A stretch of DNA of 64,000 nucleotides from positions 124,001 to 188,000 of the forward strand of contig JAJTCN010000001.1 in NCBI GenBank assembly GCA_021323335.1, given 5' to 3'. The notes under the pieces were generated by a model that was not told where the DNA came from, searched no databases, and saw only the letters and a program-made list of their open reading frames with translations. Position 1 is the stretch's first letter. Each line of letters opens with the position of its first letter. The DNA is from Ramlibacter sp. GTDB taxonomy: Bacteria; Pseudomonadota; Gammaproteobacteria; Burkholderiales; Burkholderiaceae_C. A program made the position numbers and the translations under genes. Of the stretch, positions 1 to 64,000 are shown piece by piece.

Positions 1-1
1 T

Positions 2-229
2 AGATCCCTGGAACATCACCTACAAAACAAGCGTCGACGGTCACAAGAGCTCATTGCCGCGCACCGGGCATCGGGGAACAGGCGCAGGTTAAGACTGGTG
101 GCGGCCGAGGAGGGACGGCTAAAAAAGGAAGCCCAGCGCATCGAGAGCCGCATCGCGGAGTTGCGTTTGAAGGAAACCTTTCGAGCCCAAGAGAGCATGG
201 TGTCCGTCGGGGTGATTCGCATCCGCTGA
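2..229 (+). CDS. C-terminal end of a charged coiled-coil protein (partial)
   Basis: The frame is open from the left window edge to a TGA at 227-229, giving about 75 residues of an incomplete protein. The stretch is rich in Arg, Glu, Lys, Leu and Ala with no helix breakers in its middle, for example AEEGRLKKEAQRIESRIAEL, which reads as a long amphipathic or coiled-coil helix. The stop lies 12 bases before the ATG of the next gene, whose Shine-Dalgarno GAGGAG overlaps this stop, so the two are almost certainly co-transcribed. The family cannot be named from the tail alone. Context makes it the upstream partner of the actin/Hsp70-like ATPase. Confidence 0.55.
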   Translation, partial: RSLEHHLQNKRRRSQELIAAHRASGNRRRLRLVAAEEGRLKKEAQRIESRIAELRLKETFRAQESMVSVGVIRIR

Positions 230-241
230 GGAGAAGTGCGC

Positions 242-2026
242 ATGGCCAAGTCGATCCGTGAGGCCATGCAGGCCGCCATCAGCAAGCAACCGCCGTGCGA
301 AGCTTTAACGGCACCATCGACTGCGACGGCCCGGCCGCCTACGCAGTCGGACAGTGTGGCGGTTGAGAAGCTTCTCACAGCTGCGAATCCGAAGGGAAGA
401 GGGGGACAGAATTTGATCCGTGTTACGTACGGACCCTCTTCGGGAGCCCGGCGGAAGAAGAAGAAGCACCATGAGAGCCCAGCGATCAACCTTTCACCTG
501 CGGGTGCAGTGACTGTTCGCGGAGAAGATCAGCGTTCTGTCGTCCAGGTTGCAACTCCTATAGCCAAACCGCCCCCGCATCCTAAGGCTCCTCGACGCAA
601 GCTTCAAATCTCCCCGCATGCCTCATTGGCACTGAGCACGGGTAATGCGTGCGACATCAGGCTTCTCACGAAATTTGAGGCACTCGGTCGCGCCGTGCAG
701 GTGGAAAGCAGCCGCCGGACCGATCAGCGCGAGGTCGTCCTAGGCCTTGACTTCGGGACGTCATGCACCAAAGGCGTCTTTGGCGATCCCTCGCTGGGTA
801 GGTCGTTCGCTGTTCCGTTTCGGGAGAGACCCGGGCTGGACGCGTTCTTGTTGCCTGCGGTTCTGTTCCAGACAGGGGACGCGTTTTCTCTAGACGCGGG
901 TACCCATGCGCATCGCGATCTGAAATTAGCGCTCTTGGCGCACCCAGAGGATCTCCGGTTGCAGGTTCGAGCTGTTGCGTACCTAGCGCTGGCGATTCGG
1001 CGGGCAAGAGGCTGGCTGCTCACGACACAGGCCGCCGTGTACAAAACAACTGAAATCTACTGGCGCTTTACCCTGGGACTGCCGGCGGCACAGCATCTTC
1101 GTGCTCCGTTCACTGATCTCTTTCGGGTGCTTGCGGAAGCTGCTTGGTCGGTGTCCACCAGCTCCGAAGAGGTGACAGCGATCTTCGTGGCCGCTAAGTT
1201 GGCAGGAGTATCGGCGCCCACGCCTGAGCACGACCTCGAGGTCACTGTAGTCCCTGAGATCGCGGCGCAGATCTACGGCTTTGTCGTCTCCTCCAGATTT
1301 GATAGACAGGCCCCCAACCTCTACTTGATGGCAGACGTTGGTGCGGGTACCGTTGATTCATCACTCTTCAGAGTAAAGCGAGCCGGGCGAGGGAAATGGG
1401 ACTTTGAGTTCTACACTTCTCTAGTAGAGCCGAACGGCGCGAGTAACCTTCATCGCCATCGCAGCAAATGGTGGGCAGAGGAACTTATTGCGTGTGAGGC
1501 TTCGGAGCCGCTGCGCGCGAAGCTGGAAGAAGCCCGTTTCCAGACGGATATCGGCCTTCGTGTTCCTGCCAGCTATGCCGACTACTTCACCGGCATACAG
1601 ATCGAACCTTTTGAGAGAAATCGGACGCCGGATGTCGAATTCTTTGACCGCGTCGTTGCGCAGGTGCAGGGCAAAACGTTTTGGCGGGCATGGAAGAACC
1701 AGCTGCTTCCCCAGAGCAGCCTAACAGGCATTCCCTTTTTCTTGTGCGGAGGGGGTGGTCGAATGGAGTTCTATCAAAAGCTGGAAGTGGAGCTGCGAAA
1801 CATGCCTGGCTGCTCCTGGCTAAAGGCCGAGCCGTGGAGGTTGGCCGTTCCTTCAGACCTCGAGGCTCTGGGACTGGATGAAGAGGATTACGACAGACTG
1901 TCCGTCGCCTATGGTCTTAGCCGTCTAGAGGTCGGCAGAGTCGTTCAGGCGATGCCGATGTCTAGGCTGGAGACGACGCAATTTCCGAGCTGGCGGGAGA
2001 ACTACGTCGACAAGGATCAGTGCTGA
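242..2026 (+). CDS. Actin/Hsp70-fold (ASKHA) ATPase with a long basic N-terminal extension
   Basis: 594 residues. The nucleotide-binding signatures of the sugar kinase/Hsp70/actin superfamily are present: phosphate-1 DFGTSCTKG (about 170-178), phosphate-2 DVGAGTVDSS (about 365-374) and an adenosine-type CGGGGR (about 502-507). The first 160 residues are low-complexity, rich in Pro, Ala, Ser and Lys, with an RRKKKKHH patch near 70. There is no Hsp70 substrate-binding domain, and about 90 residues follow the adenosine motif. ATG 242 sits 8 bases from GAGGAG; an in-frame GTG at 236 is too close to it. The neighbours are a coiled-coil protein upstream and a small helical protein downstream. GC is visibly lower than in the rest of the window, which suggests transfer. 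The ATPase fold is well supported; the role (filament, chaperone-like or defence) is unknown. Confidence 0.75.
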   Translation: MAKSIREAMQAAISKQPPCEALTAPSTATARPPTQSDSVAVEKLLTAANPKGRGGQNLIRVTYGPSSGARRKKKKHHESPAINLSPAGAVTVRGEDQRSVVQVATPIAKPPPHPKAPRRKLQISPHASLALSTGNACDIRLLTKFEALGRAVQVESSRRTDQREVVLGLDFGTSCTKGVFGDPSLGRSFAVPFRERPGLDAFLLPAVLFQTGDAFSLDAGTHAHRDLKLALLAHPEDLRLQVRAVAYLALAIRRARGWLLTTQAAVYKTTEIYWRFTLGLPAAQHLRAPFTDLFRVLAEAAWSVSTSSEEVTAIFVAAKLAGVSAPTPEHDLEVTVVPEIAAQIYGFVVSSRFDRQAPNLYLMADVGAGTVDSSLFRVKRAGRGKWDFEFYTSLVEPNGASNLHRHRSKWWAEELIACEASEPLRAKLEEARFQTDIGLRVPASYADYFTGIQIEPFERNRTPDVEFFDRVVAQVQGKTFWRAWKNQLLPQSSLTGIPFFLCGGGGRMEFYQKLEVELRNMPGCSWLKAEPWRLAVPSDLEALGLDEEDYDRLSVAYGLSRLEVGRVVQAMPMSRLETTQFPSWRENYVDKDQC

Positions 2027-2106
2027 CTTTCGACCCTGAGCGTCAGCGCTCAAGATTTAGCTGCCGTCATTGGGCTGTAGTTTTTGACTTTTGAGGAGGA
2101 GAAGCG

Positions 2107-2565
2107 ATGCGGAGACCTAGCTTAACGGGGTGGGCCTGGATCCTTTGGCGGGCTAAGGAGCCAATGTCTCTTCCCGTTGAGAGGCTGGTGCGGCCGCTGG
2201 CCGCCTTTTATCAGTACGTCAATGAGCAGCAGGAGCGTTTCCATCGATACAAGTCCTTTAAGCCCTTGATGGACTACATGGAGCGCGTACTTGCCAGCCT
2301 CGAGGAGGGGATTGGATGGCTGCAGCAACATGACGAGGATGAGCTTAGTTATAAGGAGCTGCAGGAATCCTTAACAGATGACACGGCTGAGGGACTTCAG
2401 GAAGCGCTGGACAGTTTTCCTCGGCTGGTCCGGCTGATACCCAAAGGCACACCCGAGGACATAGAGGGGTTGCTGAACGACGTGCAGAGCTTCGTCGAAG
2501 ACGTTTGCGAGGACATCTCCAAGCGTGGCTACGACCTCTACCACGTTTTAATTGGTGCCGCCTGA
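2107..2565 (+). CDS. Small acidic all-helical protein of unknown function
   Basis: 152 residues. The start ATG is preceded by a strong GAGGAGGAGA ribosome-binding site ending about 5 bases upstream. No family is recognised. The sequence is predicted by eye to be almost entirely alpha-helical and acidic (for example LQQHDEDELSYKELQESL), with no signal peptide or hydrophobic segment long enough to span a membrane. It follows the actin/Hsp70-like ATPase by 80 bases on the same strand and shares its lower GC, so it is most likely a dedicated partner of that ATPase. Confidence 0.6.
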   Translation: MRRPSLTGWAWILWRAKEPMSLPVERLVRPLAAFYQYVNEQQERFHRYKSFKPLMDYMERVLASLEEGIGWLQQHDEDELSYKELQESLTDDTAEGLQEALDSFPRLVRLIPKGTPEDIEGLLNDVQSFVEDVCEDISKRGYDLYHVLIGAA

Positions 2566-2657
2566 CCACGTGCAGTAGTCAGAAGGCGCGAATTCGTCGG
2601 GAAAGCCGCCTCAGCCTTTTTTGTGTTTCATCCTTCTGGCCCTGGGAGGGCAGGGCG

Positions 2658-2855
2658 ATGCCAGCGCTTGATGACGCATACGTAAAGGGTACGTTTTTCA
2701 TGCGACTTGCGCAGAAAGATGGGCAGGTTGGCCACGTCTGTTACTGGGACAAGCAGGTAGTCGCGTATCGACATGGCGTCCGGGTTCATTCGCGCCGCAA
2801 TGACAAAGTCGGCCCACGCGGTCCTTTGGTAGTTGATTCGCCACCCGCATCGTGA
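2658..2855 (+). CDS. Possible 65-residue hypothetical protein
   Basis: The ATG is preceded by GGAGGG about 7 bases upstream. The product contains aromatic and basic clusters (VCYWDKQVVAYRHGVRVH) but matches nothing I recognise. It follows the small helical protein by about 90 bases on the same strand. It could be a third downstream member of the ATPase module or a chance frame. Confidence is low because it is short and has no family signature. Confidence 0.25.
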   Translation: MPALDDAYVKGTFFMRLAQKDGQVGHVCYWDKQVVAYRHGVRVHSRRNDKVGPRGPLVVDSPPAS

Positions 2856-3155
2856 ATTTCGAGGATGCGTACCCTATCGCCACCGTTGCCTCAGGAAGTG
2901 ACAGCCATGTTCTTCGGAGGATCGCACATCACGGCAGCCCGCCGCAGTGCTGGGCATCATCTGGGCATGCCATGCCGCATCTGCTGGACCGCCGTTCGTC
3001 TTAGGATTAGCCCGACCCGCGAGCGACTTCTACGGCTTTGTCGCCGGCACAAGCTTCCGCGCGCTGTTCGGATGTGATCGGCACTCTGTTCCTTGGCGCT
3101 GGCTTCGACCCCAACGGTCCTTGTCGCTGGCGCTGCCACTGTAGGCGGCGAACGT

Positions 3156-3172
3156 GTTGCTGAATCAGCAAC
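3156..3172. promoter_or_regulatory. Perfect 17-base palindrome
   Basis: Eight-base arms GTTGCTGA and TCAGCAAC flank a single central A. It lies 76 bases downstream of the leftward helix-turn-helix gene's stop, in otherwise gene-poor DNA. It could be an operator or a small hairpin; no T-run follows it. Confidence 0.35.
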
Positions 3173-3249
3173 CCCCATTGGGCACGTTGAATAAACGCAA
3201 ATGTCCGTGACCGCTCAGCAGCCCTGAAAAGAAGCTAAGCAACTAACGT

Positions 3250-3690
3250 TCACGCGGCGGCGAGCGCTTCCAGGCGCTTCATGGCCTGGCGCTTTCCCAG
3301 CTTCCTGATGCCCGCAATGGCTTCAAGGTGCTTAGCACGCGGTTTGGATTTGCCGGCTTCCCACTTGTAGACGCTGAGGGCTGATGCGTCGAGCAGCATT
3401 CCCATTTCACGTGCACTGAGCCCCAACCGCTTACGGTGCTGTGCAAATCCGGCGGCGCGGAAGCGTAGGTTGGCGTCTTCCTGGTCGCCATCCGTTTGCG
3501 GCCTAACGGTGGCAACGACTTCGGTGACTTGCTTCTGCCCCCGCTCAAGGTCAGCAACCCTGCGTTTCAACGCCGTAATTTCACTTCGGTAACTGGCGAG
3601 CGCCTTCTTCAGCGCGCCGTTGTTGCTCTTTTGCTCTTTGCGGGCAAGGCGAGTGATTTCCTGCTTGAGTGCGGTAGCGATGTTCGGCAT
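3250..3690 (-). CDS. XRE-like helix-turn-helix protein with an N-terminal coiled coil
   Basis: 146 residues. Residues about 15-50 form a charged helix with heptad character (LKKALASYRSEITALKRRVA). The C-terminal half carries an XRE-type helix-turn-helix: GFAQHRKRLGLSAREMGMLL then SALSVYKWEAGKSKPRAKHL, where the second helix with YKWE and KP is typical of Cro/C1-type domains. A soluble DNA-binding regulator is likely. It is isolated, transcribed leftward toward the gene-poor stretch, and its target is unknown. Phage- or island-associated regulators often have this build, which fits the accessory character of 1-6400. Confidence 0.65.
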   Translation of the reverse strand: MPNIATALKQEITRLARKEQKSNNGALKKALASYRSEITALKRRVADLERGQKQVTEVVATVRPQTDGDQEDANLRFRAAGFAQHRKRLGLSAREMGMLLDASALSVYKWEAGKSKPRAKHLEAIAGIRKLGKRQAMKRLEALAAA

Positions 3691-3913
3691 AAAGCAATCT
3701 TAACTAGCAAGACGACGTAGCCGCTGACGCCCGGGTCCGACACCGCCACGGCCGCCATGACTCCCGCCGCACGCGCCCCCGGATCGGACTCCCCTGTTGT
3801 GGCCTGAAGCTGCGCGAGCGCGCGTTGCGGTGGTGCAGGCGGTAGGCTCAGTGGCGCTGCCGCTAGCTCTGTGAAAGAATCGCCCGGCGCCCCATAGCGC
3901 GCAGGAGAACACC

Positions 3914-4161
3914 GTGAAGAAGATATGGACCTTGGCCCTAATTGGGTTTGTTTCCACCGCTGGCTTTGCGGCGACTCCGCATGCATGACAGCCGCGAAGG
4001 ATAAGAAGCTGAGTGGCGCTGCACGTAACTCGTTCGTGAAGAAGTGCGAGACGGATGCCAAAGCCAAGTGCGACCTAGCTGCGACGGAGAAGAAACTGTC
4101 GGGCGCTGCCAAGACAAGCAACGTCAAAAAGTGCACTCAGGAAACCGGGCCTGCGGCATAG
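3914..4161 (+). pseudogene. PsiF-repeat secreted protein split by a frameshift
   Basis: A GTG at 3914 with an AGGAGA ribosome-binding site opens a typical signal peptide (KKIWTLALIGFVSTAGFAA) that ends at a TGA at 3986-3988. Directly after, in a frame one base back, lie two PsiF-type repeats (KKLSGAARNSFVKKC and KKLSGAAKTSNVKKC) running to the TAG at 4159-4161. The mature part alone has no secretion signal, and the signal alone has no body. The arrangement is what a one-base loss near 3975-3988 would give. PsiF-repeat proteins are small periplasmic proteins first linked to phosphate starvation in E. coli; their function is unknown. The gene is either broken or carries a sequencing error. Confidence 0.6.
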
Positions 4162-4327
4162 ATACCGTCTCCCGGGGCACGGCGTCGCTACTTTTCGCCT
4201 CCAAGACCTTTCCCAGCGCACGTCCAAACTCGTAACCGACGGAAGTCTGCTGGCGAGAGTTCTAGGCGTCAGGTGACCCGGTCTTGTTCTGGTAATTCGG
4301 AGAAGGTGAGTCCACGGAAGCGGCAGT

Positions 4328-5773
4328 CTAGGAAGGGACCAGGTCCGTTGGTGGGCGAATGCGCTTGATCCAGCCGGTGCCGTCCTCGTTCAGGTGCCAC
4401 GTTACGTTGCTGGTGTACTTGCCGAACTCGCGCTTGACGCGGCCCCGCGCGCGGTTGACGACGTCTGCCATCAGTTCCTTGAACCCGTCTTTGTCGACTG
4501 CGGTCGCGGTGGCGGACAGGCAGTGACGCGCGATCTGCTCGCGCAGGAGCGCGTACGTCCAATTCTCCGATTGCCTATCGAGCAGGTAGGCGGCCGCGTA
4601 GTCGTGCATCCGTGCCACGCACAGATTCTTGTTCGAACCGGCCCGGCTCCGGCTGAAGCCCTTTTCCTGAAGAGGTTGGGCGCACTGTTCCACGGCTCCA
4701 GTGCCCAAGTAGCTTGCGCCTAGCAGCCTCTGGTACATCTCGGTGTCCGGGATTCCATCGCCGATGCGCCACGAGAGGTCGATCACTGGAAACGCGACCG
4801 CGAAGGCCGCCAATTCGTCGAGGTACAGATTATCGTTCGGTGTCGCCCAGTTCATGAAGTGGACGACCATCTTGAGCGAGGTGTCCTTCAGGATTGCACC
4901 GAGCATCGCCTCGTCGTCGTTGCGCAGCAGCTGGAGGATCTCCCGCATGGACTGGGGCCGCTCCTCGGCTTGCAGCGCGAGGCAACGCTCCACCAGGTCG
5001 TGGATGCGTGTGGCGTTGCGGCCACCGCCCCGCTGGGCCAGTACCCGCGCGTCCGTGCGCATTAGGCGCAAGCGGGCGTCAGGTGGCGGTGCGCCCTCCA
5101 GCATCTCGTACATAGTCGCGCCCAAGGCGTAGATGTCGGTCCACGCGCCCTGGGGCCCAAAACGTGACTCCAGCTGCTCCGGTGGCGCGTAGCCCGGGGT
5201 GAAGATCACATCGGCGGCATCGCCGAAAGGCCTGACGGCGCCGAAGTCCAGTAGGACCGGGCTGCCGTCCTGCCGGATAAGCACGTTGTCTGGCTTAACG
5301 TCCCGGTGGATCAGCCCTGCCGCGTGCAGCTTGCCCAGTCCGTCGCAGAGCGGGCGCACGATGGCTTCGAGCTCCTGGTCGGTCACTGAGCCTCCCCGCT
5401 CGCGCAGGTAGGCGCGCAGATTGCGCCCCGTCTCGTATTCCATAACCAGATAGGCGGTGTGATTCGCCTCGAAGTAGCGCACCGCCCGCGCAATGTGAGG
5501 ATGGGAGAACCGGGCTAGCGCCTGTGCCTCCTTGAGGTAGGAGCCGCGCTGTAGCTCGAAAGGGCACTGATCGGCCATCTGCCGCACGGCCAGGCCACCG
5601 TCGGGCAATCGCATGACGAGGTGGTGGGGCGTGAATTCCTTGACTACGAATTTCTTCTTCAGGTAGCGGTCTTCGCACAAGTAGGCCGTCCCGAACCCGC
5701 CGGTGCCGATGTGCTGGTCCACGACATAGTCCGCCAGCAAGGTGCCGCAAGGCAAAGGTGAGACACGCTGCAT
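4328..5773 (-). CDS. Eukaryotic-like serine/threonine protein kinase
   Basis: 481 residues. The Hanks-type kinase domain fills about residues 14-290. It has the glycine loop GTGGFG (23-28), the ATP-binding Lys about 45 in VVKEF, the catalytic loop HRDVKPDN (156-163), DFG (176-178) and the activation-segment end APPEQ (196-200). All catalytic residues are intact, so it should be active. The remaining 190 residues form a C-terminal domain I do not recognise, with no predicted transmembrane helix and no PASTA repeats. It is a monocistronic leftward gene with no adjacent phosphatase or FHA protein. Such soluble kinases in Burkholderiales often act in signalling or accessory systems; the substrate is unknown. 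Confidence 0.85.
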   Translation of the reverse strand: MQRVSPLPCGTLLADYVVDQHIGTGGFGTAYLCEDRYLKKKFVVKEFTPHHLVMRLPDGGLAVRQMADQCPFELQRGSYLKEAQALARFSHPHIARAVRYFEANHTAYLVMEYETGRNLRAYLRERGGSVTDQELEAIVRPLCDGLGKLHAAGLIHRDVKPDNVLIRQDGSPVLLDFGAVRPFGDAADVIFTPGYAPPEQLESRFGPQGAWTDIYALGATMYEMLEGAPPPDARLRLMRTDARVLAQRGGGRNATRIHDLVERCLALQAEERPQSMREILQLLRNDDEAMLGAILKDTSLKMVVHFMNWATPNDNLYLDELAAFAVAFPVIDLSWRIGDGIPDTEMYQRLLGASYLGTGAVEQCAQPLQEKGFSRSRAGSNKNLCVARMHDYAAAYLLDRQSENWTYALLREQIARHCLSATATAVDKDGFKELMADVVNRARGRVKREFGKYTSNVTWHLNEDGTGWIKRIRPPTDLVPS

Positions 5774-6412
5774 CAGTTTTTCGCTTGTGCAATGGACTTG
5801 TGAGAACTGTACGCGACCGGCTTACCCCGAGATTGTTGCTTGGACGACGCGGGGGGCTGCCCAAGGCGGCTGAAAGGTGTCCGACCTGGCGATCCTTGAC
5901 CGAATACTCCGGCGCCTCCGTCGCGAGCCTTCGGTCATGGGATAGTTAGTTAAGAGCCTCCGTTTGTCTTTTTTCGCCATTCTGCTCGGCTGGGGGAACG
6001 GAACTGAAAACAGCCGCATTCCCTGTGAGGCCCCATATCACCTGCCCTTTCCCACCGGGTGCGTAGACGGTAAAAAGCGGGGACTATCCGGTTGATCGGC
6101 CCAGGCTGCCCATGTCTGATTCGCGGTATGAGTGCTGCTTCGGGTCAAGCAGTCGTAACCCGCGGTTCTGAGTCCGTGGGTACGATGCCGGCTGACATCC
6201 GGACGGAGTTCCGAACTGTGGCGGAATAGGTGGTGGACAGGAGCAGGACTGCCCCGCTAAGCCATAAGGGCAGCGGGTCTTGACAGACTCCTGCTCCGCC
6301 AAACAGCTCGTGCCCAGTGCCGGCTGAGCTTCCGCACTTCCACCACTCTCTGGCTGTCTTCCTACACGCCACCCCCCGCGTCGGATGAGAAGGTGTTGCC
6401 TGCGGGCACGCC
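5774..6412. other. Non-coding stretch of about 640 bases
   Basis: It lies between the divergent kinase and metalloprotease genes. Only short frames without ribosome-binding sites or recognisable motifs are present on either strand. It must contain the promoters of both flanking genes, but I could not pick a convincing -35/-10 pair. No repeats or hairpin terminator were seen. Confidence 0.5.
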
Positions 6413-7912
6413 ATGGCCATCTTCACGACCGACGCACTCGACACTCTCCTTTTCATCCGCGACGGTTACGCCGACGCGCGCTGGAACTTCGCCGACGCCG
6501 TGGGCACGCATGTCGACAGTCCCGGTGGGCTGGGCAACGGTGTTTCGCTGACCTACAGTTTTCTCGAGTCACTGCCCGCGTACGCCAGCTACGAACTCAA
6601 TTTCCAGCCGATGGATGCGGCGATGCAGGCCGCCGCCGAAAGCGTGCTCGCGCAAGTGGCGGAGTTGGTGGACATCGACTTCACGCGCGTCGCCGACCAG
6701 GAGGGACAGATCAGGTTCGGGGCGGCCGATCAGTCCGGCTCCAGCGCCTGGGCCTACCCGCCGGCGTTCTTCACCACGGTCGACGACAGCGGCATCATCA
6801 CGGACGCCACCCGGGTCCCCATCACCGGCAGCGTCTGGTTCAACAACATCGTCGGGTGGAGCGCAGATCAGTTCGAGCCGGGGGCCTTCGGCTACTCCCT
6901 GATGCTGCACGAGGTGGGTCACGCGCTGGGCCTGAAGCATCCCTTCACTTCCAGCCGGGAGGATGGCTACATCCTGGACTGGTCGATCGACCATGAGGGC
7001 TACACGGTGATGTCGTACACCCACGCGCCACGCACCGCGGTGCTGAAGGCCGTCGGCGGCGACGGCGGCTGGGCCCTGGAGTACCTCTCGCCGGACACCA
7101 TGATGCTGCTGGACATCCAGGCGCTGCAGCACCTGTACGGCGCGAACACGGACACGCGGGCCGGCGACACGGTGTACGCGTGGGACACCAACCAGGAGAT
7201 GCTGGAGACCCTCTGGGACGGCGGCGGCACGGACACGCTGGATTGCAGCAACCAGGTGTTCACCTGCCGGATCGACCTGCGTGACGGCCAGTTCAGCTCC
7301 ATCGGCTGGCGACGCACGGATGCGGAACTCAAGGAAGGCTTCGGCCTCCCGGCTTCCTTCAGCTTTGACGAACTGCATCCCTCCGTCCTGCCCACGCTGT
7401 ACGACGGCCGGAACAACCTGGCGATCGCCGTGGATGCCGTCATCGAGAACGCCAGCGGCGGTTCCGGCAACGACGTCATCATCGGCAACGACGTGGCCAA
7501 TCGCCTTCTGGGCGGCTCCGGCCAGGACAGGTTGTCGGGCGGCCGCAGCCACGACATGCTGGACGGCGGCCGCGGGCTGGACCGCATGGCGGGCGGAGGC
7601 GGACGCGACCTGTTCGACTTCAACCGCCTCGCCGACACGGGCAAGATGCTGGCGACGGCGGACGTGATCACCGCCTTCATCTCCGGCGTGGACCGCATCG
7701 ACCTGTCCACCATCGACGCGCGCGCCGCGCGCGTCGGCAACCAGGCCTTCTCTTTCATCGGCGACGCTGCCTTCAGCAGCAGGAATGCCACCGGGCAGGT
7801 GCGTTTCGAAGGCGGCGTGCTGTACGCGAGCACGGACGCCGACACGGCCGCGGAACTGGTGATCCGCTTGCCGGGCGTGAGCGCGCTGACCGCGGCCGAT
7901 CTGTTGCTTTAA
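6413..7912 (+). CDS. Serralysin-type zinc metalloprotease with RTX repeats
   Basis: 499 residues. The zinc-binding motif HEVGHALGLKH (166-176, form HExxHxxGxxH) and the Met-turn VMSY (about 199-202) place it in peptidase family M10B. A glycine/aspartate-rich stretch at about 348-400 (SGGSGNDVIIGNDVAN, LLGGSGQDRLSGG) reads as calcium-binding RTX nonapeptides, followed by a C-terminal beta-rich secretion region. There is no Sec signal peptide, consistent with type I secretion in this family. No ABC transporter, membrane-fusion or inhibitor gene lies nearby, so the exporter must be elsewhere. The predicted role is an extracellular protease. The start is the longest available and has no clear Shine-Dalgarno. 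Confidence 0.88.
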   Translation: MAIFTTDALDTLLFIRDGYADARWNFADAVGTHVDSPGGLGNGVSLTYSFLESLPAYASYELNFQPMDAAMQAAAESVLAQVAELVDIDFTRVADQEGQIRFGAADQSGSSAWAYPPAFFTTVDDSGIITDATRVPITGSVWFNNIVGWSADQFEPGAFGYSLMLHEVGHALGLKHPFTSSREDGYILDWSIDHEGYTVMSYTHAPRTAVLKAVGGDGGWALEYLSPDTMMLLDIQALQHLYGANTDTRAGDTVYAWDTNQEMLETLWDGGGTDTLDCSNQVFTCRIDLRDGQFSSIGWRRTDAELKEGFGLPASFSFDELHPSVLPTLYDGRNNLAIAVDAVIENASGGSGNDVIIGNDVANRLLGGSGQDRLSGGRSHDMLDGGRGLDRMAGGGGRDLFDFNRLADTGKMLATADVITAFISGVDRIDLSTIDARAARVGNQAFSFIGDAAFSSRNATGQVRFEGGVLYASTDADTAAELVIRLPGVSALTAADLLL

Positions 7913-7916
7913 GACG

Positions 7917-8615
7917 CTACACGAGGGTGCCCAGAGCCGCCGCCCCTCGGCCTGCAAACCGCAGCTCCACCCCACACGGCCCCTGATCCCTGCGCCGCTG
8001 TCCATCCCGCACCAGCCGGATCCGCGCGCCCTCCAGCAACACTTCGCCCCCGCTCACCGCGTCCTGCCCGAGGAACGCCCGATAGCGTGCAAGTGAAGCT
8101 TCGACATCCGCCACGGCCACCGTCACGCCTGCGATCCCCGTCGCGCCATTCGGATGCCGCCGCACCTCTCCCTCCGGCACGCGCAGGCCCCGCGGCGTGA
8201 GGTCGGCGCACAGGAACGGCAGGTCATGCTGCGCCTGGCGCGCCGTTTGCCAGTCCACGCGCTGGCCGTCCGGTCGCACCCGCCCGCCGGGCAACGGCCC
8301 GGTGATGTCCGACAGCCCGCGCGCGCGCGCCTGGTCCAGGACCGCCTGCAGATCCTGCGGCAGCAGTGCGAAGTCCACCAGGCCGTCGCCATGCGCATCG
8401 AGTTCGCGCCACCAGCGCTCGTCCGGCGAGGGCTTGCTGTAGGTGATCAGCTCCAGGTAAGCGCCGTCGTCGAACACCACCAGCGCATTGCTGGTATTGC
8501 GTCCGGGATGGCGCCCGCCGGGGGCCACCGTGAAGCCGGCTTCCGTGTAGCGCGCGACGGTGCGATCGAGGTCGGCGACCGCGATGACGACGTGGTCCAG
8601 CCGCAGCAGGTTCAC
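7917..8615 (-). CDS. VOC/glyoxalase-like domain protein
   Basis: 232 residues from a GTG start whose codon overlaps the TGA of the upstream Bug gene (GTGA), indicating translational coupling. It opens with LLRLDHVVIAVADLDRTVAR, the typical first strand and helix of a vicinal-oxygen-chelate module. A second module begins near GIAGVTVAVADVEASLARY in the last third. The fold resembles Glyoxalase_3-like proteins, a mixed group of lyases, dioxygenases and isomerases using a metal. It ends the operon TPP enzyme - Bug protein - VOC protein, so it probably acts on the same unidentified substrate. It converges with the metalloprotease gene with only 4 bases between stops. Confidence 0.75.
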   Translation of the reverse strand: MNLLRLDHVVIAVADLDRTVARYTEAGFTVAPGGRHPGRNTSNALVVFDDGAYLELITYSKPSPDERWWRELDAHGDGLVDFALLPQDLQAVLDQARARGLSDITGPLPGGRVRPDGQRVDWQTARQAQHDLPFLCADLTPRGLRVPEGEVRRHPNGATGIAGVTVAVADVEASLARYRAFLGQDAVSGGEVLLEGARIRLVRDGQRRRDQGPCGVELRFAGRGAAALGTLV

Positions 8616-9586
8616 TCGCTGATCTTCAGGCCGGTGGTGCGCACGAACGCGCTCCAGCGCTCGAACTCCTGGCGAGCGTGGCGCTCGGCGCCGGGACCGT
8701 CGGTGGCCATCACCTCGAAGCCGCCGGCGGTCAGCTTGCCGTGCACTTCCGGCGATTGCAGCGTCTCGCGGAAGGCTTCCGTCAGCTTTTGCACCGTCTC
8801 CGGCGGCGTGCCCGAAGGCGCGAAGATGCCGATCCACGAATAGGCTTCGAAGCCCGGGAAGCCGGATTCGGCCACCGTCGGCACGTTCGGCAGGTCGGCC
8901 AGGCGTTTGGCGCCCGTCACCGCCAGCGGCGTCACCTTGCCGGCGGCGATCTGGCCCTTCAGTGCCGCATAGCTCAGCAGCGTGATCTGGGAGGTGTCGC
9001 TCAACACCGCCTGCACCGCCGGGCCGCCGCCGGCATAAGGCACGTGCAGCACGGGGCTGCCGGAACGGCGCTTGATGTCTTCCATCACCAGCTGGTTCAT
9101 CGAGCCGATGCCCGTGGACGCATAGCTGAACCTGGCCGGCTGCTTGCGCGCTTCCTCCAGGAAGCCGCGCAGGTCCTTGGACTGCACCGACGCGGAAGCC
9201 GCGATCACCAGCGGGAAGCGCACGGCCAGCGTGATGCCCGTGAAGTCCTTGAAGGTGTCGTAGGGCAGCTTCGGCTTGGCCACCGCGTTGATGGCGTGGG
9301 AGTCGAAGCTCACCAGCAGCGTGTTGCCGTCCGGCTTGGATTTGGCCACGTAGTCGGTCGCCAGCTGGCTCGACGCGCCGGGCTTGTTCTCGACGACCAC
9401 GCTGCGTCCCAGGCGCTTGGCCAGCTCCGGCTGGATGATGCGCGCCGTGATGTCCGTGCTGCCGCCGGGAGGGAAGGTCACCACCAGCCGGACCGGCGCA
9501 TCGGATTGCGCCAGCACCGGCGCGCCCATGCCCATCACCACCCCCGCAGCCAGGATTTGCCGGCGCGTCAAACTGCTGTCGTTCAT
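8612..9586 (-). CDS. Bug/TctC-family periplasmic substrate-binding protein
   Basis: 324 residues. An N-terminal signal with a twin-arginine start (LTRRQILAAGVVMGMGAPVLA) precedes the mature start VRLVVTFPPGGSTDITAR, the hallmark opening of Bug receptors, and the family features VVVENKPGAS and VPYAGGGPAVQAVL follow. Bug proteins bind carboxylates or amides with high affinity and work with TctAB-type transporters or as sensors. No TctA or TctB gene is in the window. It sits between the TPP enzyme gene (19 bases upstream) and the VOC gene (overlapping), so the ligand is probably the substrate or precursor of those enzymes. Confidence 0.92.
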   Translation of the reverse strand: MNDSSLTRRQILAAGVVMGMGAPVLAQSDAPVRLVVTFPPGGSTDITARIIQPELAKRLGRSVVVENKPGASSQLATDYVAKSKPDGNTLLVSFDSHAINAVAKPKLPYDTFKDFTGITLAVRFPLVIAASASVQSKDLRGFLEEARKQPARFSYASTGIGSMNQLVMEDIKRRSGSPVLHVPYAGGGPAVQAVLSDTSQITLLSYAALKGQIAAGKVTPLAVTGAKRLADLPNVPTVAESGFPGFEAYSWIGIFAPSGTPPETVQKLTEAFRETLQSPEVHGKLTAGGFEVMATDGPGAERHARQEFERWSAFVRTTGLKISE

Positions 9587-9605
9587 CGTTCGTCCTTTCC
9601 TTGCA

Positions 9606-11291
9606 TCAACCCATCCACTGGCTCACGGGCACCGCGGTGTCCTGCAGCGGCTGCGAAATCACGTCCACCAATGCGGGTCCGTCGTGCGCCAGCGCCGCCT
9701 GGATGGCGCCGTGCACGTCCGCCGGATCCTCGACCCGCCAAGCCTTCACGCCGAAGGCCTCGGCCACGCGGGCGTGGTCGGTGCGGTCGAAATCGACGGA
9801 GAAATAGCGCTCGCCGTAACCCGTCTTCTGGCTGGCCTTGATCCAGCCGTACACGGCGTTCGAGAACACGATCATCTTCAGCGGCACGCCGCGCCGCACG
9901 ATGGTTTCCATCTCGCCGCAGGTGAAGCCGAAGCTGCCGTCGCCCATCACCGACACCACCATGGCGTCGGGGCGGCCGAAGGAGGCGCCGACGCCTGCGG
10001 ACATCGAGAAACCCAGCGCCCCATGGGCGCGGTTGGTGATGAAGTGGCGGCCGGCCTCGGGTGCATCGAAGTAGGCCGAGAAGTACGGGCAAGGCGTGCC
10101 CGGATCGGCGACCACGATGGAGCGTGCGGGCAGCAGCTTGTTGAGCGCATCGACCACCCGTTCCGGCTTGATGGGGCGGTCGGCGGATTCGGCCAGGCTG
10201 GAGAAGAAGGCGTGCTTGGCGCGGCGGGCCTTGGCAACGACGGCACGGCCATCGATGGCATCGGACGGCCGGAGCGCGGACCGATCCTTGACGGCTGCAC
10301 CGAGCGCGGCCAGTCCCAGCTTCGCGTCGCCCACCAACGCCACGTCGGTGCGGTAATTGGTGGCGATCGTCATCGGGTCGACGTCGAGGTGCAGGATGGT
10401 CACGTCGCGGGCCGGCATCTTCCAGTGCTCGGTCGTGGTGGAGCCCGCGCGCGCGCCGATGAACAGCACCAGGTCCGCCTGCGCGATGACCTCGCGCGTC
10501 GCCTCCACGCCGCCGTTGGTGCCGATCACGCCGGCCAGCAGCGGGTGCGACCCCGGCAGGCTGCCGTTGCCGCTGACCGAGGTGCACACCGGTGCGTTCA
10601 GCATCGTCGCGAGCGCATCCAGTTCCGCCATCGCATCGGCGATGACCACGCCGCCGCCGCAGACGATCACGGGCGCCCGCGCCGCCACCAGCCGCTGCGC
10701 GGCGCGCTCCACTTCGGCCGGATCAGGGGCGGACCGGTACGCCGGATACACGTCGTGCCCCGGTTGGGCCCACACCTCGGCGGCATCGATCTCGTGCTTC
10801 TGCACGTCGTAGGGCAGGGCGATGTGCGTGGCGCCGGGCCGGCCGGTGGTCATGGCGCGAAAGGCGCTGCGCACGGCGTGCGGGATCTGGTCGACCCGGT
10901 CGATGCGGGTGTTCCACTTGGTCAGGGGCGCATACAGCGCCTGCTGGTCGAGCTCGGTCAGCGGGAATTTCCCGCGGGCGCCGACCGAAACGTCCGACGT
11001 GATCCCCAGGACCGGGATGGACGACTCGTTGGCCTCCACCAGCCCGGGCAGCAGGTAGGTGGCGCCGCCCCCGCTGGGGCCTTCGCAGACGCCGGGCTTG
11101 CCCGTCACGCGGGCGTAGGCGTCGGCCATGTAGGCGGCGCTGCGCTCGTCGCGCGTGAGGATGTGGTCCATCCCGTGGTCGAGCCGCGCGAGCGCGTCGT
11201 AGTAGGGCAGGCTCGTGTCGCCGCACAGGCCGAAGATGTGCTTGACGCCATTGAGCTGCAGCATTCGCACCAGTGCGTCGGCGCCATTCAT
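9606..11291 (-). CDS. Thiamine-pyrophosphate enzyme of the acetolactate synthase-like family
   Basis: 561 residues. The start ATG 11291 has an AGGA ribosome-binding site. The N-terminal pyrimidine-binding domain has the catalytic glutamate in RDERSAAYMADAYARVTG, followed by a central domain with VCGGGVVIADAMAEL. The C-terminal pyrophosphate domain carries the TPP motif GDGSFGF...NAVYGW. This is the family of acetolactate synthases, benzoylformate decarboxylase and related 2-oxo acid enzymes. The usual acetolactate small subunit is absent, so biosynthesis is unlikely. As the first gene of an operon with a Bug protein and a VOC protein it probably decarboxylates or ligates a 2-oxo acid in a catabolic route. 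The exact reaction is unknown. Confidence 0.85.
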   Translation of the reverse strand: MNGADALVRMLQLNGVKHIFGLCGDTSLPYYDALARLDHGMDHILTRDERSAAYMADAYARVTGKPGVCEGPSGGGATYLLPGLVEANESSIPVLGITSDVSVGARGKFPLTELDQQALYAPLTKWNTRIDRVDQIPHAVRSAFRAMTTGRPGATHIALPYDVQKHEIDAAEVWAQPGHDVYPAYRSAPDPAEVERAAQRLVAARAPVIVCGGGVVIADAMAELDALATMLNAPVCTSVSGNGSLPGSHPLLAGVIGTNGGVEATREVIAQADLVLFIGARAGSTTTEHWKMPARDVTILHLDVDPMTIATNYRTDVALVGDAKLGLAALGAAVKDRSALRPSDAIDGRAVVAKARRAKHAFFSSLAESADRPIKPERVVDALNKLLPARSIVVADPGTPCPYFSAYFDAPEAGRHFITNRAHGALGFSMSAGVGASFGRPDAMVVSVMGDGSFGFTCGEMETIVRRGVPLKMIVFSNAVYGWIKASQKTGYGERYFSVDFDRTDHARVAEAFGVKAWRVEDPADVHGAIQAALAHDGPALVDVISQPLQDTAVPVSQWMG

Positions 11292-11430
11292 GGTTGTCCT
11301 GAGGGGGAATTGGTCGGAGTGTGTTCGAGTGTACTCAAGCGCCGCGCGCACGGGTCGCGGTTCCAGGCCCCGCGCGCGCCGCGGGCCACTGGCGACGTGG
11401 CGGTGATGCTTGCCGCGAGTCTGGTTCAGG

Positions 11431-11691
11431 TCACTTCGCGGACTCGTCCGTTCGTCCGTCCCGCGCCTGCTCCTCCGCCATCGTCCTGACCCTCTCGGCG
11501 ATGGAGTCCGAGATTTCGTTTAGCAAGGCAACCTGCTGCTCCAGGTCCGCCATGCGTTCTGTGCTTTCCGCACGACCGAGCGCGTCGATCAGCTCGCGAT
11601 TGGCTGCCTTCAACTCCTGCTGGACAGAGGACAGTTGATGCAGGAGGTCGACGATGGAGTTGGACTGACGCAAGAGTTTCCGTTCACGCAA
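11431..11691 (-). CDS. Small coiled-coil hypothetical protein
   Basis: 86 residues, almost entirely one amphipathic helix with heptad spacing (LLHQLSSVQQELKAANREL, then MADLEQQVALLNEI). No signal or membrane segment. The only start codon giving the whole helix is a TTG at 11691; the next ATG would leave just 40 residues, so the start is uncertain. It lies upstream of the TPP enzyme on the same strand, 139 bases away. The function is unknown. Confidence 0.45.
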   Translation of the reverse strand: MRERKLLRQSNSIVDLLHQLSSVQQELKAANRELIDALGRAESTERMADLEQQVALLNEISDSIAERVRTMAEEQARDGRTDESAK

Positions 11692-11721
11692 TGCAGACGC
11701 GGGTCATGCAGCGGAGATCCG

Positions 11722-11985
11722 CTACTCCAGCGGCGCCGGGCGAGAATTCCTCGTCTCTTCCAGGTACGGAGCCACGCTGTCCGATCCATGGCCGCTGCGC
11801 GCGCCTGGCGGCGATGGCGATGGCGATGGCGGTGGGGACGTGGGGCGTTCCTGTTCCCGCTCCTGGCGGAGACCGGCGAGCTTGCCCATCAGCCGCCGCA
11901 ACAGCGTGCTGGGGGGGCGCGCAGGTGGTTCGCTCGGGTGCGCGCGCCCCTGCGGTTCACGCCGATTCATCTTCGGAGTATTCAT
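11722..11985 (-). CDS. Possible proline-rich hypothetical protein
   Basis: 87 residues from an ATG at 11985 without a clear ribosome-binding site. It is basic at the start and ends in a Pro/Ser stretch (PTSPPPSPSPSPPGARSG). The Ser-Pro part is encoded by a short hexamer tandem (GATGGC three times on the + strand, 11813-11830). It is flanked by two other small leftward genes. It could be real but has no family signature. Confidence 0.25.
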   Translation of the reverse strand: MNTPKMNRREPQGRAHPSEPPARPPSTLLRRLMGKLAGLRQEREQERPTSPPPSPSPSPPGARSGHGSDSVAPYLEETRNSRPAPLE

Positions 11986-12083
11986 TCGCCGGCCAGTACG
12001 CCCTCGTCGCCGCACTGGATCAAGCAGAGCTTGAAACACCGGTAACCGGATTGCGCCATGCGTGCGCCAGCATCGAGGTCAGG

Positions 12084-12308
12084 TCACGGACCGAGGGGAC
12101 GGCGGTCCATGAACGTCATCGCTGTCTCGAACAACGCGCGGGTTCGCGCCTCCAGCGCGTCCACCCGGACTTTCAGCAAGGCGGTCGCGACGGCGGGAAC
12201 GTTCGCGGATCGAGCTTCCGCCAGCTGCCGGGCGGCGAGCTCCCATTCCTGCCGTGCGTCGTTCCACTCCTCGAGCGCGGTGACGAGTGCAATGCTTGAA
12301 GTGTCCAT
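12084..12308 (-). CDS. Small helical hypothetical protein
   Basis: 74 residues. ATG 12308 is preceded by a strong AGGGGAGG ribosome-binding site. The product is a long charged helix (VTALEEWNDARQEWELAARQ) followed by a second helix ending FETAMTFMDRR. There is no signal peptide. Together with the other two small frames it forms a short leftward run between the TPP enzyme operon and the divergent Bug-Rieske operon. The function is unknown. Confidence 0.5.
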   Translation of the reverse strand: MDTSSIALVTALEEWNDARQEWELAARQLAEARSANVPAVATALLKVRVDALEARTRALFETAMTFMDRRPLGP

Positions 12309-12453
12309 TCGGCCTCCCCTGGCTTGCCAGCGTAGGCGCCTGCGCCCGCAACGGGGGTCCGTGCAGGCGAAACACATCATTGCAGATGCAACCGGACCAT
12401 CGGAATTGCCCACCGGGAAACCCCGGTGCGAAATCTTGCGCCGCCGGAAAACA

Positions 12454-12470
12454 ATGGAAGGAAATTCCAT
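12454..12470. promoter_or_regulatory. IclR-type operator candidate ahead of the Bug-Rieske operon
   Basis: Six-base arms ATGGAA and TTCCAT are separated by 5 bases. The inner 15 bases have the form TGGAA-N5-TTCCA, the arm pattern of the E. coli IclR box (TGGAAATNATTTCCA). It lies 17 bases upstream of the Bug start at 12488, a position where a bound protein would affect initiation. An IclR-family regulator is encoded 4 kb away (16399-17259), making it the obvious candidate. Confidence 0.5.
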
Positions 12471-12487
12471 TTTCAGACAGGTCGCCC

Positions 12488-13456
12488 ATGCCCACTCGCC
12501 GCTCCGCCCTTGCCCGCCTCGCCGGCACCGCTGCCGCGTTCTGCCCCCTGCCGCTGCTGGCGCAGGACGACAAGACCGCCATCAGGCTGCTGGTGGGCGC
12601 CTCGGCGGGAACCGACTTCACGGCGCGGCTGGTGGCCGAGAAGCTGCGCGATGCGCTGGGCCGCCCGGTGGTCGTGCTGCAGAAGCTCGGGGCGGGCCAG
12701 CGGGTCGCCCTGAATGAGTTGCAGAAGTCCGCGCCGGACGGCCGCACGCTGATGCTGGTGACCAGCGCGCCGTTTTCGATCTACCCGCACATCTACACCA
12801 AGCTCGACTACGACCCCTTGAAGGACTTCACGCCCATCGCCGGCGTGTCCGCCTTCGACGTCGGCATCGCCACCGGGCCCCTCACCGGCGCGCAGAACAT
12901 GAAGGACCTGGTGGCCTGGCTCAAGGCCAATCCCCAGCAGGCGATCTATGGCTCGGCGCCGGGGACCGGCTCGCTGTCGCATTTCGTCGGCATCTCGCTG
13001 GGCCTGGCGCTGGGCCAGCCGATGACGCACGTGGCCTACAAGGACAGCCCGGTGGGCCTGCTGGACGTCTCCAGCGGCCGCCTGCCGATCATGATGACCG
13101 GCCTGTCCGGGATGATCGAACTGCACAAGGCCGGCCGCATCCGCGTGATCGCCTCTTCGGGCAACGCACGCTCCCCGCTGCTGCCCGACGTGCCCACCAT
13201 GCAGGAAGCCGGCATCAACGTGAACACCACGTCGACGGTCGGCATCTTCGGGCCGGCGGGCATGGCGCCGGAGGTGGTGCGTCCATTGACCACAGCGATC
13301 ATGGCGATCGCCGGCACGCAGGAGTTTCGCGAGAAGCTCGCGCCGTTCAACGTCTTCCCCAAACCCTCCACCCCGCAGGAGCTGATGGCGACGCTCCAGG
13401 CGGAAAACAGGCAGTACGCCGGCCTCGTGAAGGCCAGCGGCTACACCCCCGAATGA
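12488..13456 (+). CDS. Bug/TctC-family periplasmic substrate-binding protein
   Basis: 322 residues. A signal peptide (PTRRSALARLAGTAAAFCPL...LLAQ) precedes IRLLVGASAGTDFTARLVAE, which replaces the common VPFPPGG opening with VGASAGTD. That variant is shared with the three tandem Bug proteins at 19949-22859 (VGAASSMDATAR, IGAGASVDAAAR, VGAASSMDFTAR), so the four form one subfamily. Other shared blocks are KLDYDP-DFTPIAG and GSLSHFVG. It starts 17 bases after an IclR-type palindrome and ends 16 bases before the first Rieske oxygenase. The likely ligand is the aromatic acid handled by that oxygenase. Confidence 0.92.
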   Translation: MPTRRSALARLAGTAAAFCPLPLLAQDDKTAIRLLVGASAGTDFTARLVAEKLRDALGRPVVVLQKLGAGQRVALNELQKSAPDGRTLMLVTSAPFSIYPHIYTKLDYDPLKDFTPIAGVSAFDVGIATGPLTGAQNMKDLVAWLKANPQQAIYGSAPGTGSLSHFVGISLGLALGQPMTHVAYKDSPVGLLDVSSGRLPIMMTGLSGMIELHKAGRIRVIASSGNARSPLLPDVPTMQEAGINVNTTSTVGIFGPAGMAPEVVRPLTTAIMAIAGTQEFREKLAPFNVFPKPSTPQELMATLQAENRQYAGLVKASGYTPE

Positions 13457-13472
13457 TGAAGGAGTCCTTGTC

Positions 13473-14798
13473 TTGAACGCACCAGTCGTGGGCCAAGTGG
13501 CCAGCAACTCCGAGGCGATGACCCGCGTGGGTCCCGGCACCGTGATGGGAGACCTGATGCGGCGCTACTGGCTGCCGGCCCTCGGGTCGAGCGAACTGAA
13601 GGCCGACGGCGACCCGGTGCGCCTGATGCTGCTGGGCGAGAAGCTGATCGCCTTTCGCGACTCGCAGGGCCGCGTCGGCGTGATGGACCATCGTTGCCCG
13701 CACCGCTGCGCCTCGCTGTTCTTCGGCCGCAACGAGCACGACGGCATGCGCTGCGTGTACCACGGCTGGAAGTTCGACGTGGAGGGCAACTGCCTGGAGA
13801 TGCCCAACGTGCAGAACGGCGACGAGCTGCGCGGCAAGGTCAAGGCCAAGGCGTACAAGACCGCGGAGCGCGCGGGGCTGGTGTGGGTCTACATGGGACC
13901 GCAGGACCAGGTGCCGCCGCTGCCGATGCTGGAAGCCGCCATGGTGCCCGAGGGCGAAGCCAGCGTCCGCTTCGTCCAGCGCGCCTGCAACTGGCTGCAG
14001 GCGCTGGAGGGCGACATCGACACCTCCCACTTCGGCTTCCTGCACGCGGGCCATGCGCAGCCGGACGACTTCCAGGAAGACCACCCGATGCGGCACACGG
14101 TGACCAACCGCGCGCCGGAGTACCACGTGAGCGACACGCCCTGGGGCACGAGCTATGGCGCGTACCGCGAGGATGCCGATGGCCGCATGTCCTGGCGCGT
14201 GGCCAACTTCCTGTTCCCCTTCTACACGCAGGCGCCCAACTCCGACTTCATGACCAACGTGGGCGTGCGCGCCTGGGTGCCGATGGATGACGAGCACACG
14301 ATGGTGGTCATGCTGGGCTGGAAGAAGTCGCCCGGCGCGTACACCGGCATTCCGCTGAAGAACGGCCAGCCGATCCCGGGCTTCGCCCCCGCGGTCGACT
14401 ACCTTCCGAACACCACCGACTGGCACGGCCGCTGGCGCCCCAAGGCGTGTGCCGAGAACGACTACGAGATCGACCGCGACGCCCAGCGCAGCAACGAGAT
14501 CTTCACCGGCATCCGCATGGTGTTCCTGCAGGACCAGGCGGTCACCGAGTCGATGGGCGCGATCACCGACCATTCCTTCGAGCACCTGGTGCCGAGCGAC
14601 CAGATGGTGGCGCGCACGCGCCGCCGGGTGTTGAAGGCGGCGCAGGCGTTGCGCCAGGAGGGCACGCTGCCGCCCGGGGTGACCGACCCCGAGGTGATGT
14701 GGGGCGCGCGCAGCGGCTCGTTCCACACGCCGAAGGACGCGAACTGGCAGCAGGCGTACCAGGAGAAGCTGGCGGGCGCGACGCGGGTGCCGCGCTGA
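13473..14798 (+). CDS. Rieske non-heme iron oxygenase alpha subunit (phthalate 4,5-dioxygenase type)
   Basis: 441 residues from a TTG start with AAGGAG 8 bases upstream. The Rieske [2Fe-2S] ligands are C75-P-H77 and C94-V-Y-H97 in the CxH...CxxH pattern. The catalytic iron region is NWLQALEGDIDTSHFGFLH. Length and layout match single-subunit class IA oxygenases (phthalate 4,5-dioxygenase, phenoxybenzoate dioxygenase, O-demethylases), which take electrons from a PDR-type reductase such as the one at 17322-18302. It forms a two-gene operon with the Bug protein before it and converges on the carboxylesterase across a repeat hairpin pair. Hydroxylation or dealkylation of an aromatic carboxylate is likely; the substrate is not visible. 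Confidence 0.9.
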   Translation: MNAPVVGQVASNSEAMTRVGPGTVMGDLMRRYWLPALGSSELKADGDPVRLMLLGEKLIAFRDSQGRVGVMDHRCPHRCASLFFGRNEHDGMRCVYHGWKFDVEGNCLEMPNVQNGDELRGKVKAKAYKTAERAGLVWVYMGPQDQVPPLPMLEAAMVPEGEASVRFVQRACNWLQALEGDIDTSHFGFLHAGHAQPDDFQEDHPMRHTVTNRAPEYHVSDTPWGTSYGAYREDADGRMSWRVANFLFPFYTQAPNSDFMTNVGVRAWVPMDDEHTMVVMLGWKKSPGAYTGIPLKNGQPIPGFAPAVDYLPNTTDWHGRWRPKACAENDYEIDRDAQRSNEIFTGIRMVFLQDQAVTESMGAITDHSFEHLVPSDQMVARTRRRVLKAAQALRQEGTLPPGVTDPEVMWGARSGSFHTPKDANWQQAYQEKLAGATRVPR

Positions 14799-14808
14799 AG
14801 GAGTGCAT

Positions 14809-14893
14809 GCCGGGGTTCGCTGCGCGAAACCCGGCCTACGGGCAATCGCCTTGCCAAACCGTAGGTCGGGTTCGGCGCAGCCGACCCCGACGG
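14809..14893. repeat. Pair of REP-like hairpins between convergent genes
   Basis: Two related stem-loops lie back to back in opposite orientation. One covers about 14810-14834 with arms CCGGGGTTCG and CGAAACCCGG. The other covers about 14865-14891 with arms GTCGGGTTCGGC and GCCGACCCCGAC. GGCCTACGG and CCGTAGGTC flank them as an inverted pair. This GTAGG-(T)CGGGTT...GCGC pattern is the look of dispersed extragenic palindromes in proteobacterial genomes. It fills the space between two convergent stops and could also limit read-through. Confidence 0.6.
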
Positions 14894-14895
14894 CG

Positions 14896-16380
14896 TCACC
14901 GCGCGTAGAACCGCTCCAGGAAGTCCAGTTGCGGCCGCCGCCACGCCGCGCCCGGCCGCACCGCGTCGCCCAGCACCAGGTGGTTGTCGTCGCTGGCGCG
15001 GTACGCATCCCAGCGCGGCACGCCCGACGTGTTCGGGTCGCCGTGCGTCGCGAACGCCACCCAGGCCTTGCGCATCGCCTGCGACAGCGCCGCGTCGGTG
15101 GCGTCATGCTCCGCCGTTTCACCGGGCGGCGCCGCGTCGACATTGCCGAAGGCATGCGCGACTTCCTCGCCGTGGTGGGGGCCGTCGGCCTGGTCCGGCC
15201 GGCGCCGCTCGAACAGGTACTTCCAGGTGCGCGGCTCCAGCCGGCTCATGCACTGCGCCAGCAAGCGCGTGCCGTAGTTGAACTGGGTGTCGGCGAACAT
15301 CTGCGCGACGGCCGGCCGCGCTTCGGCGTCCGTGCGGGCGGGGTAGAGGGCGGCAGCCTCGCCGGCCGCCGGACCGAAATTGGTGTCGACCTGCGCGTGC
15401 CAGGCATCCAGCGTGTCGATCGGCCAGGCCCGCGTGAGCAGCGTGCCTTCGTCGGTGTTGCTGCCCACGATCAGGGGCATCGCGTGCATGCGGCCGGCCT
15501 GGAACGCGGGGCGCTCGTCTTCCGGCAGCAGCCAGCCGTCGCGGATGGGCCGCAGCATGCGCGGCGTCGTGAGGCCGCGCACCGCGGGATTGAATTGCGT
15601 GGTGCGTGCCAGCACTTCCTGCACGGACAGCGCGCGCAGCGCATCGATGTCGGCGTGCCAGGCCCGCCCGGCGCGCTCGGCGTCCTGCAGCGTCGCGAGG
15701 GGCCGCCCCGTGCCGGGACTGTGCAGGATCGCGCGATCGAAGGCGCCCTTCGCCGCGGGCGCCGCCAGCAGCAGCGAAATCGACGCCGAGCCTGCCGACA
15801 CGCCGAAGGCCGTGATGCGCGCCGGATCGCCGCCGAAGCTGGCGATGTTCTCCCGCACCCAGGCCAGCGCCGCCAGCTGGTCGAGCAGGCCGTAGTTGCC
15901 CGACACGCCGTGCGCCGACTCCCGGCTCAGCTGCGGATGCGCGAGGAAGCCGAACAGGCCGCTGCGGTAGTTGAGCGTGACGACCACGGCGCCCTCCGCG
16001 GCGAGGCGCGCCCCATCGGTGCGCAGGTCCGACCCGCTGCCGGCAGTGAAGCCGCCGCCGTGCAGCCACACCATCACGGGCAGGGCCGCGTCGCGGCCGA
16101 CGGCGGGCGTCCAGACGTTCAGGTAGAGGCAGTCCTCGTCCTGCCGCGGCGCGCGCAGCCTGGCATTGCGGGCCTGCGGAAAGTCGGGGCCGAAGGCGAG
16201 CGCGTCGCGCACGCCGTCCCGGCGTGGCGCGGGCCGGGGTGGACGCCAGCGGTTTTCGCCCACCGGCGGCGCGGCGTAGGGCACGCCCAGGAAGACCGCG
16301 CCGTCGCCGGATCGGCGGCCGCGCAGGTGGCCCTCGTCCACGGAGACGGTGACGAAGTCGGTGGCGGGCATGGGATGCAT
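14896..16380 (-). CDS. Type B carboxylesterase
   Basis: 494 residues. Carboxylesterase/cholinesterase family marks are present: FLGVPYAAPPVGENRWRPP near the start, EDCLYLNVW, the oxyanion hole HGGGF, and the nucleophile elbow GVSAGS (GxSxG). The catalytic His probably lies in HGEEVAHAF near the C terminus. There is no signal peptide, so it acts in the cytoplasm. It is the last gene of the leftward operon LigB-type dioxygenase - reductase - IclR - esterase, 18 bases after the IclR stop. Hydrolysis of an aromatic ester before ring oxidation is a reasonable role. An alternative start 9 bases downstream (MPATDF) is possible. Confidence 0.88.
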   Translation of the reverse strand: MHPMPATDFVTVSVDEGHLRGRRSGDGAVFLGVPYAAPPVGENRWRPPRPAPRRDGVRDALAFGPDFPQARNARLRAPRQDEDCLYLNVWTPAVGRDAALPVMVWLHGGGFTAGSGSDLRTDGARLAAEGAVVVTLNYRSGLFGFLAHPQLSRESAHGVSGNYGLLDQLAALAWVRENIASFGGDPARITAFGVSAGSASISLLLAAPAAKGAFDRAILHSPGTGRPLATLQDAERAGRAWHADIDALRALSVQEVLARTTQFNPAVRGLTTPRMLRPIRDGWLLPEDERPAFQAGRMHAMPLIVGSNTDEGTLLTRAWPIDTLDAWHAQVDTNFGPAAGEAAALYPARTDAEARPAVAQMFADTQFNYGTRLLAQCMSRLEPRTWKYLFERRRPDQADGPHHGEEVAHAFGNVDAAPPGETAEHDATDAALSQAMRKAWVAFATHGDPNTSGVPRWDAYRASDDNHLVLGDAVRPGAAWRRPQLDFLERFYAR

Positions 16381-16398
16381 GGGTCCTGTGCGTGGTGC

Positions 16399-17259
16399 TC
16401 AACGCCGCCCGAGGGAGGGCGTCGGCGGCTCCGTCGCCAGCCGGCGGCGCACTTCGGCGGCCAGGTCCACCAGCCGCTTGCCGTTGCGCTCCATGACGGC
16501 CGTGGTCTGCGCGCTCGCGTTGCCCTGGGAGTTGAAGGCCATCAGCGTGCGGCCATCGGTGTGCACGAACGGCACCGCCACCGAGCTGGTGGTCTTCTGG
16601 AAGGTGCCTGCTGCGATGCAGAAGCCGCGCCGGTCCACCTGCTCCACCGCGTCGTCGAGCTCGCGCTGCAGCTGCGTCCATTCCTTGCGGTAGTGGTCCT
16701 TCAGTTCGTCGTACAGGCGCGCGCGCTCCTGCGCCTGCATCGCGGCGATGCAGGCCCGGCCCATGGCCGTGCGGATCAGCGGCACGCGGAAGCCCACGCG
16801 CTGGCGCCGGTTGGGATTGGCTTCGCCCAAGGCGTATTCGAGGTAGAGGACGCTCAGGCCTTCGTGGACGCCGAGTCCGACGTTGGTCTTGCTGCGTTCC
16901 GCCAGGTCTTCCATCAGCGGCCTCGCGATGGCCGGCACCGGCATGTTCACGAGGTAGGGGTAGGCCAGGGTCACCACGCCGGCGGCCAGCTCGTACTTGC
17001 CGAACTCCGGCAGGTAGCGCAGGTAGCCCAATTGGGTGAGCGTGAACGTCAGGCGCGACACCGTGGGTTTGGGCAGGCCGGTGGCCGCGGCGATCTCCAC
17101 GTTGCCCAGCAGCTTGCGGTCGAACTGGAAGGTGCGCAGGATCGCCAGCCCCCGGGCCACGGCGTTGTTGAAGCGCGGGTCCTCGTCCTCGGTCTTGATC
17201 TGGATGCCTTCGGAATAGTCCGGCAGCACCGGCTTGTCCTTGCGGCTGGGGCGCCCCAC
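16399..17259 (-). CDS. IclR-family transcriptional regulator
   Basis: 286 residues from a GTG start with a GAGGAGAGG ribosome-binding site. The N-terminal winged helix (about 25-95) reads NNAVARGLAILRTFQ then VEIAAATGLPKPTVSRLTFT and YLRYLPEFGKYELAAG, the usual IclR pattern. The C-terminal effector domain includes the GLSVLYLEYA and IRTAMGRACIAAM blocks. IclR proteins sense small aromatic or organic acids and bind short palindromes; a TGGAA-N5-TTCCA site precedes the Bug-Rieske operon at 12454-12470. It sits between the reductase and the esterase, making it the local regulator of aromatic catabolism. Confidence 0.9.
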   Translation of the reverse strand: MGRPSRKDKPVLPDYSEGIQIKTEDEDPRFNNAVARGLAILRTFQFDRKLLGNVEIAAATGLPKPTVSRLTFTLTQLGYLRYLPEFGKYELAAGVVTLAYPYLVNMPVPAIARPLMEDLAERSKTNVGLGVHEGLSVLYLEYALGEANPNRRQRVGFRVPLIRTAMGRACIAAMQAQERARLYDELKDHYRKEWTQLQRELDDAVEQVDRRGFCIAAGTFQKTTSSVAVPFVHTDGRTLMAFNSQGNASAQTTAVMERNGKRLVDLAAEVRRRLATEPPTPSLGRR

Positions 17260-17321
17260 GTGTCCTCTCCTCGCATGCGTCGAAAGACGCAAGTCTAGCG
17301 GTGCATGGAGGCGGTCCACGG

Positions 17322-18302
17322 TCAGAGGTCCAGGACGAGCAGCGGGTCCTTGCTGCCCGAGCAGCAGACCATCATCACCTGGTTGGCCTGCTTCTCCTCG
17401 TCGGAGAGCAGCGAATCGCGGTGGTCCGGGCGGCCGGACAGCACGCGCGTCTCGCAGCTGCCGCAGATGCCCTGCTCGCAGGAGGCCTGCACCGACACGC
17501 CCTGGTCCCGCAGCGCGTCGAGGATGGTGCAGCCCTTGGCGATGTAGATGCTGCGGCCGGCGCGGGCGAGCTGCACCGTGAACCCGCCGTCGGCCACCAC
17601 CGGCGCGGCCGCGGCGAACCGTTCCAGGTGGACGTGGCCGGCAGGCCGCCCGGCGGCCGCGGCTTCGAAGGCATCGAGCATCGGGCCCGGGCCGCAGCAA
17701 TAGAGGTGCGCATCGTGGTCGGCGCCGGTCACGATCCTGGCCACGGGCAGGGGCGCGTTGCCCCGCTCCGCATCGACGTGCAGGTGGAGATTGGCGCCGG
17801 CCAGCACGTCGAGGAAGGCGGCGTCCTCGCGCCTTCGCACGCTGTAGTGCACCTCGAACGAGGCGCCCAGTTCGCGCAGCCGCTGCGCCATGCAGGCGAT
17901 CGGCGTCACGCCGATGCCGCCGGCGACCAGCACCGTGTGGCGCGCTTCCTCGTGCAGGGCGAAGTGGTTGCGTGGCCCGCCGACCCGCAGGACGGTGCCG
18001 ACCCTGAGCTGCTCGTGCACGTAGCTGGAGCCGCCGCGGCTGGACGGATCGCGCTTGATGCCCACCACGTAGCGGTGCGTCTCGTGTTGCGGGTTGCACA
18101 AGGAGTACTGCCGCACCAGGCCGTTCGGCAGGTGCAGGTCGATGTGCGCGCCGGCGGTGAAGCGGGGCAGCGCGTCGCCCTCCACCGGCGAGAACTCGTA
18201 GAGGTGGATGCCGTTGGCGGCATAGCGGATCGCCGTGAGCCGCGCCTGCAGGGTGGTGGCGAAGGTGGAAGCGGAGCTCATTGCGGGACTGCTGGCGTCC
18301 AC
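17322..18302 (-). CDS. Phthalate dioxygenase reductase-type oxidoreductase (FMN, NAD, 2Fe-2S)
   Basis: 326 residues. Domain order is that of PDR reductases. A flavin-binding barrel contains RQYSLCNP, a NAD-binding domain has GGIGVTPIACMAQRL and CCGPGPMLDAF, and a C-terminal plant-type ferredoxin has ligands in CEQGICGSCETRVLSG and a final Cys in MMVCCSGS. It passes electrons from NADH to Rieske oxygenases such as those at 13473 and 23688. The chosen GTG has GGAG 5 bases upstream, inside the end of the LigB-type gene; an ATG 21 bases later (18281) is the alternative. It lies second in the leftward operon. Confidence 0.9.
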   Translation of the reverse strand: MDASSPAMSSASTFATTLQARLTAIRYAANGIHLYEFSPVEGDALPRFTAGAHIDLHLPNGLVRQYSLCNPQHETHRYVVGIKRDPSSRGGSSYVHEQLRVGTVLRVGGPRNHFALHEEARHTVLVAGGIGVTPIACMAQRLRELGASFEVHYSVRRREDAAFLDVLAGANLHLHVDAERGNAPLPVARIVTGADHDAHLYCCGPGPMLDAFEAAAAGRPAGHVHLERFAAAAPVVADGGFTVQLARAGRSIYIAKGCTILDALRDQGVSVQASCEQGICGSCETRVLSGRPDHRDSLLSDEEKQANQVMMVCCSGSKDPLLVLDL

Positions 18303-18303
18303 G

Positions 18304-19284
18304 TCAACTCCAGTCGGCGAAGCACAGGCCCGTGCCGGTGCCCGCCGGCGTGCGGTACGCGGGGATGTATTCGATGCGGCGCGGCTCCAGGTGCTCCACG
18401 GCGCCGGCCATGCAGATCCAGTTGCGGATCTCGGAACTGCCGGAATTGAGCTGCTCCCGCGGCAGGTCGACCAGGGCGCGCGCGTCCTTCGCGCGCAGGG
18501 CGCGCACGATGCGGCCGTCCAGGTCTTCGTCCACGGTGAAATGGCTGAGCCCGCCCGAGGCCAGCACGCCGATGCGCTGGTCGCCGGGGAAGCTCTCCAC
18601 CGCGGCGCGCAGCGCCTGGCCCAGCCGGTAGCAGCGCGCGGGCGTCGGCTGGTTCGGCGGGTAGTAGGTGTTGAGGAAGACCGGTACCACCGGGATCACG
18701 GTGCCGGCCAGCAGCCGGTTGTGCACGAAGCCGAAGGCGTGGCCCTCGCCGTAGCCCTCGGCCAGCGTGTTGGCGCAGGAGAGGTCGAAGTCCTCCATCA
18801 GCCGGGCGATCAGGTGTTCGGCCAGCCTGGCATCCACCGGGTAGTCGCGCGGCTGGTCCTTCTCGAAGTATTTCGCCGAGGCGGCGCGCGCCCAGTCCGG
18901 GCCGGGGTGGCTGGCCAGCGGCACGTTGCGGATGGTCTCGCCGCGGTAGAGCAGGATCGACGGCATGTTGTCGTCGTCGTAGAGCTCCTTCTGGTCGTCA
19001 CCCACCACGACCAGGGTGTCGAGCCTCGCGTTGCGCACGATGGCGCCGAGCCGCTCCACTTCGGCCAGGGCGCGCTGGTGCTTGTCGGCGAAGACTTCCG
19101 GTTGCAGCTGGGCCGCGACGTCCGGCGGCGCCAGCTTCTCCAGCTCCTCATAGGTGACGGGGCGCCCTTCCTGGGTCAGGTGCGGCCGCAGGCGGTCGCG
19201 CTCGATGAAACGGGCCCAGTCGCCCACCGGGGCGTTGAGCATGGGGGTGTGGGAGGTGCCGATACCCAGGACGATCTTGGCCAT
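18304..19284 (-). CDS. LigB-type (class III) extradiol ring-cleavage dioxygenase
   Basis: 326 residues. GIGTSHTPML at the start carries a conserved iron-ligand His of the LigB family, and the later blocks VVVGDDQKE, VPVFLNTYYPP and ASGGLSHFTVDEDLD match protocatechuate 4,5-dioxygenase beta or gallate dioxygenase-like enzymes. It cleaves a catecholic ring next to the hydroxyls using Fe(II) and O2. No separate LigA-type alpha subunit was found nearby. It is the first gene of the leftward operon and faces the divergent epimerase-Bug-Rieske operon across 95 bases that contain a TTGAT-N4-ATCAA box. It probably opens the ring made by the Rieske oxygenases or flavin monooxygenase. Confidence 0.88.
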   Translation of the reverse strand: MAKIVLGIGTSHTPMLNAPVGDWARFIERDRLRPHLTQEGRPVTYEELEKLAPPDVAAQLQPEVFADKHQRALAEVERLGAIVRNARLDTLVVVGDDQKELYDDDNMPSILLYRGETIRNVPLASHPGPDWARAASAKYFEKDQPRDYPVDARLAEHLIARLMEDFDLSCANTLAEGYGEGHAFGFVHNRLLAGTVIPVVPVFLNTYYPPNQPTPARCYRLGQALRAAVESFPGDQRIGVLASGGLSHFTVDEDLDGRIVRALRAKDARALVDLPREQLNSGSSEIRNWICMAGAVEHLEPRRIEYIPAYRTPAGTGTGLCFADWS

Positions 19285-19330
19285 GTGCTCTCTCGCCCCC
19301 GCAGGGGAATTCGTTGCGTGAATCGAAAAA

Positions 19331-19356
19331 TGGAATTATATTTTGATTTAGATCAA
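19331..19356. promoter_or_regulatory. Composite operator TGGAA-N7-TTGAT-N4-ATCAA in a divergent promoter
   Basis: A TGGAA half-site (19331-19335) is followed after 7 bases by a perfect dyad TTGAT-TTAG-ATCAA (19343-19356). The dyad equals the FNR/Anr consensus and also fits a LysR-type T-N11-A box. It lies midway between the LigB-type gene (leftward, start 19284) and the epimerase-like gene (rightward, start 19380). A near-identical arrangement is present at 30064-30090 beside the LysR gene. Confidence 0.6.
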
Positions 19357-19379
19357 AGACACCGTCAAAGAAAGACCCC

Positions 19380-19952
19380 ATGGAGACCAGCCCCCTGGGC
19401 CTGCAGGGACTGTGCGTCCTCGAGCCGGACAGGAGCTCGGACGAACACGGCCGCTACAGCTACTACTTCAGCGAGCGCGATTTCGCTGGCGTGGGCGTGG
19501 CGTCGCACTACGTGCAGGAGCATGCGTCTTTCTACCCGCTCAGGCACACGGTGCGGGGGCTGCATTTCCAGCAGCCGCCGCACGCCCAGACCAAGGTGGT
19601 GCGGGTGGCGCGCGGCCGCATCTGGGACGTCTGCGTCGACGTGCGCGTGGGTTCCCCGACCTATGGAAAACACGCGGTCGTGGAACTCGCCGCCGGCGAC
19701 TGGCGTCAGCTCCACGTCCCTCCCGGGTTCGCGCACGGCTTCTGCACGCTGGAGCCGGACACCGAGATCGCCTTTCGACTGACCGACTACAACAACCGCG
19801 ACCACGCGGGTGGCCTGCTGTGGAACGACCCGGCGCTGGGCATTGCCTGGCCGTGCGGGGCGCAGCCGGCCTGGGTGTTCCCGGTGGACCGGCAATGGCC
19901 GGAACTGGCGGCACTGGCTTCCCCCTTCAACCACCAGGAGACAAGTTCATGA
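19380..19952 (+). CDS. RmlC-like cupin (dTDP-4-dehydrorhamnose 3,5-epimerase family)
   Basis: 190 residues. The RmlC signature is clear: LRHTVRGLHFQQPPHAQTKV, then VARGRIWDVCVDVRVGSPTYG and LHVPPGFAHGFCTLEPDTEI. It includes the His of RGLHFQ and the PxGFAHGF block. The length is normal for the family. No other dTDP-rhamnose genes are near. It is the first gene of an operon of three Bug proteins, a PNPOx-like protein and a Rieske oxygenase, with a 4-base ATGA overlap into the next gene. A sugar-nucleotide role is therefore odd here; it may be recruited for another epimerisation or be a moonlighting cupin. Confidence 0.85.
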   Translation: METSPLGLQGLCVLEPDRSSDEHGRYSYYFSERDFAGVGVASHYVQEHASFYPLRHTVRGLHFQQPPHAQTKVVRVARGRIWDVCVDVRVGSPTYGKHAVVELAAGDWRQLHVPPGFAHGFCTLEPDTEIAFRLTDYNNRDHAGGLLWNDPALGIAWPCGAQPAWVFPVDRQWPELAALASPFNHQETSS

Positions 19953-20920
19953 CCACCCGCCGAACCGCCTTGCGCGGCATCGCCGCCGGAGCGGCAGCCG
20001 CGCTCGCCGGCCCTGCCGTCCTGGCCCAGGACACCACCGCGATCACCGTCCTGGTGGGCGCCGCGTCCTCCATGGACGCCACCGCCCGCCTCATCGCCGA
20101 CCAGCTGCGCGCTTCGCTGGGCCGCCCCGCCGTCGTGATGAGCAAGCTGGGCGCCGGCCAGCGCCTGGCGCTCGGCGAATGCCGGCGCGCCGCTCCCGAC
20201 GGCCGCACCCTCGTGTTCGCCACCAGCGGCCCGTTCTCGGTCTATCCCTACATCTACAACAAGCTGGACTACGACCCGGTCGCGGACTTCACGCCCATCG
20301 CCGGCATCTCCTATTTCGACGTCGCCATCGCCACCGGTCCGATGACCGGGGCGGCCGACCTGAAGTCGCTGATGGAATGGCAGCGCGGCAAGAAGGACGC
20401 GGTGTTCGCCTCGGCGCCGGGCAACGGTTCGCTGTCGCACTTCGTCGGCCTGTCCACGAGCCTCGCCACCAAGGTGCCGATGACGCACGTGGCCTACAAG
20501 GACAGCGGCGTCGGCATCATCGACCTCGCGGCCGGCCGCCTGCCGATGCTGATCACCGGCCTGCAGCCGCTGATCGAGATGCACAAGGCCGGCAAGATCC
20601 GGCTCCTGGCCGTCTCCGGCGACGTCCGGTCGCCGTTGGTGCCGGAAGTGCCGACGCTGAAGGAAGCCGGCGTCGACGTCGTCAGCAGCACCTACACCGG
20701 CGTGTTCGGTCCCCCGAAGATGCCGGCCGACCTGGTCAAGCGCCTGCACGACGCGATCGCGCCGATGCTCACCAACGCCGCGATGAAGGAGAAGCTGGCG
20801 CAGCTGGCGATGACGCCGTGGCCCGCCAACGGCCAACAGCTCGCCGCCTTGCTGGCGGACGAACGCAAGCGCTTCGAGCAGCTGGTGCAGGCCAGCGGCT
20901 ACAAGAAGGAGGACGCGTGA
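19949..20920 (+). CDS. Bug/TctC-family periplasmic substrate-binding protein (tandem copy 1)
   Basis: 323 residues. The start overlaps the epimerase stop (ATGA) and has an AGGAG site. A twin-arginine style signal (TTRRTALRGIAAGAAAALAG...LAQ) is followed by ITVLVGAASSMDATARLIAD. Conserved blocks include KLDYDPVADFTPIAGIS, GNGSLSHFVGLS and VAYKDSGVGIIDLAAGRLPM. It is the first of three consecutive paralogues of equal length. All three keep the binding-site loops, so none looks decayed. It probably binds an aromatic or related carboxylate in the periplasm; no membrane partner is encoded here. Confidence 0.92.
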   Translation: MTTRRTALRGIAAGAAAALAGPAVLAQDTTAITVLVGAASSMDATARLIADQLRASLGRPAVVMSKLGAGQRLALGECRRAAPDGRTLVFATSGPFSVYPYIYNKLDYDPVADFTPIAGISYFDVAIATGPMTGAADLKSLMEWQRGKKDAVFASAPGNGSLSHFVGLSTSLATKVPMTHVAYKDSGVGIIDLAAGRLPMLITGLQPLIEMHKAGKIRLLAVSGDVRSPLVPEVPTLKEAGVDVVSSTYTGVFGPPKMPADLVKRLHDAIAPMLTNAAMKEKLAQLAMTPWPANGQQLAALLADERKRFEQLVQASGYKKEDA

Positions 20921-21891
20921 TGCGCCGCCGCACGGTGCTGCAGGCGGCGGGCGCGGGCGCCGCCGTCCTGGGGATGCCCGCGCTGCGCGCGCAGGAGGAC
21001 AAGTCCACGATCAACATCGTGATCGGCGCGGGCGCCTCGGTGGACGCCGCCGCGCGCATCGTTGCCGAGCAGCTCGGCAAGGTGCTCGGGCGGACGGTCG
21101 TCGTCGTCCAGAAGTTCGGGGCGGGCCAGCGCATCGCGGTGGGAGAAGTACGGCGCGCGCCCCCCGATGGCCGCACGCTGCTGTTCTCGACCAACGGCCC
21201 CTTCTCCATCTACCCGAACATCTACAAGAAGCTGGACTACGACCCGGTGGCGGACTTCACGCCCATCGTCGGCGTCTCCAGTTTCGACGTGGCCATCGCC
21301 ACCGGTCCTTCCACCGGCGCGACCACCTTGAAGGAACTGGTCGAATGGGCGCGCACGCGCGGCAAGGGAGAACTCATGTTCGGTTCCCCCGGCAACGGAT
21401 CGCTGTCGCATTTCGTGGGCTTGTCGATCGGCCTCGCCGCGAACCTGCGCACCGAGCACGTGCCGTACAAGGAAAGCGCGCGCGGCGTGCTCGACCTGGC
21501 GGAAGGCCGCCTGCCGGCCAAGATCGTCGGCGCCAACAGCTTCATCGAGATGCACAAGGCGGGCCGGGTGCGCATGCTCGCCGTCTCCGGCGAGCAGCGA
21601 TCGCCCCGGGCGCCCGAGGTGCCCACGCTGGTGGAGGCCGGCCTCAACGTGACCAGCTCGACGACCACCGGCCTGTTCGGGCCTGCCAACCTGCCCCCGG
21701 AATTCGTCAAGCGGGTGCACGACGCGGTGGCGCCGCTGCATTCCATGCCGGCCTTCCGCGAGAAGCTGGCCGCCATCAGCATGACGCCGTACCAGGCCAC
21801 GCCGCAGCAATTCGCCGCCGCCATGGCCGAGGAGCGCAAGCGCTTCGATCAACTGGTGAAGGCCGTCGGTTACCAGAGGGAGGAAGCATGA
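20920..21891 (+). CDS. Bug/TctC-family periplasmic substrate-binding protein (tandem copy 2)
   Basis: 323 residues. The ATG shares a base with the preceding stop (TGATG), so translation is coupled. The signal MRRRTVLQAAGAGAAVLGMP leads to INIVIGAGASVDAAARIVAE. The blocks KKLDYDPVADFTPIVGVS and GNGSLSHFVGLSIGLA repeat those of its neighbours, while the loop VPYKESARGVLDLAEGRLPA differs from the VAYKDSGVGIIDLAAG version of copies 1 and 3. This suggests a distinct ligand preference. It forms part of the six-gene rightward operon starting at 19380. Confidence 0.92.
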   Translation: MRRRTVLQAAGAGAAVLGMPALRAQEDKSTINIVIGAGASVDAAARIVAEQLGKVLGRTVVVVQKFGAGQRIAVGEVRRAPPDGRTLLFSTNGPFSIYPNIYKKLDYDPVADFTPIVGVSSFDVAIATGPSTGATTLKELVEWARTRGKGELMFGSPGNGSLSHFVGLSIGLAANLRTEHVPYKESARGVLDLAEGRLPAKIVGANSFIEMHKAGRVRMLAVSGEQRSPRAPEVPTLVEAGLNVTSSTTTGLFGPANLPPEFVKRVHDAVAPLHSMPAFREKLAAISMTPYQATPQQFAAAMAEERKRFDQLVKAVGYQREEA

Positions 21892-22859
21892 TGCGCCGCC
21901 GCACCGTCCTGCAATCGCTGGCTGCCGGCGCCGCCGCGGTGGCCGCCCCCGTCCTGCGCGCGCAGGACAACGCGCCCATCACCATCCTGGTTGGCGCCGC
22001 ATCGTCCATGGACTTCACCGCGCGCCTGATCGCCGAGCACCTGAAGGAGGCGCTCGGGCGCCCGGTGGTCGTGATGAGCAAGCTGGGCGCGGGCGGCCGC
22101 GTCGCGCTCAACGAGCTCAAGCGCGCGGCGCCCGACGGGCGGACGCTGATGTTCTCCACCAGCAGCCTGTTCGCGATCTATCCGCATATCTACACCAGGC
22201 TGGATTACGACCCGGTGGCCGACTTCACGCCGATCGCGGGCGTCAGCCTGTTCGACCTCGGCATGGCGACCGGGCCCATGACCGGCGCGACCGACCTGAA
22301 GCAGCTGGTGGCCTGGACGAAGCAACAGGGCCAGTCGCCGGTGTACGGCGCCGCGCCGGGTGCCGGATCGTCGTCGCATTTCGTCGGCATTGCGCTGGCG
22401 CAGGCGACCGGCCTGCCGCTGAAGCCGGTGCATTACAAGGACAGCGGCGTCGGCATCATCGACCTGGCGGCGGGCCGGCTGCCGATGCTGATCACCGGCA
22501 CCAGCCCGGTGGCGGTGCAGCACAAGGCCGGCAAGATCAAGCTGGTCGCGGTGTCCGGCGAGAAGCGTTCGCCGCTGGCGCCCGAAGTGCCGACGTTCCG
22601 GGAGCAGGGTTTCGACGTGGTGCTGGAGAACTCCGCGGCGCTGTACGGGCCGGCCCGGTTGCCGCGCGAGATCGTCGAGCGCGTGCACGCGGCGCTGATG
22701 CCCATGCTGTCGCAGCCGGCCGCGCTGGACAAGCTGTCCGGCCAGGGCATGACGCCGCAGCCCATGAACGGCACGCAGCTGGCCGCCTGGCTGGCCGCGG
22801 AGCGCAAGCGCTACGAGGTGCTGGCCAAGGCCAGCGGCTACGTGCCGGAGGCGCTGTGA
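21888..22859 (+). CDS. Bug/TctC-family periplasmic substrate-binding protein (tandem copy 3)
   Basis: 323 residues, starting at ATGATG overlapping the previous stop, with AGGGAGG upstream. The signal RRRTVLQSLAAGAAAVAAPV is nearly the same as that of copy 2. The mature protein opens ITILVGAASSMDFTARLIAE and keeps RLDYDPVADFTPIAGVS and HYKDSGVGIIDLAAGRLPM. Copy 3 has GSSSHFVGIA where the others have GSLSHFVGLS. Its stop overlaps the next gene start as GTGA. Same family role as the other copies; the ligand is unknown. Confidence 0.92.
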   Translation: MMRRRTVLQSLAAGAAAVAAPVLRAQDNAPITILVGAASSMDFTARLIAEHLKEALGRPVVVMSKLGAGGRVALNELKRAAPDGRTLMFSTSSLFAIYPHIYTRLDYDPVADFTPIAGVSLFDLGMATGPMTGATDLKQLVAWTKQQGQSPVYGAAPGAGSSSHFVGIALAQATGLPLKPVHYKDSGVGIIDLAAGRLPMLITGTSPVAVQHKAGKIKLVAVSGEKRSPLAPEVPTFREQGFDVVLENSAALYGPARLPREIVERVHAALMPMLSQPAALDKLSGQGMTPQPMNGTQLAAWLAAERKRYEVLAKASGYVPEAL

Positions 22860-23662
22860 AGCTGGCTCTTGCAAGCCGGTTCCAGAAGGCGCGCGCCGGT
22901 GGGCCGCAGGAGCGCGGCGCCTTGGTCGACCTGCTGCATCCGGAGGTTCGCTACGTCACGCTCGGCAAGGAAGTCGCCGGCGCGCAGGCGGTGGCGGACG
23001 AACTCCTGGGCGGAGGCAACGGGGAGCTGGCCCGCCGGCTCCAATGGCAGCCGCCGCAAGCCGTGGATGCGCAGGTGCGCCTCACGGGCGTGCGACAGGC
23101 GGACAGCCGCGACCGCGGCCTGGTCGTCACCCTGGCGTTCGAAGGCAACACCATCGTGCTGCTGCAGGAGCAGCGCACGCCGGCGCCGCCGGCGCAAGCG
23201 CAGGCCATCCGCCTGCCCGACGCGCTCAAGCGCCGCATCGACAACGCGCTGGTGGAGCGGCATCCCATGCTGCTCGCGCACGTGGGTCCGGACGCGCAGC
23301 CGATCCTCAGCTTCCGCGGCTCGGTGCAGGTGTTCAGCGACGACCAGCTCGCGCTGTGGATCCGCGCCGCCGACGGCAACTTCCTGCGCGCGATCCGCGC
23401 CAACCCGCGCGTCGCCCTGATGTACCGGGACGAAAGCACGAAGGCGACCTACCAGTTCCAGGGCCGCGCCCGCGTCACCGCCGATGAAGGCGACCGGCAG
23501 CGCATCTTCCAGCGCGCACCGGCGGCGGAACGGGCCCACGACTTCGCGATGCTGGGCGTTGCCGTGGTGGTGGACCTCGACCGCGTCGAAGGCTATGCCG
23601 GCCTGGGCCCGCAGGGCCAGGTCGACGGCGTCCGCATGCTGCGCGACGCGCAGCCGCAATGA
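22856..23662 (+). CDS. SnoaL/NTF2-like domain fused to a PNPOx-type flavin split barrel
   Basis: 268 residues from a GTG overlapping the previous stop. Residues about 1-110 look like a small NTF2/SnoaL-type alpha-beta domain (LVDLLHPEVRYVTLGKEVAG). Residues about 120-268 look like a pyridoxamine 5'-phosphate oxidase-type barrel: HPMLLAHVGPDAQPILSFRG, then LALWIRAADGNFLRAI and NPRVALMYRDESTKATYQFQ. The latter family binds FMN or F420 and reduces or senses small molecules. It precedes the second Rieske oxygenase by 25 bases. The domain join is unusual; assignment of the first domain is tentative. It may detoxify or reduce a side product of ring oxidation. Confidence 0.7.
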   Translation: MKLALASRFQKARAGGPQERGALVDLLHPEVRYVTLGKEVAGAQAVADELLGGGNGELARRLQWQPPQAVDAQVRLTGVRQADSRDRGLVVTLAFEGNTIVLLQEQRTPAPPAQAQAIRLPDALKRRIDNALVERHPMLLAHVGPDAQPILSFRGSVQVFSDDQLALWIRAADGNFLRAIRANPRVALMYRDESTKATYQFQGRARVTADEGDRQRIFQRAPAAERAHDFAMLGVAVVVDLDRVEGYAGLGPQGQVDGVRMLRDAQPQ

Positions 23663-23687
23663 ACAACCGATTTTCGATGGAGCAACG

Positions 23688-25031
23688 ATGACCCCCCAAG
23701 ACAGCCAAGACCTCACCCGCGTCGGCCCCGGCACCGTGATGGGCAATTTCATGCGGCAGTACTGGATCCCCGCCGCCAAGTCCTCCGAGCTGCAGGTCGA
23801 CGGCACCCCCATGCGGCTGCTGCTGCTGGGCGAGAAGCTGGTCGCCTTCCGCGACTCCAGCGGCCGCGTCGGCGTGATGGACCACCTGTGTCCGCACCGC
23901 AACGCCTCTCTGGTCCTGGGCCGCAACGAGGAAGACGGCATCCGCTGCATCTACCATGGCTGGAAGTTCGACGTGAACGGCCGCTGCGTGGACATGCCCA
24001 GCGTGGCGCCGCACCAGTGCTTCAAGGAGAAGGTGCAGGCCACCGCGTACAAGGCGGTGGACCGCAACGGCATCCTCTGGGTCTACATGGGCCCGCGCCA
24101 GGACGACCCGCCGCCGCTGCCGATGATCGAAGCGACGCTGCTGGAGGAGGGCGACGTCGACCTGCAGTTCATGATGCGCAGCTGCAACTGGCTGCAGGCG
24201 CTGGAAGGCGACATCGACACGTCGCACTTCGGCTTCCTGCACGTGGGCCACCTCGATCCGGACGAAGTGCCCGAGGGCCATCCGCTGGAGCACACGGCGA
24301 GCGAGCGCGCCCCCGAGTACCACGTGCGCGACAGCGCCTGGGGCACCACCTACGGCGCCTACCGCAAGGTGAAACCCGACACCTACTACTGGCGCTTCGC
24401 CAACTACATGTTTCCGTTCTGGACGCAGACGCCGCAGGGCGAGTTCCCCATCAATATCCAGGCCCGCGCCTGGGTGCCGATGGACGACCACCACACCATG
24501 TCGATCTTCTGGCGCCGCCGCACCGGCGGGCCGCGCAGCACGCTGGAGCCGCTCAAGAGCGGCAAGCCCCTGGGCGGCGCCCGTCCGCAACCGGACTTCC
24601 AGCCGGTCGACACCAGCTGGCTGGGGCGCTACCGCGTGGTCGCCGACGAGTCCAACGACTGGTTGATCGACCGCGAGGCGCAGCGCACCAACCGCATCTA
24701 CTCCGGCATCGACCACATCGCGCTGCAGGACCAGGCCGTCACGGAAAGCATGGGCGCGATCACCGACCATTCGCACGAACACCTCGGCCCCGGCGACCTG
24801 ATGATCGCCCGCACCCGCCGCCGCGCCCTGCAGGCTGCACGGGCCTTCGCCGCCGGCACGCCGGCGCCGGGCGCCGAACAGCCGCGGGTGCTGGGAGAGG
24901 CGCGCAGCGGCTACTTCGAGATGCCGACGTCGGTGGAGTGGCAGCAGGCTTATGCCGACAAGATGCGCGCGGCCGACCGGGTGCGCGAGCTGCAGCAGGC
25001 GGCGCGGCCCGAGGCCGTGCCGGCCAAGTAA
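23688..25031 (+). CDS. Rieske non-heme iron oxygenase alpha subunit, second copy
   Basis: 447 residues, ATG with GGAG upstream. Rieske ligands are C68-P-H70 and C87-I-Y-H90, and the mononuclear iron region is NWLQALEGDIDTSHFGFLH, identical to that of the oxygenase at 13473. The two share long blocks (GPGTVMG, VGVMDH, CIYHGWKFDV or CVYHGWKFDV, AVTESMGAITDHS) and are clear paralogues. The C-terminal third differs more (RRTGGPRSTLEPLKSG), which probably sets substrate choice. It is the last gene of the operon from 19380. Electrons should come from the reductase at 17322-18302. Confidence 0.9.
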   Translation: MTPQDSQDLTRVGPGTVMGNFMRQYWIPAAKSSELQVDGTPMRLLLLGEKLVAFRDSSGRVGVMDHLCPHRNASLVLGRNEEDGIRCIYHGWKFDVNGRCVDMPSVAPHQCFKEKVQATAYKAVDRNGILWVYMGPRQDDPPPLPMIEATLLEEGDVDLQFMMRSCNWLQALEGDIDTSHFGFLHVGHLDPDEVPEGHPLEHTASERAPEYHVRDSAWGTTYGAYRKVKPDTYYWRFANYMFPFWTQTPQGEFPINIQARAWVPMDDHHTMSIFWRRRTGGPRSTLEPLKSGKPLGGARPQPDFQPVDTSWLGRYRVVADESNDWLIDREAQRTNRIYSGIDHIALQDQAVTESMGAITDHSHEHLGPGDLMIARTRRRALQAARAFAAGTPAPGAEQPRVLGEARSGYFEMPTSVEWQQAYADKMRAADRVRELQQAARPEAVPAK

Positions 25032-25047
25032 GGAGCGTCCGGAGCGT

Positions 25048-25065
25048 TTCCTGCTCCGCCAGGAA
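25048..25065. terminator. Small hairpin after the Rieske operon
   Basis: Arms TTCCTG and CAGGAA enclose a 6-base loop, 17 bases after the oxygenase stop. No T-run follows on the + strand, so it is at best a weak or Rho-assisted terminator. It could also be part of the promoter region of the next gene, which starts at 25123. Confidence 0.25.
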
Positions 25066-25122
25066 GCAGCGACTGATCAGCGCCGCTGGTGCTAGGCTGG
25101 GTCACCTGGGAAAGGATCCGCC

Positions 25123-26529
25123 ATGGCCGCAGAAACTTTCGACGCGATCGTCATCGGCGCGGGGCAGGCAGGACCTGCCCTGGCCGCGCGGTGCAGCAAG
25201 GAGGGGCTGCGCACCGCCATCATCGAGCGCCACCACTTCGGCGGCACCTGCGTGAACGTCGGTTGCGTGCCGACCAAAACCCTGATCGCCAGCGCGCGCG
25301 CCGTCCGCATGGCGAACCGCGGCGCCGACTTCGGCTTCGACGCCGGACCGGTGCGGGTCGACATGGCCCGCGTGAAGGCGCGCAAGGACGCGATCGTCCT
25401 TCAGGGCCGCCAGGGCGTGGAAGCCTGGATGCGCGGGCTGAAGGGCGCGGAGGTGATCGTCGGTGACGCGCGCTTCACCGCGCCTTCCACCATCACCGTC
25501 CAGGGCCGCTCCCTGACCGCGCCGCGCATCTTCCTGAACGTCGGCGGGCGGGCGCTGCGGCCCGATCTGGACGGCATCGACAGCGTGCCCGTCCTGGACA
25601 ACGCCTCCGTGATGGAGTTGTCGACCGTCCCCGAGCATCTCGTGATCGTCGGCGGCAGCTACATCGGGCTGGAGTTCGCGCAGATGATGCGGCGGCTGGG
25701 CGCGCAGGTGACCGTCGTCGAACGTTCGGCGCGCCTGCTACCGCGCGAAGACGAGGACGTGGCCGACGCCGTGCGCGCCGTGCTGGAGGCGGAGGGCGTG
25801 CGCTTCGAACTCGGCGCCGAATGCATGTCGCTGGCCCCGCATGGCGCGGGCATCGCCGTCGGCGCCGTTTGCGCCGACGGCGCGCCTGCCGTCATCGGAA
25901 GCCACGTCCTTCTCGCCGTGGGGCGTCGCCCCAACACCGATGGCCTGGGCCTGGAGCAGGCGGGCATCCGCACCGATGGCCGCGGCTACATCGAAGTCGA
26001 TGACCAGTGCCGGACCAGCGCGGACGGCGTCTGGGCCGTGGGCGACTGCAACGGGCGCGGTGCGTTCACGCACACCGCCTGGAACGACCACGAGATCGTC
26101 GCCGCCAACCTGTTCGACCACGACCCGCGGCGCATCAGCGACCGCATCCCGTGCTACGCGCTGTTCATCGATCCCGCGCTCGGCCGCATCGGCATGAACG
26201 AGGCCGAGGCCCGCGCGGCCATGAAGGCGGGCCGCAAGATCCTGCAGGGCAAGATGCCGATGACGCGGGTCGGGAGGGCGCGCGAGGCCGGCGAAACCCG
26301 GGGCTTCATGAAGGTGCTGGTCGACGCCGGCACGCAGCGCATCCTCGGCGCTGCCATCCTCGGGCTCAATGGCGACGAGGTCGTGCATTCGCTGTTGCAG
26401 GTGATGGCGGCCGACCGCCCCTTCACGTCCCTGTCGCGCGCGATGGCGATCCACCCCACGGTCAGCGAACTGCTGCCGACGCTGCTGCAGCAGTTGAAGC
26501 CGATGGAGGATCAGCGACTCACGGGCTGA
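25123..26529 (+). CDS. FAD/NAD(P) pyridine nucleotide-disulfide oxidoreductase (mercuric reductase/Lpd-like)
   Basis: 468 residues. It has an FAD-binding start FDAIVIGAGQAGPALAARCS and the redox-active disulfide GGTCVNVGCVPTKT. The NAD motif is VIVGGSYIGLEFAQMMRRLG, with a second FAD contact ADGVWAVGDCNGRG. The dimerisation domain has the His-Glu pair in AIHPTVSELLP. All catalytic features of class I flavoprotein disulfide reductases are intact. There is no N-terminal heavy-metal domain, no mer genes and no lipoyl-enzyme genes, so neither mercury reduction nor a dehydrogenase complex is indicated. It follows the Rieske operon by 91 bases and overlaps the convergent hydrolase stop by 11 bases. 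Its substrate is unknown. Confidence 0.85.
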   Translation: MAAETFDAIVIGAGQAGPALAARCSKEGLRTAIIERHHFGGTCVNVGCVPTKTLIASARAVRMANRGADFGFDAGPVRVDMARVKARKDAIVLQGRQGVEAWMRGLKGAEVIVGDARFTAPSTITVQGRSLTAPRIFLNVGGRALRPDLDGIDSVPVLDNASVMELSTVPEHLVIVGGSYIGLEFAQMMRRLGAQVTVVERSARLLPREDEDVADAVRAVLEAEGVRFELGAECMSLAPHGAGIAVGAVCADGAPAVIGSHVLLAVGRRPNTDGLGLEQAGIRTDGRGYIEVDDQCRTSADGVWAVGDCNGRGAFTHTAWNDHEIVAANLFDHDPRRISDRIPCYALFIDPALGRIGMNEAEARAAMKAGRKILQGKMPMTRVGRAREAGETRGFMKVLVDAGTQRILGAAILGLNGDEVVHSLLQVMAADRPFTSLSRAMAIHPTVSELLPTLLQQLKPMEDQRLTG

Positions 26530-27352
26530 GCTCCCGCAGCCAGTCGTCCGTGGCGCCGGCCACCTGCTCGAGCCGGTTGGTATAGACGTGGTCGCAGTCT
26601 TCGATGACCACCCGCCGGACCGAGGGGGCGTTCACCAGCGCGGCCTCCATGTCGATGGAGAACGAAAGCTGGGGCTTCTCGTGGTCGCCGGCCAGCAGGA
26701 AGGTCGGCACCCGGATGCGGTCGGCGTAGCGCAGCGCGGTGGTCGCTGCGTGCGGCCCGTACTTGTTGATGTAGGTGGCAGGGGACATGAGCCCCTTCAT
26801 CGCGGGCGTGTTGGTCGGCATGTCGACGTGCATCAACTCGTCGCCGCGGCCTTGCGCCACCCGGTCCGCGCAGCGCGCCATCAGTTGCTGGTGCGCGGCC
26901 CAGTCCCAGACCTTGTCGTCGGGCAGGCGGGGTGAGGAAAACATGGCCAGCGCCACGATCTCGTCGACGGGGTGATGCGCCTGCGTGTAGCAGGCCTTCA
27001 ATCCGCCCAGGCTGTGTCCGCCCATCACGATGCGCCGGTGTCCGCGCTCGCGCAGCCAGCGCTGGGCGGCCTGGAAGTCCAGCACGCTGTCTTCGATCCT
27101 TTCGTGGGCCGCGCCGATCCATCGGCGGTCGCCCGGGTTCATGGCCACCCAGTCGTGCCCGCGGTTGTTCAGCATCGCCACGCCCCAGCCATCGGCGGCC
27201 AGCAGCCGCAGCGCCTGCCACAGGGCCGAGAGCGTGAAGCTGTTGCCGACGCCGTGGGTGGCCAGCACCACCGGCCGGTCCGCGTCGCGCGGCGCGATCC
27301 AGGCGACCTGCAGCGTGACGCCGTCCGCCGTCACGACGGTATGGATCTCCAC
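26519..27352 (-). CDS. Alpha/beta hydrolase
   Basis: 277 residues. It opens with VVLATHGVGNSFTLSALWQA (oxyanion His-Gly). The nucleophile elbow is GGHSLGG and the C-terminal catalytic block is EDCDHVYTNR, where the His sits. There is no signal peptide. GTG 27352 was taken as the start. A TTG at 27367 overlapping the preceding Bug stop (TTGA) is equally possible and would add five residues. It is the last gene of the leftward operon flavin monooxygenase - Bug - hydrolase. Such hydrolases cleave esters or meta-cleavage C-C bonds, so it may act on a ring-fission product; the exact substrate cannot be read. Confidence 0.8.
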   Translation of the reverse strand: MEIHTVVTADGVTLQVAWIAPRDADRPVVLATHGVGNSFTLSALWQALRLLAADGWGVAMLNNRGHDWVAMNPGDRRWIGAAHERIEDSVLDFQAAQRWLRERGHRRIVMGGHSLGGLKACYTQAHHPVDEIVALAMFSSPRLPDDKVWDWAAHQQLMARCADRVAQGRGDELMHVDMPTNTPAMKGLMSPATYINKYGPHAATTALRYADRIRVPTFLLAGDHEKPQLSFSIDMEAALVNAPSVRRVVIEDCDHVYTNRLEQVAGATDDWLRELSP

Positions 27353-27363
27353 GGGCTGCCTGC

Positions 27364-28371
27364 TCAATCGGCCTTGATGCCGGCGGCCTGGACCACCCTG
27401 GCCCAACGGGCGAGATCGTTGCGGGTGAGGTTCGCCAGGTCCTGGGGCGTACCGGGCAGCGTCGACATGCCCTGCTGGGCGAAGACCGCCTTGAGTTCGG
27501 GCGAGGTGAGGAGGGCGTTGACTTCCCGGTTCAGCTGCGCCACCACCGCCGGCGGCGTGCCGGCCGGCGCGTACATGCCGTACCAGATGTCGGCGTCGAA
27601 GTCCTTCACGCCGCTGGCCTCGGCCACGGAGGGCACGTCCGGCGTGGCCTCGGCGCGCTGCTTGCCGCCGGAGGCCAGCATCAGCAGCTTGCCCGCCTTC
27701 ACCTGCGCCTGCGCCACGTGGATCGGCAGGAACATCAGCTTGACCTCGCCACCCAGCACGTCCTTCACCGCCGCCGGCGTGCTGCTGTAGGGAATGTGCG
27801 TGAGCATCGCACCGGTGCCCTGCACGAACAGCTCCATGGCCAGGTGGTGCGGCGTGCCGTTGCCCGGCGACGCGTAGTTGATTTCTCCCGGCTTGGACTT
27901 GGCCAGCGCAATCAGCTGCTGGACCGTCTTGACGCCCAGGCTGGGGTGCGCGACCAGGCTGAGCCGCCCGATCGCCAGCGGCGCGACCGGCTGCAGGTCC
28001 TTCACCGGGTCGTAGGCCGCGCCGGGGCGCAGCGCCTTGTTCAGCACCAGCGTGTTGGCCGTGACCAGCAGCGTCTGGCCATCCGCCGCGGACGCAGTGA
28101 CGAACTGGGTGCCGATGGCGGAACTGGCGCCATTCTTGTTCTCGACCACCACGGGCTGGCCCCACTGGTCCGACAGCTTCTGGCCGATGGTGCGGCCCAG
28201 GATGTCGGGGCCGGTGGCCGGGCCGAAAGGCACGACCAGCTTGACGGCGGAAGACGGGTACTTGCCCTGGGCCAGCACCGGCGCGAAGGAAGCGCCCAGC
28301 AGCGTGGCGGCGCCGAGCGCGGTGGCCAGGCGCAGCGCCGTGCGGCGCGCGAAGAAGGACTGTCGGTTCAT
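27364..28371 (-). CDS. Bug/TctC-family periplasmic substrate-binding protein
   Basis: 335 residues, ATG with an AGGAGA site. The signal ends LLGASFAPVLAQG. The mature part begins VKLVVPFGPATGPDILGRTI and carries VVVENKNGASSAIGTQFV and IPYSSTPAAVKDVLGGEVKL. It belongs to the classical VPFGP-type Bug group, distinct from the VGAA-type tandem copies at 19949-22859. It is located between the FAD monooxygenase (26 bases upstream) and the hydrolase. The likely ligand is a substrate of that operon, probably an aromatic or pyridine-type carboxylate. Confidence 0.92.
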   Translation of the reverse strand: MNRQSFFARRTALRLATALGAATLLGASFAPVLAQGKYPSSAVKLVVPFGPATGPDILGRTIGQKLSDQWGQPVVVENKNGASSAIGTQFVTASAADGQTLLVTANTLVLNKALRPGAAYDPVKDLQPVAPLAIGRLSLVAHPSLGVKTVQQLIALAKSKPGEINYASPGNGTPHHLAMELFVQGTGAMLTHIPYSSTPAAVKDVLGGEVKLMFLPIHVAQAQVKAGKLLMLASGGKQRAEATPDVPSVAEASGVKDFDADIWYGMYAPAGTPPAVVAQLNREVNALLTSPELKAVFAQQGMSTLPGTPQDLANLTRNDLARWARVVQAAGIKAD

Positions 28372-28397
28372 CGTGGTCTCCTGGTGTTTCAGATTCT

Positions 28398-30014
28398 TCA
28401 ATGGCGGCCCCGGGCCAGCGAAAGCACGCGCCTCGCTGCCTCGGGGGTGACGCCGGCGTCATCGCTGACCCAGGCGACGAACTGGTCGGGCCGCACCAGC
28501 ACCCAGCGGGCCGCATAGCGTTGCGCTTCGCCTTGCGCCGGGGCCTGGACGACGATCAGCGGCATCTCCAGCCGCGCCGCGGCCTCGACGAAGGCCTTCA
28601 CGCCGGACTCGTCGGCGCCCAGCGCCAGCAGCGTGAAGCCGCTGCCCAGCGTCTCGTAGACATTCGCGCCGCCGGCCAGCATGGCAGGTGCAAGATGGTG
28701 GCCCGCGCGTGCCTCGAAGCGGTGGGAGCCCTTGGCGCTGCAGACGCCCTTGCCCGGTGAGACCACCGGCGAGCCTTCATAGTTCGGCTCGAACGCGTGC
28801 ACCTCGCCCACGGCTCCCTCGGCGCGGGCTTGCCATGCCGCCTCGAAGCCCGCGCGGTCGCGCGCCGGATCGTGGCTTTCCAGGAAGGTGCGGTCTTCGG
28901 CGATGGATCGCGCGATGAAGTCATCGATGGTGGAGGCGAACACCGGCCGCCGTTCCGCGTCGTAGGAGTCCAGGAGCGCCTCGCCGCCCCAGCCCTGCAG
29001 GGTGGCGGCGAGCTTCCAGCCCAGGTTGCGCGCGTCCTCCAGCCCGGAGTTGACGCCGTAGCCGCCATAGGGCGGATGGCTGTGGGCGGCGTCGCCGGCG
29101 ATGAACAGGCGGCCGGCGCGGTAACGGTCGGCGATCGCGAAGCGCAGGTCCCAGAACCCGATGTGCTCGAACTCCACTTCGAACTGAGCGCCGACGGCAT
29201 CGTGCAGGAAGGCCTTGAAGTCGAAGTTGTCGGCGGTGGTGCCGGCCGGCACCGGCGCATGGAAGAACCACGTGTTGCCGAGGTCCACGCGGCCCAGGAA
29301 CTTCCAGTAGCCCTGCAACTGCGGCTGCAGCACGTTGTAATAGGACTTGCCGGGGTAGCGCTGCAGCAGTTCATGGAGCTGCCGCGAGCGGAACACCAGC
29401 AGCACCATCACCCGGTCGTGGTCGGTGCGCGTCTGCGGGATGGCCGCCTGCTCGCGCACGGTCGAGCGCGCACCGTCGCAGCCCACCGCGTAGGCAGCGC
29501 GCAGCACGCGCCGGCCGTCACCCTTGCGCTCGCGCACCGTGACGGTCACGCCGGCATCATCCTGCTGCACGGACTCCGCGTCCCAGCCATAGAGCGTCTC
29601 CACGCTCGGCAGCCCGGCCGCGCGGGCGCGCAGCACGGCTTCCGTCGCGTACTGGGGCAGCCGTTCGTTGGCGGTGTAGTAGTAGGGCCGGACCAGGTCG
29701 CGCTGCAACCAGTCGTAGGAGTACGGGCCCAGCAACGTGCCGTAGGCGGTCAGGCCGCCGATGCCGTATTCGGGCGGGATGGTGCGCGCGGCGCGCAGCT
29801 GCTGTTCCGCGCCCCAGAAATGGAAGTGCTCCATGGTCCGCTGGGTGAGGTTCTGCCCCTTCGGGATGGGTTGCGGCTGCGCGTAGCGCTCCACGACGAT
29901 GCAGCGGATGCCGCGCTGCCCCAGCTCGATGGCCAGGCCCATGCCGACCGGCCCCCCGCCCACCACGATCACGGCCGCGTCCGGCGACGCCGCCCCCGTT
30001 TCGATCTTGTTCAT
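28398..30014 (-). CDS. FAD-dependent aromatic monooxygenase (PHBH/MhpA-like)
   Basis: 538 residues. The N-terminal Rossmann motif is VVGGGPVGMGLAIELGQRG, with the DG motif YAVGCDGARSTVRE and the GD motif LFIAGDAAHSHPPYGGYG followed by NSGLEDARNLGWKLA. These three define group A flavoprotein hydroxylases. A C-terminal thioredoxin-like extension of about 150 residues matches the longer MhpA/PcpB-type members. It should hydroxylate a phenolic or heteroaromatic substrate using NAD(P)H and O2. It is the first gene of a leftward operon and is divergent from the LysR gene across a region with a composite TGGAA/TTGAT-N4-ATCAA element. Confidence 0.9.
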   Translation of the reverse strand: MNKIETGAASPDAAVIVVGGGPVGMGLAIELGQRGIRCIVVERYAQPQPIPKGQNLTQRTMEHFHFWGAEQQLRAARTIPPEYGIGGLTAYGTLLGPYSYDWLQRDLVRPYYYTANERLPQYATEAVLRARAAGLPSVETLYGWDAESVQQDDAGVTVTVRERKGDGRRVLRAAYAVGCDGARSTVREQAAIPQTRTDHDRVMVLLVFRSRQLHELLQRYPGKSYYNVLQPQLQGYWKFLGRVDLGNTWFFHAPVPAGTTADNFDFKAFLHDAVGAQFEVEFEHIGFWDLRFAIADRYRAGRLFIAGDAAHSHPPYGGYGVNSGLEDARNLGWKLAATLQGWGGEALLDSYDAERRPVFASTIDDFIARSIAEDRTFLESHDPARDRAGFEAAWQARAEGAVGEVHAFEPNYEGSPVVSPGKGVCSAKGSHRFEARAGHHLAPAMLAGGANVYETLGSGFTLLALGADESGVKAFVEAAARLEMPLIVVQAPAQGEAQRYAARWVLVRPDQFVAWVSDDAGVTPEAARRVLSLARGRH

Positions 30015-30063
30015 CCGATTTCCAAACTGCTCTTTCCGCGGCCATCCGGCGCTGACACACAAT

Positions 30064-30090
30064 TGGAAAACGTTCCTTGATCTGAATCAA
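30064..30090. promoter_or_regulatory. Composite operator TGGAA-N8-TTGAT-N4-ATCAA in a divergent promoter
   Basis: A TGGAA half-site (30064-30068), which also starts the dyad GGAA-N4-TTCC, is followed by a perfect TTGAT-CTGA-ATCAA dyad (30077-30090) that ends 13 bases before the LysR start. It lies between the divergent FAD monooxygenase and LysR genes. The dyad fits both an FNR/Anr site and a LysR T-N11-A box. The adjacent LysR product is the first candidate binder. It is the sister of the element at 19331-19356. Confidence 0.6.
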
Positions 30091-30103
30091 ACGGAACATA
30101 CTG

Positions 30104-31027
30104 ATGAATCCTTCAGAAAAATTGATGAATGTGAGCAGCCGGCAACTGCTGGCCTTCCTGGAGATCTGCCGCCTGCAGAGCTTCGCGCGTGCCGCCGAGA
30201 GCATCCCCATGTCGCCCTCGGGCGTGAGCATGCTGGTGAAGGACCTGGAAGGGCAGGTGGGCGCGCGCCTGTTCGATCGCACCACGCGGGCCGTGTCGCT
30301 GACCGATGCCGGCCGGCGCCTGCAGCCGGTGGCCGAGCGCATCGTGGGAGAGCTGCGCGACCTGCAGGCGGTCATCGGCGGCGCGGAAGCAGCGGTCCGC
30401 GCCCGGCTGGACGTAGCCGCCACGCCCATGGTGTCGGCCACGCTGCTCCCGCACGTGGTGCGCGAGTTCGGCAAGAGCCACCCGCATGTGCGCGTGCACC
30501 TGGCCGACGTCGACGTGAACATGGTGCGCCGCCGGGTGCTGGAAGAGGAAGCCGACATCGGGCTCGGCTTTTTCATCAAGCCGGCCGCGGGCCTGGTGCG
30601 CGAGCCGCTGTGCCGGTTCCGGCTGATGCGCATCAGCCCGCCGGCCACCCAACCGCCGGGGCTGGGGCCGAGCCGCCCCTGGAGCAGCCTGAAGGGGCTG
30701 CCGCTGGTGAGCCTGCCGACCGACAACCCGATCCAGGCGCTGATCGAGAAACACCTGGGCCGGCCAGGGGACGAACCGCAGGAGCGCCCGCGCATGAACC
30801 TGATCGGCACGCTGATCGCGATGGTGCAGGCGGGACACGGCCACGCCATCGTGCCGTCGTTCGCGCTCGACGAGTGCCTGCGGCACCAGCTCAGCGTCGC
30901 CATGCTGGTGGAGCCGGCCGTGCACCTGGACCTGTACCTGGTGTCGCGCCGGGGCGCGCAGGTCAAGCCTGCGGCCGCCGCGTTCGCGGAAGGGGTGATG
31001 AAGGCGGCGGCGAGGCTGGCGGGATAG
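30104..31027 (+). CDS. LysR-family transcriptional regulator
   Basis: 307 residues. The N-terminal winged helix reads QLLAFLEICRLQSFARAAES, then PMSPSGVSMLVKDLEGQVGA and LFDRTTRAVSLTDAGRRL, a complete LysR DNA-binding domain. It continues into a two-lobed effector domain with DVDVNMVRRRVLEEEADIGL. An alternative ATG seven codons in (30125) would remove the non-conserved first residues. It is divergent from the FAD monooxygenase operon, the classical arrangement for a regulator controlling its neighbour and itself. Effectors of such regulators are usually pathway aromatics. Confidence 0.9.
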   Translation: MNPSEKLMNVSSRQLLAFLEICRLQSFARAAESIPMSPSGVSMLVKDLEGQVGARLFDRTTRAVSLTDAGRRLQPVAERIVGELRDLQAVIGGAEAAVRARLDVAATPMVSATLLPHVVREFGKSHPHVRVHLADVDVNMVRRRVLEEEADIGLGFFIKPAAGLVREPLCRFRLMRISPPATQPPGLGPSRPWSSLKGLPLVSLPTDNPIQALIEKHLGRPGDEPQERPRMNLIGTLIAMVQAGHGHAIVPSFALDECLRHQLSVAMLVEPAVHLDLYLVSRRGAQVKPAAAAFAEGVMKAAARLAG

Positions 31028-31087
31028 GCGTCCGCCCCACCATGCCCTGGCATGTGCCGCGGCAAAGGACACCGATGGATTGAGAGC

Positions 31088-32164
31088 TCATCCGAAAGTG
31101 AACGCGTAGGCACAAACGCCCGGCTTGGTGAACTGGATCTCGAACAGACGCTCGCCGGCGCCCCCGCCCAGGCGCGCGAGCTGGTAGAGCCGGTGGGTAT
31201 CGGCACTGCCGCGGCCTTGCGCATCCACGTCGAAACCCCTGTCGTCACCCGGGGCCTTGCCGTTGAGCAGCACTTGCATGGCAACAGTCCCACCGTCGTT
31301 TGCGGGACCCAGCACCAGGTGCAGGTCGCGCGCCATGAACCTGTGGGCGATGCCGCCGCTGCCCTCGCGCAGGCAGATCCGCCCCGGCTCGATCGCCCAT
31401 GCACCTTCGAGGGTCCATTCAGTGAGGGCGAGATTGCGGGCGGCGGTGAACGGACCTGCCGAGCCTGACGTGAACCGGCCCGCCGCCGCGCGGAAGCCAT
31501 GCGACCGCGAGGCCCCCAGGTAGATTTCGGAAGAGCGTGCACGTTCCCGCCCCGGCGCGGCTTGCGTGCCCTGGCCCTGCGGCGCCACCAGCCCTTCCGG
31601 CACCTGTGTTCCGCCCGCCTCCCGCAACAGCCGCTGGATGGTCCGTTCCGTGTCCTCGTAGGCTCCTTCCCCGACCTGGCGTGAACGGATCCGGCCCTGT
31701 GCGTCCACGAGGACCATGGTGGGCCAGGCCTGGGTGCCGAATGCCGTCCAGATCCGCCGCTTGCCGTCGGCGATGACCGGGAAGTTGATCTCCAGGTGGC
31801 GTATTGCCCGCTGAACGTTGGCGGTGTCGTGCTCGAACCCGAACTCTGGCGTGTGGATGCCGACCACCACCAGGCCTGCGTCCTTGTACTTGTGCGCCCA
31901 TGCCTTGACATGGGGAAGGGTGCGCAGGCAGTTGATGCAGGAGTAGGTCCAGAAGTCGACGAGCACGACCTTGCCTCGAAGCGACTCCCGGGAAAGTGGC
32001 GGTGTATTGACCCAGCCGGTACCGCCCTCCAGCGACGGCATCTGCTCCCCGCGCGCACCGGACAGGCTCTCGAACGGGCCCGCCTGTGCAGGGGAAAAGC
32101 GGGCGCAGACGACGGCGATGACGGCCGCGAAAGCGAACCAGAAGAGTCGGGTGGCGAGATTCAT
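31088..32164 (-). CDS. Secreted TlpA/DipZ-like thioredoxin-fold protein
   Basis: 358 residues. An N-terminal hydrophobic segment (LFWFAFAAVIAVVCARFSPAQA) acts as signal or anchor. The thioredoxin domain holds VVLVDFWTYSCINCLRTLPH with the active-site pair C76-I-N-C79, then TPEFGFEHDTANVQRAIRHL and the cis-Pro loop AWPTMVLVDAQG. The CINC motif and the extra beta-rich domain of about 150 residues at the C terminus are those of DipZ/TlpA-like proteins. A periplasmic thiol-disulfide role is likely, perhaps in cytochrome or stress repair. It is divergent from the OmpR-type regulator, with 100 bases between starts. Confidence 0.82.
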   Translation of the reverse strand: MNLATRLFWFAFAAVIAVVCARFSPAQAGPFESLSGARGEQMPSLEGGTGWVNTPPLSRESLRGKVVLVDFWTYSCINCLRTLPHVKAWAHKYKDAGLVVVGIHTPEFGFEHDTANVQRAIRHLEINFPVIADGKRRIWTAFGTQAWPTMVLVDAQGRIRSRQVGEGAYEDTERTIQRLLREAGGTQVPEGLVAPQGQGTQAAPGRERARSSEIYLGASRSHGFRAAAGRFTSGSAGPFTAARNLALTEWTLEGAWAIEPGRICLREGSGGIAHRFMARDLHLVLGPANDGGTVAMQVLLNGKAPGDDRGFDVDAQGRGSADTHRLYQLARLGGGAGERLFEIQFTKPGVCAYAFTFG

Positions 32165-32198
32165 TGCGATGCCTTGTCAGCAGCCCGGAACCGCCAGG

Positions 32199-32244
32199 TT
32201 GACAAACCACGGCGCGGCTGTATATTTAACACTGTTTAATTAAC
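32199..32244 (+). promoter_or_regulatory. Sigma-70 promoter with tandem TTAAC motif ahead of the response regulator
   Basis: TTGACA (32199-32204), a 16-base spacer and TATATT (32221-32226) form a near-consensus promoter. Overlapping its -10 are two TTAAC units spaced 14 bases apart (TTTAAC 32225-32230, ATTAAC 32239-32244) with TGTT between them. The same layout, down to the 16-base spacer and the 14-base period, precedes the TetR gene at 33613-33658. A repressor bound here would block the promoter. Confidence 0.6.
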
Positions 32245-32264
32245 CCTGATGACGGAAGCGAGAG

Positions 32265-33014
32265 GTGACGCCTGTGAACTCCGACAACCCAGATCACATC
32301 CTGGTCGTGGACGACGACCGGCAGATCCGCGACTTCCTCTCCACCTACCTCGCGAAAAACGGCTTGCGTGTGACGGTGGCGCCCACGGGGCGGCACATGC
32401 GCGCGGCGCTGGAAGGCTCGGGGCCCTTCGACCTGATCATTCTCGGCCTCACCATGCCCGGCGAAGATGGCGTGACGCTTTGCCGCGACTTGCGGTACGG
32501 GAAGTTCAAGGCTGTCCCCATCGTCATGCTTTCCGCCTGCAGCGACGAGGCGGATCGCATCCTCGGCCTGGAGATGGGCGCGGACGACTTCGTGGCCAAA
32601 CCCTTCTCGGCCCGTGAGTTGCTCGCACGGATGCGCTCGGTGCTGCGGCGCACCCGGATGCTGCCGCCCAACATGCGCCTCACGGAGGCTTCCAGCAAGC
32701 TCGGCTTCGGCAAGTGGCAGGTGGATACGATCGCCCGCCACCTGCTGGCGCAGGATGGTGTGATGGTTGCCCTCAGCGGCGCCGAGTACCGGCTGCTGCG
32801 GGTGTTTCTCGATCACCCCCAGCGTGTGCTGAGCCGCGACCAGCTGCTCAACCTGACGCAGGGCCGCGACGCCGAACTTTTCGGACGTTCGATCGACCTG
32901 CTCGTCAGCAGGCTGCGGCAAAGGCTCCGGGAAAATGCGCGTGAACCCCAGTACATCAAGACGGTTCGCAGCGAGGGCTATGTGTTCTCGTCCCTCGTCA
33001 ACGCCCTGGCCTGA
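32265..33014 (+). CDS. OmpR/PhoB-family response regulator lacking the phosphoacceptor aspartate
   Basis: 249 residues. The receiver domain (about 10-125) keeps the acidic pocket VVDDD (16-18), Ser90 in MLSACSD and Lys112 in AKPF. The expected phospho-Asp in the LDL-x-MPG-x-DG position is Gly61 (ILGLTMPGEDG, codon GGC at 32445-32447). The C-terminal winged helix is typical: LSGAEYRLLRVFLDHPQRVL, SIDLLVSRLRQRL and IKTVRSEGYVF. No histidine kinase is adjacent. It is therefore probably a phosphorylation-independent regulator, unless the base is a sequencing error. The GTG start is used; a second GTG 9 bases later has a better-placed GAGG. Confidence 0.88.
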   Translation: MTPVNSDNPDHILVVDDDRQIRDFLSTYLAKNGLRVTVAPTGRHMRAALEGSGPFDLIILGLTMPGEDGVTLCRDLRYGKFKAVPIVMLSACSDEADRILGLEMGADDFVAKPFSARELLARMRSVLRRTRMLPPNMRLTEASSKLGFGKWQVDTIARHLLAQDGVMVALSGAEYRLLRVFLDHPQRVLSRDQLLNLTQGRDAELFGRSIDLLVSRLRQRLRENAREPQYIKTVRSEGYVFSSLVNALA

Positions 33015-33049
33015 GCCTTCGAGGTCCCCGTCCGGGGACCTCCTCCCCA

Positions 33050-33409
33050 TCACCGTGCGGTGTTCCACGGGCGGCCGGCCAGGGTGGCGCCGGCGTCATG
33101 CGCCCGCGTCGCGGACAGGTAGGAAGAGCCACTGTCCTCGCCGTTGAAGGCGGCGACTTCGCCGCGCGAGGCGAGGTATTCGGCCGTGACCTGCTCGCTC
33201 GACACGCTGCTCTTGAAGGTGGCCAGCGGGTTGTACTGGATCGACCACGGGCTGATGCCGGACTTCCTGAACTGGACCAGTTCGGCCTGCACCTCGGCAT
33301 GGGTCCGCGTGGAAACGAAGGGCGTCGTGTCGATGGTGATGTCGTCGGCCATGGCATTGCCCGAAATGGCGACGGCGAAAAGGGCTGCGAAGGCGAAGTT
33401 GCGGTTCAT
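33050..33409 (-). CDS. Small secreted protein, paralogue of the one at 53574
   Basis: 119 residues. A signal peptide (NRNFAFAALFAVAISGNAMA) is followed by TPFVSTRTHAEVQAELVQFR, SPWSIQYNPLATFKSSV, VTAEYLASRGEVAAFNGEDS and GSSYLS. The paralogue at 53574-53924 shares the TPFVST, PWS..YNPLA, AEY and GEDSGS.YLS blocks in the same order. The family resembles the DUF4148-type secreted proteins common in Burkholderiales, with unknown function. It sits alone between the OmpR-type and TetR genes, transcribed leftward. Confidence 0.7.
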   Translation of the reverse strand: MNRNFAFAALFAVAISGNAMADDITIDTTPFVSTRTHAEVQAELVQFRKSGISPWSIQYNPLATFKSSVSSEQVTAEYLASRGEVAAFNGEDSGSSYLSATRAHDAGATLAGRPWNTAR

Positions 33410-33612
33410 GATGATCTTTCAGTGAAGTCGAAGGTGAATGACGGTGATGTCGTGCATCCGGGGCTGGTTGCCTGGAAGGCCGCCGCCGTCGCGATGCACT
33501 GGATGCATTGAACCGTCCGCATGTATCGACCATGTGTGCCGCGCAACGCCATTTGGCGTTGCCATGTACGCAGGGGCTCCCGGACACACTGCAATACAAA
33601 ACCAGATAAGGC

Positions 33613-33658
33613 TTGACTTCGGCCGATCCCGACGTATATTTAACGATGTTGATTTAAC
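33613..33658 (+). promoter_or_regulatory. Sigma-70 promoter with tandem TTTAAC motif ahead of tetR
   Basis: TTGACT (33613-33618), 16 bases, then TATATT (33635-33640). Two direct units TTTAACGATGT (33639-33649) and TTTAACGGTGT (33653-33663) follow at a 14-base period and overlap the -10 and the start-site region, ending 9 bases before the TetR ATG. The site is a twin of 32199-32244. Autoregulation by the adjacent TetR protein is the simplest reading. Confidence 0.6.
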
Positions 33659-33672
33659 GGTGTAAAACCCCA

Positions 33673-34362
33673 ATGCGTCCTGTCCTGACCGACGAAGAAG
33701 TGGCCCGCTCCCGGGCCGAGGTCTGCCGCGTGGCGGAGGGCCTGTTCGCCAGCCATGGCGTCGAGGGCGTGACGATGCGCCAGATCGCGGCCGAGCTCGG
33801 CTGGAGTTCCACCACCGCCTACCGGTACTTCAAGAGCAAGGAAGAGATCCTGGCGGCTGTCAGGGCCGCCGCGTTCAACCGGTTCTGTGACGTCATCGAG
33901 CAGGCCACCCGCTCCAGCGCCGACCCGCGCAAGAGCGCGCGCACCGTGGGGCAGGCCTACATCGGCTTCGCCCTCAAGAACTCCGACGCCTACCGGATGA
34001 TGTTCGACGTCGACCAGTCCGACGTCACCGGCAACCCGGAGCTGACCGAAGCACTGGCGCGTGCCCATCGCGCCATGATCGCCTATGTCACCCCGCTCAT
34101 CGAGCTGGGGATCCTGGACGGCGATGCAAAGGCCCTCGGGCAGATGCTGTGGGCGGCCGCCCACGGCCTGGTGATGCTGCGGCTCTCCGGAATCGTGAGC
34201 GGCGACGCCGCCCTGCGCAAGCTGCACGAACAGACCATGTCGGCCCTGGCGCGCGGGACGCACCAGGTTGCCCCAGCGCCTTCGCGCGCGCGCAAGACCC
34301 CCGTCGCCCTGCCGCGCCTGGCGGCGCGGAAGACGGCCCGATCACCTCCCCGCAACCCCTGA
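33673..34362 (+). CDS. TetR-family transcriptional regulator
   Basis: 229 residues. The N-terminal helix-turn-helix is VCRVAEGLFASHGVEGVTMR, then QIAAELGWSSTTAYRYFKSK, then EEILAAV, the complete TetR DNA-binding domain. The ligand domain ends in a WHG-like helix (MLWAAAHGLVMLRLSGIV), and a basic tail rich in Arg, Ala and Pro follows. It is the first gene of a rightward run with a serine hydrolase, an acyl-CoA synthetase, a DsbA-fold isomerase and a DoxX protein. A promoter with a tandem TTTAAC operator lies directly upstream. It probably controls this operon and itself in response to an acyl or aromatic ligand. Confidence 0.9.
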   Translation: MRPVLTDEEVARSRAEVCRVAEGLFASHGVEGVTMRQIAAELGWSSTTAYRYFKSKEEILAAVRAAAFNRFCDVIEQATRSSADPRKSARTVGQAYIGFALKNSDAYRMMFDVDQSDVTGNPELTEALARAHRAMIAYVTPLIELGILDGDAKALGQMLWAAAHGLVMLRLSGIVSGDAALRKLHEQTMSALARGTHQVAPAPSRARKTPVALPRLAARKTARSPPRNP

Positions 34363-34385
34363 GCCCCACCTGGAAAGACACGAGC

Positions 34386-35693
34386 ATGCACAGCCCATCG
34401 AAAACCATTCGCGCCATCGCCGCAGCGGTCGCCCTCATCGCCAGTACTTCCGCCGTCATCGCGCAACCCGCCTTGCCTTCGCCGGAAGCCACAGACCCCC
34501 TGAAGCTGGAACTGATGCAAGGGTTCCCGCCGCCGCCCGACAAGGTGGTCCGGCTGGGCTCGCTCCTGAGATTTCCCAATGGGCGCTGGGGTTTCCACCA
34601 CCTGCGCGAGCTCGGTCCCACGGCGCAGGTCTGGCGCGGTGACGAGAAGACCGCCGCCGCGCGCGAGAACCCGCAGGAGATGGGCGCCCTGGCATTCGAT
34701 GACGGCAAGGGCGGCAAGACGACGCTGGCCGACTGGCAGCGCACGACGTACACCGACGGCCTGCTGGTCCTGCACAAGGGAGCAGTCGTCTACCAGAAGC
34801 ACTATTCCGGAATGGCCGCGCACCAGCCGCATGCGCTGTTCTCGATGAGCAAATCGTTCACCGGCTTGCTCGCCACCATGCTGATCAAGGAAGGGCAGAT
34901 CGATCCTGGCGCGCTGGTCAGCAAGTACCTGCCCGAGCTCAAGGAGAGCGCCTGGGCGGATGCCACCGTGCAACAGACGCTCGACATGACCACCGCTGTC
35001 GCTTTCCGGGAGGACTTCCGCGATCCCGCGTCCGGCATCTTCCAGTACCTGTTCGCCGCCGGCATGGTGCCCGCCCCGGCCGGCTACGGCGGGCCGAAGA
35101 CCATTCCGGAGTTCCTGGCGACCGTCAAGAAGGAGGGCGAACATGGCGCCGGCTTCAAGTACAAGACCGTCGACACGGAGGTGATGGGCTGGCTCCTGCA
35201 ACGGGTCACCGGCAAGAGCTATGCAGCGCTCCTGTCGGAGCGCATCTGGTCGAAGATCGGCGCGCAGGACGACGCCTATGTCTGGGTCGACCCGATCGGC
35301 AGCCAGATCACCAGCGTGGGCTTGAGCGCGACGCTGAGGGACCTGGGACGACTCGGTGAGACGATCCGCACGCAAGGACGTGCCAACGGCCGCCAGGTCA
35401 TCGCGCCGGCGGTGATCGCCGAAATCCGCAAGGGCGGCGATGCCGACAAGTTCAAGGCCAACGGCCAGGCGATGCGCGCCGGCTATTCGTACCACAACCA
35501 GTGGTGGATTCCGCACGACCGTGACGGCACGTTCGAGATGAAAGGCCTGTTCGGGCAGCACATGCACATCAATCCCGCTGCGGAACTGGTGGTCATCAAG
35601 CTGTCGACCCATCCTGCGGGTGACACCAGCTTCACGCACGACATCGACCGGCGCGCTTTCGCGGCCATCGCTGCCGCGGTGAACGGGCATTGA
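34386..35693 (+). CDS. Exported beta-lactamase-fold serine hydrolase (NylB/EstB-like)
   Basis: 435 residues. A signal peptide (IRAIAAAVALIASTSAVIAQ) is followed by a class C beta-lactamase-fold domain with the SxxK motif FSMSKSFTGLLATMLIKEG. This block is typical of 6-aminohexanoate-dimer hydrolases and EstB esterases. A tyrosine candidate lies in FKYKTVDTEVMGWLLQRVTG. It acts in the periplasm on amides or esters rather than on beta-lactams, judged by the overall family. It follows the TetR gene by 23 bases and precedes the acyl-CoA synthetase by 10. It may release an acid that is then activated by the synthetase. Confidence 0.85.
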   Translation: MHSPSKTIRAIAAAVALIASTSAVIAQPALPSPEATDPLKLELMQGFPPPPDKVVRLGSLLRFPNGRWGFHHLRELGPTAQVWRGDEKTAAARENPQEMGALAFDDGKGGKTTLADWQRTTYTDGLLVLHKGAVVYQKHYSGMAAHQPHALFSMSKSFTGLLATMLIKEGQIDPGALVSKYLPELKESAWADATVQQTLDMTTAVAFREDFRDPASGIFQYLFAAGMVPAPAGYGGPKTIPEFLATVKKEGEHGAGFKYKTVDTEVMGWLLQRVTGKSYAALLSERIWSKIGAQDDAYVWVDPIGSQITSVGLSATLRDLGRLGETIRTQGRANGRQVIAPAVIAEIRKGGDADKFKANGQAMRAGYSYHNQWWIPHDRDGTFEMKGLFGQHMHINPAAELVVIKLSTHPAGDTSFTHDIDRRAFAAIAAAVNGH

Positions 35694-35703
35694 GCGCGAA
35701 GCC

Positions 35704-37569
35704 ATGACAACCGCCACCATCGCCGACCCGGCAAGCGGCATGCAGTTCGAAGACTGGATGCCGGCGGCCAACGTCTTCGATGCCATCGCGCGGACGGAGC
35801 AACGGTGGGGCGACCGGACGGCCCTCACCTTCCTTGGCACCGACCCGGACGCTCCGCCCCGCAAGCTCACCTTCACGCAGCTTGTCGAGGGCATCGCGCG
35901 GACGGCAAATGCATTCCGGTCCTTGGGGCTGCAGCGCGGTGATGTCGTTGCGTACTTGCTGCCGTCGCTGGTGGAAACGCAGTTCGTCATCTGGGGCGCG
36001 GCCACTGCGGCGTCGGCCTTGCCCCTCAACCCCCTGCTGAAGGCCGAGGAGATCGCGAGCCTGTGCCGTGCAGCGGGTGCCAAGGCACTGGTCGCGCTGG
36101 GGCCGCTGCCGGGGACCGAGATCTGGGACAAGGCCGTCAACGTGAAGGACCTGCTGCCTGCACTGGTCTCGCTGATCCAGGTCGGCGGCGAAACGGTGCC
36201 TCACCCAGGTGTCCACCTGCTGGCTGACTTGCTGCGGTCGAGCCAGCCGGAACTGGCATTCCCGGATCGGGCTGGGCTCGATGACATCGCCGCCTATTTC
36301 CACACGGGCGGAACGACCGGCGCGCCCAAGCTGGTCGTCCACACCCACCGCAACCAGCTGGCTGCGGCCTATGGCGCCGCATGCGCAGCAGGGGTCCGCG
36401 CCGACGACGTGCTCGTCAACGGACTGCCGATGTTCCATGTCGCGTCCGCGATCTTCTCGAGCCTCGCGATGTTCGTTGCCGGCGCCGAAGTGGTCATCCT
36501 GTCGCCGGCGGGATTCCGCAACCCGCGGATCGTTGCCGACTACTGGCGAATCGTGTCCCGCACGGGAGCGACCTTGGCTGGAGGAGTGCCCACGGCGCTC
36601 GCGGCCGTCGTGAAGTCGGACATCAAGGACGTCGACCTGGGCAAGCTGCGGGCCAACTTCTGCGGCGCCTCCCTGATGCCACGAGGCGTCGCCGAGCAGG
36701 TCGAATCGCTCACCGGCAAGCACTTGCGCGAAGTCTATGGCATGACCGAGGCTGGCGGCGTGATCTGCGTGGACCCGGTGTCGCGGGACCGGGTCCTTGG
36801 TTCAGCGGGTTGCCCCATTCCGTTCTGCGAGGTGGAGGCGCGCGTCATGGACGGGACGCGCACGACGGGCCGCGCGTGCGCAGCCGGTGAACCAGGCGTC
36901 CTGGTGATTCGCGGCCCCAACGTGACCCCGGGCTACAAGGACGCACCCCAATCGGACTCCCTTTTCACCTGCGACGGCTGGCTCATCAGCGGTGACATCG
37001 GCTACCTGGACCCCACCGGGCGCGTGTTCATCACCGGACGCGCCAAGGACCTGATCATCCGCAGCGGCCACAACATCGATCCTGCCGTGATCGAGGAGTG
37101 CCTGATGCGGCACCCCGCGGTCGCCGAAGCGGCGGCCGTCGGCATGGCGGACTCCTACGCAGGCGAGGTCCCCGTCGCGTACGTCACGCTGCGCAAAGGT
37201 GCGTCAGCGACCGAGGAGGACTTGCTCGCATTTGCATCCGCCGGCATCGGCGAGCCGCCCGCACTTCCGAAAAGGCTGTTCCTGCTGGACCAGCTTCCCG
37301 TGACCGCAGTGGGAAAGATCTACAAACCGGCCCTTCGTCACGACTGCACGCGAAGGCATTTGTCGCACCTGCTCGAGGCCGAATCGATCGCACGCCTGCT
37401 GGTCAGGGACGGGACGGGCGGTAGGCAGGTCGTCAGTATCGAGCTGGCGGCTGGCGAGCCCGGCGTCCTCGATGAGCTCCGCCGAAGGATCGGCGCCGCA
37501 TTGTCCGGCTACCTTTTCGCTATCGAGTGGCTGGATCCCGGCGCCGGGCCGGAGCCTGATCCTCCATGA
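35704..37569 (+). CDS. AMP-forming acyl-CoA synthetase
   Basis: 621 residues. The ATP/AMP signature is YFHTGGTTGAPKLVVHTH. Further marks are YGMTEAGG, GWLISGDIGYLDPTGRVFI with TGRAKDLIIRSGHNIDP, and the C-terminal lysine block PVTAVGKIYKPAL, so the enzyme should be active. About 75 residues follow the normal end of the family, forming a small extra domain of unknown role. It activates a carboxylic acid to its CoA thioester. It lies inside the TetR-led operon and its last codons overlap the next gene (ATGA). The substrate may be a medium-chain or aromatic acid. Confidence 0.88.
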   Translation: MTTATIADPASGMQFEDWMPAANVFDAIARTEQRWGDRTALTFLGTDPDAPPRKLTFTQLVEGIARTANAFRSLGLQRGDVVAYLLPSLVETQFVIWGAATAASALPLNPLLKAEEIASLCRAAGAKALVALGPLPGTEIWDKAVNVKDLLPALVSLIQVGGETVPHPGVHLLADLLRSSQPELAFPDRAGLDDIAAYFHTGGTTGAPKLVVHTHRNQLAAAYGAACAAGVRADDVLVNGLPMFHVASAIFSSLAMFVAGAEVVILSPAGFRNPRIVADYWRIVSRTGATLAGGVPTALAAVVKSDIKDVDLGKLRANFCGASLMPRGVAEQVESLTGKHLREVYGMTEAGGVICVDPVSRDRVLGSAGCPIPFCEVEARVMDGTRTTGRACAAGEPGVLVIRGPNVTPGYKDAPQSDSLFTCDGWLISGDIGYLDPTGRVFITGRAKDLIIRSGHNIDPAVIEECLMRHPAVAEAAAVGMADSYAGEVPVAYVTLRKGASATEEDLLAFASAGIGEPPALPKRLFLLDQLPVTAVGKIYKPALRHDCTRRHLSHLLEAESIARLLVRDGTGGRQVVSIELAAGEPGVLDELRRRIGAALSGYLFAIEWLDPGAGPEPDPP

Positions 37570-38183
37570 CGGGCAAGCCGAAACCCATCCAGTTCTACTT
37601 CGACTTCATTTCACCTTTCGGTTACTTCGCAAGCTTGCGGATCGATGAACTGGCGCGGCGCTACGGCCGCGAGGTGGAGTGGACCTCCATGCTGGTCGGC
37701 GTCAGCGTGCTCAAGGTGATGGGACTGCCCCCCATCGTCGATCTTCCGTTGAAGGGGCCTTATGTCATTAACGATGCGCTCCGCTACGCGAGGCAGTATC
37801 GGGTGCCGTTCCATCGGGGGATCGCCCAGCCGGCGTCCCGGCCGCTGAACGCGGGCCGGGCGTTCGCCTGGGCCAGGCAGGTCGACTCCGTGCGCGCGAA
37901 GAGACTTGCGGGTCGAGTCTTCGACAGCTACTTCGTTCGTTGCCTGGACATATCGGAGGACAGGGTCCTGAGGCGGTGCCTCGAGGAATGCGAACTGTCC
38001 TGGCCCGCATTCGAGTCGGCAAGAGCGCAGGGACAGGCCGCGGATCTGCTCCGGTGCAACGTGGATGATTCCCTCAGGTGCGGCGTATTCGGTTCGCCCT
38101 TCTTCATCGTGGACGGCGAGTCGTTTTTCGGGGTGGAGAAATTGTCCGTGGTGGAAGACTGGCTTGCGACCGGAGGGTGGTAG
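37566..38183 (+). CDS. DsbA-fold 2-hydroxychromene-2-carboxylate isomerase-like protein
   Basis: 205 residues. It starts IQFYFDFISPFGYFASLRID, where the Ser of FISPFGY takes the place of the catalytic Cys as in HCCA isomerases and kappa-class glutathione transferases. The C-terminal block FGSPFFIVDGESFFGVEKLS is also conserved. These enzymes use glutathione as a cofactor in polycyclic aromatic degradation. The start overlaps the acyl-CoA synthetase stop. No other naphthalene-type genes are adjacent, so the exact substrate is open; a glutathione-dependent isomerase is the best reading. Confidence 0.85.
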   Translation: MTGKPKPIQFYFDFISPFGYFASLRIDELARRYGREVEWTSMLVGVSVLKVMGLPPIVDLPLKGPYVINDALRYARQYRVPFHRGIAQPASRPLNAGRAFAWARQVDSVRAKRLAGRVFDSYFVRCLDISEDRVLRRCLEECELSWPAFESARAQGQAADLLRCNVDDSLRCGVFGSPFFIVDGESFFGVEKLSVVEDWLATGGW

Positions 38184-38206
38184 GCCATCCTGAAAGATGG
38201 GCAGGC

Positions 38207-38701
38207 ATGAGCTTCCTTGTTCTGATCAGCGCAGGCGCCGCGGCGGCGTGGGCCTTGTCGCATTTTTTCCAGAAGCTGGACTTGCGTTCCTCCTTGCGCT
38301 GGGGCATGGGCCTGGGCTTCCTCTTTACGGGCATCGACCATTTCGTGAGCGCATCCACGCGCTACGCGCCCATGCTGCCAGACCTGCTCGCGGACCAGGC
38401 CCTCTTTTGGGTCTACCTCACTGGAGTGGCGGAGCTGGCGGGCGGAGTGGGACTCCTGGTGCCGGCAAGGCTCTACGGGCGTCTGGGCCTGCCGAACCTG
38501 CAAGAGCCGGCAGGCGTCGGGCTGGCCGTGATGCTGGCTTGCGTCGTCGTGGCCAACATCAATGTGGCTCTCAAAGGACAGTCAGTGCAGGGGCTCGAGT
38601 TCGGCGTCTGGTATTACTGGATCCGTCCTTTCTTCCAGCCGGTCTTCATCGCATGGGCCTTGTACTGCGTCGGAGCCCTGGGGGCCGGAGACGCGGAGTG
38701 A
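38207..38701 (+). CDS. DoxX-like integral membrane protein
   Basis: 164 residues with about four hydrophobic helices (FLVLISAGAAAAWALSHFF, LFWVYLTGVAELAGGVGLLV, VGLAVMLACVVVANINVAL, PVFIAWALYCVGALGA). The GWGLGFLFTGIDHF-like second helix and the VAELAGGVGLL motif match DoxX/MauE-type proteins, which are small quinone- or thiol-linked membrane proteins. It is the last gene of the TetR-led operon, 23 bases after the isomerase, and ends at a strong hairpin. The role is unknown; possibly redox coupling for the operon enzymes. Confidence 0.7.
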   Translation: MSFLVLISAGAAAAWALSHFFQKLDLRSSLRWGMGLGFLFTGIDHFVSASTRYAPMLPDLLADQALFWVYLTGVAELAGGVGLLVPARLYGRLGLPNLQEPAGVGLAVMLACVVVANINVALKGQSVQGLEFGVWYYWIRPFFQPVFIAWALYCVGALGAGDAE

Positions 38702-38728
38702 GGCGGCATCCCGGCGACCGGGACCGCC
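38702..38728. terminator. Strong GC hairpin between convergent genes
   Basis: Two nested arm pairs, GGCGG/CCGCC and TCCCGG/CCGGGA, enclose a 3-base loop with a small 2-base bulge. It lies directly between the DoxX stop (38701) and the sugar dehydrogenase stop (38738). There is no T-run on either side, but the position suits a bidirectional attenuating terminator. Confidence 0.5.
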
Positions 38729-38737
38729 GCCCGCCAG

Positions 38738-40057
38738 CTAGCCCGGACCGACCCGCCAGATGACGTCCCCGACGTCGTCCGCGACCAGCAGCGACTTGCC
38801 GTCCGGCCCGATCTCCACGCCCACGGGGCGCCCGTAGGATTCGCTTTCGTCCGGGGCCAGGAAGCCGGTCAGGATATCGCGTGGCGCTTGCCCGGTCGGG
38901 CGGCCGTTCGCGAAAGGAACGAACACGACGGCGTAGCCACTCAGGACGCTTCGATTCCACGAGCCGTGCTGCCCGATCACCATCCCGTCCTCGTCGAAGC
39001 CGGGGAGCGTCCCGCGCGGCATCCAGCACAGGCCCAGCGAGGCGGTATGGCCGCCCAGCGCGTAGTCCGGCGTGATCGCCTGCGCCACCCGCGCGGGGTC
39101 CTGCGGCTGCACGCGGTCGTCGACGGTGCGGCCCCAGTAGCAATACGGCCAGCCGTAGAAGCCGCCTTCGCGCACGGAGGTCAGGTAATCGGGCGGCGTT
39201 TCGTCGCCCAGCCCGTCGCGTTCGTTCACCACCGTCCACAGCTCGCCGGTCTCCGGATGCCAGGCCATGCCCACCGGGTTGCGCAGGCCGCCGGCGAAGA
39301 TGCGGTTGCCGCCGTTGGCCAGGTCCAGTTCGACGATGCAGGCGCGCCCCTCCTCCACATCGCGGCCGAGTTCCCCCATGTTGGTGAGCGACCCCACGCC
39401 CACATACAGGCGGCGACCGTCCGGGCTGGCCAGCAGGCTGCGCGTCCAGTGCCCGCCGGGCTTGAACTTCGCGAGCGGGCGCCCCTCGGCCTCGATGCGT
39501 GTCGTTCCCGGGGTGTAGGGGAACGCCACGACGCCGTCCGTGTTGCCGACGTAGAACGTCCCGTCGATCAACGCCATGCCGAACGGCTGGCGCAGGCCTT
39601 CCAGCAGCGTGTGGCGCGTCTCGGCGACGCCGTCGCCGTCCGCGTCACGCAGCAAGGTGATGCGATTCGGGCTCTCGCCGATGGCGGCCGCGCGCTGCAG
39701 GGTCGCCACCATCGCGTGGTCGAACACGTTCTTGGGCGTCCGCAGCGCCTGCATGGCCTCGGCCACGGTGACGTCGCCATTGGGCAGCACGTGGATCCAG
39801 CGCGGATGCCGCAATCCCGCCGCGAAGGCGTTGACTGTCAGTCCCTGCGCCGCCACCGGCGTCTGCCCCGCGGCCCAGCCGCGCGCCGTGGGCATCTTCA
39901 GCGTGGGCACGGCGCCTTGCGGCCGGCCGGGCGGGATGTGTGGAGCGCCGCCCACCGCGGCCGGCGGCATGGGGCCCTGGGTCCAGCGCCGCCACACCAG
40001 GGCCGCCCCACCCGCCAGCGCCACGCCGCGAGCCAAGAGGCTCGTTCTTCCACTCAT
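38738..40057 (-). CDS. PQQ-type sugar (sorbosone/aldose) dehydrogenase, membrane-anchored
   Basis: 439 residues. An N-terminal hydrophobic segment (LLARGVALAGGAALVWRRW) should export or anchor it. The body is a beta-propeller of the soluble glucose/sorbosone dehydrogenase type: LRHPRWIHVLPNGDVTVAEA, GLRQPFGMALIDGTFYVGNT, GLRNPVGMAWHPETGELWTV and YGRPVGVEIGPDGKSLLVAD. Such enzymes oxidise aldoses to lactones with PQQ. ATG 40057 is 5 bases from GGAGG; the upstream ATG at 40060 is too close. It is the last gene of the nine-gene operon, 9 bases after a COG3618-type hydrolase that could open the lactone. Confidence 0.85.
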   Translation of the reverse strand: MSGRTSLLARGVALAGGAALVWRRWTQGPMPPAAVGGAPHIPPGRPQGAVPTLKMPTARGWAAGQTPVAAQGLTVNAFAAGLRHPRWIHVLPNGDVTVAEAMQALRTPKNVFDHAMVATLQRAAAIGESPNRITLLRDADGDGVAETRHTLLEGLRQPFGMALIDGTFYVGNTDGVVAFPYTPGTTRIEAEGRPLAKFKPGGHWTRSLLASPDGRRLYVGVGSLTNMGELGRDVEEGRACIVELDLANGGNRIFAGGLRNPVGMAWHPETGELWTVVNERDGLGDETPPDYLTSVREGGFYGWPYCYWGRTVDDRVQPQDPARVAQAITPDYALGGHTASLGLCWMPRGTLPGFDEDGMVIGQHGSWNRSVLSGYAVVFVPFANGRPTGQAPRDILTGFLAPDESESYGRPVGVEIGPDGKSLLVADDVGDVIWRVGPG

Positions 40058-40066
40058 CATTTCCTC

Positions 40067-40954
40067 CTACACCGCGATGCGGTAGATCCGCCGCGCATTC
40101 TCCACGAACAGCTGCGCCCGCTGCTGCACGCTGAAGTCGGCGACGCACGCGGCGAAGCCTTCGAAGATGCGCTGGTAAGGCGCGCACAGGCTGTCCACCG
40201 GGTAGTTGCTGCCGAACATGCAGCGATCCACCCCGAACAGGGCTATCACCTCCAGCACGACGCGCCGGTTGGCGTCCAGCCGCCATTGGTAGCCGGCTTC
40301 GCCGATGCCGCTGATCTTGATCGCGACGTTGGGCTGCGCGGCCATCCCGGCCAGCGCCGCGCGCCAGGCACGCAAGCCATCCTCGCTGCGGTCCGACGGC
40401 ATGCCCGCATGGTTGATGACGATGCGCGTTCCCGGAAAGTCGGCGGCCACGCGCGCCGCTTCGTGCAGGTGCCACCAGGGCGTCTGCAGCTCATAGTGCA
40501 GGCCGAGCGGCTCCAGCCGCGCATAGCCTTGCAGCCAGGCGGCATCCGTCATGCCGCCGGGCGGACCGCCCGGCGCCGGGTTGGCGCGGGGCTTCTGGCG
40601 CACGCCCCGCACGAAATCGAAAGCAGCCAGCTGTTCCAGCGTGTCCGCCGCATCCGGCTGGTGCAGCCAGGCCTGCCCCACGGCGACGGAGGGCAGGCCC
40701 GATTCCTCGCGCAGCGAAGCGATGAAGCGCATCTCGCCCACCGGATCCTTCGGATCCCACTCGGCTTCGACGTGCACGCTACCCAGCAGGTCCACGCCCG
40801 CCGTGTCGCGCCGGTAATCCGCCGGCAGGTACGGCCGCTTCAGCGCCGAGTGGTCGCCGTAGCGATGCGGGGGCTGCCCCGCATCGTTCAACCAGGGGTA
40901 GTAGTGCGCCCGCGGATCGTAGAAGTGGTGGTGGGTGTCGACCAGGGCCAGCAT
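40067..40954 (-). CDS. Amidohydrolase_2 lactonase-like enzyme (COG3618)
   Basis: 295 residues. It opens LALVDTHHHFYDPRAHYYPW with the HxH-type metal ligands of the amidohydrolase barrel. Other blocks are VVINHAGMPSD-like (IVINHAGMPSDR), VAIKISGIGE and CMFGSNYPVDSL, as in 2-pyrone-4,6-dicarboxylate lactonase, L-fuconolactonase and L-rhamnonolactonase. Since the next gene is an aldose dehydrogenase and earlier genes are sugar-phosphate enzymes, a sugar lactonase is favoured over an aromatic one. The start ATG has AAGG 5 bases upstream; it lies 5 bases after the binding-protein stop. Confidence 0.82.
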   Translation of the reverse strand: MLALVDTHHHFYDPRAHYYPWLNDAGQPPHRYGDHSALKRPYLPADYRRDTAGVDLLGSVHVEAEWDPKDPVGEMRFIASLREESGLPSVAVGQAWLHQPDAADTLEQLAAFDFVRGVRQKPRANPAPGGPPGGMTDAAWLQGYARLEPLGLHYELQTPWWHLHEAARVAADFPGTRIVINHAGMPSDRSEDGLRAWRAALAGMAAQPNVAIKISGIGEAGYQWRLDANRRVVLEVIALFGVDRCMFGSNYPVDSLCAPYQRIFEGFAACVADFSVQQRAQLFVENARRIYRIAV

Positions 40955-40959
40955 GGCCC

Positions 40960-41760
40960 TTACTTGACCCACTTCTCCACGACGTCCTTCGGAATCTCCG
41001 CGCCGTGGTACTTCTTGAAGATCTCGTTGAGCTTGCCGTTGGCGTGGTTGGCCTTCACCCAGTTGTTCACCCAGGCCATCAGCTTGGCGTCGCCCTTGCG
41101 CACGCCGATGCCGAGGTCGTTGATGCGCAGCACGAACTTCGGCTCCAGCTGACGCTGCGGCGCCTTTTCCTGCATCGTCTTGAACAAGGCGCTCGAGGTG
41201 CCCACCAGGTCGGCCTGGCCGGTCACCACGGCCGTGATCACGCCGGCATCGTCGTCGTAGCGAACGACGGTCGCGCCCTTGGCGTTCTGGGTGAGGTCGG
41301 TGTCCTGCGTGGTGCTGCGGTTGACGGCGACGCTCTTGCCGGCCAGGTCGGCCATGCTCTTGACGTTGAGGCTCTTCACGCCGCCCACCAGGGAGATCTG
41401 CGGCGCGTACGGAATCGAGTAGTCGACCACCTTGGCCCGCTCCGGCGTATAGGCCAGCGTGGAGATGATCAGGTCCGCCTTGCCGGTCTGCAGGTTCGGG
41501 ATGCGGGTGGCGCCGACGGTGGGCACCACTTCGAGGGCGACGCCGAGGTCCTTGGCCAGCAGCACGGCGACGTCGTAGTCCGAGCCGGTCGGCTTCATGT
41601 TCGCGTCGGTCATGCCCGAGGGCGGCACGGCCAGGTCGATCGAGATGCGGATCTTCTTGGCGGCGCGGATGTCGTCCAGCGTGTCGGCTTGCGCGCCGAA
41701 GAAGGCGGTGGACAGGGCGGCCAGCAGCAGGGCGCGGCGAAACAGGGTCTTGGGGCTCAT
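40960..41760 (-). CDS. Polar-amino-acid-type ABC transporter periplasmic binding protein
   Basis: 266 residues. A signal peptide (FRRALLLAALSTAFFGAQA) is followed by a family 3 extracellular solute-binding protein: IRAAKKIRISIDLAVPPSGM, GSDYDVAVLLAKDLGV, VPTVGATRIPNLQTGKADLI and the C-terminal GIGVRKGDAKLMAWVNNWV. The usual first-position contact F/Y and the Arg in TRIPNLQTGKAD are typical of amino-acid binders. With two permeases and one ATPase it forms a complete importer. The neighbouring ribokinase, RpiB and sugar dehydrogenase suggest the ligand may be a sugar-related or sugar-conjugated compound. Confidence 0.92.
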   Translation of the reverse strand: MSPKTLFRRALLLAALSTAFFGAQADTLDDIRAAKKIRISIDLAVPPSGMTDANMKPTGSDYDVAVLLAKDLGVALEVVPTVGATRIPNLQTGKADLIISTLAYTPERAKVVDYSIPYAPQISLVGGVKSLNVKSMADLAGKSVAVNRSTTQDTDLTQNAKGATVVRYDDDAGVITAVVTGQADLVGTSSALFKTMQEKAPQRQLEPKFVLRINDLGIGVRKGDAKLMAWVNNWVKANHANGKLNEIFKKYHGAEIPKDVVEKWVK

Positions 41761-41792
41761 GGTGTCTCCATTGGTTTGCGGGAAAGGAACTC

Positions 41793-42514
<722 letters not shown>

Positions 42515-42518
<4 letters not shown>

Positions 42519-43186
42519 GCGGCTGCCACCTCCACGCGATGGGCCACCAGCAGGCGGCGTTCCAGCTGCCGGCTCCACCACGACAGCGGGAAGCACAGGA
42601 GGAAATAGAGGCCGGCAACGAGCATGTAGATCAGGAACGGTTGGAAGAGGGAGTTGTTCACCACCTGGCCGGCGCGGGCCAGCTCGACGAAGCCGACCAC
42701 CGAGGCCAGGGAGGTGTTCTTGACGATCTGCACCATGAAGCCCACCGTGGGCGGCGTGGCGATGCGCAGGGCCTGCGGCAGCACCACCAGCCGCATGCGT
42801 TGCACCTTCGACAGCGCCAGGCATTCGGCGGCTTCCCATTGCGTGCGCGGCACGGCCTGGATGCAGCCGCGCCAGATCTCGCCGATGTAGGCGCTGACGT
42901 AGATGGTCATCGAGAGGCCCGCGGCCACCAGGGCCGGCAGGGTGAGGCCGACGATGCTGAGGCCGAAGTAGGACAGGAACATCAGGATCAGCAGCGGCGT
43001 GCCCTGCACCAGCTGGACATAGCCGGTCGAGATCCAGCGCAAAGCCCGGATGGGCGAGATGCGGCACAGGGCCACGGCGAATCCGGCCAGACCGCCGCCG
43101 ACGAACGCGATGAGCGACAGCACCAGGGTCCAGCCCGCCCCCTGCAGCAGGAACACGAAGTGGTTGGCGTTGAAGGAGAAGTTCAC
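42515..43186 (-). CDS. Polar-amino-acid-type ABC transporter permease (second)
   Basis: 223 residues from a GTG overlapping the first permease stop (GTGA). Several transmembrane helices are visible (GWTLVLSLIAFVGGGLAGFA, LVQGTPLLILMFLSYFGLSI). The cytoplasmic EAA-type loop reads EAAECLALSKVQRMRLVVLP, the mark of amino-acid ABC permeases. It should form a heterodimer with the adjacent permease and bind the ATPase through this loop. Confidence 0.92.
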
Positions 43187-43866
43187 AGCGGCGTCCCCAG
43201 CTTGCGCCGGCGGGTGAACAGGGCCTGGCCGGCCAGCCAGAACGCGCCGCGCATCAGCAGCGACAGCAGGAGGTAGAACACCGCGACCACCGCATAGGTC
43301 TCGAACGAGCGGAAGGTGTCGGACTGGATGCGGTTGGCGATGGCCGTCAGTTCCTCGGCGGAGATCTGCGAGGTGATGGAGGTGGCCAGCATGAGCAGCA
43401 CGAACTGGCTGGTCAGCGCGGGATAGACCCGCTCCATCGCCGGCCGCAGGATCACGTGCCAGTAGATCTGCGCGCGCGAAAGCGCCAGGCACTCCGCGGC
43501 CTCGATCTGGCTCTTGTGGATCGACTCGATGCCGGCCCGCATGATCTCGGTGGTGTAGGCCCCCACGTTGATCACCATGGCCAGGATGGCGGCGAGGAAG
43601 GCCGGCACCTTCAGCCCGATGCTGGCGAGCCCGAAGTACACCAGGAAGATCTGCACCAGCATCGGCGTGTTGCGGATCGCCTCGACGTAGATCGCGCAGG
43701 CTCGCGCCACGAACTTGTTGTGGCTGCCGCGCCCGATCGCGCACAGGGTTCCGATCAGCAGGCCGAGCAGCGTGGCGGCGAGCGACAGCTTGATGGTCAG
43801 CCAGGCGCCATGCAGGAACAGCGGCCATTGCGCCAGCACGCTGGTGAAGTCGAACTTGTAGGTCAT
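43183..43866 (-). CDS. Polar-amino-acid-type ABC transporter permease (first)
   Basis: 227 residues with about five transmembrane helices (FLHGAWLTIKLSLAATLLGL, AIRNTPMLVQIFLVYFGLAS). The EAA loop is EAAECLALSRAQIYWHVILR. The ATG overlaps the ribokinase stop, and the 3' end overlaps the second permease start, so the transporter genes are translationally chained to the sugar kinase. It is a paralogue of the second permease. Confidence 0.92.
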   Translation of the reverse strand: MTYKFDFTSVLAQWPLFLHGAWLTIKLSLAATLLGLLIGTLCAIGRGSHNKFVARACAIYVEAIRNTPMLVQIFLVYFGLASIGLKVPAFLAAILAMVINVGAYTTEIMRAGIESIHKSQIEAAECLALSRAQIYWHVILRPAMERVYPALTSQFVLLMLATSITSQISAEELTAIANRIQSDTFRSFETYAVVAVFYLLLSLLMRGAFWLAGQALFTRRRKLGTPL

Positions 43867-44786
43867 GGGCAGGCCAGGGCGGAGGGGCTTGCCACCTGCT
43901 GCACATCCTCGAGCTCCTGGAGCCTCGGGATCGACGCCTGGGCGCCCACGCGGGTGACGCACAGCGTCGCGGCCTGGATGCCTCGCATCACGGCGGCGTC
44001 CATCGAATGCCCGGCCACCCGCGCCGCGCAGAGGGCGCCGATGAAGGTGTCGCCCGCCGCCGTGGTGTCGACCACCCGCACCGCCAGCGCCGGAAAGTGG
44101 CGGCAGCCAGCCTCGTCGGCGACGACCACGCCCTGGCTGCCCAGGGTGACGATCGCGGTCGACGGTCCGCGGCGGCGCAGGGAGTACGCCGCCGCAGCCG
44201 CCCCGGCGGGGTCGGCCACCGGCCGGCCGGCCAGTTCGGCGGCCTCGATCTCGTTCATCACCAGGATGTCGATCAGCGACCAGAGTTCGTCGGGCAACCT
44301 GCAGACCGGCGCGGGGTTCATCACCACGGTCGCTCCCTTGGCGCGCATGGCGCGGGCCGCCAGCACCATTTCGGTCATCGGCACCTCGCACTGCAACAGC
44401 AGGAACTGCCCCTCGATGGCCTCGGGCTCCGCCTTGAGCAGGTCGTTGGCGCCGGGAACGATGGTGATGCGGTTCTCGCCCTCCGCGTCGACCATCACGA
44501 CGGCGACCCCGGTGCTCGCTTCGGCTGCGCGCACGTGTGCGACGTCTATCCCGTCCGCGGCGAGCGCGTTGCGCAGGGTCTTGCCGAAATCATCTTCGCC
44601 CACGCAGCCCACCATGGCGACGCGCGCGCCCTGGCGGGCGCAGGCGACGGCCTGGTTCGCGCCCTTGCCGCCGGGGTTGGTGAAGAAGGAAAGTCCGTGC
44701 AGCGTCTCGCCGCCGCGCGGAGCGCGTGCCACACGGACCACCAGGTCCATGTTCATGCTGCCGAAGACGACGATCTCTGGAGTCAT
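43863..44786 (-). CDS. Ribokinase-family (PfkB) sugar kinase
   Basis: 307 residues. The first PfkB signature is FFTNPGGKGANQAVACARQG, and the second is VRVVDTTAAGDTFIGALCAA with the catalytic Asp in AAGDTF. The start IVVFGSMNMDLVVRV is ribokinase-like, as is GATVVMNPAP. It phosphorylates a pentose or similar sugar. It lies between a GntR regulator and an ABC transporter, overlapping both by 4 bases, and shares the operon with an RpiB-type isomerase, so a C5-sugar phosphate route is the natural reading. Confidence 0.9.
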   Translation of the reverse strand: MTPEIVVFGSMNMDLVVRVARAPRGGETLHGLSFFTNPGGKGANQAVACARQGARVAMVGCVGEDDFGKTLRNALAADGIDVAHVRAAEASTGVAVVMVDAEGENRITIVPGANDLLKAEPEAIEGQFLLLQCEVPMTEMVLAARAMRAKGATVVMNPAPVCRLPDELWSLIDILVMNEIEAAELAGRPVADPAGAAAAAYSLRRRGPSTAIVTLGSQGVVVADEAGCRHFPALAVRVVDTTAAGDTFIGALCAARVAGHSMDAAVMRGIQAATLCVTRVGAQASIPRLQELEDVQQVASPSALACP

Positions 44787-45553
44787 GCCCTTTGGGTGCT
44801 TCGCTTCGGGCCGGATTGCTTCGCCGCGGCCGCGGCGGCATCCTCGCGCAGGTTCGCGCCGATCTCGAAGTGTTCGGTCAGCAGCGCATCCGCCTCGGCC
44901 GGATTCCTGCGCTGGATCGCCAGCATGACCTTTTCGTGGTGATCGATGAGATAGGCATCGACCTGGGGGACGCTGGCAATCACCTTCCTGCGTTCCAGGT
45001 GGGACGCCTGCAGCAGCTTGGCCACGGCGGCGTAGACGCTGGACAGCGCCGGCGAATGGGCCGCCTCCACGATCATCGAGTGGAAATGGAAGTCCGCCGC
45101 TCCGCCTTGCGCCGGATCGTCGATGGTCTCCTTGATCGCGCGCAGCGCCTGCGACAGCCTGTCGAGGTCCGGCGCGAGGGCGCGCGTGCACGCCAGGCGG
45201 ATCGCCTGCCGTTCGATCGCGATGCGGGCCTGCATCACGTCGTCCACCGCGCCGGCCTGCTGGGCGAGCACCAGGCTGAAGTAGTCCGCGAGCGCCGTGA
45301 AGTTGGGCTCGCGGACCACCGTGCCGTAGCCGCGCCGGATCTCGACGGCGCCCAGCGTGGACAGGGCCGTGAGGGCCTCGCGGATGACCGGCCGGCTGAC
45401 GCCGAGCGCGGCGGCGAGGTCACGTTCCGGCAGCAGCCGGTCGCCGGTCTTCAGGCGGCCCGACACCAGCTCGTCCCTCAGGAAGGACAGCACGCGGTCG
45501 TAGCCGTCCTCGTGCGCGCTGGCCCGCTGGGTGATCCGGATCGGCTTGTTCAT
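44783..45553 (-). CDS. GntR-family regulator of the FadR/FCD subfamily
   Basis: 256 residues. The winged helix is VLSFLRDELVSGRLKTGDRL, then LPERDLAAALGVSRPVIREA and LTALSTLGAVEIRRGYGTVV, the full GntR domain. The C-terminal FCD effector domain carries probable metal-ligand residues in ADFHFHSMIVEAAHS and DHHEKVMLAI. This subfamily binds TNGTNNNACNA-type palindromes and responds to organic or sugar acids. Such a palindrome (TGGTAATACCA) lies upstream of the first operon gene at 46149-46159. It lies second in the operon, 14 bases after the RpiB-type gene, so it is likely an autoregulated local repressor. Confidence 0.9.
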   Translation of the reverse strand: MNKPIRITQRASAHEDGYDRVLSFLRDELVSGRLKTGDRLLPERDLAAALGVSRPVIREALTALSTLGAVEIRRGYGTVVREPNFTALADYFSLVLAQQAGAVDDVMQARIAIERQAIRLACTRALAPDLDRLSQALRAIKETIDDPAQGGAADFHFHSMIVEAAHSPALSSVYAAVAKLLQASHLERRKVIASVPQVDAYLIDHHEKVMLAIQRRNPAEADALLTEHFEIGANLREDAAAAAAKQSGPKRSTQRA

Positions 45554-45567
45554 CGCGCGGGGCCCGC

Positions 45568-46098
45568 TCACTGCGGCTTCGTGCCCTGGCCCAGGGACCG
45601 CGCGGCTTCGCGCTCCAGCTCGCCGAGTTTCTCGACGCGGCGGCGGAAGTGTTCTTCCGTGCTGAACTCGGAGGCCAGGAAGGTCTCGATGACGTTGCGG
45701 GCCACCTGCGGGCCGATGATCCACGCGCCGATGCACAGCACGTTGACGTCGTCGTGTTCGACGGCCTGGCGCGCCACGAAGGTGTCATGGCAGACCGCGG
45801 CGCGAATGCCCGGAAACTTGTTGGCCGCGATGCAGGCGCCCGCGCCGGTGCCGCAGACCAGGATGACCCGCTTGGCCTTTCCCTCGCGGATGAGGGCGAT
45901 GGCCTTGCCCGTGACATCCGGGAAGTCGACCGGCGAGTCCGAGTTCGCCCCGACGTCGATGACCTGGTCGCAGTGTTCGGCCAGGATGCCGGCGACGAAG
46001 CCCTTGAGCAGGAATCCCGCGTGATCGTTCGCGAGGCCGATCGTCGGCCAGCGTGGCACCGCGATGGCGTGCGGTGAGCGTGCTTCGTCTTTGGACAT
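45568..46098 (-). CDS. RpiB/LacAB-type sugar-phosphate isomerase
   Basis: 176 residues. It has the family start IGLANDHAGFLLKG, the catalytic Cys in VILVCGTGAGACIAANKFPG, then IRAAVCHDTFVARQAVEHDD and NVLCIGAWIIGP. This fits ribose-5-phosphate isomerase B and related aldose-ketose isomerases. About 25 residues at each end extend beyond the short RpiB core. It leads the nine-gene leftward operon with GntR, ribokinase, an ABC importer, lactonase and sugar dehydrogenase. The substrate sugar phosphate is probably the ribokinase product. Confidence 0.9.
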   Translation of the reverse strand: MSKDEARSPHAIAVPRWPTIGLANDHAGFLLKGFVAGILAEHCDQVIDVGANSDSPVDFPDVTGKAIALIREGKAKRVILVCGTGAGACIAANKFPGIRAAVCHDTFVARQAVEHDDVNVLCIGAWIIGPQVARNVIETFLASEFSTEEHFRRRVEKLGELEREAARSLGQGTKPQ

Positions 46099-46148
46099 TC
46101 AGGGGGCCTCTTGCGACATGCGGCAGCCCTCGAGTGGCTGCCTTACCG

Positions 46149-46159
46149 TGGTAATACCA
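46149..46159. promoter_or_regulatory. GntR/FadR-type operator at the head of the nine-gene operon
   Basis: The perfect 11-base palindrome TGGTAATACCA matches the TNGTNNNACNA pattern bound by FadR-subfamily GntR proteins. It is centred about 55 bases upstream of the isomerase ATG. The operon itself encodes such a regulator at 44783-45553. Confidence 0.6.
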
Positions 46160-46221
46160 AGGGTAGACCGCCGCCGTTCCGCTTGTCAACAGGGCTTGCC
46201 CTTGCCGGGCCACCCCGGTCC

Positions 46222-47208
46222 TCAGTCGGCTACCCGCAGCACCACGTTGCCGGTCACGCTCCCGCCCTCCACCAGGTCGTGCGCCCGCGCCGCTTCGGCC
46301 AGCGGCAGCTCCATCGCGATCACGTGCGTCAGCCGGCCCGCGCGCAGCAACCCGTCCAGTTCGGCCAGCGCGGCCCGGCGATCCTCCTCGGTGAGCTCGT
46401 AGACCAGGAAGAACTGCAGCACGATGCTGTTCTGCATCAGCCACAGCGCGGGAACGCTGGCCTCGGCGCCCTCGACGCCATAAACCACCACGCGCCCGTG
46501 CGGACGGATCATGCCGGGGTAGGCCGCCGCGTTGCGCGTGAGGTTCATCTCGATCACCTCGTCCACGCCTGCGCCGCCGGTGAGCTCGCGCACGCGCGCC
46601 GCCACGTCCTCGCGCCGGTAGTCGATGACGTGGTCGGCGCCGGCGGAGCGCGCATGCGCGGCCTTGGCCTCGCTGCTCACCGTGGCCAGCACCGTCGCGC
46701 CGCGCGCCTTGGCCATCTGGATCGCGTATCGGCCGACGGAGCCGGCGCCGGCCTGCACCAGGACGGTCTTGCCCGGGCCCAGTTCGGCCAGCCGAACCGC
46801 CTGCATCGCCGTGAACGCAGGGATGCCCAGGCACGCACCTTCGGCGTCGCTCACTCCCGGCGGCAGGGGCACGGCCTGCGCCGCCGGCAACGCGATGAAC
46901 TCGGCGGCCGTGCCGAAGGCGCGCTTCCACTGGCCGTTCCACAGCCACACACGCTCGCCCACGCGGCTGGCCGGCACGCCTTCACCCACTGCGTCGATCA
47001 CGCCCGCGCCATCGCTGTGCGGCACGATGAGGGGCGCGATCAGCTTGCGGTTGCCGCCGCCCTTGCGCGTCTTCCAGTCCGAAGGATTGACGCCGGAGCA
47101 GCGCAGCTTCACGCGCACCTCGCCCGGGCCGGGTTGCGGCGTGGCTAGGTCCCCCACCCGCAGGACTTCAGTCGCCGGACCCTGCTTCTCGTAGTAAGCG
47201 GCCTTCAT
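46222..47208 (-). CDS. Zinc-free MDR-family quinone oxidoreductase
   Basis: 328 residues. It has the MDR opening MKAAYYEKQGPATEVLRVGD, GEVRVKLRCSGVNPSDWKTR, the NADPH motif VQAGAGSVGRYAIQMAKARG and the C-terminal GRLTHVIAMELPLAEAARAH. No structural-zinc cysteine cluster is present, as in NADPH:quinone reductases. The protein probably reduces a quinone or enone with NADPH. It lies 3 bases after the stop of the reductase gene at 47212 on the same strand, so the two form a pair behind a palindromic promoter region. Confidence 0.88.
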   Translation of the reverse strand: MKAAYYEKQGPATEVLRVGDLATPQPGPGEVRVKLRCSGVNPSDWKTRKGGGNRKLIAPLIVPHSDGAGVIDAVGEGVPASRVGERVWLWNGQWKRAFGTAAEFIALPAAQAVPLPPGVSDAEGACLGIPAFTAMQAVRLAELGPGKTVLVQAGAGSVGRYAIQMAKARGATVLATVSSEAKAAHARSAGADHVIDYRREDVAARVRELTGGAGVDEVIEMNLTRNAAAYPGMIRPHGRVVVYGVEGAEASVPALWLMQNSIVLQFFLVYELTEEDRRAALAELDGLLRAGRLTHVIAMELPLAEAARAHDLVEGGSVTGNVVLRVAD

Positions 47209-47211
47209 GGA

Positions 47212-48285
47212 TCATGCCGCCAGCCGGAGCCGCGCATCGCCGTTGCGCAGCAGCGCCGCGTCCACGCGACGGACGATGGCGTCCACCTCGGGATGCGACC
47301 GGCCCTTCTGCGCGGCGATCGACTGCACGAGCAGGTCCACGCGCTCGATCCGCCGCGCGCCGGCAGCCAGCGCGCGAGCGGCCGAGGAGGGCTTCTTCAG
47401 CGAAGTCGCCGCGGCCGCGTACTTTTCGTACGGGACGAGATCCTCCGGCTCGGCGCCCACTTCGCGACACAGGCTCGCCACCCATTCATAGACCTCGCGC
47501 GAGCGGGCCGGGTCGTCATGCACCGCGTTGGCGATCGGCACGATGCCGTCGTCGCCCACGCAGCGGTAGTTGCCGGTCAGGAGCATCGGCCACTTCGCGA
47601 GCGGGACGAACAGCGAAGCGTGCACCTTGAGCTTGACCGGCAGTTCCAGCGATTCGCCCGCCACCTCGAAGCGGGTCTTCTCGATGTCCGCCGCCAGGCG
47701 TTGCAGCAGCGCGGTATGCACTTCGTCCTCGAACGGTGCGCACTTGAAGTTGGTGGGCAGGCCCACCTGGAGCACATTCTTGGGTTCGTCCGCCGGACGG
47801 AACGCCTGCGGGTCGGGGCTGGCGAGGGTCACGCGGCCCGGCACGAACTGATCCCACAGCCGCAGGTCGCTGAAGCAGTCCGCGAGCGCCGCGACGTCCA
47901 GGCCCGGAATGCGGCGCAGGAACGGCGGCGGCGGCATGTTCATCAGGGCGAGGCACGGGATGCCCGTGCGGGCCACGCGCTGCATCAGCTGCAGGACGCC
48001 TTGTTCGCCGTACTGCGATTCCTGCATGGCAAGCACTGCCAGGTCGAAGCCGGCCGGCTGCACGTCCTCAGGCGTCGCCGCGACGATGGAGCCGGCGAGC
48101 GTGCGGCTGTCCACCTCCACCAGCCCGGCGCGTCCCTTGACGGGAAAGCGCACGCGGGTTCCTTCGCGGTTGATGAGGTCCCGCGTGGACGCGGTGCACA
48201 CCAGGCAGACGGCGTGCCCGGCTTGCGCGAGGCGCGTCGCGAGCAGGGACCCGTACGAGGCCCCCAGGATCAGGATCGATGACAT
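47212..48285 (-). CDS. Ketopantoate reductase (PanE/ApbA)-like dehydrogenase
   Basis: 357 residues. The N-terminal Rossmann start ILILGASYGSLLATRLAQAG and the long N-terminal domain (VCLVCTASTRDLINREGTRV) fit the ketopantoate reductase N-domain. The C-terminal half is helical, with VPLAKWPMLLTGNYRCVGDD near the middle and SHPEVDAIVRRVDAALL at the end. At 357 residues it is longer than typical PanE (about 300), and the second glycine of the standard GxGxxG is changed (GASYGS). It more likely handles another 2-oxo acid or sugar acid than pantoate. It is followed by the quinone oxidoreductase. Confidence 0.72.
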   Translation of the reverse strand: MSSILILGASYGSLLATRLAQAGHAVCLVCTASTRDLINREGTRVRFPVKGRAGLVEVDSRTLAGSIVAATPEDVQPAGFDLAVLAMQESQYGEQGVLQLMQRVARTGIPCLALMNMPPPPFLRRIPGLDVAALADCFSDLRLWDQFVPGRVTLASPDPQAFRPADEPKNVLQVGLPTNFKCAPFEDEVHTALLQRLAADIEKTRFEVAGESLELPVKLKVHASLFVPLAKWPMLLTGNYRCVGDDGIVPIANAVHDDPARSREVYEWVASLCREVGAEPEDLVPYEKYAAAATSLKKPSSAARALAAGARRIERVDLLVQSIAAQKGRSHPEVDAIVRRVDAALLRNGDARLRLAA

Positions 48286-48364
48286 CGGATGCTCCAGAGT
48301 TGAAAAAGCTGGGCACGCGGCGGGCCGCGGCGATGCATCCGATTATTCGTGAAACTGGAACTTT

Positions 48365-48379
48365 TGTTGCATCGCAACA
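48365..48379. promoter_or_regulatory. 15-base palindrome upstream of the reductase pair
   Basis: Arms TGTTGC and GCAACA flank ATC, 80 bases upstream of the reductase start. It is embedded in a larger interrupted symmetry with outer arms GGAAC (48357-48362 region) and GTTCC (48388-48392 region). It could be the operator for the two leftward genes. No regulator gene is adjacent. Confidence 0.4.
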
Positions 48380-48422
48380 TAAAAGGTCGTTCCACGATGC
48401 GAAACAACCGGGTCCGTCAGTT

Positions 48423-50168
<1,746 letters not shown>

Positions 50169-50187
50169 CGGCGTGATTATTCTTCCT

Positions 50188-50202
50188 TGATGACAGTCAT
50201 CA
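50188..50202. promoter_or_regulatory. 15-base palindrome upstream of the dehydratase
   Basis: Arms TGATGA and TCATCA flank CAG, 20 bases upstream of the dehydratase ATG (leftward). The position suits an operator overlapping the transcription start. FadR-type GntR regulators of sugar-acid genes bind similar short dyads, but no regulator is adjacent. Confidence 0.45.
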
Positions 50203-50223
50203 TCACTCGTCCCTTCCCGCCGA

Positions 50224-50238
50224 ATGGCAAAATGCCAT
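50224..50238. promoter_or_regulatory. 15-base palindrome upstream of the toxin-antitoxin pair
   Basis: Arms ATGGCA and TGCCAT flank AAA, 44 bases before the antitoxin GTG. The position is where type II antitoxins usually bind their own promoter. A second TGGCAT-like half (50252-50257, CTGGCATAAT) follows about 28 bases downstream. Confidence 0.45.
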
Positions 50239-50281
50239 GATTTCAAAGAGCTGGCATAATGTCCGCTCACCAGGAGCTCAT

Positions 50282-50626
50282 GTGGTCGCATTGCCCAAGC
50301 TGGAAGACCTGCCTCGCCAGACCGCCTCGGACGTCAAGAACAAGTGGCGGGAAGTCGTGCGCGAGGTGCGCGAGTCCGGCAGCGTCGCCATCACCAACCA
50401 TTCCTCGGTCGAGATGGTGCTGGTGAACGCGGAGGCATACCGGCAACTCGCGGCCAGCGCCGCGGCGCTGCAGGAAAGGGAGGCCGCGGTCCTGGACCAG
50501 CTCTCGGCACAGTTCGACCAACGCCTGGCGAGCCTGCAGGCACCGGATGCTGTCGACAAGGCCGCAGCCGTCTTCCGGCGCAAGGGCAGGCTCTCCACCC
50601 GGCCGAAGGCGGGCCCGGCGTTCTAG
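50282..50626 (+). CDS. Phd/YefM-like antitoxin
   Basis: 114 residues from a GTG with AGGAG 5 bases upstream. The N-terminal half has the Phd/YefM layout: QTASDVKNKWREVVREVRES then GSVAITNHSSVEMVLVNAEA and YRQLAA. It is a small DNA-binding antitoxin fold with a charged helical C-terminal tail (AALQEREAAVLDQLSAQFDQ) for toxin contact. The stop codon is directly followed by the toxin GTG. It should neutralise the zeta-like kinase and repress its own promoter through the palindrome at 50224-50238. Confidence 0.75.
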   Translation: MVALPKLEDLPRQTASDVKNKWREVVREVRESGSVAITNHSSVEMVLVNAEAYRQLAASAAALQEREAAVLDQLSAQFDQRLASLQAPDAVDKAAAVFRRKGRLSTRPKAGPAF

Positions 50627-51268
50627 GTGCGGCCTTTCATCATCGTCCTGGCCGGCGTCAACGGCGCCGGCAAGAGCTCGGTGCTCGGCGCGCTGCTGCG
50701 GGAGCAGGGACTCGGCTGCTACAACCCCGACCGCTACGCTGCGAGGCTGGGCCGGGAACTCGGCGTGACTCTTGCGCAGGCGAACGGCCGCGCGTGGCAG
50801 CACGGCAAGTCGCTGCTGGAACGGGCAATCGCCAGCAAGAGCAACCACGCCTTCGAAACGACTCTCGGTGGAAACACCATGCCGCGGCTGCTGCGCGATG
50901 CGTCCAAAACGCACGACGTGTTGATGCTGTACTGCGGCTTGGCATCGCCCGACCTGCACATCGCGCGGGTCGCGCAACGGGTCGCCCACGCGGGGCATCC
51001 CATCCCCGACGGGAAGATCCGCGAGCGGTGGAACACGTCGCGCTCAAATCTGGTGCAGTTGCTGCCCGTGCTCTCGCGCCTCCAGGTGTTCGACAACAGC
51101 CATTCGGTCGAGCCTGGCCAGGACATCCCGGACCCCGATCTCGTGCTCGAGCTTGATCGCGGGCGCATCCTTTTCCCCGCCGACCTGTCATTCGAGTCGC
51201 TCGCCGCGGCGCCGCCCTGGGCGCGGCCGATTCTGGAGGCGGCCATCCAGCGGCAGGCCCCGCGGTGA
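50627..51268 (+). CDS. Zeta-toxin-like P-loop kinase
   Basis: 213 residues from a GTG immediately after the antitoxin stop. Walker A is GVNGAGKSS (Lys16). Zeta-family blocks are CYNPDRYAARLGRELG, NHAFETTLGGNTMPRLLRDA and the C-lobe Arg-rich helix IRERWNTSRSNLVQLLP. Zeta toxins phosphorylate UDP-N-acetylglucosamine or related sugars and stop wall synthesis. Partners of zeta toxins are normally epsilon or PezA, so a Phd-like partner is unusual. Its length is intermediate between short chromosomal zeta-like kinases and Streptococcus zeta. Confidence 0.78.
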   Translation: MRPFIIVLAGVNGAGKSSVLGALLREQGLGCYNPDRYAARLGRELGVTLAQANGRAWQHGKSLLERAIASKSNHAFETTLGGNTMPRLLRDASKTHDVLMLYCGLASPDLHIARVAQRVAHAGHPIPDGKIRERWNTSRSNLVQLLPVLSRLQVFDNSHSVEPGQDIPDPDLVLELDRGRILFPADLSFESLAAAPPWARPILEAAIQRQAPR

Positions 51269-51293
51269 TACGGTCCGGTGTATTCTGGAAACG

Positions 51294-52061
51294 ATGATGG
51301 AACTGCTGACCGACCCGCAGGCCTGGATCGCGTTGCTCACCTTGACCGCACTGGAACTCGTGCTGGGCATCGACAACATCGTGTTCATCTCGATCCTGGT
51401 CGACAAGCTGCCGCCGGAGCGGCGGGAAATTGCCCGGCGCATCGGCCTGTTCATGGCCATGTTCATGCGCATCGGATTGCTGCTGGTCCTGGCGTGGATC
51501 ATCGGGCTGACGGCGCCCCTGTTCACGCTGCCGCTGGTGGGGCAGGAGATCTCGGGCCGCGACCTGATCCTCATCGCCGGTGGGCTGTTCCTGATCTGGA
51601 AGAGCACGGGCGAGATCCATGCCTCGCTCGCCGGCGAGGAGGAGCATCACGATTCGAAGGTGCGGGCGACGTTTGGCGCGGTGATCGTGCAGATCATGCT
51701 GGTCGACATGGTGTTCTCCCTCGACTCGATCATCACCGCCGTGGGCATGGTGGACGAGCTGGCCGTGATGGTGGCCGCCGTGATCCTGTCGGTCGGCATG
51801 ATGCTGCTGTTCGCCGGGGCGATCGGCCGCTTCGTCTCCGCCAATCCGACGATCAAGATGCTGGCCCTGTCGTTCCTCATCATGGTCGGCATGGTCCTGG
51901 TCGCCGACGGCCTGGAGTTCCACGTGCCCAAGGGCTATGTGTACTTCGCGATGGCCTTCTCGGTGGCCGTGGAAATGCTCAACCTCCGGCTGCGCCGCCG
52001 CGCCACGGTGCCGATGGGTGGCCGGGGCGCCGAATACGAACGGCACGCGCAACGCGACTGA
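51294..52061 (+). CDS. TerC-family integral membrane protein
   Basis: 255 residues with about seven hydrophobic helices. The TerC motifs ALELVLGIDNIVFISIL and LVDMVFSLDSIITAVGMV are present, and these acidic helices are thought to bind metal. A charged loop EEEHHDSKVRATFG lies between the third and fourth helices. It fits the YoaE/TerC group linked to manganese export and metalation of secreted proteins. It begins 25 bases after the toxin gene but probably has its own promoter. It converges on the pirin gene with 16 bases between stops. Confidence 0.9.
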   Translation: MMELLTDPQAWIALLTLTALELVLGIDNIVFISILVDKLPPERREIARRIGLFMAMFMRIGLLLVLAWIIGLTAPLFTLPLVGQEISGRDLILIAGGLFLIWKSTGEIHASLAGEEEHHDSKVRATFGAVIVQIMLVDMVFSLDSIITAVGMVDELAVMVAAVILSVGMMLLFAGAIGRFVSANPTIKMLALSFLIMVGMVLVADGLEFHVPKGYVYFAMAFSVAVEMLNLRLRRRATVPMGGRGAEYERHAQRD

Positions 52062-52077
52062 GCCGGGTCCGGCTTCG

Positions 52078-52953
52078 TCATGGCATCCGGCCGAACTTGC
52101 CGCTGTTGAAGTCCTGGATCGCCTGCACGATGCCGGCCTGGCTGTTCATCACGAACGGGCCATGGCCGACCACCGGCTCGTCGATGGGCTCGCCGGCCAG
52201 CAGCAAGAGCTTGGCGTCCGTGCCGGCCTCGACGCGGATCTCGCGTCCTTCGGCCGACAGCGTCGCCACCTGCGCGGGCTGCAGGTCGGCCTGGCCATTG
52301 ACGCGCACGCTCCCCTCCAGCACCACCAGCAAGCTGGTCCAGCCTTCGGGCTGCGCGAGCGACGCCGCGCGGCCCGCCTGCACACGGACATCCCACACGT
52401 TCATCGGCGTGAAGGTGCGGGCCGGCCCGCGCGCATCGCCGAACGCGCCCGCGATCACGCGCACCTGGCCGGCCGATCCCCCGTCCTCATTCGCCAGGGG
52501 AGCCACCGGGATGTCGGCATTCGCAATGGCCTGGTAGCCCGGCGGCGCCATCTTGTCCCTGGCCGGCAGGTTGACCCACAGCTGCACCATCTCGAACGGC
52601 CCGCCGGTGCGGGCGAAGTCTGCCGAGTGGAACTCCTCGTGCAGGATGCCGGCGCCTGCCGTCATCCATTGCACGTCGCCCTTGCCGATGACGCCGCCGT
52701 GGCCGGTGGAGTCGCGGTGCTCCACCTCGCCGTCATAGACGATGGTCACGGTTTCGAAGCCGCGGTGCGGATGCTGGCCGACGCCACGCCGCGCACCGGT
52801 GGGTTCGAAGCGGGTGGGCGCCGCATAGTCCAGCAGCAGGAACGGGCTGCGCTCCTCGGCGCCGGAACGGTAATCGAACATGCCATGCACGGGAAAGCCG
52901 TCCCCCACCCAATGGCGGTCGGGTGCGCTGCGCGTCGACAGAACCCTCTTCAT
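52078..52953 (-). CDS. Pirin-family bicupin protein
   Basis: 291 residues, ATG with AAGGAGG upstream. The first cupin has the iron-ligand block HPHRGFETVTIVYDGEVEHR and WMTAGAGILHEEFH, as in YhhW and human pirin; the second cupin lacks an obvious metal site. Pirins have quercetinase or redox-sensing roles. It follows a DoxX gene on the same strand, separated by a strong hairpin, and is part of a group of stress-type genes rather than a pathway. Confidence 0.9.
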   Translation of the reverse strand: MKRVLSTRSAPDRHWVGDGFPVHGMFDYRSGAEERSPFLLLDYAAPTRFEPTGARRGVGQHPHRGFETVTIVYDGEVEHRDSTGHGGVIGKGDVQWMTAGAGILHEEFHSADFARTGGPFEMVQLWVNLPARDKMAPPGYQAIANADIPVAPLANEDGGSAGQVRVIAGAFGDARGPARTFTPMNVWDVRVQAGRAASLAQPEGWTSLLVVLEGSVRVNGQADLQPAQVATLSAEGREIRVEAGTDAKLLLLAGEPIDEPVVGHGPFVMNSQAGIVQAIQDFNSGKFGRMP

Positions 52954-52987
52954 CGAAAAGCCTCCTTGCCCGGGAACATCGCGATAT

Positions 52988-53017
52988 GCGGCCCCTACCT
53001 GTTGCAGGTGGGGCCGC
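52988..53017. terminator. Strong hairpin between doxX and pirin genes
   Basis: Arms GCGGCCCC and GGGGCCGC with inner arms ACCTG and CAGGT enclose a 3-base loop, one T bulged. It lies between the DoxX stop (53080) and the pirin start (52953), both leftward. No T-run follows in the leftward direction (the next bases are ATATCGCG), so attenuation or mRNA-stability roles are also possible. Confidence 0.5.
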
Positions 53018-53079
53018 TTCGCCGATCGGGTAGGGGACGCCCGGGCGACACAGCGTTCCATGGCCGGGACAGTGCGTGA

Positions 53080-53532
53080 TCAGGTGCTCGCACGCCGGGC
53101 CAGCGCCTGGTCCAGCGATGCGCGGCCGGCTCCGCTGACCACGAGCGCGACGGTGATGGCCAGCAGCGCCAGGGCGAACTCGTAGCCGTTGTTGGCCATG
53201 AACAGGCCCTTGTCGATGTGCGCGCTGAAGATGGCCACGACCATCGCAAAGGCCAGCGCGGCGGCAGCGGGCCGCACCAGCAGGCCGGCGACCAGCGCCA
53301 GGCCGCCGAAGAATTCGGCGCTGCCGGCCAGCAAGGCCATCAGGTAGCCCGGCGCCAGGCCGATGGAGGCCATCCACTGGCCGGTGCCTTCGAGGCCGTA
53401 GCCGCCGAACCAGCCGAACAGCTTCTGCGCACCGTGCGCGGCGAAGATGATGCCCACCGGGATGCGCAGGGCCAGGGTGCCCCAGCCGGCGTCCGTGGCC
53501 AGCACGCGGTCGATGAAAGTCGTGTTGCTCAT
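53080..53532 (-). CDS. DoxX-family membrane protein
   Basis: 150 residues with four hydrophobic helices (WGTLALRIPVGIIFAAHGAQ, YLMALLAGSAEFFGGLALVA, AALAFAMVVAIFSAHIDKG, FALALLAITVALVVSGAGRA). HGAQKLFGWFGGYGL and AEFFGGLAL are classic DoxX marks. It is an inner-membrane protein associated with redox or sulfur-stress functions in other bacteria. It lies upstream of pirin on the same strand. Confidence 0.9.
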   Translation of the reverse strand: MSNTTFIDRVLATDAGWGTLALRIPVGIIFAAHGAQKLFGWFGGYGLEGTGQWMASIGLAPGYLMALLAGSAEFFGGLALVAGLLVRPAAAALAFAMVVAIFSAHIDKGLFMANNGYEFALALLAITVALVVSGAGRASLDQALARRAST

Positions 53533-53573
53533 GAAAAGTCTCCTCGGTCTTGCGGATCCAGGTGGGGCGGCGC

Positions 53574-53924
53574 TCAGCGAACGGCCGCCACGGAAGCGAA
53601 CGTCTCGCCGGCGGCAGCCGGGCGGCCCGACAGGTAGCCCGAGCCACTGTCTTCGCCGGTGAAGGCGTTGACCACTTCGCGAGCCTGGACGTACTCGGCG
53701 GAGACCTGCGCCCGCGTGCGGTCGCTGCGGAACTGGGCCAGCGGGTTGTAGCTGGTGGACCAGGGGTTGATGCTGGGGGCCACGCCACGAGCGACCTGCG
53801 ACTGCACGACGACGCGCTGCGCGGTCGACACGAAGGGCGTGTTGTATTCGGTGTAGCTCTCGGCGGAGACGGAAGCGGCGGCAGCGGTGATGGAGAGGCC
53901 GACGATCAGGGTCTTGCGGTTCAT
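53574..53924 (-). CDS. Small secreted protein, paralogue of the one at 33050
   Basis: 116 residues. The signal peptide NRKTLIVGLSITAAAASVSA is followed by NTPFVSTAQRVVVQSQVARG, NPWSTSYNPLAQFRSDRT and AQVSAEYVQAREVVNAFTGE, ending in DSGSGYLSG. The block order is the same as in the protein at 33050-33409. It is probably periplasmic; the function is unknown. It is divergent from the LysR gene across a region with a perfect AGCCAAT/ATTGGCT palindrome. Confidence 0.7.
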   Translation of the reverse strand: MNRKTLIVGLSITAAAASVSAESYTEYNTPFVSTAQRVVVQSQVARGVAPSINPWSTSYNPLAQFRSDRTRAQVSAEYVQAREVVNAFTGEDSGSGYLSGRPAAAGETFASVAAVR

Positions 53925-53978
53925 GGTGATTCCTTGCTTGGGTTTGGAGTTCGGTGCAGCGGGTTGCTGCATCCGTGT

Positions 53979-53994
53979 AGCCAATGTATTGGCT
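53979..53994. promoter_or_regulatory. 16-base palindrome in the secreted-protein/LysR divergent region
   Basis: Seven-base arms AGCCAAT and ATTGGCT are separated by GT. It lies 55 bases from the small secreted protein start and 79 bases from the LysR start. A LysR-type binding site is plausible given the adjacent regulator. Confidence 0.45.
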
Positions 53995-54072
53995 TTGAAC
54001 CAGCAGATAAACGCCTCGTTGATTGACTTACTGTCACTGATTGATGAACAATCGACCCCAAGGAGCTCCGCG

Positions 54073-54999
54073 ATGGACCGATTCCAGGAGATGCGCGTGT
54101 TCACGGCCGTCGTCGACGCGGGCAGCTTCGTGGGCGCCGCGGACGCGCTGGACGTGTCCAAGGCCGCGGTGTCCCGGATCGTGTCCGAGCTGGAAGCGCG
54201 TCTTGGCGTGCGCCTGCTTCACCGCACCACGCGCAGGCTGTCGCTCACCGCCGATGGCGACGTGTTCGTGCTGCGTTGCCGCGAACTGCTGGCCGGGGTC
54301 GAGGAGGCCGAGGCCGAGATCACGCAGCGCAGCGGGCAGGCCGTGGGCCTGCTGAAGGTGAGCGCGCCTTTCTCGTTCGGCGTGCTGCGGCTGGGCCCGC
54401 TGTGGGGCGACTTCCTTGCCGCCCACCCGAAGATCGAGATGGAAATCACCTTGTCGGACCGCTTCGTCGACCTGGTGGACGAGGGCTTCGACCTGGCGGT
54501 GCGCATCGCGCGGCTGGAGAGTTCCTCGCTCGTCAGCCGGCGCCTGTCATCGACGCGGCTGGTGTTGTGCGCATCGCCGCGCTACCTCAAGGCGCATGGC
54601 AAGCCGAAGCATCCGTCGGAGTTGGCCGACCATTCCGTGCTGGCCTACAACCTGCTCGCCGCCGGCGACACCTGGCAGTTCGACGGGCCCGAGGGGCCGA
54701 TGTCGGTGAAGGTGCATCCGAGGATGCGCACCAACAGCGGCGACACCTGCCGCGCCGTCGCGGTCTCCGGCCGCGGCATCGTGCTGCAGCCCTCGTTCCT
54801 GGTGGAGGACGACCTGCGCGCCGGCACGCTGGTGGAACTGATGCCGCAGTACAAGTCGCCCGAGCTGGGGGTGTACGCGGTGTACCCCTCGCGCAAGCAC
54901 CTGCTGCCCAAGGTGCGGCTGCTGATCGACTACCTGGCCGCGGCGCTCGCGCGCGAGGGCGGGACGAAGGGCGTCAGTCCTTCGCCCGCTGCACGCTGA
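54073..54999 (+). CDS. LysR-family transcriptional regulator
   Basis: 308 residues, ATG with AGGAG 7 bases upstream. The DNA-binding domain is MRVFTAVVDAGSFVGAADAL, then DVSKAAVSRIVSELEARLGV and LLHRTTRRLSLTADGDVF. The effector domain contains LGPLWGDFLAAHPKIEMEIT and DEGFDLAVRIARLESSSLVS, the pattern of the CrgA/DmlR/AaeR group. It is divergent from the small secreted protein. Its 3' end overlaps the convergent RlpA gene by 26 bases. Confidence 0.92.
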   Translation: MDRFQEMRVFTAVVDAGSFVGAADALDVSKAAVSRIVSELEARLGVRLLHRTTRRLSLTADGDVFVLRCRELLAGVEEAEAEITQRSGQAVGLLKVSAPFSFGVLRLGPLWGDFLAAHPKIEMEITLSDRFVDLVDEGFDLAVRIARLESSSLVSRRLSSTRLVLCASPRYLKAHGKPKHPSELADHSVLAYNLLAAGDTWQFDGPEGPMSVKVHPRMRTNSGDTCRAVAVSGRGIVLQPSFLVEDDLRAGTLVELMPQYKSPELGVYAVYPSRKHLLPKVRLLIDYLAAALAREGGTKGVSPSPAAR

Positions 55000-55390
55000 T
55001 CACCACGGGCTTGGTGCCCGTGCGCGCCTCGATCAGGCCGAGCGCCTGTGCGGCGCCCCGGCTCAGGTCGATGACTCGCTTCTTGATGAAGGGACCGCGG
55101 TCGTTGATCCGGACGTCCACGGTTCGCCCGTTGACCAGGCTGCGCACGCGCACGATCGTGCCGAACGGCAGCGTGGGATGCGCGGCGGTGAGCTGGTGCA
55201 TGTCGTATTTCTCGCCGCTGGCGGTGCGGCGGCCGTGAAAGCGCGGCCCGTACCAGGACGCCAGGCCGCGGCCGACCTCCCGCTGCGCCGCCTGCGCCTT
55301 CGTCTCGACAGCGTCATCGCGCCCCCGGTCCTCCTGCGCCGCGACAGCGGTGCAGGAAAGCGCGAGGGCGGCGGCGAGCACCAGGTTCAT
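54974..55390 (-). CDS. RlpA-like septal ring lytic transglycosylase domain protein
   Basis: 138 residues. A signal peptide (NLVLAAALALSCTAVAAQE) is followed by the double-psi beta-barrel GLASWYGPRFHGRRTASGEK, HPTLPFGTIVRVRSLVNGRT and VRINDRGPFIKKRVIDLSRG. These include the catalytic-type Glu and His-Asp positions of RlpA. No SPOR domain is present, so it is a short member. It should act on peptidoglycan glycan strands in the periplasm. It ends inside the 3' end of the LysR gene. Confidence 0.88.
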   Translation of the reverse strand: MNLVLAAALALSCTAVAAQEDRGRDDAVETKAQAAQREVGRGLASWYGPRFHGRRTASGEKYDMHQLTAAHPTLPFGTIVRVRSLVNGRTVDVRINDRGPFIKKRVIDLSRGAAQALGLIEARTGTKPVVISVQRAKD

Positions 55391-55407
55391 CGACCCGATG
55401 TTACCCC

Positions 55408-55842
55408 TCAAGACTTCTTCGCTTCGCCGGTCTTGGTCCTGGCCTGCTTGGCATCGGCCTTGACCTTGTCGTAGGCGACCTTGGCGTCCTTCTTGCAGGT
55501 CGCGACGGCGGCGCCCTGGAGGTCTTCGCATTTCTCCTTGGCCACCTCGTACTCGCCTTCGGCCTTCATCAGGGCCACTTTCTCGGTGGCGCGGGCATCC
55601 GGGCGGTTCTGCGCATCGAGTTCGGCCTTGGCGATCTTCTCCTTGGCCTTGGCTTCGGCCTGGCAGACGTCCTTGGCGTTGTCCTTCATGGCGTCGCAGG
55701 CCTTCTTGTCGCTCTTGGCCTGCGCCTCGATCTTGTCCTTGGCGGACTTGTAGGCGGCCTTGTCCATGGTGTCGGCGGCGTAGGCGCCCCCGGCGAAGGT
55801 GGCGCACAGGGCGGCGGTGATGGCGATCAGCTGGTTTTTCAT
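55408..55842 (-). CDS. Secreted lysine-rich helical protein
   Basis: 144 residues, ATG with an AAGGAAA site. The signal peptide MKNQLIAITAALCATFAGGA is followed by a highly charged, Ala/Lys-rich helical protein with repeated AKxK and four Cys (KKACDAMKDNAKDVCQAEAK, KEKCEDLQGAAVATCKKDAK). The two Cys pairs suggest two small disulfide hairpins. This build is common for small periplasmic stress proteins of Comamonadaceae, without a known function. It is 17 bases upstream of the RlpA gene on the same strand. Confidence 0.7.
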   Translation of the reverse strand: MKNQLIAITAALCATFAGGAYAADTMDKAAYKSAKDKIEAQAKSDKKACDAMKDNAKDVCQAEAKAKEKIAKAELDAQNRPDARATEKVALMKAEGEYEVAKEKCEDLQGAAVATCKKDAKVAYDKVKADAKQARTKTGEAKKS

Positions 55843-55948
55843 GGAGTTTTCCTTTCGCGATGGTCGGTAGCTCCAGCATTCGCCAGCCATGGCGTGCCGG
55901 CCGTCAGCGCGATCCTGCGCGAGGTGTCGGAGGACGACTACACGGTGT

Positions 55949-57265
<1,317 letters not shown>

Positions 57266-57551
57266 GGAGTGGGCATGGGCAGCTGCGGAAGTCCGCGGCT
57301 GCAGATCAGGTTGCCAGGAAGGGGACCGGGTCGGTCCCCGCGCATCGAACAACACGCCAGGGTCCTGATGACCCATGGCGCCCTGCGAGCGGCCATTCTA
57401 GGAAAGCCCAGCTGAAATCCTCCTGATCAGCCAGGCCCGTAATGCAACAAGGTTGGGAAATCAAGACCTTTTTGTTTGCTGGTGCGAGCATCTGTCAATG
57501 GCTGAGATACCTTATAGTCGCGCCAAACCCATCACCGAGGAGGGGCTTTCC

Positions 57552-58928
57552 GTGCTGCATTCGTCCGGATCGAAGTCGGGCCGTCTTGCCGCGGCCGCCC
57601 TCCTGGGTGGCCTGGCTGCGGCGGCCGCGCATGCACAGGTGGACCCCACGGGCGCTTCGCGCCAGGCCGAGGACACCTTCCGCCAGTCGATGCTGCAGCC
57701 GCAGGACACCGCGCTGCTCGTGAAGCACGCGCGGGCGCTGGCGGCGGAGGGCAACTTCGAAGGCGGCATCGCGGCGCTGGAGCGGCTGCTGCTCGAACCC
57801 AGCGCGCACCCGGCCCTCGTGCTCGAGGTGGCCCAGTACTACTGGCGCCTGGGCTCCTACGGCATGTCGGAGCAACTGCTGCAGCGGGCGCTGGCCGATG
57901 CCCGGCTGACGGCAGACCAGCGCATCGCCGCCGAAACGCTGCTGCGCGAGGTGCGCAAGCGCAACCAGGCCAATCGGTTCACCGGCAGCGCCGTCTTCGG
58001 GCTGCGCCACCAGACCAATCCGGCCTACCGCACGTACGAGACCCAGGTGCTCGCCGGCGGCGTCCCCGTCGCGCCCGCCGCCAACCAGCGTCCCGGTTCC
58101 GACTGGGACATGAGCCTCGGCATCCAGGCCCGGCACGAGTACGACCTGGACCTGCAGAACTCCGCCACCATCGACAGCACGCTGGTGGCCTACCTGGTCG
58201 ACTACCACTCGGCCAGCGGCAGCACGCTGGTGGCCAATCCCAGCGAACCCTACGACCTAGGCCTGCTCGACGCTACCATCGGCCTGCGCTTCAAGCCGTC
58301 GCCCGGCGGCGCGCCGAAACTGACCTTGCGGCCGCACGTGGCGCTGACCTACCTGGCGGCGCAGTGGCACAGCTACCTGCGCAACGCCGGCGTCGGCCTC
58401 GATGTCGGCTACGACCCGGGCGACGTCACCAAGCTCCTGCTCACCGTCGACAGCGTCAAGCGCGACTTCGCCGACCGCATCGACGTGCCCACGGCCAGCA
58501 CGCTCGATGGCCGCCTGACCAGCCTGCGCCTGCGCGGCGTGCACGAGTGGCGGCCGCGCCACTGGATCACGGGCGAGTACGCGCATCGCCGCAACAGCAC
58601 CGGCGCCGACTTCTACGACTACGACAGCGACGAAGTGCGCGTGGCCTACACCATCGCCTACCCCTCGCCGCTGCGCGGCCTGGGCGCCTGGAGCTCGACG
58701 CTGTGGGCCGGCTACGTGCAGCGCGGCTACGACGCCGCCGATCCCGCCATCTCGGCCGGCACCGTGCGCAAGGACACCGAGCGGCGCATCGGGCTGCAGC
58801 AGATCGTCGGTTTCGCCGACCAGTGGTCGCTGGTGCTGGCCCTGGAGCACGTCCGCCTCGGCTCGAACCTGCCGAACTTCCGCATCCGCAACACGTCGGT
58901 CTTCGCCGGCGTGAGCCGCGCCTTCTGA
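57552..58928 (+). CDS. TPR plus outer-membrane beta-barrel protein (Slam/DUF560-like)
   Basis: 458 residues from a GTG with GAGGAGG upstream. The signal LAAAALLGGLAAAAAHAQ is followed by an N-terminal TPR-like region (LVKHARALAAEGNFEGGIAA, LRLGSYGMSEQLLQRALADA-like). The C-terminal about 300 residues form amphipathic strands ending in the OmpA-type final Phe (NTSVFAGVSRAF). Length and order fit the surface lipoprotein assembly modifier group. It is the first gene of the rightward run with FecR, GT4 and TPR/GT41 genes. An in-frame ATG at 57498 exists but lies over a TATAGT-like -10 element. Confidence 0.78.
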   Translation: MLHSSGSKSGRLAAAALLGGLAAAAAHAQVDPTGASRQAEDTFRQSMLQPQDTALLVKHARALAAEGNFEGGIAALERLLLEPSAHPALVLEVAQYYWRLGSYGMSEQLLQRALADARLTADQRIAAETLLREVRKRNQANRFTGSAVFGLRHQTNPAYRTYETQVLAGGVPVAPAANQRPGSDWDMSLGIQARHEYDLDLQNSATIDSTLVAYLVDYHSASGSTLVANPSEPYDLGLLDATIGLRFKPSPGGAPKLTLRPHVALTYLAAQWHSYLRNAGVGLDVGYDPGDVTKLLLTVDSVKRDFADRIDVPTASTLDGRLTSLRLRGVHEWRPRHWITGEYAHRRNSTGADFYDYDSDEVRVAYTIAYPSPLRGLGAWSSTLWAGYVQRGYDAADPAISAGTVRKDTERRIGLQQIVGFADQWSLVLALEHVRLGSNLPNFRIRNTSVFAGVSRAF

Positions 58929-58974
58929 AGCCGCACGCCATGCCCGCATGCCGCATGACCCGCAGGAGTGACGA

Positions 58975-59763
58975 ATGAGTCCGCCCCCCAAGAACGACTG
59001 GTGGCTCGCCGCCGCCCTGAGCAGCGCCGCCGTCCCCGGCGCCCTGGCGCAGCAGGCCCCCGTGGCGCGTCCCGAGGCGGTGGTGACCACGGTCGCCCGC
59101 CCCGGCGCGGCGCAACCCGGCGTGCGCCACACGCAGATCGCGGCGAACGCCGTGCAGGGACAACGCCTCGTCACCGATGGCCAGACCGCCATCCACGTGC
59201 TGTTCGCCGACCAGTCGGCCCTTACCGTCGGGCCGAACTCCGAAGTGCTGGTGCAGCAATACCGCTTCGACGAAAAGGCGCGCGACGGCCGCATCCTGGT
59301 GCAGATCACCAAGGGCTTCCTGCGCATGGTGGGCGGCGCGATCAGCAAGCGCAACCCCGTGACCGTGGTGACGCCCACCGCCACCATCGGCATCCGCGGC
59401 GGCATTTCGATCGTGCGGGCCGAGGGCGACACCACCGACGCCGCTTTCCTGTTCGGTGACGAACTGTCGATGGAGCACTTGGGAAATCGCGCTTCCGTGT
59501 ACCGCCCGGGTTTCGGCCTGTCGGCCGGCCCTTCGGGAATGTCCCAACCCAGCCGCGACGTGTTCGAGCGGACCGTGAGCGCGTCGATGATGGGGATGAT
59601 GCCGTCGGGGCCGAGCGGGCTGGTCGACTCTTCCGGCCTCATCGGAGTCGTGCCGGTCATCGATCTCGTCATCAACCCGGTGATCAATATTTTCGACGGT
59701 GATGTCACGCCGCCGGACATTCTTCAACTGCTCGATACCCCCGGGCCCGGAAACCAGTCCTAG
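58975..59763 (+). CDS. FecR-domain secreted protein
   Basis: 262 residues. The N-terminal hydrophobic segment and AQQ cleavage region (LAAALSSAAVPGALAQQ) suggest export. The FecR domain reads AIHVLFADQSALTVGPNSEV, VQITKGFLRMVGGAISKRNP and VVTPTATIGIRGGISIVRA, the pattern of the FecR beta-sandwich repeat unit. The C-terminal part ends in a hydrophobic, low-complexity stretch. It has no transmembrane anchor for sigma-factor signalling and no FecI-like partner. In this arrangement (beta-barrel, FecR, glycosyltransferases) it may instead be a surface-protein companion. Confidence 0.82.
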   Translation: MSPPPKNDWWLAAALSSAAVPGALAQQAPVARPEAVVTTVARPGAAQPGVRHTQIAANAVQGQRLVTDGQTAIHVLFADQSALTVGPNSEVLVQQYRFDEKARDGRILVQITKGFLRMVGGAISKRNPVTVVTPTATIGIRGGISIVRAEGDTTDAAFLFGDELSMEHLGNRASVYRPGFGLSAGPSGMSQPSRDVFERTVSASMMGMMPSGPSGLVDSSGLIGVVPVIDLVINPVINIFDGDVTPPDILQLLDTPGPGNQS

Positions 59764-59813
59764 ACCCGGAGCCAGGCGCGTCGGCGGTTCCCTGCGCCGC
59801 CACGCCGCGATCG

Positions 59814-60845
59814 ATGCGCGTCCTCTTCGTCTCCGACCATCCGCACCTGCCCCAGGTCCGCGGGGGACTGCAGACCACCACCCACGACCTGTGCCTGGCC
59901 TTGCGGCAGGTGGGCGCCGAAGCGGCGGTGCTTTGCGGCCGCTCCGACCAGGACGCCGCGTCGGCGGTCGCCGATGCAGTGGATACCGACGGCTCCCTCG
60001 GCTACCCCGTGATGCGCGCGTCGGCCCCGCAGGATGCGCTGGCGGGCGTGGCGCAGGCGTGGAATGCCGGCGTGGTGGTGGTGCAGAGCGGCACCGCGCT
60101 CGCACCGATGGTGGCCGCCAGCCTGCGCAGCGGCCGGCCCACCGCGGTCTACCTGCACAACGTCGAGATCCACCAGGTGCGCGGCCACCTCGTGGCCGAC
60201 CCATCGCTTCTGTACCTCGCCAACTCGGACTTCACCGCGCAGCGCTGGCGCGCGCTCTGCGGCCTGCACTGCACGGTGGTGCCTCCCCTGGTGCGCGCGG
60301 ACGCCTATCGCGCCGGGCGCACGGGCGACAGCGTTCTCTTCGTGAACCCGGTGCCCGTCAAGGGCGTCGAGCTGATGTTCGCGCTGGCGGCACGCTGCCA
60401 GGACCTGCCTTTCCTGGTGCTCGAAAGCTGGCAGCTGCAGGCGCCTTTTCGCGCGCATTGCCGGCGCCGCGCGCAACAGCTGGGCAACATCACCTGGCGC
60501 GAACCCACGGACGACATGCGCGCGGTCTATGCGCAAGCGCGCATGCTGCTGATGCCGTCGGTGTGGGAAGAGGCCTTCGGCCGCACGGTGATCGAAGCGC
60601 AGCTGAATGGACTGCCGGTGCTGGCCAGCAACCGCGGCGCCTTGCCGCAACTGGTGGGCGACGCAGGCATCACGCTCGACCCGCATGCGCCCATCGCGAC
60701 ATGGGGGGACGCATTGCGACGCCTGTACGCCGCCGACGCGCCGTGGCGCGCCGCGTCGCGCGCGCAAGGTGAAGCCTACGCCGCCTCGGCCCCCATGATC
60801 GTGGCCGACTTCGTCAGCCTGCTCGCCGCCCATGCGGCCCGCTGA
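59814..60845 (+). CDS. GT4-family glycosyltransferase
   Basis: 343 residues. It starts MRVLFVSDHPHLPQVRGGLQ, the usual GT-B acceptor domain. The C-terminal donor domain has LFVNPVPVKGVELMFALAAR and the E(x7)E motif PSVWEEAFGRTVIEAQLNGL followed by PVLASNRGALPQLVGDAG. There is no signal peptide, so it is cytoplasmic and uses a nucleotide sugar. It follows the FecR gene by 50 bases and overlaps the TPR/GT41 gene by 14 bases. Its likely role is protein or surface-polymer glycosylation together with that gene. Confidence 0.88.
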   Translation: MRVLFVSDHPHLPQVRGGLQTTTHDLCLALRQVGAEAAVLCGRSDQDAASAVADAVDTDGSLGYPVMRASAPQDALAGVAQAWNAGVVVVQSGTALAPMVAASLRSGRPTAVYLHNVEIHQVRGHLVADPSLLYLANSDFTAQRWRALCGLHCTVVPPLVRADAYRAGRTGDSVLFVNPVPVKGVELMFALAARCQDLPFLVLESWQLQAPFRAHCRRRAQQLGNITWREPTDDMRAVYAQARMLLMPSVWEEAFGRTVIEAQLNGLPVLASNRGALPQLVGDAGITLDPHAPIATWGDALRRLYAADAPWRAASRAQGEAYAASAPMIVADFVSLLAAHAAR

Positions 60846-63800
60846 CAACGCCGAAGCCCTGGCCCGGCAGGCCTGGGCCGCGTTCACCCGCGGCGACCTG
60901 GCCGAAGCGTGTCGCTGCGCCGAGGCTGCGTCGACACCCGCCGAAGGGCCGGCCGGCGCGCGCGCGTCCCTCGGCTTCTTCCTGCTGCGCGCCGGCAAGC
61001 TCGCCGAGGCCGATGCCGTCCTCGCGGACGCCGTCGCCCGCTGGCCCGACTACGCGGCGACGCACTGGTACCTGGGCTTGCTGCGCAAGGCCCGGGGCGA
61101 CGACGCTTCGGCGGTCGCGTCCCTGCGCGAGGCGCTGGCGCTGGACGACAGCCTGGACGATTGCGCCTTCACGCTGGCCTGGCTCCTGCACGACCGCGGC
61201 GAACTCGCGGAAGCGGCGCGCTGGGCCGAGCGCACCTTCGCCGGCGGCGCCACCGCCGGGCGCGCGCTGCAATGGGGCTGGCTGCAGCAACGCCAGGGCC
61301 GGCTGCGTGGCGCCATCGGCACCTACCGGCAGGGCCTGGCGCTCGCGGCGCCCGGCGCGCCCGAGCACGCACGGCTTTGCGTGCACCTGGCGCAATGCCA
61401 GGCGGAGCTGGGTGAACTCGATGCCGCGCGTGCGACCGTTCAGGCCGGCCTCGCGGCCCATCCGGAGGACGAGCAGCTGCTGGTCGAACACGGCTGGCAG
61501 TTGCGGCGCGCCGGAGATCGCGCGACGGCGCGTGCCACCCTGCGCAGCCTGGCGCAGCGCGAGGTGCGGGACGCCCAGGCCTGGTACCTGCTGGGACTGC
61601 TCGAGCACGAGGGCGGCGACGCGCGCGCGGCCGACCGCGCGCTGGCGCGGGCGCATGAACTGCAGCCCGGGCATCCCGAGGCGATGCTGCTGCGCGCCCG
61701 CCTGCAGCGCGAATGGTCGCAGGGGGAGGGCGCCCGCTGGCTGGTGGACCAGGTGCTCTTCTTCCACCCCGGCCACCAGGGGGCGCAGGACCAGCTCGCG
61801 CAATTCGACCTGGATGCCGGCCGCACGCGCGAAGCCCGATCCTGGCTGGTGCCGCGGCTGCGCGGCGACGGCCGCACGGTCGACCGCTGGCGCCTGCTGG
61901 CCGCGGCCTGCGTGCAGCGGTCGCGGCCGCGCGCCGCGCTGCGGGCGCTGCGGCGCGCCTTGCGGCTGGATCCGGCCAACGCGGAAGCGCTGCGCGCGCT
62001 GGGCTGGATCGCGCTGCAACTCGGCGAGCGGGATGCCGCCGTCGATGCGGTGCGGCGGCTGCTGGTGGGCACGCCCGACCCGGCGGCGCAGGTGCAGGCC
62101 GCGTTCATCCTCGCGGAATGCGGCGCGCTGGCGGAAGCCGCCGGCTGGGCCGAGCGCGCCGTGTCCCAGTGGCCGCAATCGGCGGATGCCTGGCGCGCCC
62201 TGTCCAGCGTCCGGCAGCGCCAGGGCCGCACCGGCGAAGCCGAATCGGCCGTGCTGCAGGCGCTGCAACTGGCGCCGGACAGTGTGGACGCGCTGCGCCA
62301 ACTGGGCTGGGTGCTGCTGGCCGCCCGCCGCCCCGGCGAGGCGCAGTTCGCGTTTCGCCGGGCGCTCGCGTCGAGCCGGGACCCTGCGCTGGCGCAGCTT
62401 GAACTCGGTCGCGCGCTGCACGCGGGCGGTGAGCTTGCGCAGGCGCACGCCGCGATCCGCGACGCACTGGCCCGCCGCCCGGATTGGCCGCCGGCCCTGC
62501 TGCTGCGGGCCCGCCTGCTGTCGGAAGGCGAAGCGGCGGACCAGGCGCAAGCGGTCGAAATCTGCGAGGCGCTGCTGCGGCGCGGCGTGTTGCACTCGGA
62601 GGCGCTCCAGGTCCTGCTGGCGCTGGCGGCGGGCGGCGTCACTTCCGCGTGGGATGCCTGTGCGGCCGTGACGCCGGGCCGGTTGTCCGCCGGCTTGCGG
62701 GCGGCCATCGAAGCCGCCGTGCACACGCGGGGCTCCGCGCACCTGCTCGCCCTGGCGGCGCTCGCGCGCAGCGCCTTCGATGAAGATCCCTGGTTCGAGG
62801 CCGCGGCACTCTATGCAGCGTCCTTCGATGCCAGGCGCTCGGGCGCTTCGCTGGCCTTGCAGGCCCGCGATGCCTACCGCGCCCTGAAACTTCGCACCGG
62901 CCTCACGCGCCTGCAGCCGGGACCGCGGCCGGACCGCGCGGTGCGGCGCCCGCGCATCGCCTACGTCGCCGGCCAACTGCACCAGCCGCTGCTGCGGCGC
63001 GTGCTCGCCGCGCACGACCCCGGTGACGTCGACGTCTTCCTGTTCACCAGCCGGCCGGCGGGCGACCTGCCTTCGCACGTGCGCGTGCTGGCGCTCGACC
63101 CGCCGACGCTCGAAACCTCGTTCGCCGCCATCGGCATCGACGTCGCCATCGACGCGGGCGGCCTGCATCCCATGGAAGGGCAGGACCAGTTGCTCGCCGC
63201 GTATGCGCGCCGCATCGCTCCTTGCCAGGTCGGCTGGCTGGGTTGCTGGGGCACCAGCGGCGGCTTGTTCGACGTGCTGCTGGCGGATGCCGTGTCGGTG
63301 CCGGCGGACCATGAGCCGCTTTACGAAGAGCGGGTGGTGCGGCTGGCCGGCGGCCAGTGGTGCTGGGACCCTCCCGCCGGCGCGCCGGCCGTGGGCCCGT
63401 TGCCGGCCACGCTGCGCGGCGAGGTGAGCTTCGGCGTGGTGGCCCGGCCGCTGCGGCTGAACGATGCGTCGATCACGGCGTTCGCGCGCACGGTGGCCGC
63501 GGTGCCCGGCGCGCGCATCCGCTTCATCGGCCCGGTGGCGGACGACCGCGTCCTGTGCCGTTCGATCCTCGCGGCGATGGAGGACGCCGGCGTGGCCGCG
63601 CACCGCGTCGTCTTCGAACCCCGGCGAACGCCCGCCGCCTATCTGGCCTGGTGCGCGGAAGTGGACATCGTGCTCGATACCTTCCCCGGCAGCGGCGGCC
63701 TGAGCCTGCTGCACCCGCTGTGGATGGGCGTGCCGGTCGTGACGCTGGCGGGCGATCGCGCGGGCGCGCGCCAGGGCGCGTCGCTGCTGCACGCGATCGG

Positions 63801-64000
63801 CTGGACCGAAGGTGTCGCCGAAGACGTCGAGTCGTTCATCGCCTGCGCGGCGCGGCTGGCCGGCGACCTGCCGCGGCTGGCGCAAGTGCGTGCCGGCCTG
63901 CGCGCGCGCATGACCGCATCGCCGCTGCTCGATGGCCGGCGGTTGGCGGCGCAGGTGGAGGCGATGGCCCTCGCCGAACCCATCGCACCGCCCGGGCCGC
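60832..64000 (+). CDS. Large TPR protein with a GT41 (OGT/SPINDLY-like) glycosyltransferase domain, partial
   Basis: The frame from ATG 60832, inside the glycosyltransferase end, stays open for 1056 codons to the window edge, so the C terminus is missing. Residues about 5-680 are TPR-like helical repeats (AEADAVLADAVARWPDYAAT, HWYLGLLRKARGDDASAVAS, LDPANAEALRALGWIALQLG). The last 350 or so residues match the GT41 donor domain: SFGVVARPLRLNDASITAF, VDIVLDTFPGSGGLSLLHPL, MGVPVVTLAGDRAGARQG and LLHAIGWTEGVAED. OGT-like enzymes in bacteria add a sugar to Ser/Thr of proteins. It is translationally coupled to the GT4 gene. The target may be a surface protein. Confidence 0.85.
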   Translation, partial: MRPADNAEALARQAWAAFTRGDLAEACRCAEAASTPAEGPAGARASLGFFLLRAGKLAEADAVLADAVARWPDYAATHWYLGLLRKARGDDASAVASLREALALDDSLDDCAFTLAWLLHDRGELAEAARWAERTFAGGATAGRALQWGWLQQRQGRLRGAIGTYRQGLALAAPGAPEHARLCVHLAQCQAELGELDAARATVQAGLAAHPEDEQLLVEHGWQLRRAGDRATARATLRSLAQREVRDAQAWYLLGLLEHEGGDARAADRALARAHELQPGHPEAMLLRARLQREWSQGEGARWLVDQVLFFHPGHQGAQDQLAQFDLDAGRTREARSWLVPRLRGDGRTVDRWRLLAAACVQRSRPRAALRALRRALRLDPANAEALRALGWIALQLGERDAAVDAVRRLLVGTPDPAAQVQAAFILAECGALAEAAGWAERAVSQWPQSADAWRALSSVRQRQGRTGEAESAVLQALQLAPDSVDALRQLGWVLLAARRPGEAQFAFRRALASSRDPALAQLELGRALHAGGELAQAHAAIRDALARRPDWPPALLLRARLLSEGEAADQAQAVEICEALLRRGVLHSEALQVLLALAAGGVTSAWDACAAVTPGRLSAGLRAAIEAAVHTRGSAHLLALAALARSAFDEDPWFEAAALYAASFDARRSGASLALQARDAYRALKLRTGLTRLQPGPRPDRAVRRPRIAYVAGQLHQPLLRRVLAAHDPGDVDVFLFTSRPAGDLPSHVRVLALDPPTLETSFAAIGIDVAIDAGGLHPMEGQDQLLAAYARRIAPCQVGWLGCWGTSGGLFDVLLADAVSVPADHEPLYEERVVRLAGGQWCWDPPAGAPAVGPLPATLRGEVSFGVVARPLRLNDASITAFARTVAAVPGARIRFIGPVADDRVLCRSILAAMEDAGVAAHRVVFEPRRTPAAYLAWCAEVDIVLDTFPGSGGLSLLHPLWMGVPVVTLAGDRAGARQGASLLHAIGWTEGVAEDVESFIACAARLAGDLPRLAQVRAGLRARMTASPLLDGRRLAAQVEAMALAEPIAPPGP

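What the first reader, a model, noticed from the sequence alone, without database searches (positions are those of the whole stretch)
2..2565. Candidate undescribed module: coiled-coil protein, actin/Hsp70-fold ATPase with a basic tail, and a small acidic helical partner
Three consecutive genes share strand, spacing and visibly lower GC than the rest of the window. The ATPase keeps three nucleotide-binding signatures but has a 160-residue Lys/Pro-rich N-terminal extension and no Hsp70 substrate-binding domain. The outer genes have no recognised family. The coiled-coil + ASKHA ATPase + acidic helical layout resembles filament or chaperone-like conflict systems but matches none I know. The left gene is cut by the window, so more members may lie upstream.
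Basis: partly seen in the sequence, partly recalled or inferred. Interest (0 to 1): 0.72.

Follow-up and report, generated by a model that had tools for sequence, protein, structure and literature searches.

The report
Bacterial SNF2–actin/Hsp70-fold ATPase gene pair
A bacterial DNA-motor gene of the SNF2 family travels as a fixed pair with a gene for an actin/Hsp70-shaped ATPase, a pairing otherwise familiar from the machines that remodel chromatin in our own cells; here it probably serves defence against phages and plasmids.

Summary
The ATPase is real and the fold call holds: comparison with DnaK gives 96.8% probability over the nucleotide-binding domain only, and key positions are invariant in 12 of 12 homologues. 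The three-gene module is not as described. The "coiled-coil protein" is the last 75 residues of a 1036-aa SNF2-family helicase cut by the window edge. The 152-aa acidic ORF has no convincing homologue.

The conserved unit is SNF2 helicase + ASKHA ATPase: adjacent in all 14 loci found (about 12 independent). In a 398-genome survey the 5 genomes with the high-scoring SNF2 are the 5 with the ATPase, one spurious ATPase hit set aside; the two proteins' distances correlate at r = 0.905. Of 12 weaker SNF2 hits, 9 have a Sacsin/Hsp90-like ATPase in that slot and 3 belong to other loci. Defence-type genes lie near 9 of 14 pairs. Likeliest: an anti-invader DNA translocase gated by an Arp-like or chaperone-fold switch. 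Function is inferred; both structure predictions were poor. My literature searches found no description of the pair.

The parts
1..229 (+). C-terminal end (75 residues, helical/coiled-coil) of the SNF2-family helicase gene. The whole 1036-aa gene lies mostly left of the window, at G000:C102:121119-124229 (L002:13119-16229).
   Evidence: ORF map of L002; locates the 75 residues at 962-1036 of 1036; Pfam SNF2-rel_dom 9.2e-22 and Helicase_C 3.7e-20; PADLOC DrmD PDLC02623 899 bits.
236..2026 (+). ASKHA (actin/Hsp70-fold) ATPase. The GTG at 236 gives 596 aa; the ATG at 242, with GAGGAG just upstream, is the likelier start.
   Evidence: hhalign to DnaK NBD 96.8%, E 2.5e-10, three controls at most 0.4%; key positions invariant in 12 of 12; adjacent to a SNF2 gene in 14 of 14 loci.
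242..739 (+). Variable basic, Pro-rich N-terminal extension (up to residue 168, before LGLDFGTS), including a KKKKHH stretch; presumed disordered (inference).
   Evidence: 28 K+R, 12 D+E, 16 P; length 7-295 aa across 12 homologues, so not a defining feature.
2107..2565 (+). 152-aa acidic ORF, probably a real gene (GAGGAGGAG upstream, coding-like codon usage) but an orphan; probably not part of the conserved system.
   Evidence: codon statistics; no convincing homologue.

Best explanation
The conserved unit is a two-gene module: a SNF2-family DNA translocase and an ASKHA ATPase that works as its dedicated, nucleotide-controlled regulatory subunit. I propose that the ATPase docks on the last, coiled-coil part of the translocase, which the ASKHA-type helicases share and the sister type matches weakly or not at all. 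ATP binding and hydrolysis in the ASKHA cleft would then switch the translocase between resting and DNA-engaged states, much as actin/Arp subunits gate SNF2 remodellers in eukaryotes. When the pair recognises invading DNA it would translocate along it, stall or strip it, and hand it to a nuclease: either a neighbour that varies between loci (here the RecD-like helicase with a nuclease-like C-terminal end) or a host one. Shown: the pairing, its tight gene spacing and co-variation, the ASKHA fold class, conservation of key positions, defence-type neighbours at most loci. Inferred: physical interaction, docking site, gating, DNA targeting, and anti-phage or anti-plasmid function.
For: Pairing: 14 of 14 loci have both genes adjacent (window, L003-L008, L014-L017, L029, L033, L045). 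In 13 of 14 the SNF2 gene comes first with -8 to +14 bases between the genes; in L005 the order is reversed. Surveys: in 398 genomes SNF2 model >= 735 bits in 5 and ATPase in the same 5, G135 rejected; in 337 genomes 2 and the same 2; in plasmids 6 of 6 full-length SNF2 hits have the ATPase next door. Co-variation r = 0.905, 0 of 2000 permutations as high. ASKHA-type SNF2 proteins fall on one side of a branch, support 86/98. Fold; key positions. The profile of the last 87 helicase residues scores 48.6 and 67.1 bits in the two held-out ASKHA-type helicases and at most 18.8 in nine sister-type ones. Defence-type neighbours at 9 of 14 loci: PDC-S68 (window, L014), DpdF/GajB-like and PLD-SNF2 (L014), MkoC- and ZacB-like (L016), MkoA-like (L015), MkoB-like (L008, about 4 kb away), Hachiman HamA with restriction and TM0106 nuclease genes (L006), related AAA/restriction genes (L017), LmuB-like and Cap4 nuclease (L004), type I-D CRISPR (L005).
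Against: No experiment. Both AlphaFold2 models were poor (mean pLDDT 43.4 and 38.6), so neither fold nor interface is confirmed by structure. The N-terminal extension is not conserved, so a DNA-sensing tail like that of Arp8 cannot be general. The nuclease partner differs between loci and no dedicated one is annotated next to the pair in L005 and L008, so an effector is not fixed. No PADLOC match was found among the few neighbours scanned in L003, L007 and L045, and only weak ones in L029 (at most 46 bits; L033 is its near copy). The distance correlation shows shared history, not binding. Tree support (86/98) is below the starred level and L032 is on a long branch. The coiled-coil profile was trained on 10 ASKHA-type rows, so its specificity is partly built in, and the region before it (residues 700-950) is weakly shared with the sister type (9.8-31.8 bits). 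A chaperone reading fits almost as well.
Confidence: 0.5

Rival explanations
1. Chaperone reading: the ASKHA ATPase acts on proteins, remodelling phage protein-DNA complexes or the SNF2 motor itself, as a cut-down Hsp70 that has swapped places with an Hsp90-like protein in the sister system.
For: In 9 of the 12 weaker SNF2 hits examined the same slot holds a Sacsin-domain (Hsp90-like) protein, Pfam SACS 53-79 bits against a cut-off of 32.8. The nearest fold is the Hsp70 NBD. Two members (L015, L016) end in CxxCxGxG-like cysteine motifs that recall the DnaJ zinc finger (recalled).
Against: No substrate-binding domain: the DnaK match stops at the NBD. No DnaJ or GrpE partner gene was noticed next to the pairs, though none was searched for.
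Confidence: 0.22
2. Housekeeping or transcription reading: a RapA-like RNA polymerase recycling factor with an ATPase helper, or a plasmid-maintenance function, not defence.
For: The published parallel between the SNF2 helicase BrxHII and RapA (PMC12839542, passages) makes a RapA-like layout plausible here too (inference). Several copies lie on plasmids, in L008 and L029 near ParA-type genes.
Against: Very patchy distribution: 5 of 398 and 2 of 337 genomes. No RapA model among Pfam hits at E <= 0.01. Defence-type neighbours at 9 of 14 loci.
Confidence: 0.12
3. Filament reading: the ASKHA protein polymerises like ParM or MreB and positions or segregates DNA, with the SNF2 protein as its DNA adaptor.
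For: An actin-like ATPase is among the non-significant PDB profile hits (5jyg, E 2.3).
Against: No ParM/StbA, MreB or SrfB model was reported at E <= 1. The better match is to Hsp70.
Confidence: 0.08
4. The first reader's three-gene module (coiled-coil + ATPase + acidic helical protein).
For: The three ORFs are adjacent and share composition.
Against: The first is a helicase fragment; the third has no convincing homologue.
Confidence: 0.03

Closest known systems
DISARM helicase DrmD (PADLOC PDLC02623)
   Same: The SNF2 component matches this PADLOC model end to end (positions 4-1035 of 1040) at 899 bits.
   Different: The DISARM core was not seen: no DUF1998/MZB match (the DrmB mark, recalled) in 5 of 6 genomes holding the pair; the one match (G214) lies about 14 kb away in a 2140-aa frame. 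The model name is therefore probably too broad for this clade.
SNF2 + Sacsin/Hsp90-like pairs (sister type seen here)
   Same: Homologous SNF2 core (286-440 bits), partner gene directly after the helicase.
   Different: The partner is a Sacsin-domain protein of about 1030-1113 aa, similar to PADLOC TmtA in the two scanned, instead of an ASKHA ATPase; the end of the helicase differs.
Actin/Arp subunits of SWI/SNF and INO80 chromatin remodellers
   Same: An SNF2-family motor with an ASKHA-fold partner that controls motor and DNA binding (abstracts of PMC5969521 and PMC6098158).
   Different: Eukaryotic; Arps bind an N-terminal HSA domain; the bacterial protein resembles the Hsp70 NBD more than actin and keeps catalytic positions, whereas Arp7 does not hydrolyse ATP. 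Likely an analogy, not descent.
CoCoNuT CnuD / Hsp70-fused McrB systems
   Same: Hsp70-like ATPase in a predicted defence system (PMC11090510, passages).
   Different: CnuD has NBD and SBD, a degenerate Walker A-like motif and McrB/McrC partners; here NBD only, motifs intact, SNF2 partner.
GTPase-centred conflict systems with an Hsp70 lacking the peptide-binding domain (GAP1-N2)
   Same: A stand-alone Hsp70 NBD in a conflict locus (PMC7159879, passages).
   Different: Its partners are GTPases, Hsp70, GrpE and FNIII proteins, not an SNF2 helicase.
PADLOC candidates PDC-S68 and PDC-M61B
   Same: The upstream RecD-like helicase is PDC-S68 (1390 bits); the ATPase touches PDC-M61B over 27 residues (E 1.4e-4) and L015's over 42 (E 2.9e-6).
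   Different: PDC-S68 is by its name a single-gene candidate (meaning of the S recalled); the PDC-M61B matches cover one motif only, and I could not find out what PDC-M61 is.

Membership tests
ASKHA superfamily / Hsp70-type nucleotide-binding domain | Phosphate-1, phosphate-2 and adenosine motifs in order, NBD-length match | tested here: met
   hhalign of 12 homologues to 19 DnaK/HscA-type proteins 96.8%, E 2.5e-10, motifs in register; reversed-DnaK, Sacsin and SNF2 controls 0.4%, 0.1%, 0.2%. D172, K230, E341, D367, T372 and GGG invariant in 12 of 12. Structure model too poor to add to this.
Hsp70 chaperone (DnaK) | C-terminal substrate-binding domain | tested here: not met
   Match covers columns 27-373 of the 683-column DnaK profile; no Pfam HSP70 hit reported at E <= 1.
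SNF2 family helicase/translocase | SNF2_N and Helicase_C with Walker A (DEVGLGKT), DEAH and motif VI | tested here: met
   Pfam; motifs in the alignment (motif names recalled).
DISARM | Core DrmB (DUF1998) with DrmA and DrmC (core genes recalled) | tested here: not met
   DUF1998/MZB absent in 5 of 6 genomes holding the pair, distant in the sixth; the own genome is 89.7% complete; DrmA and DrmC were not searched on their own.
BREX / BREX-related systems | PglX-type methylase and PglZ beside the helicase | tested here: inconclusive
   None named among the annotated neighbours of L005, L006, L008, L029, L033; three remote SNF2 hits (H15-H17) sit with DUF499/DUF1156 genes and have no ASKHA ATPase. 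No dedicated search.
RapA | RapA C-terminal and Tudor domains | tested here: not met
   No RapA model among Pfam hits at E <= 0.01; NCBIfam not scanned for this protein; RNA polymerase binding untested.
SrfB / ParM / MreB | Match to the family model | tested here: not met
   None reported at E <= 1 in Pfam or NCBIfam.
CoCoNuT / CnuD | McrB-type GTPase partner and NBD+SBD Hsp70 | tested here: not met
   SBD absent; McrB itself was not searched.
Anti-phage defence system | Demonstrated protection | not testable with these tools
   Only neighbourhood evidence.

The most novel reading that the evidence does not exclude
Bacteria independently invented, or share an ancient form of, the SNF2 motor plus actin/Hsp70-fold regulatory subunit architecture of eukaryotic chromatin remodellers, and use it as an immune machine on foreign DNA; within one SNF2 helicase family the regulatory slot is filled alternatively by an Hsp70/actin-fold or an Hsp90-fold (Sacsin) ATPase.
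Probability: 0.3. Interest if true: 0.85.

Novelty: new variant of a known kind. Interest (0 to 1): 0.62.

Why it matters
Helicase-based immune systems are many, but how their motors are held in check is mostly unknown. A fixed SNF2-ASKHA pair, with an Hsp90-type ATPase in the same slot in sister loci, would make a general rule testable: chaperone-fold ATPases as interchangeable regulators of DNA motors. If the partner gates the motor as Arps do, a small two-gene bacterial system would give a tractable model for a question that is hard to study in large eukaryotic remodellers. It would also correct a database label, since this SNF2 clade is filed as DISARM DrmD.

Tried and rejected
Tried without gain: AlphaFold2 of the ASKHA core and of the SNF2 protein with three-row alignments gave low confidence. 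Foldseek on the ASKHA model put GRP78 and DnaK first (E 1.4e-3, probability 0.96; no match reached 1e-3), suggestive only because the model is poor. One scan of viral contigs and one of phages found no homologue. PADLOC PDC-M61B was found in none of 200 genomes or the controls, so its nature stays unknown. Of 16 PDB profile hits at E <= 10, 13 are BiP, a sugar kinase or an actin-like ATPase and 3 are unrelated; none is significant (best E 0.08). NCBIfam gave a YaiO outer-membrane domain match to the ATPase at E 0.0018, 18.3 bits, below its cut-off of 32; I take it as chance. The first DnaK comparison was spoiled because my script took antisense ORFs for some rows; it was redone and one search is not used.

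Rows dropped or weighed less: the ATPase hit in G135 (E 4.2e-5; 9.9 bits with the later profile; no SNF2 match in its locus) was rejected as spurious. L033 is a near copy of L029, and L014 and L007 are near copies, so 14 loci are about 12 independent ones. The tree used 12 ASKHA-type rows (L033 and L045 left out), the distance test 12 (L007 and L033 left out). Three remote SNF2 plasmid hits (H15-H17) belong to other loci. Considered and rejected: SrfB, ParM, RapA, DISARM, CoCoNuT (see membership test).

Papers: PMC11090510, PMC12839542, PMC12458937, PMC9142583, PMC3710099, PMC8195603, PMC7159879 and PMC10853773 seen as passages found by term; PMC6098158 and PMC5969521 as abstract and section list; the rest only as listings. 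The statement that the pair is not described rests on searches, with 23 (DISARM) and 96 (Arps) for background, in an open-licence library that lacks most subscription papers and bioRxiv's own holdings.
Full report
Observation. The window is G000:C102:124001-188000 of a 165-contig assembly, 89.7% complete. The three ORFs exist, share a strand and have lower GC than most of the window. Fetching the sequence to the left (L002) shows that the left ORF is the end of a 1036-aa protein with SNF2 and Helicase_C domains, and that a 1289-aa RecD-like helicase precedes it on the same strand (L002:9187-13056). The end of the RecD-like protein carries SKSE, PDF and EHxG motifs in both copies, which I read, from recall, as a PD-(D/E)XK-type nuclease. 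PADLOC names the two helicases DrmD (899 bits) and PDC-S68 (1390 bits).

The ATPase. Pfam and NCBIfam give only matches below their cut-offs. A profile of 12 homologues aligned to 19 DnaK/HscA-type proteins gives 96.8% probability, E 2.5e-10 for that single comparison, with the three nucleotide motifs in register and the match ending with the NBD; three controls stay at or below 0.4%. PDB profile hits are not significant; 13 of 16 are BiP, a sugar kinase or an actin-like ATPase. Counting from the GTG at 236, D172, K179, K230, E341, D367, G369, T372 and the GGG motif are invariant in 12 of 12; T175 is Ser in one and D374 is Glu in one. By alignment E341 falls on the Glu of DnaK's INEPTAAA stretch, the catalytic residue E171 as I recall it, so hydrolysis is likely; this is inference. 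AlphaFold2 gave only mean pLDDT 43.4, so the fold rests on the profile evidence.

The conserved unit. Homologues came from tblastn of plasmids (4), a scan of GTDB contigs (2), a 398-genome survey (4 besides the own and one rejected), a 337-genome survey (1 new) and, through the helicase, two Sphingobium plasmids whose ATPase only the profile finds (E 1e-75). With the window that is 14 loci, and 14 of 14 have the SNF2 gene adjacent. Near copies reduce this to about 12 independent loci. SNF2 comes first with -8 to +14 bases between genes in 13 (starts as my ORF caller set them); the order is reversed in L005. Identity to the window across 11 other loci is 18-42% for the ATPase and 34-67% for SNF2, so the link is old. 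The two distance matrices correlate at r = 0.905, against a maximum of 0.567 in 2000 permutations; this shows shared history, not binding.

Reverse test. Asking for the helicase first: of 398 genomes 8 matched at E <= 1e-60; the 5 at 735 bits or more are the genomes with the ATPase (G135 rejected), and the 3 at 372-405 bits are not. Of 337 genomes 4 matched: 2 at 1241 bits or more, both with the ATPase, and 2 below 500 bits without. The two samples overlap partly (G265 is in both). Of 13 plasmid records, 6 full-length hits all have the ATPase; the 7 partial ones do not.

The sister type. All 5 weaker genome loci and 4 of the 7 partial plasmid hits, so 9 of 12, have a Sacsin-domain (Hsp90-like) protein directly after the helicase (Pfam SACS 53-79 bits, cut-off 32.8; blast links). 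In L036 that gene is in pieces. The remaining three plasmid hits sit with DUF499/DUF1156 genes. A tree of 22 SNF2 proteins puts 12 ASKHA-type rows on one side of a branch against 6 Sacsin-type rows (86/98, below the starred level; one long row, L032).

Context. Defence-type genes lie near 9 of 14 pairs: PDC-S68 (window, L014); DpdF/GajB-like and PLD-SNF2 genes (L014); MkoC- and ZacB-like genes (L016); an MkoA-like gene (L015); an MkoB-like gene about 4 kb off (L008); Hachiman HamA, restriction and TM0106 nuclease genes (L006); related AAA/restriction genes (L017); Cap4-nuclease and LmuB-like genes and a UvrD helicase (L004); type I-D CRISPR genes (L005). L029 has only weak matches (at most 46 bits), and L033 is its near copy. 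The few neighbours scanned in L003, L007 and L045 gave none. In L007 the pair stands between what I read as a recombinase and an integrase gene (the record is not annotated), which suggests that it moves as a two-gene unit. The RecD-like helicase is therefore an optional partner, seen in 2 of 14 loci.

The small ORF. It probably is a gene (ribosome-binding sequence, codon statistics), but no search found a convincing relative.

How it may work. Eukaryotic SNF2 motors of the SWI/SNF and INO80 families bind actin-fold subunits: Arp7/9 binding changes how Sth1 holds DNA (PMC5969521 abstract), and Arp8/Arp4 sense DNA and couple ATP hydrolysis to movement (PMC6098158 abstract). The bacterial pair has the same two ingredients. 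I think the ASKHA protein is the nucleotide-controlled gate of a DNA translocase aimed at invading DNA. The swap with an Hsp90-fold protein in sister loci suggests that what matters is an ATP-driven clamp, not filament formation. A chaperone reading remains a strong rival.

Novelty. Ten library searches (two of them for background) and passages of eight papers gave no description of an SNF2-ASKHA or SNF2-Sacsin pair; the library is open-licence only. The components are partly known to PADLOC, so I grade this as a new variant of a known kind (helicase-centred defence modules), with a bolder reading left open.

Noticed in passing
L030, L031, L032, L034, L035, L036, L043, L044, L046: A sister kind of two-gene unit: DrmD-like SNF2 helicase followed at once by a Sacsin/Hsp90-like protein, in 9 of 12 weaker SNF2 hits, including an archaeal plasmid (L032) and a chromosome where it sits among what look like housekeeping genes (L034, read by eye).
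   Followed up: partly
L015:9003-10397 and L016:8602-10038: Two ASKHA homologues end in cysteine motifs of CxxCxGxG type, like the DnaJ zinc finger (recalled).
   Followed up: no
L004:5289-6329: A transposase gene (read by eye) interrupts the SNF2 helicase of the pair in Pseudomonas sp. 2FG.
   Followed up: no
L007 and L014: Nearly identical SNF2-ASKHA pairs on a Shinella replicon and in another genome, with recombinase- and integrase-like genes around the pair in L007: probably recent transfer of the two-gene unit.
   Followed up: partly
L005:1-14583: Leptolyngbya plasmid carries type I-D cas genes and repeat-rich ORFs upstream of the pair, with the gene order ATPase-SNF2 reversed.
   Followed up: no
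window 4328-5773 (- strand): Serine/threonine kinase with matches to PADLOC mad6 (174 bits) and PD-T4-6 models, close to the pair on the opposite strand.
   Followed up: partly
window 3250-3690 (- strand): 146-aa protein with a helix-turn-helix domain, between the pair and the kinase; possible regulator.
   Followed up: no
L002:1-7569 and 7576-8493: Very large ORF (at least 2522 aa) and a 305-aa ORF upstream of the RecD-like helicase, outside the window; the 305-aa one has no Pfam match at E <= 0.01.
   Followed up: no
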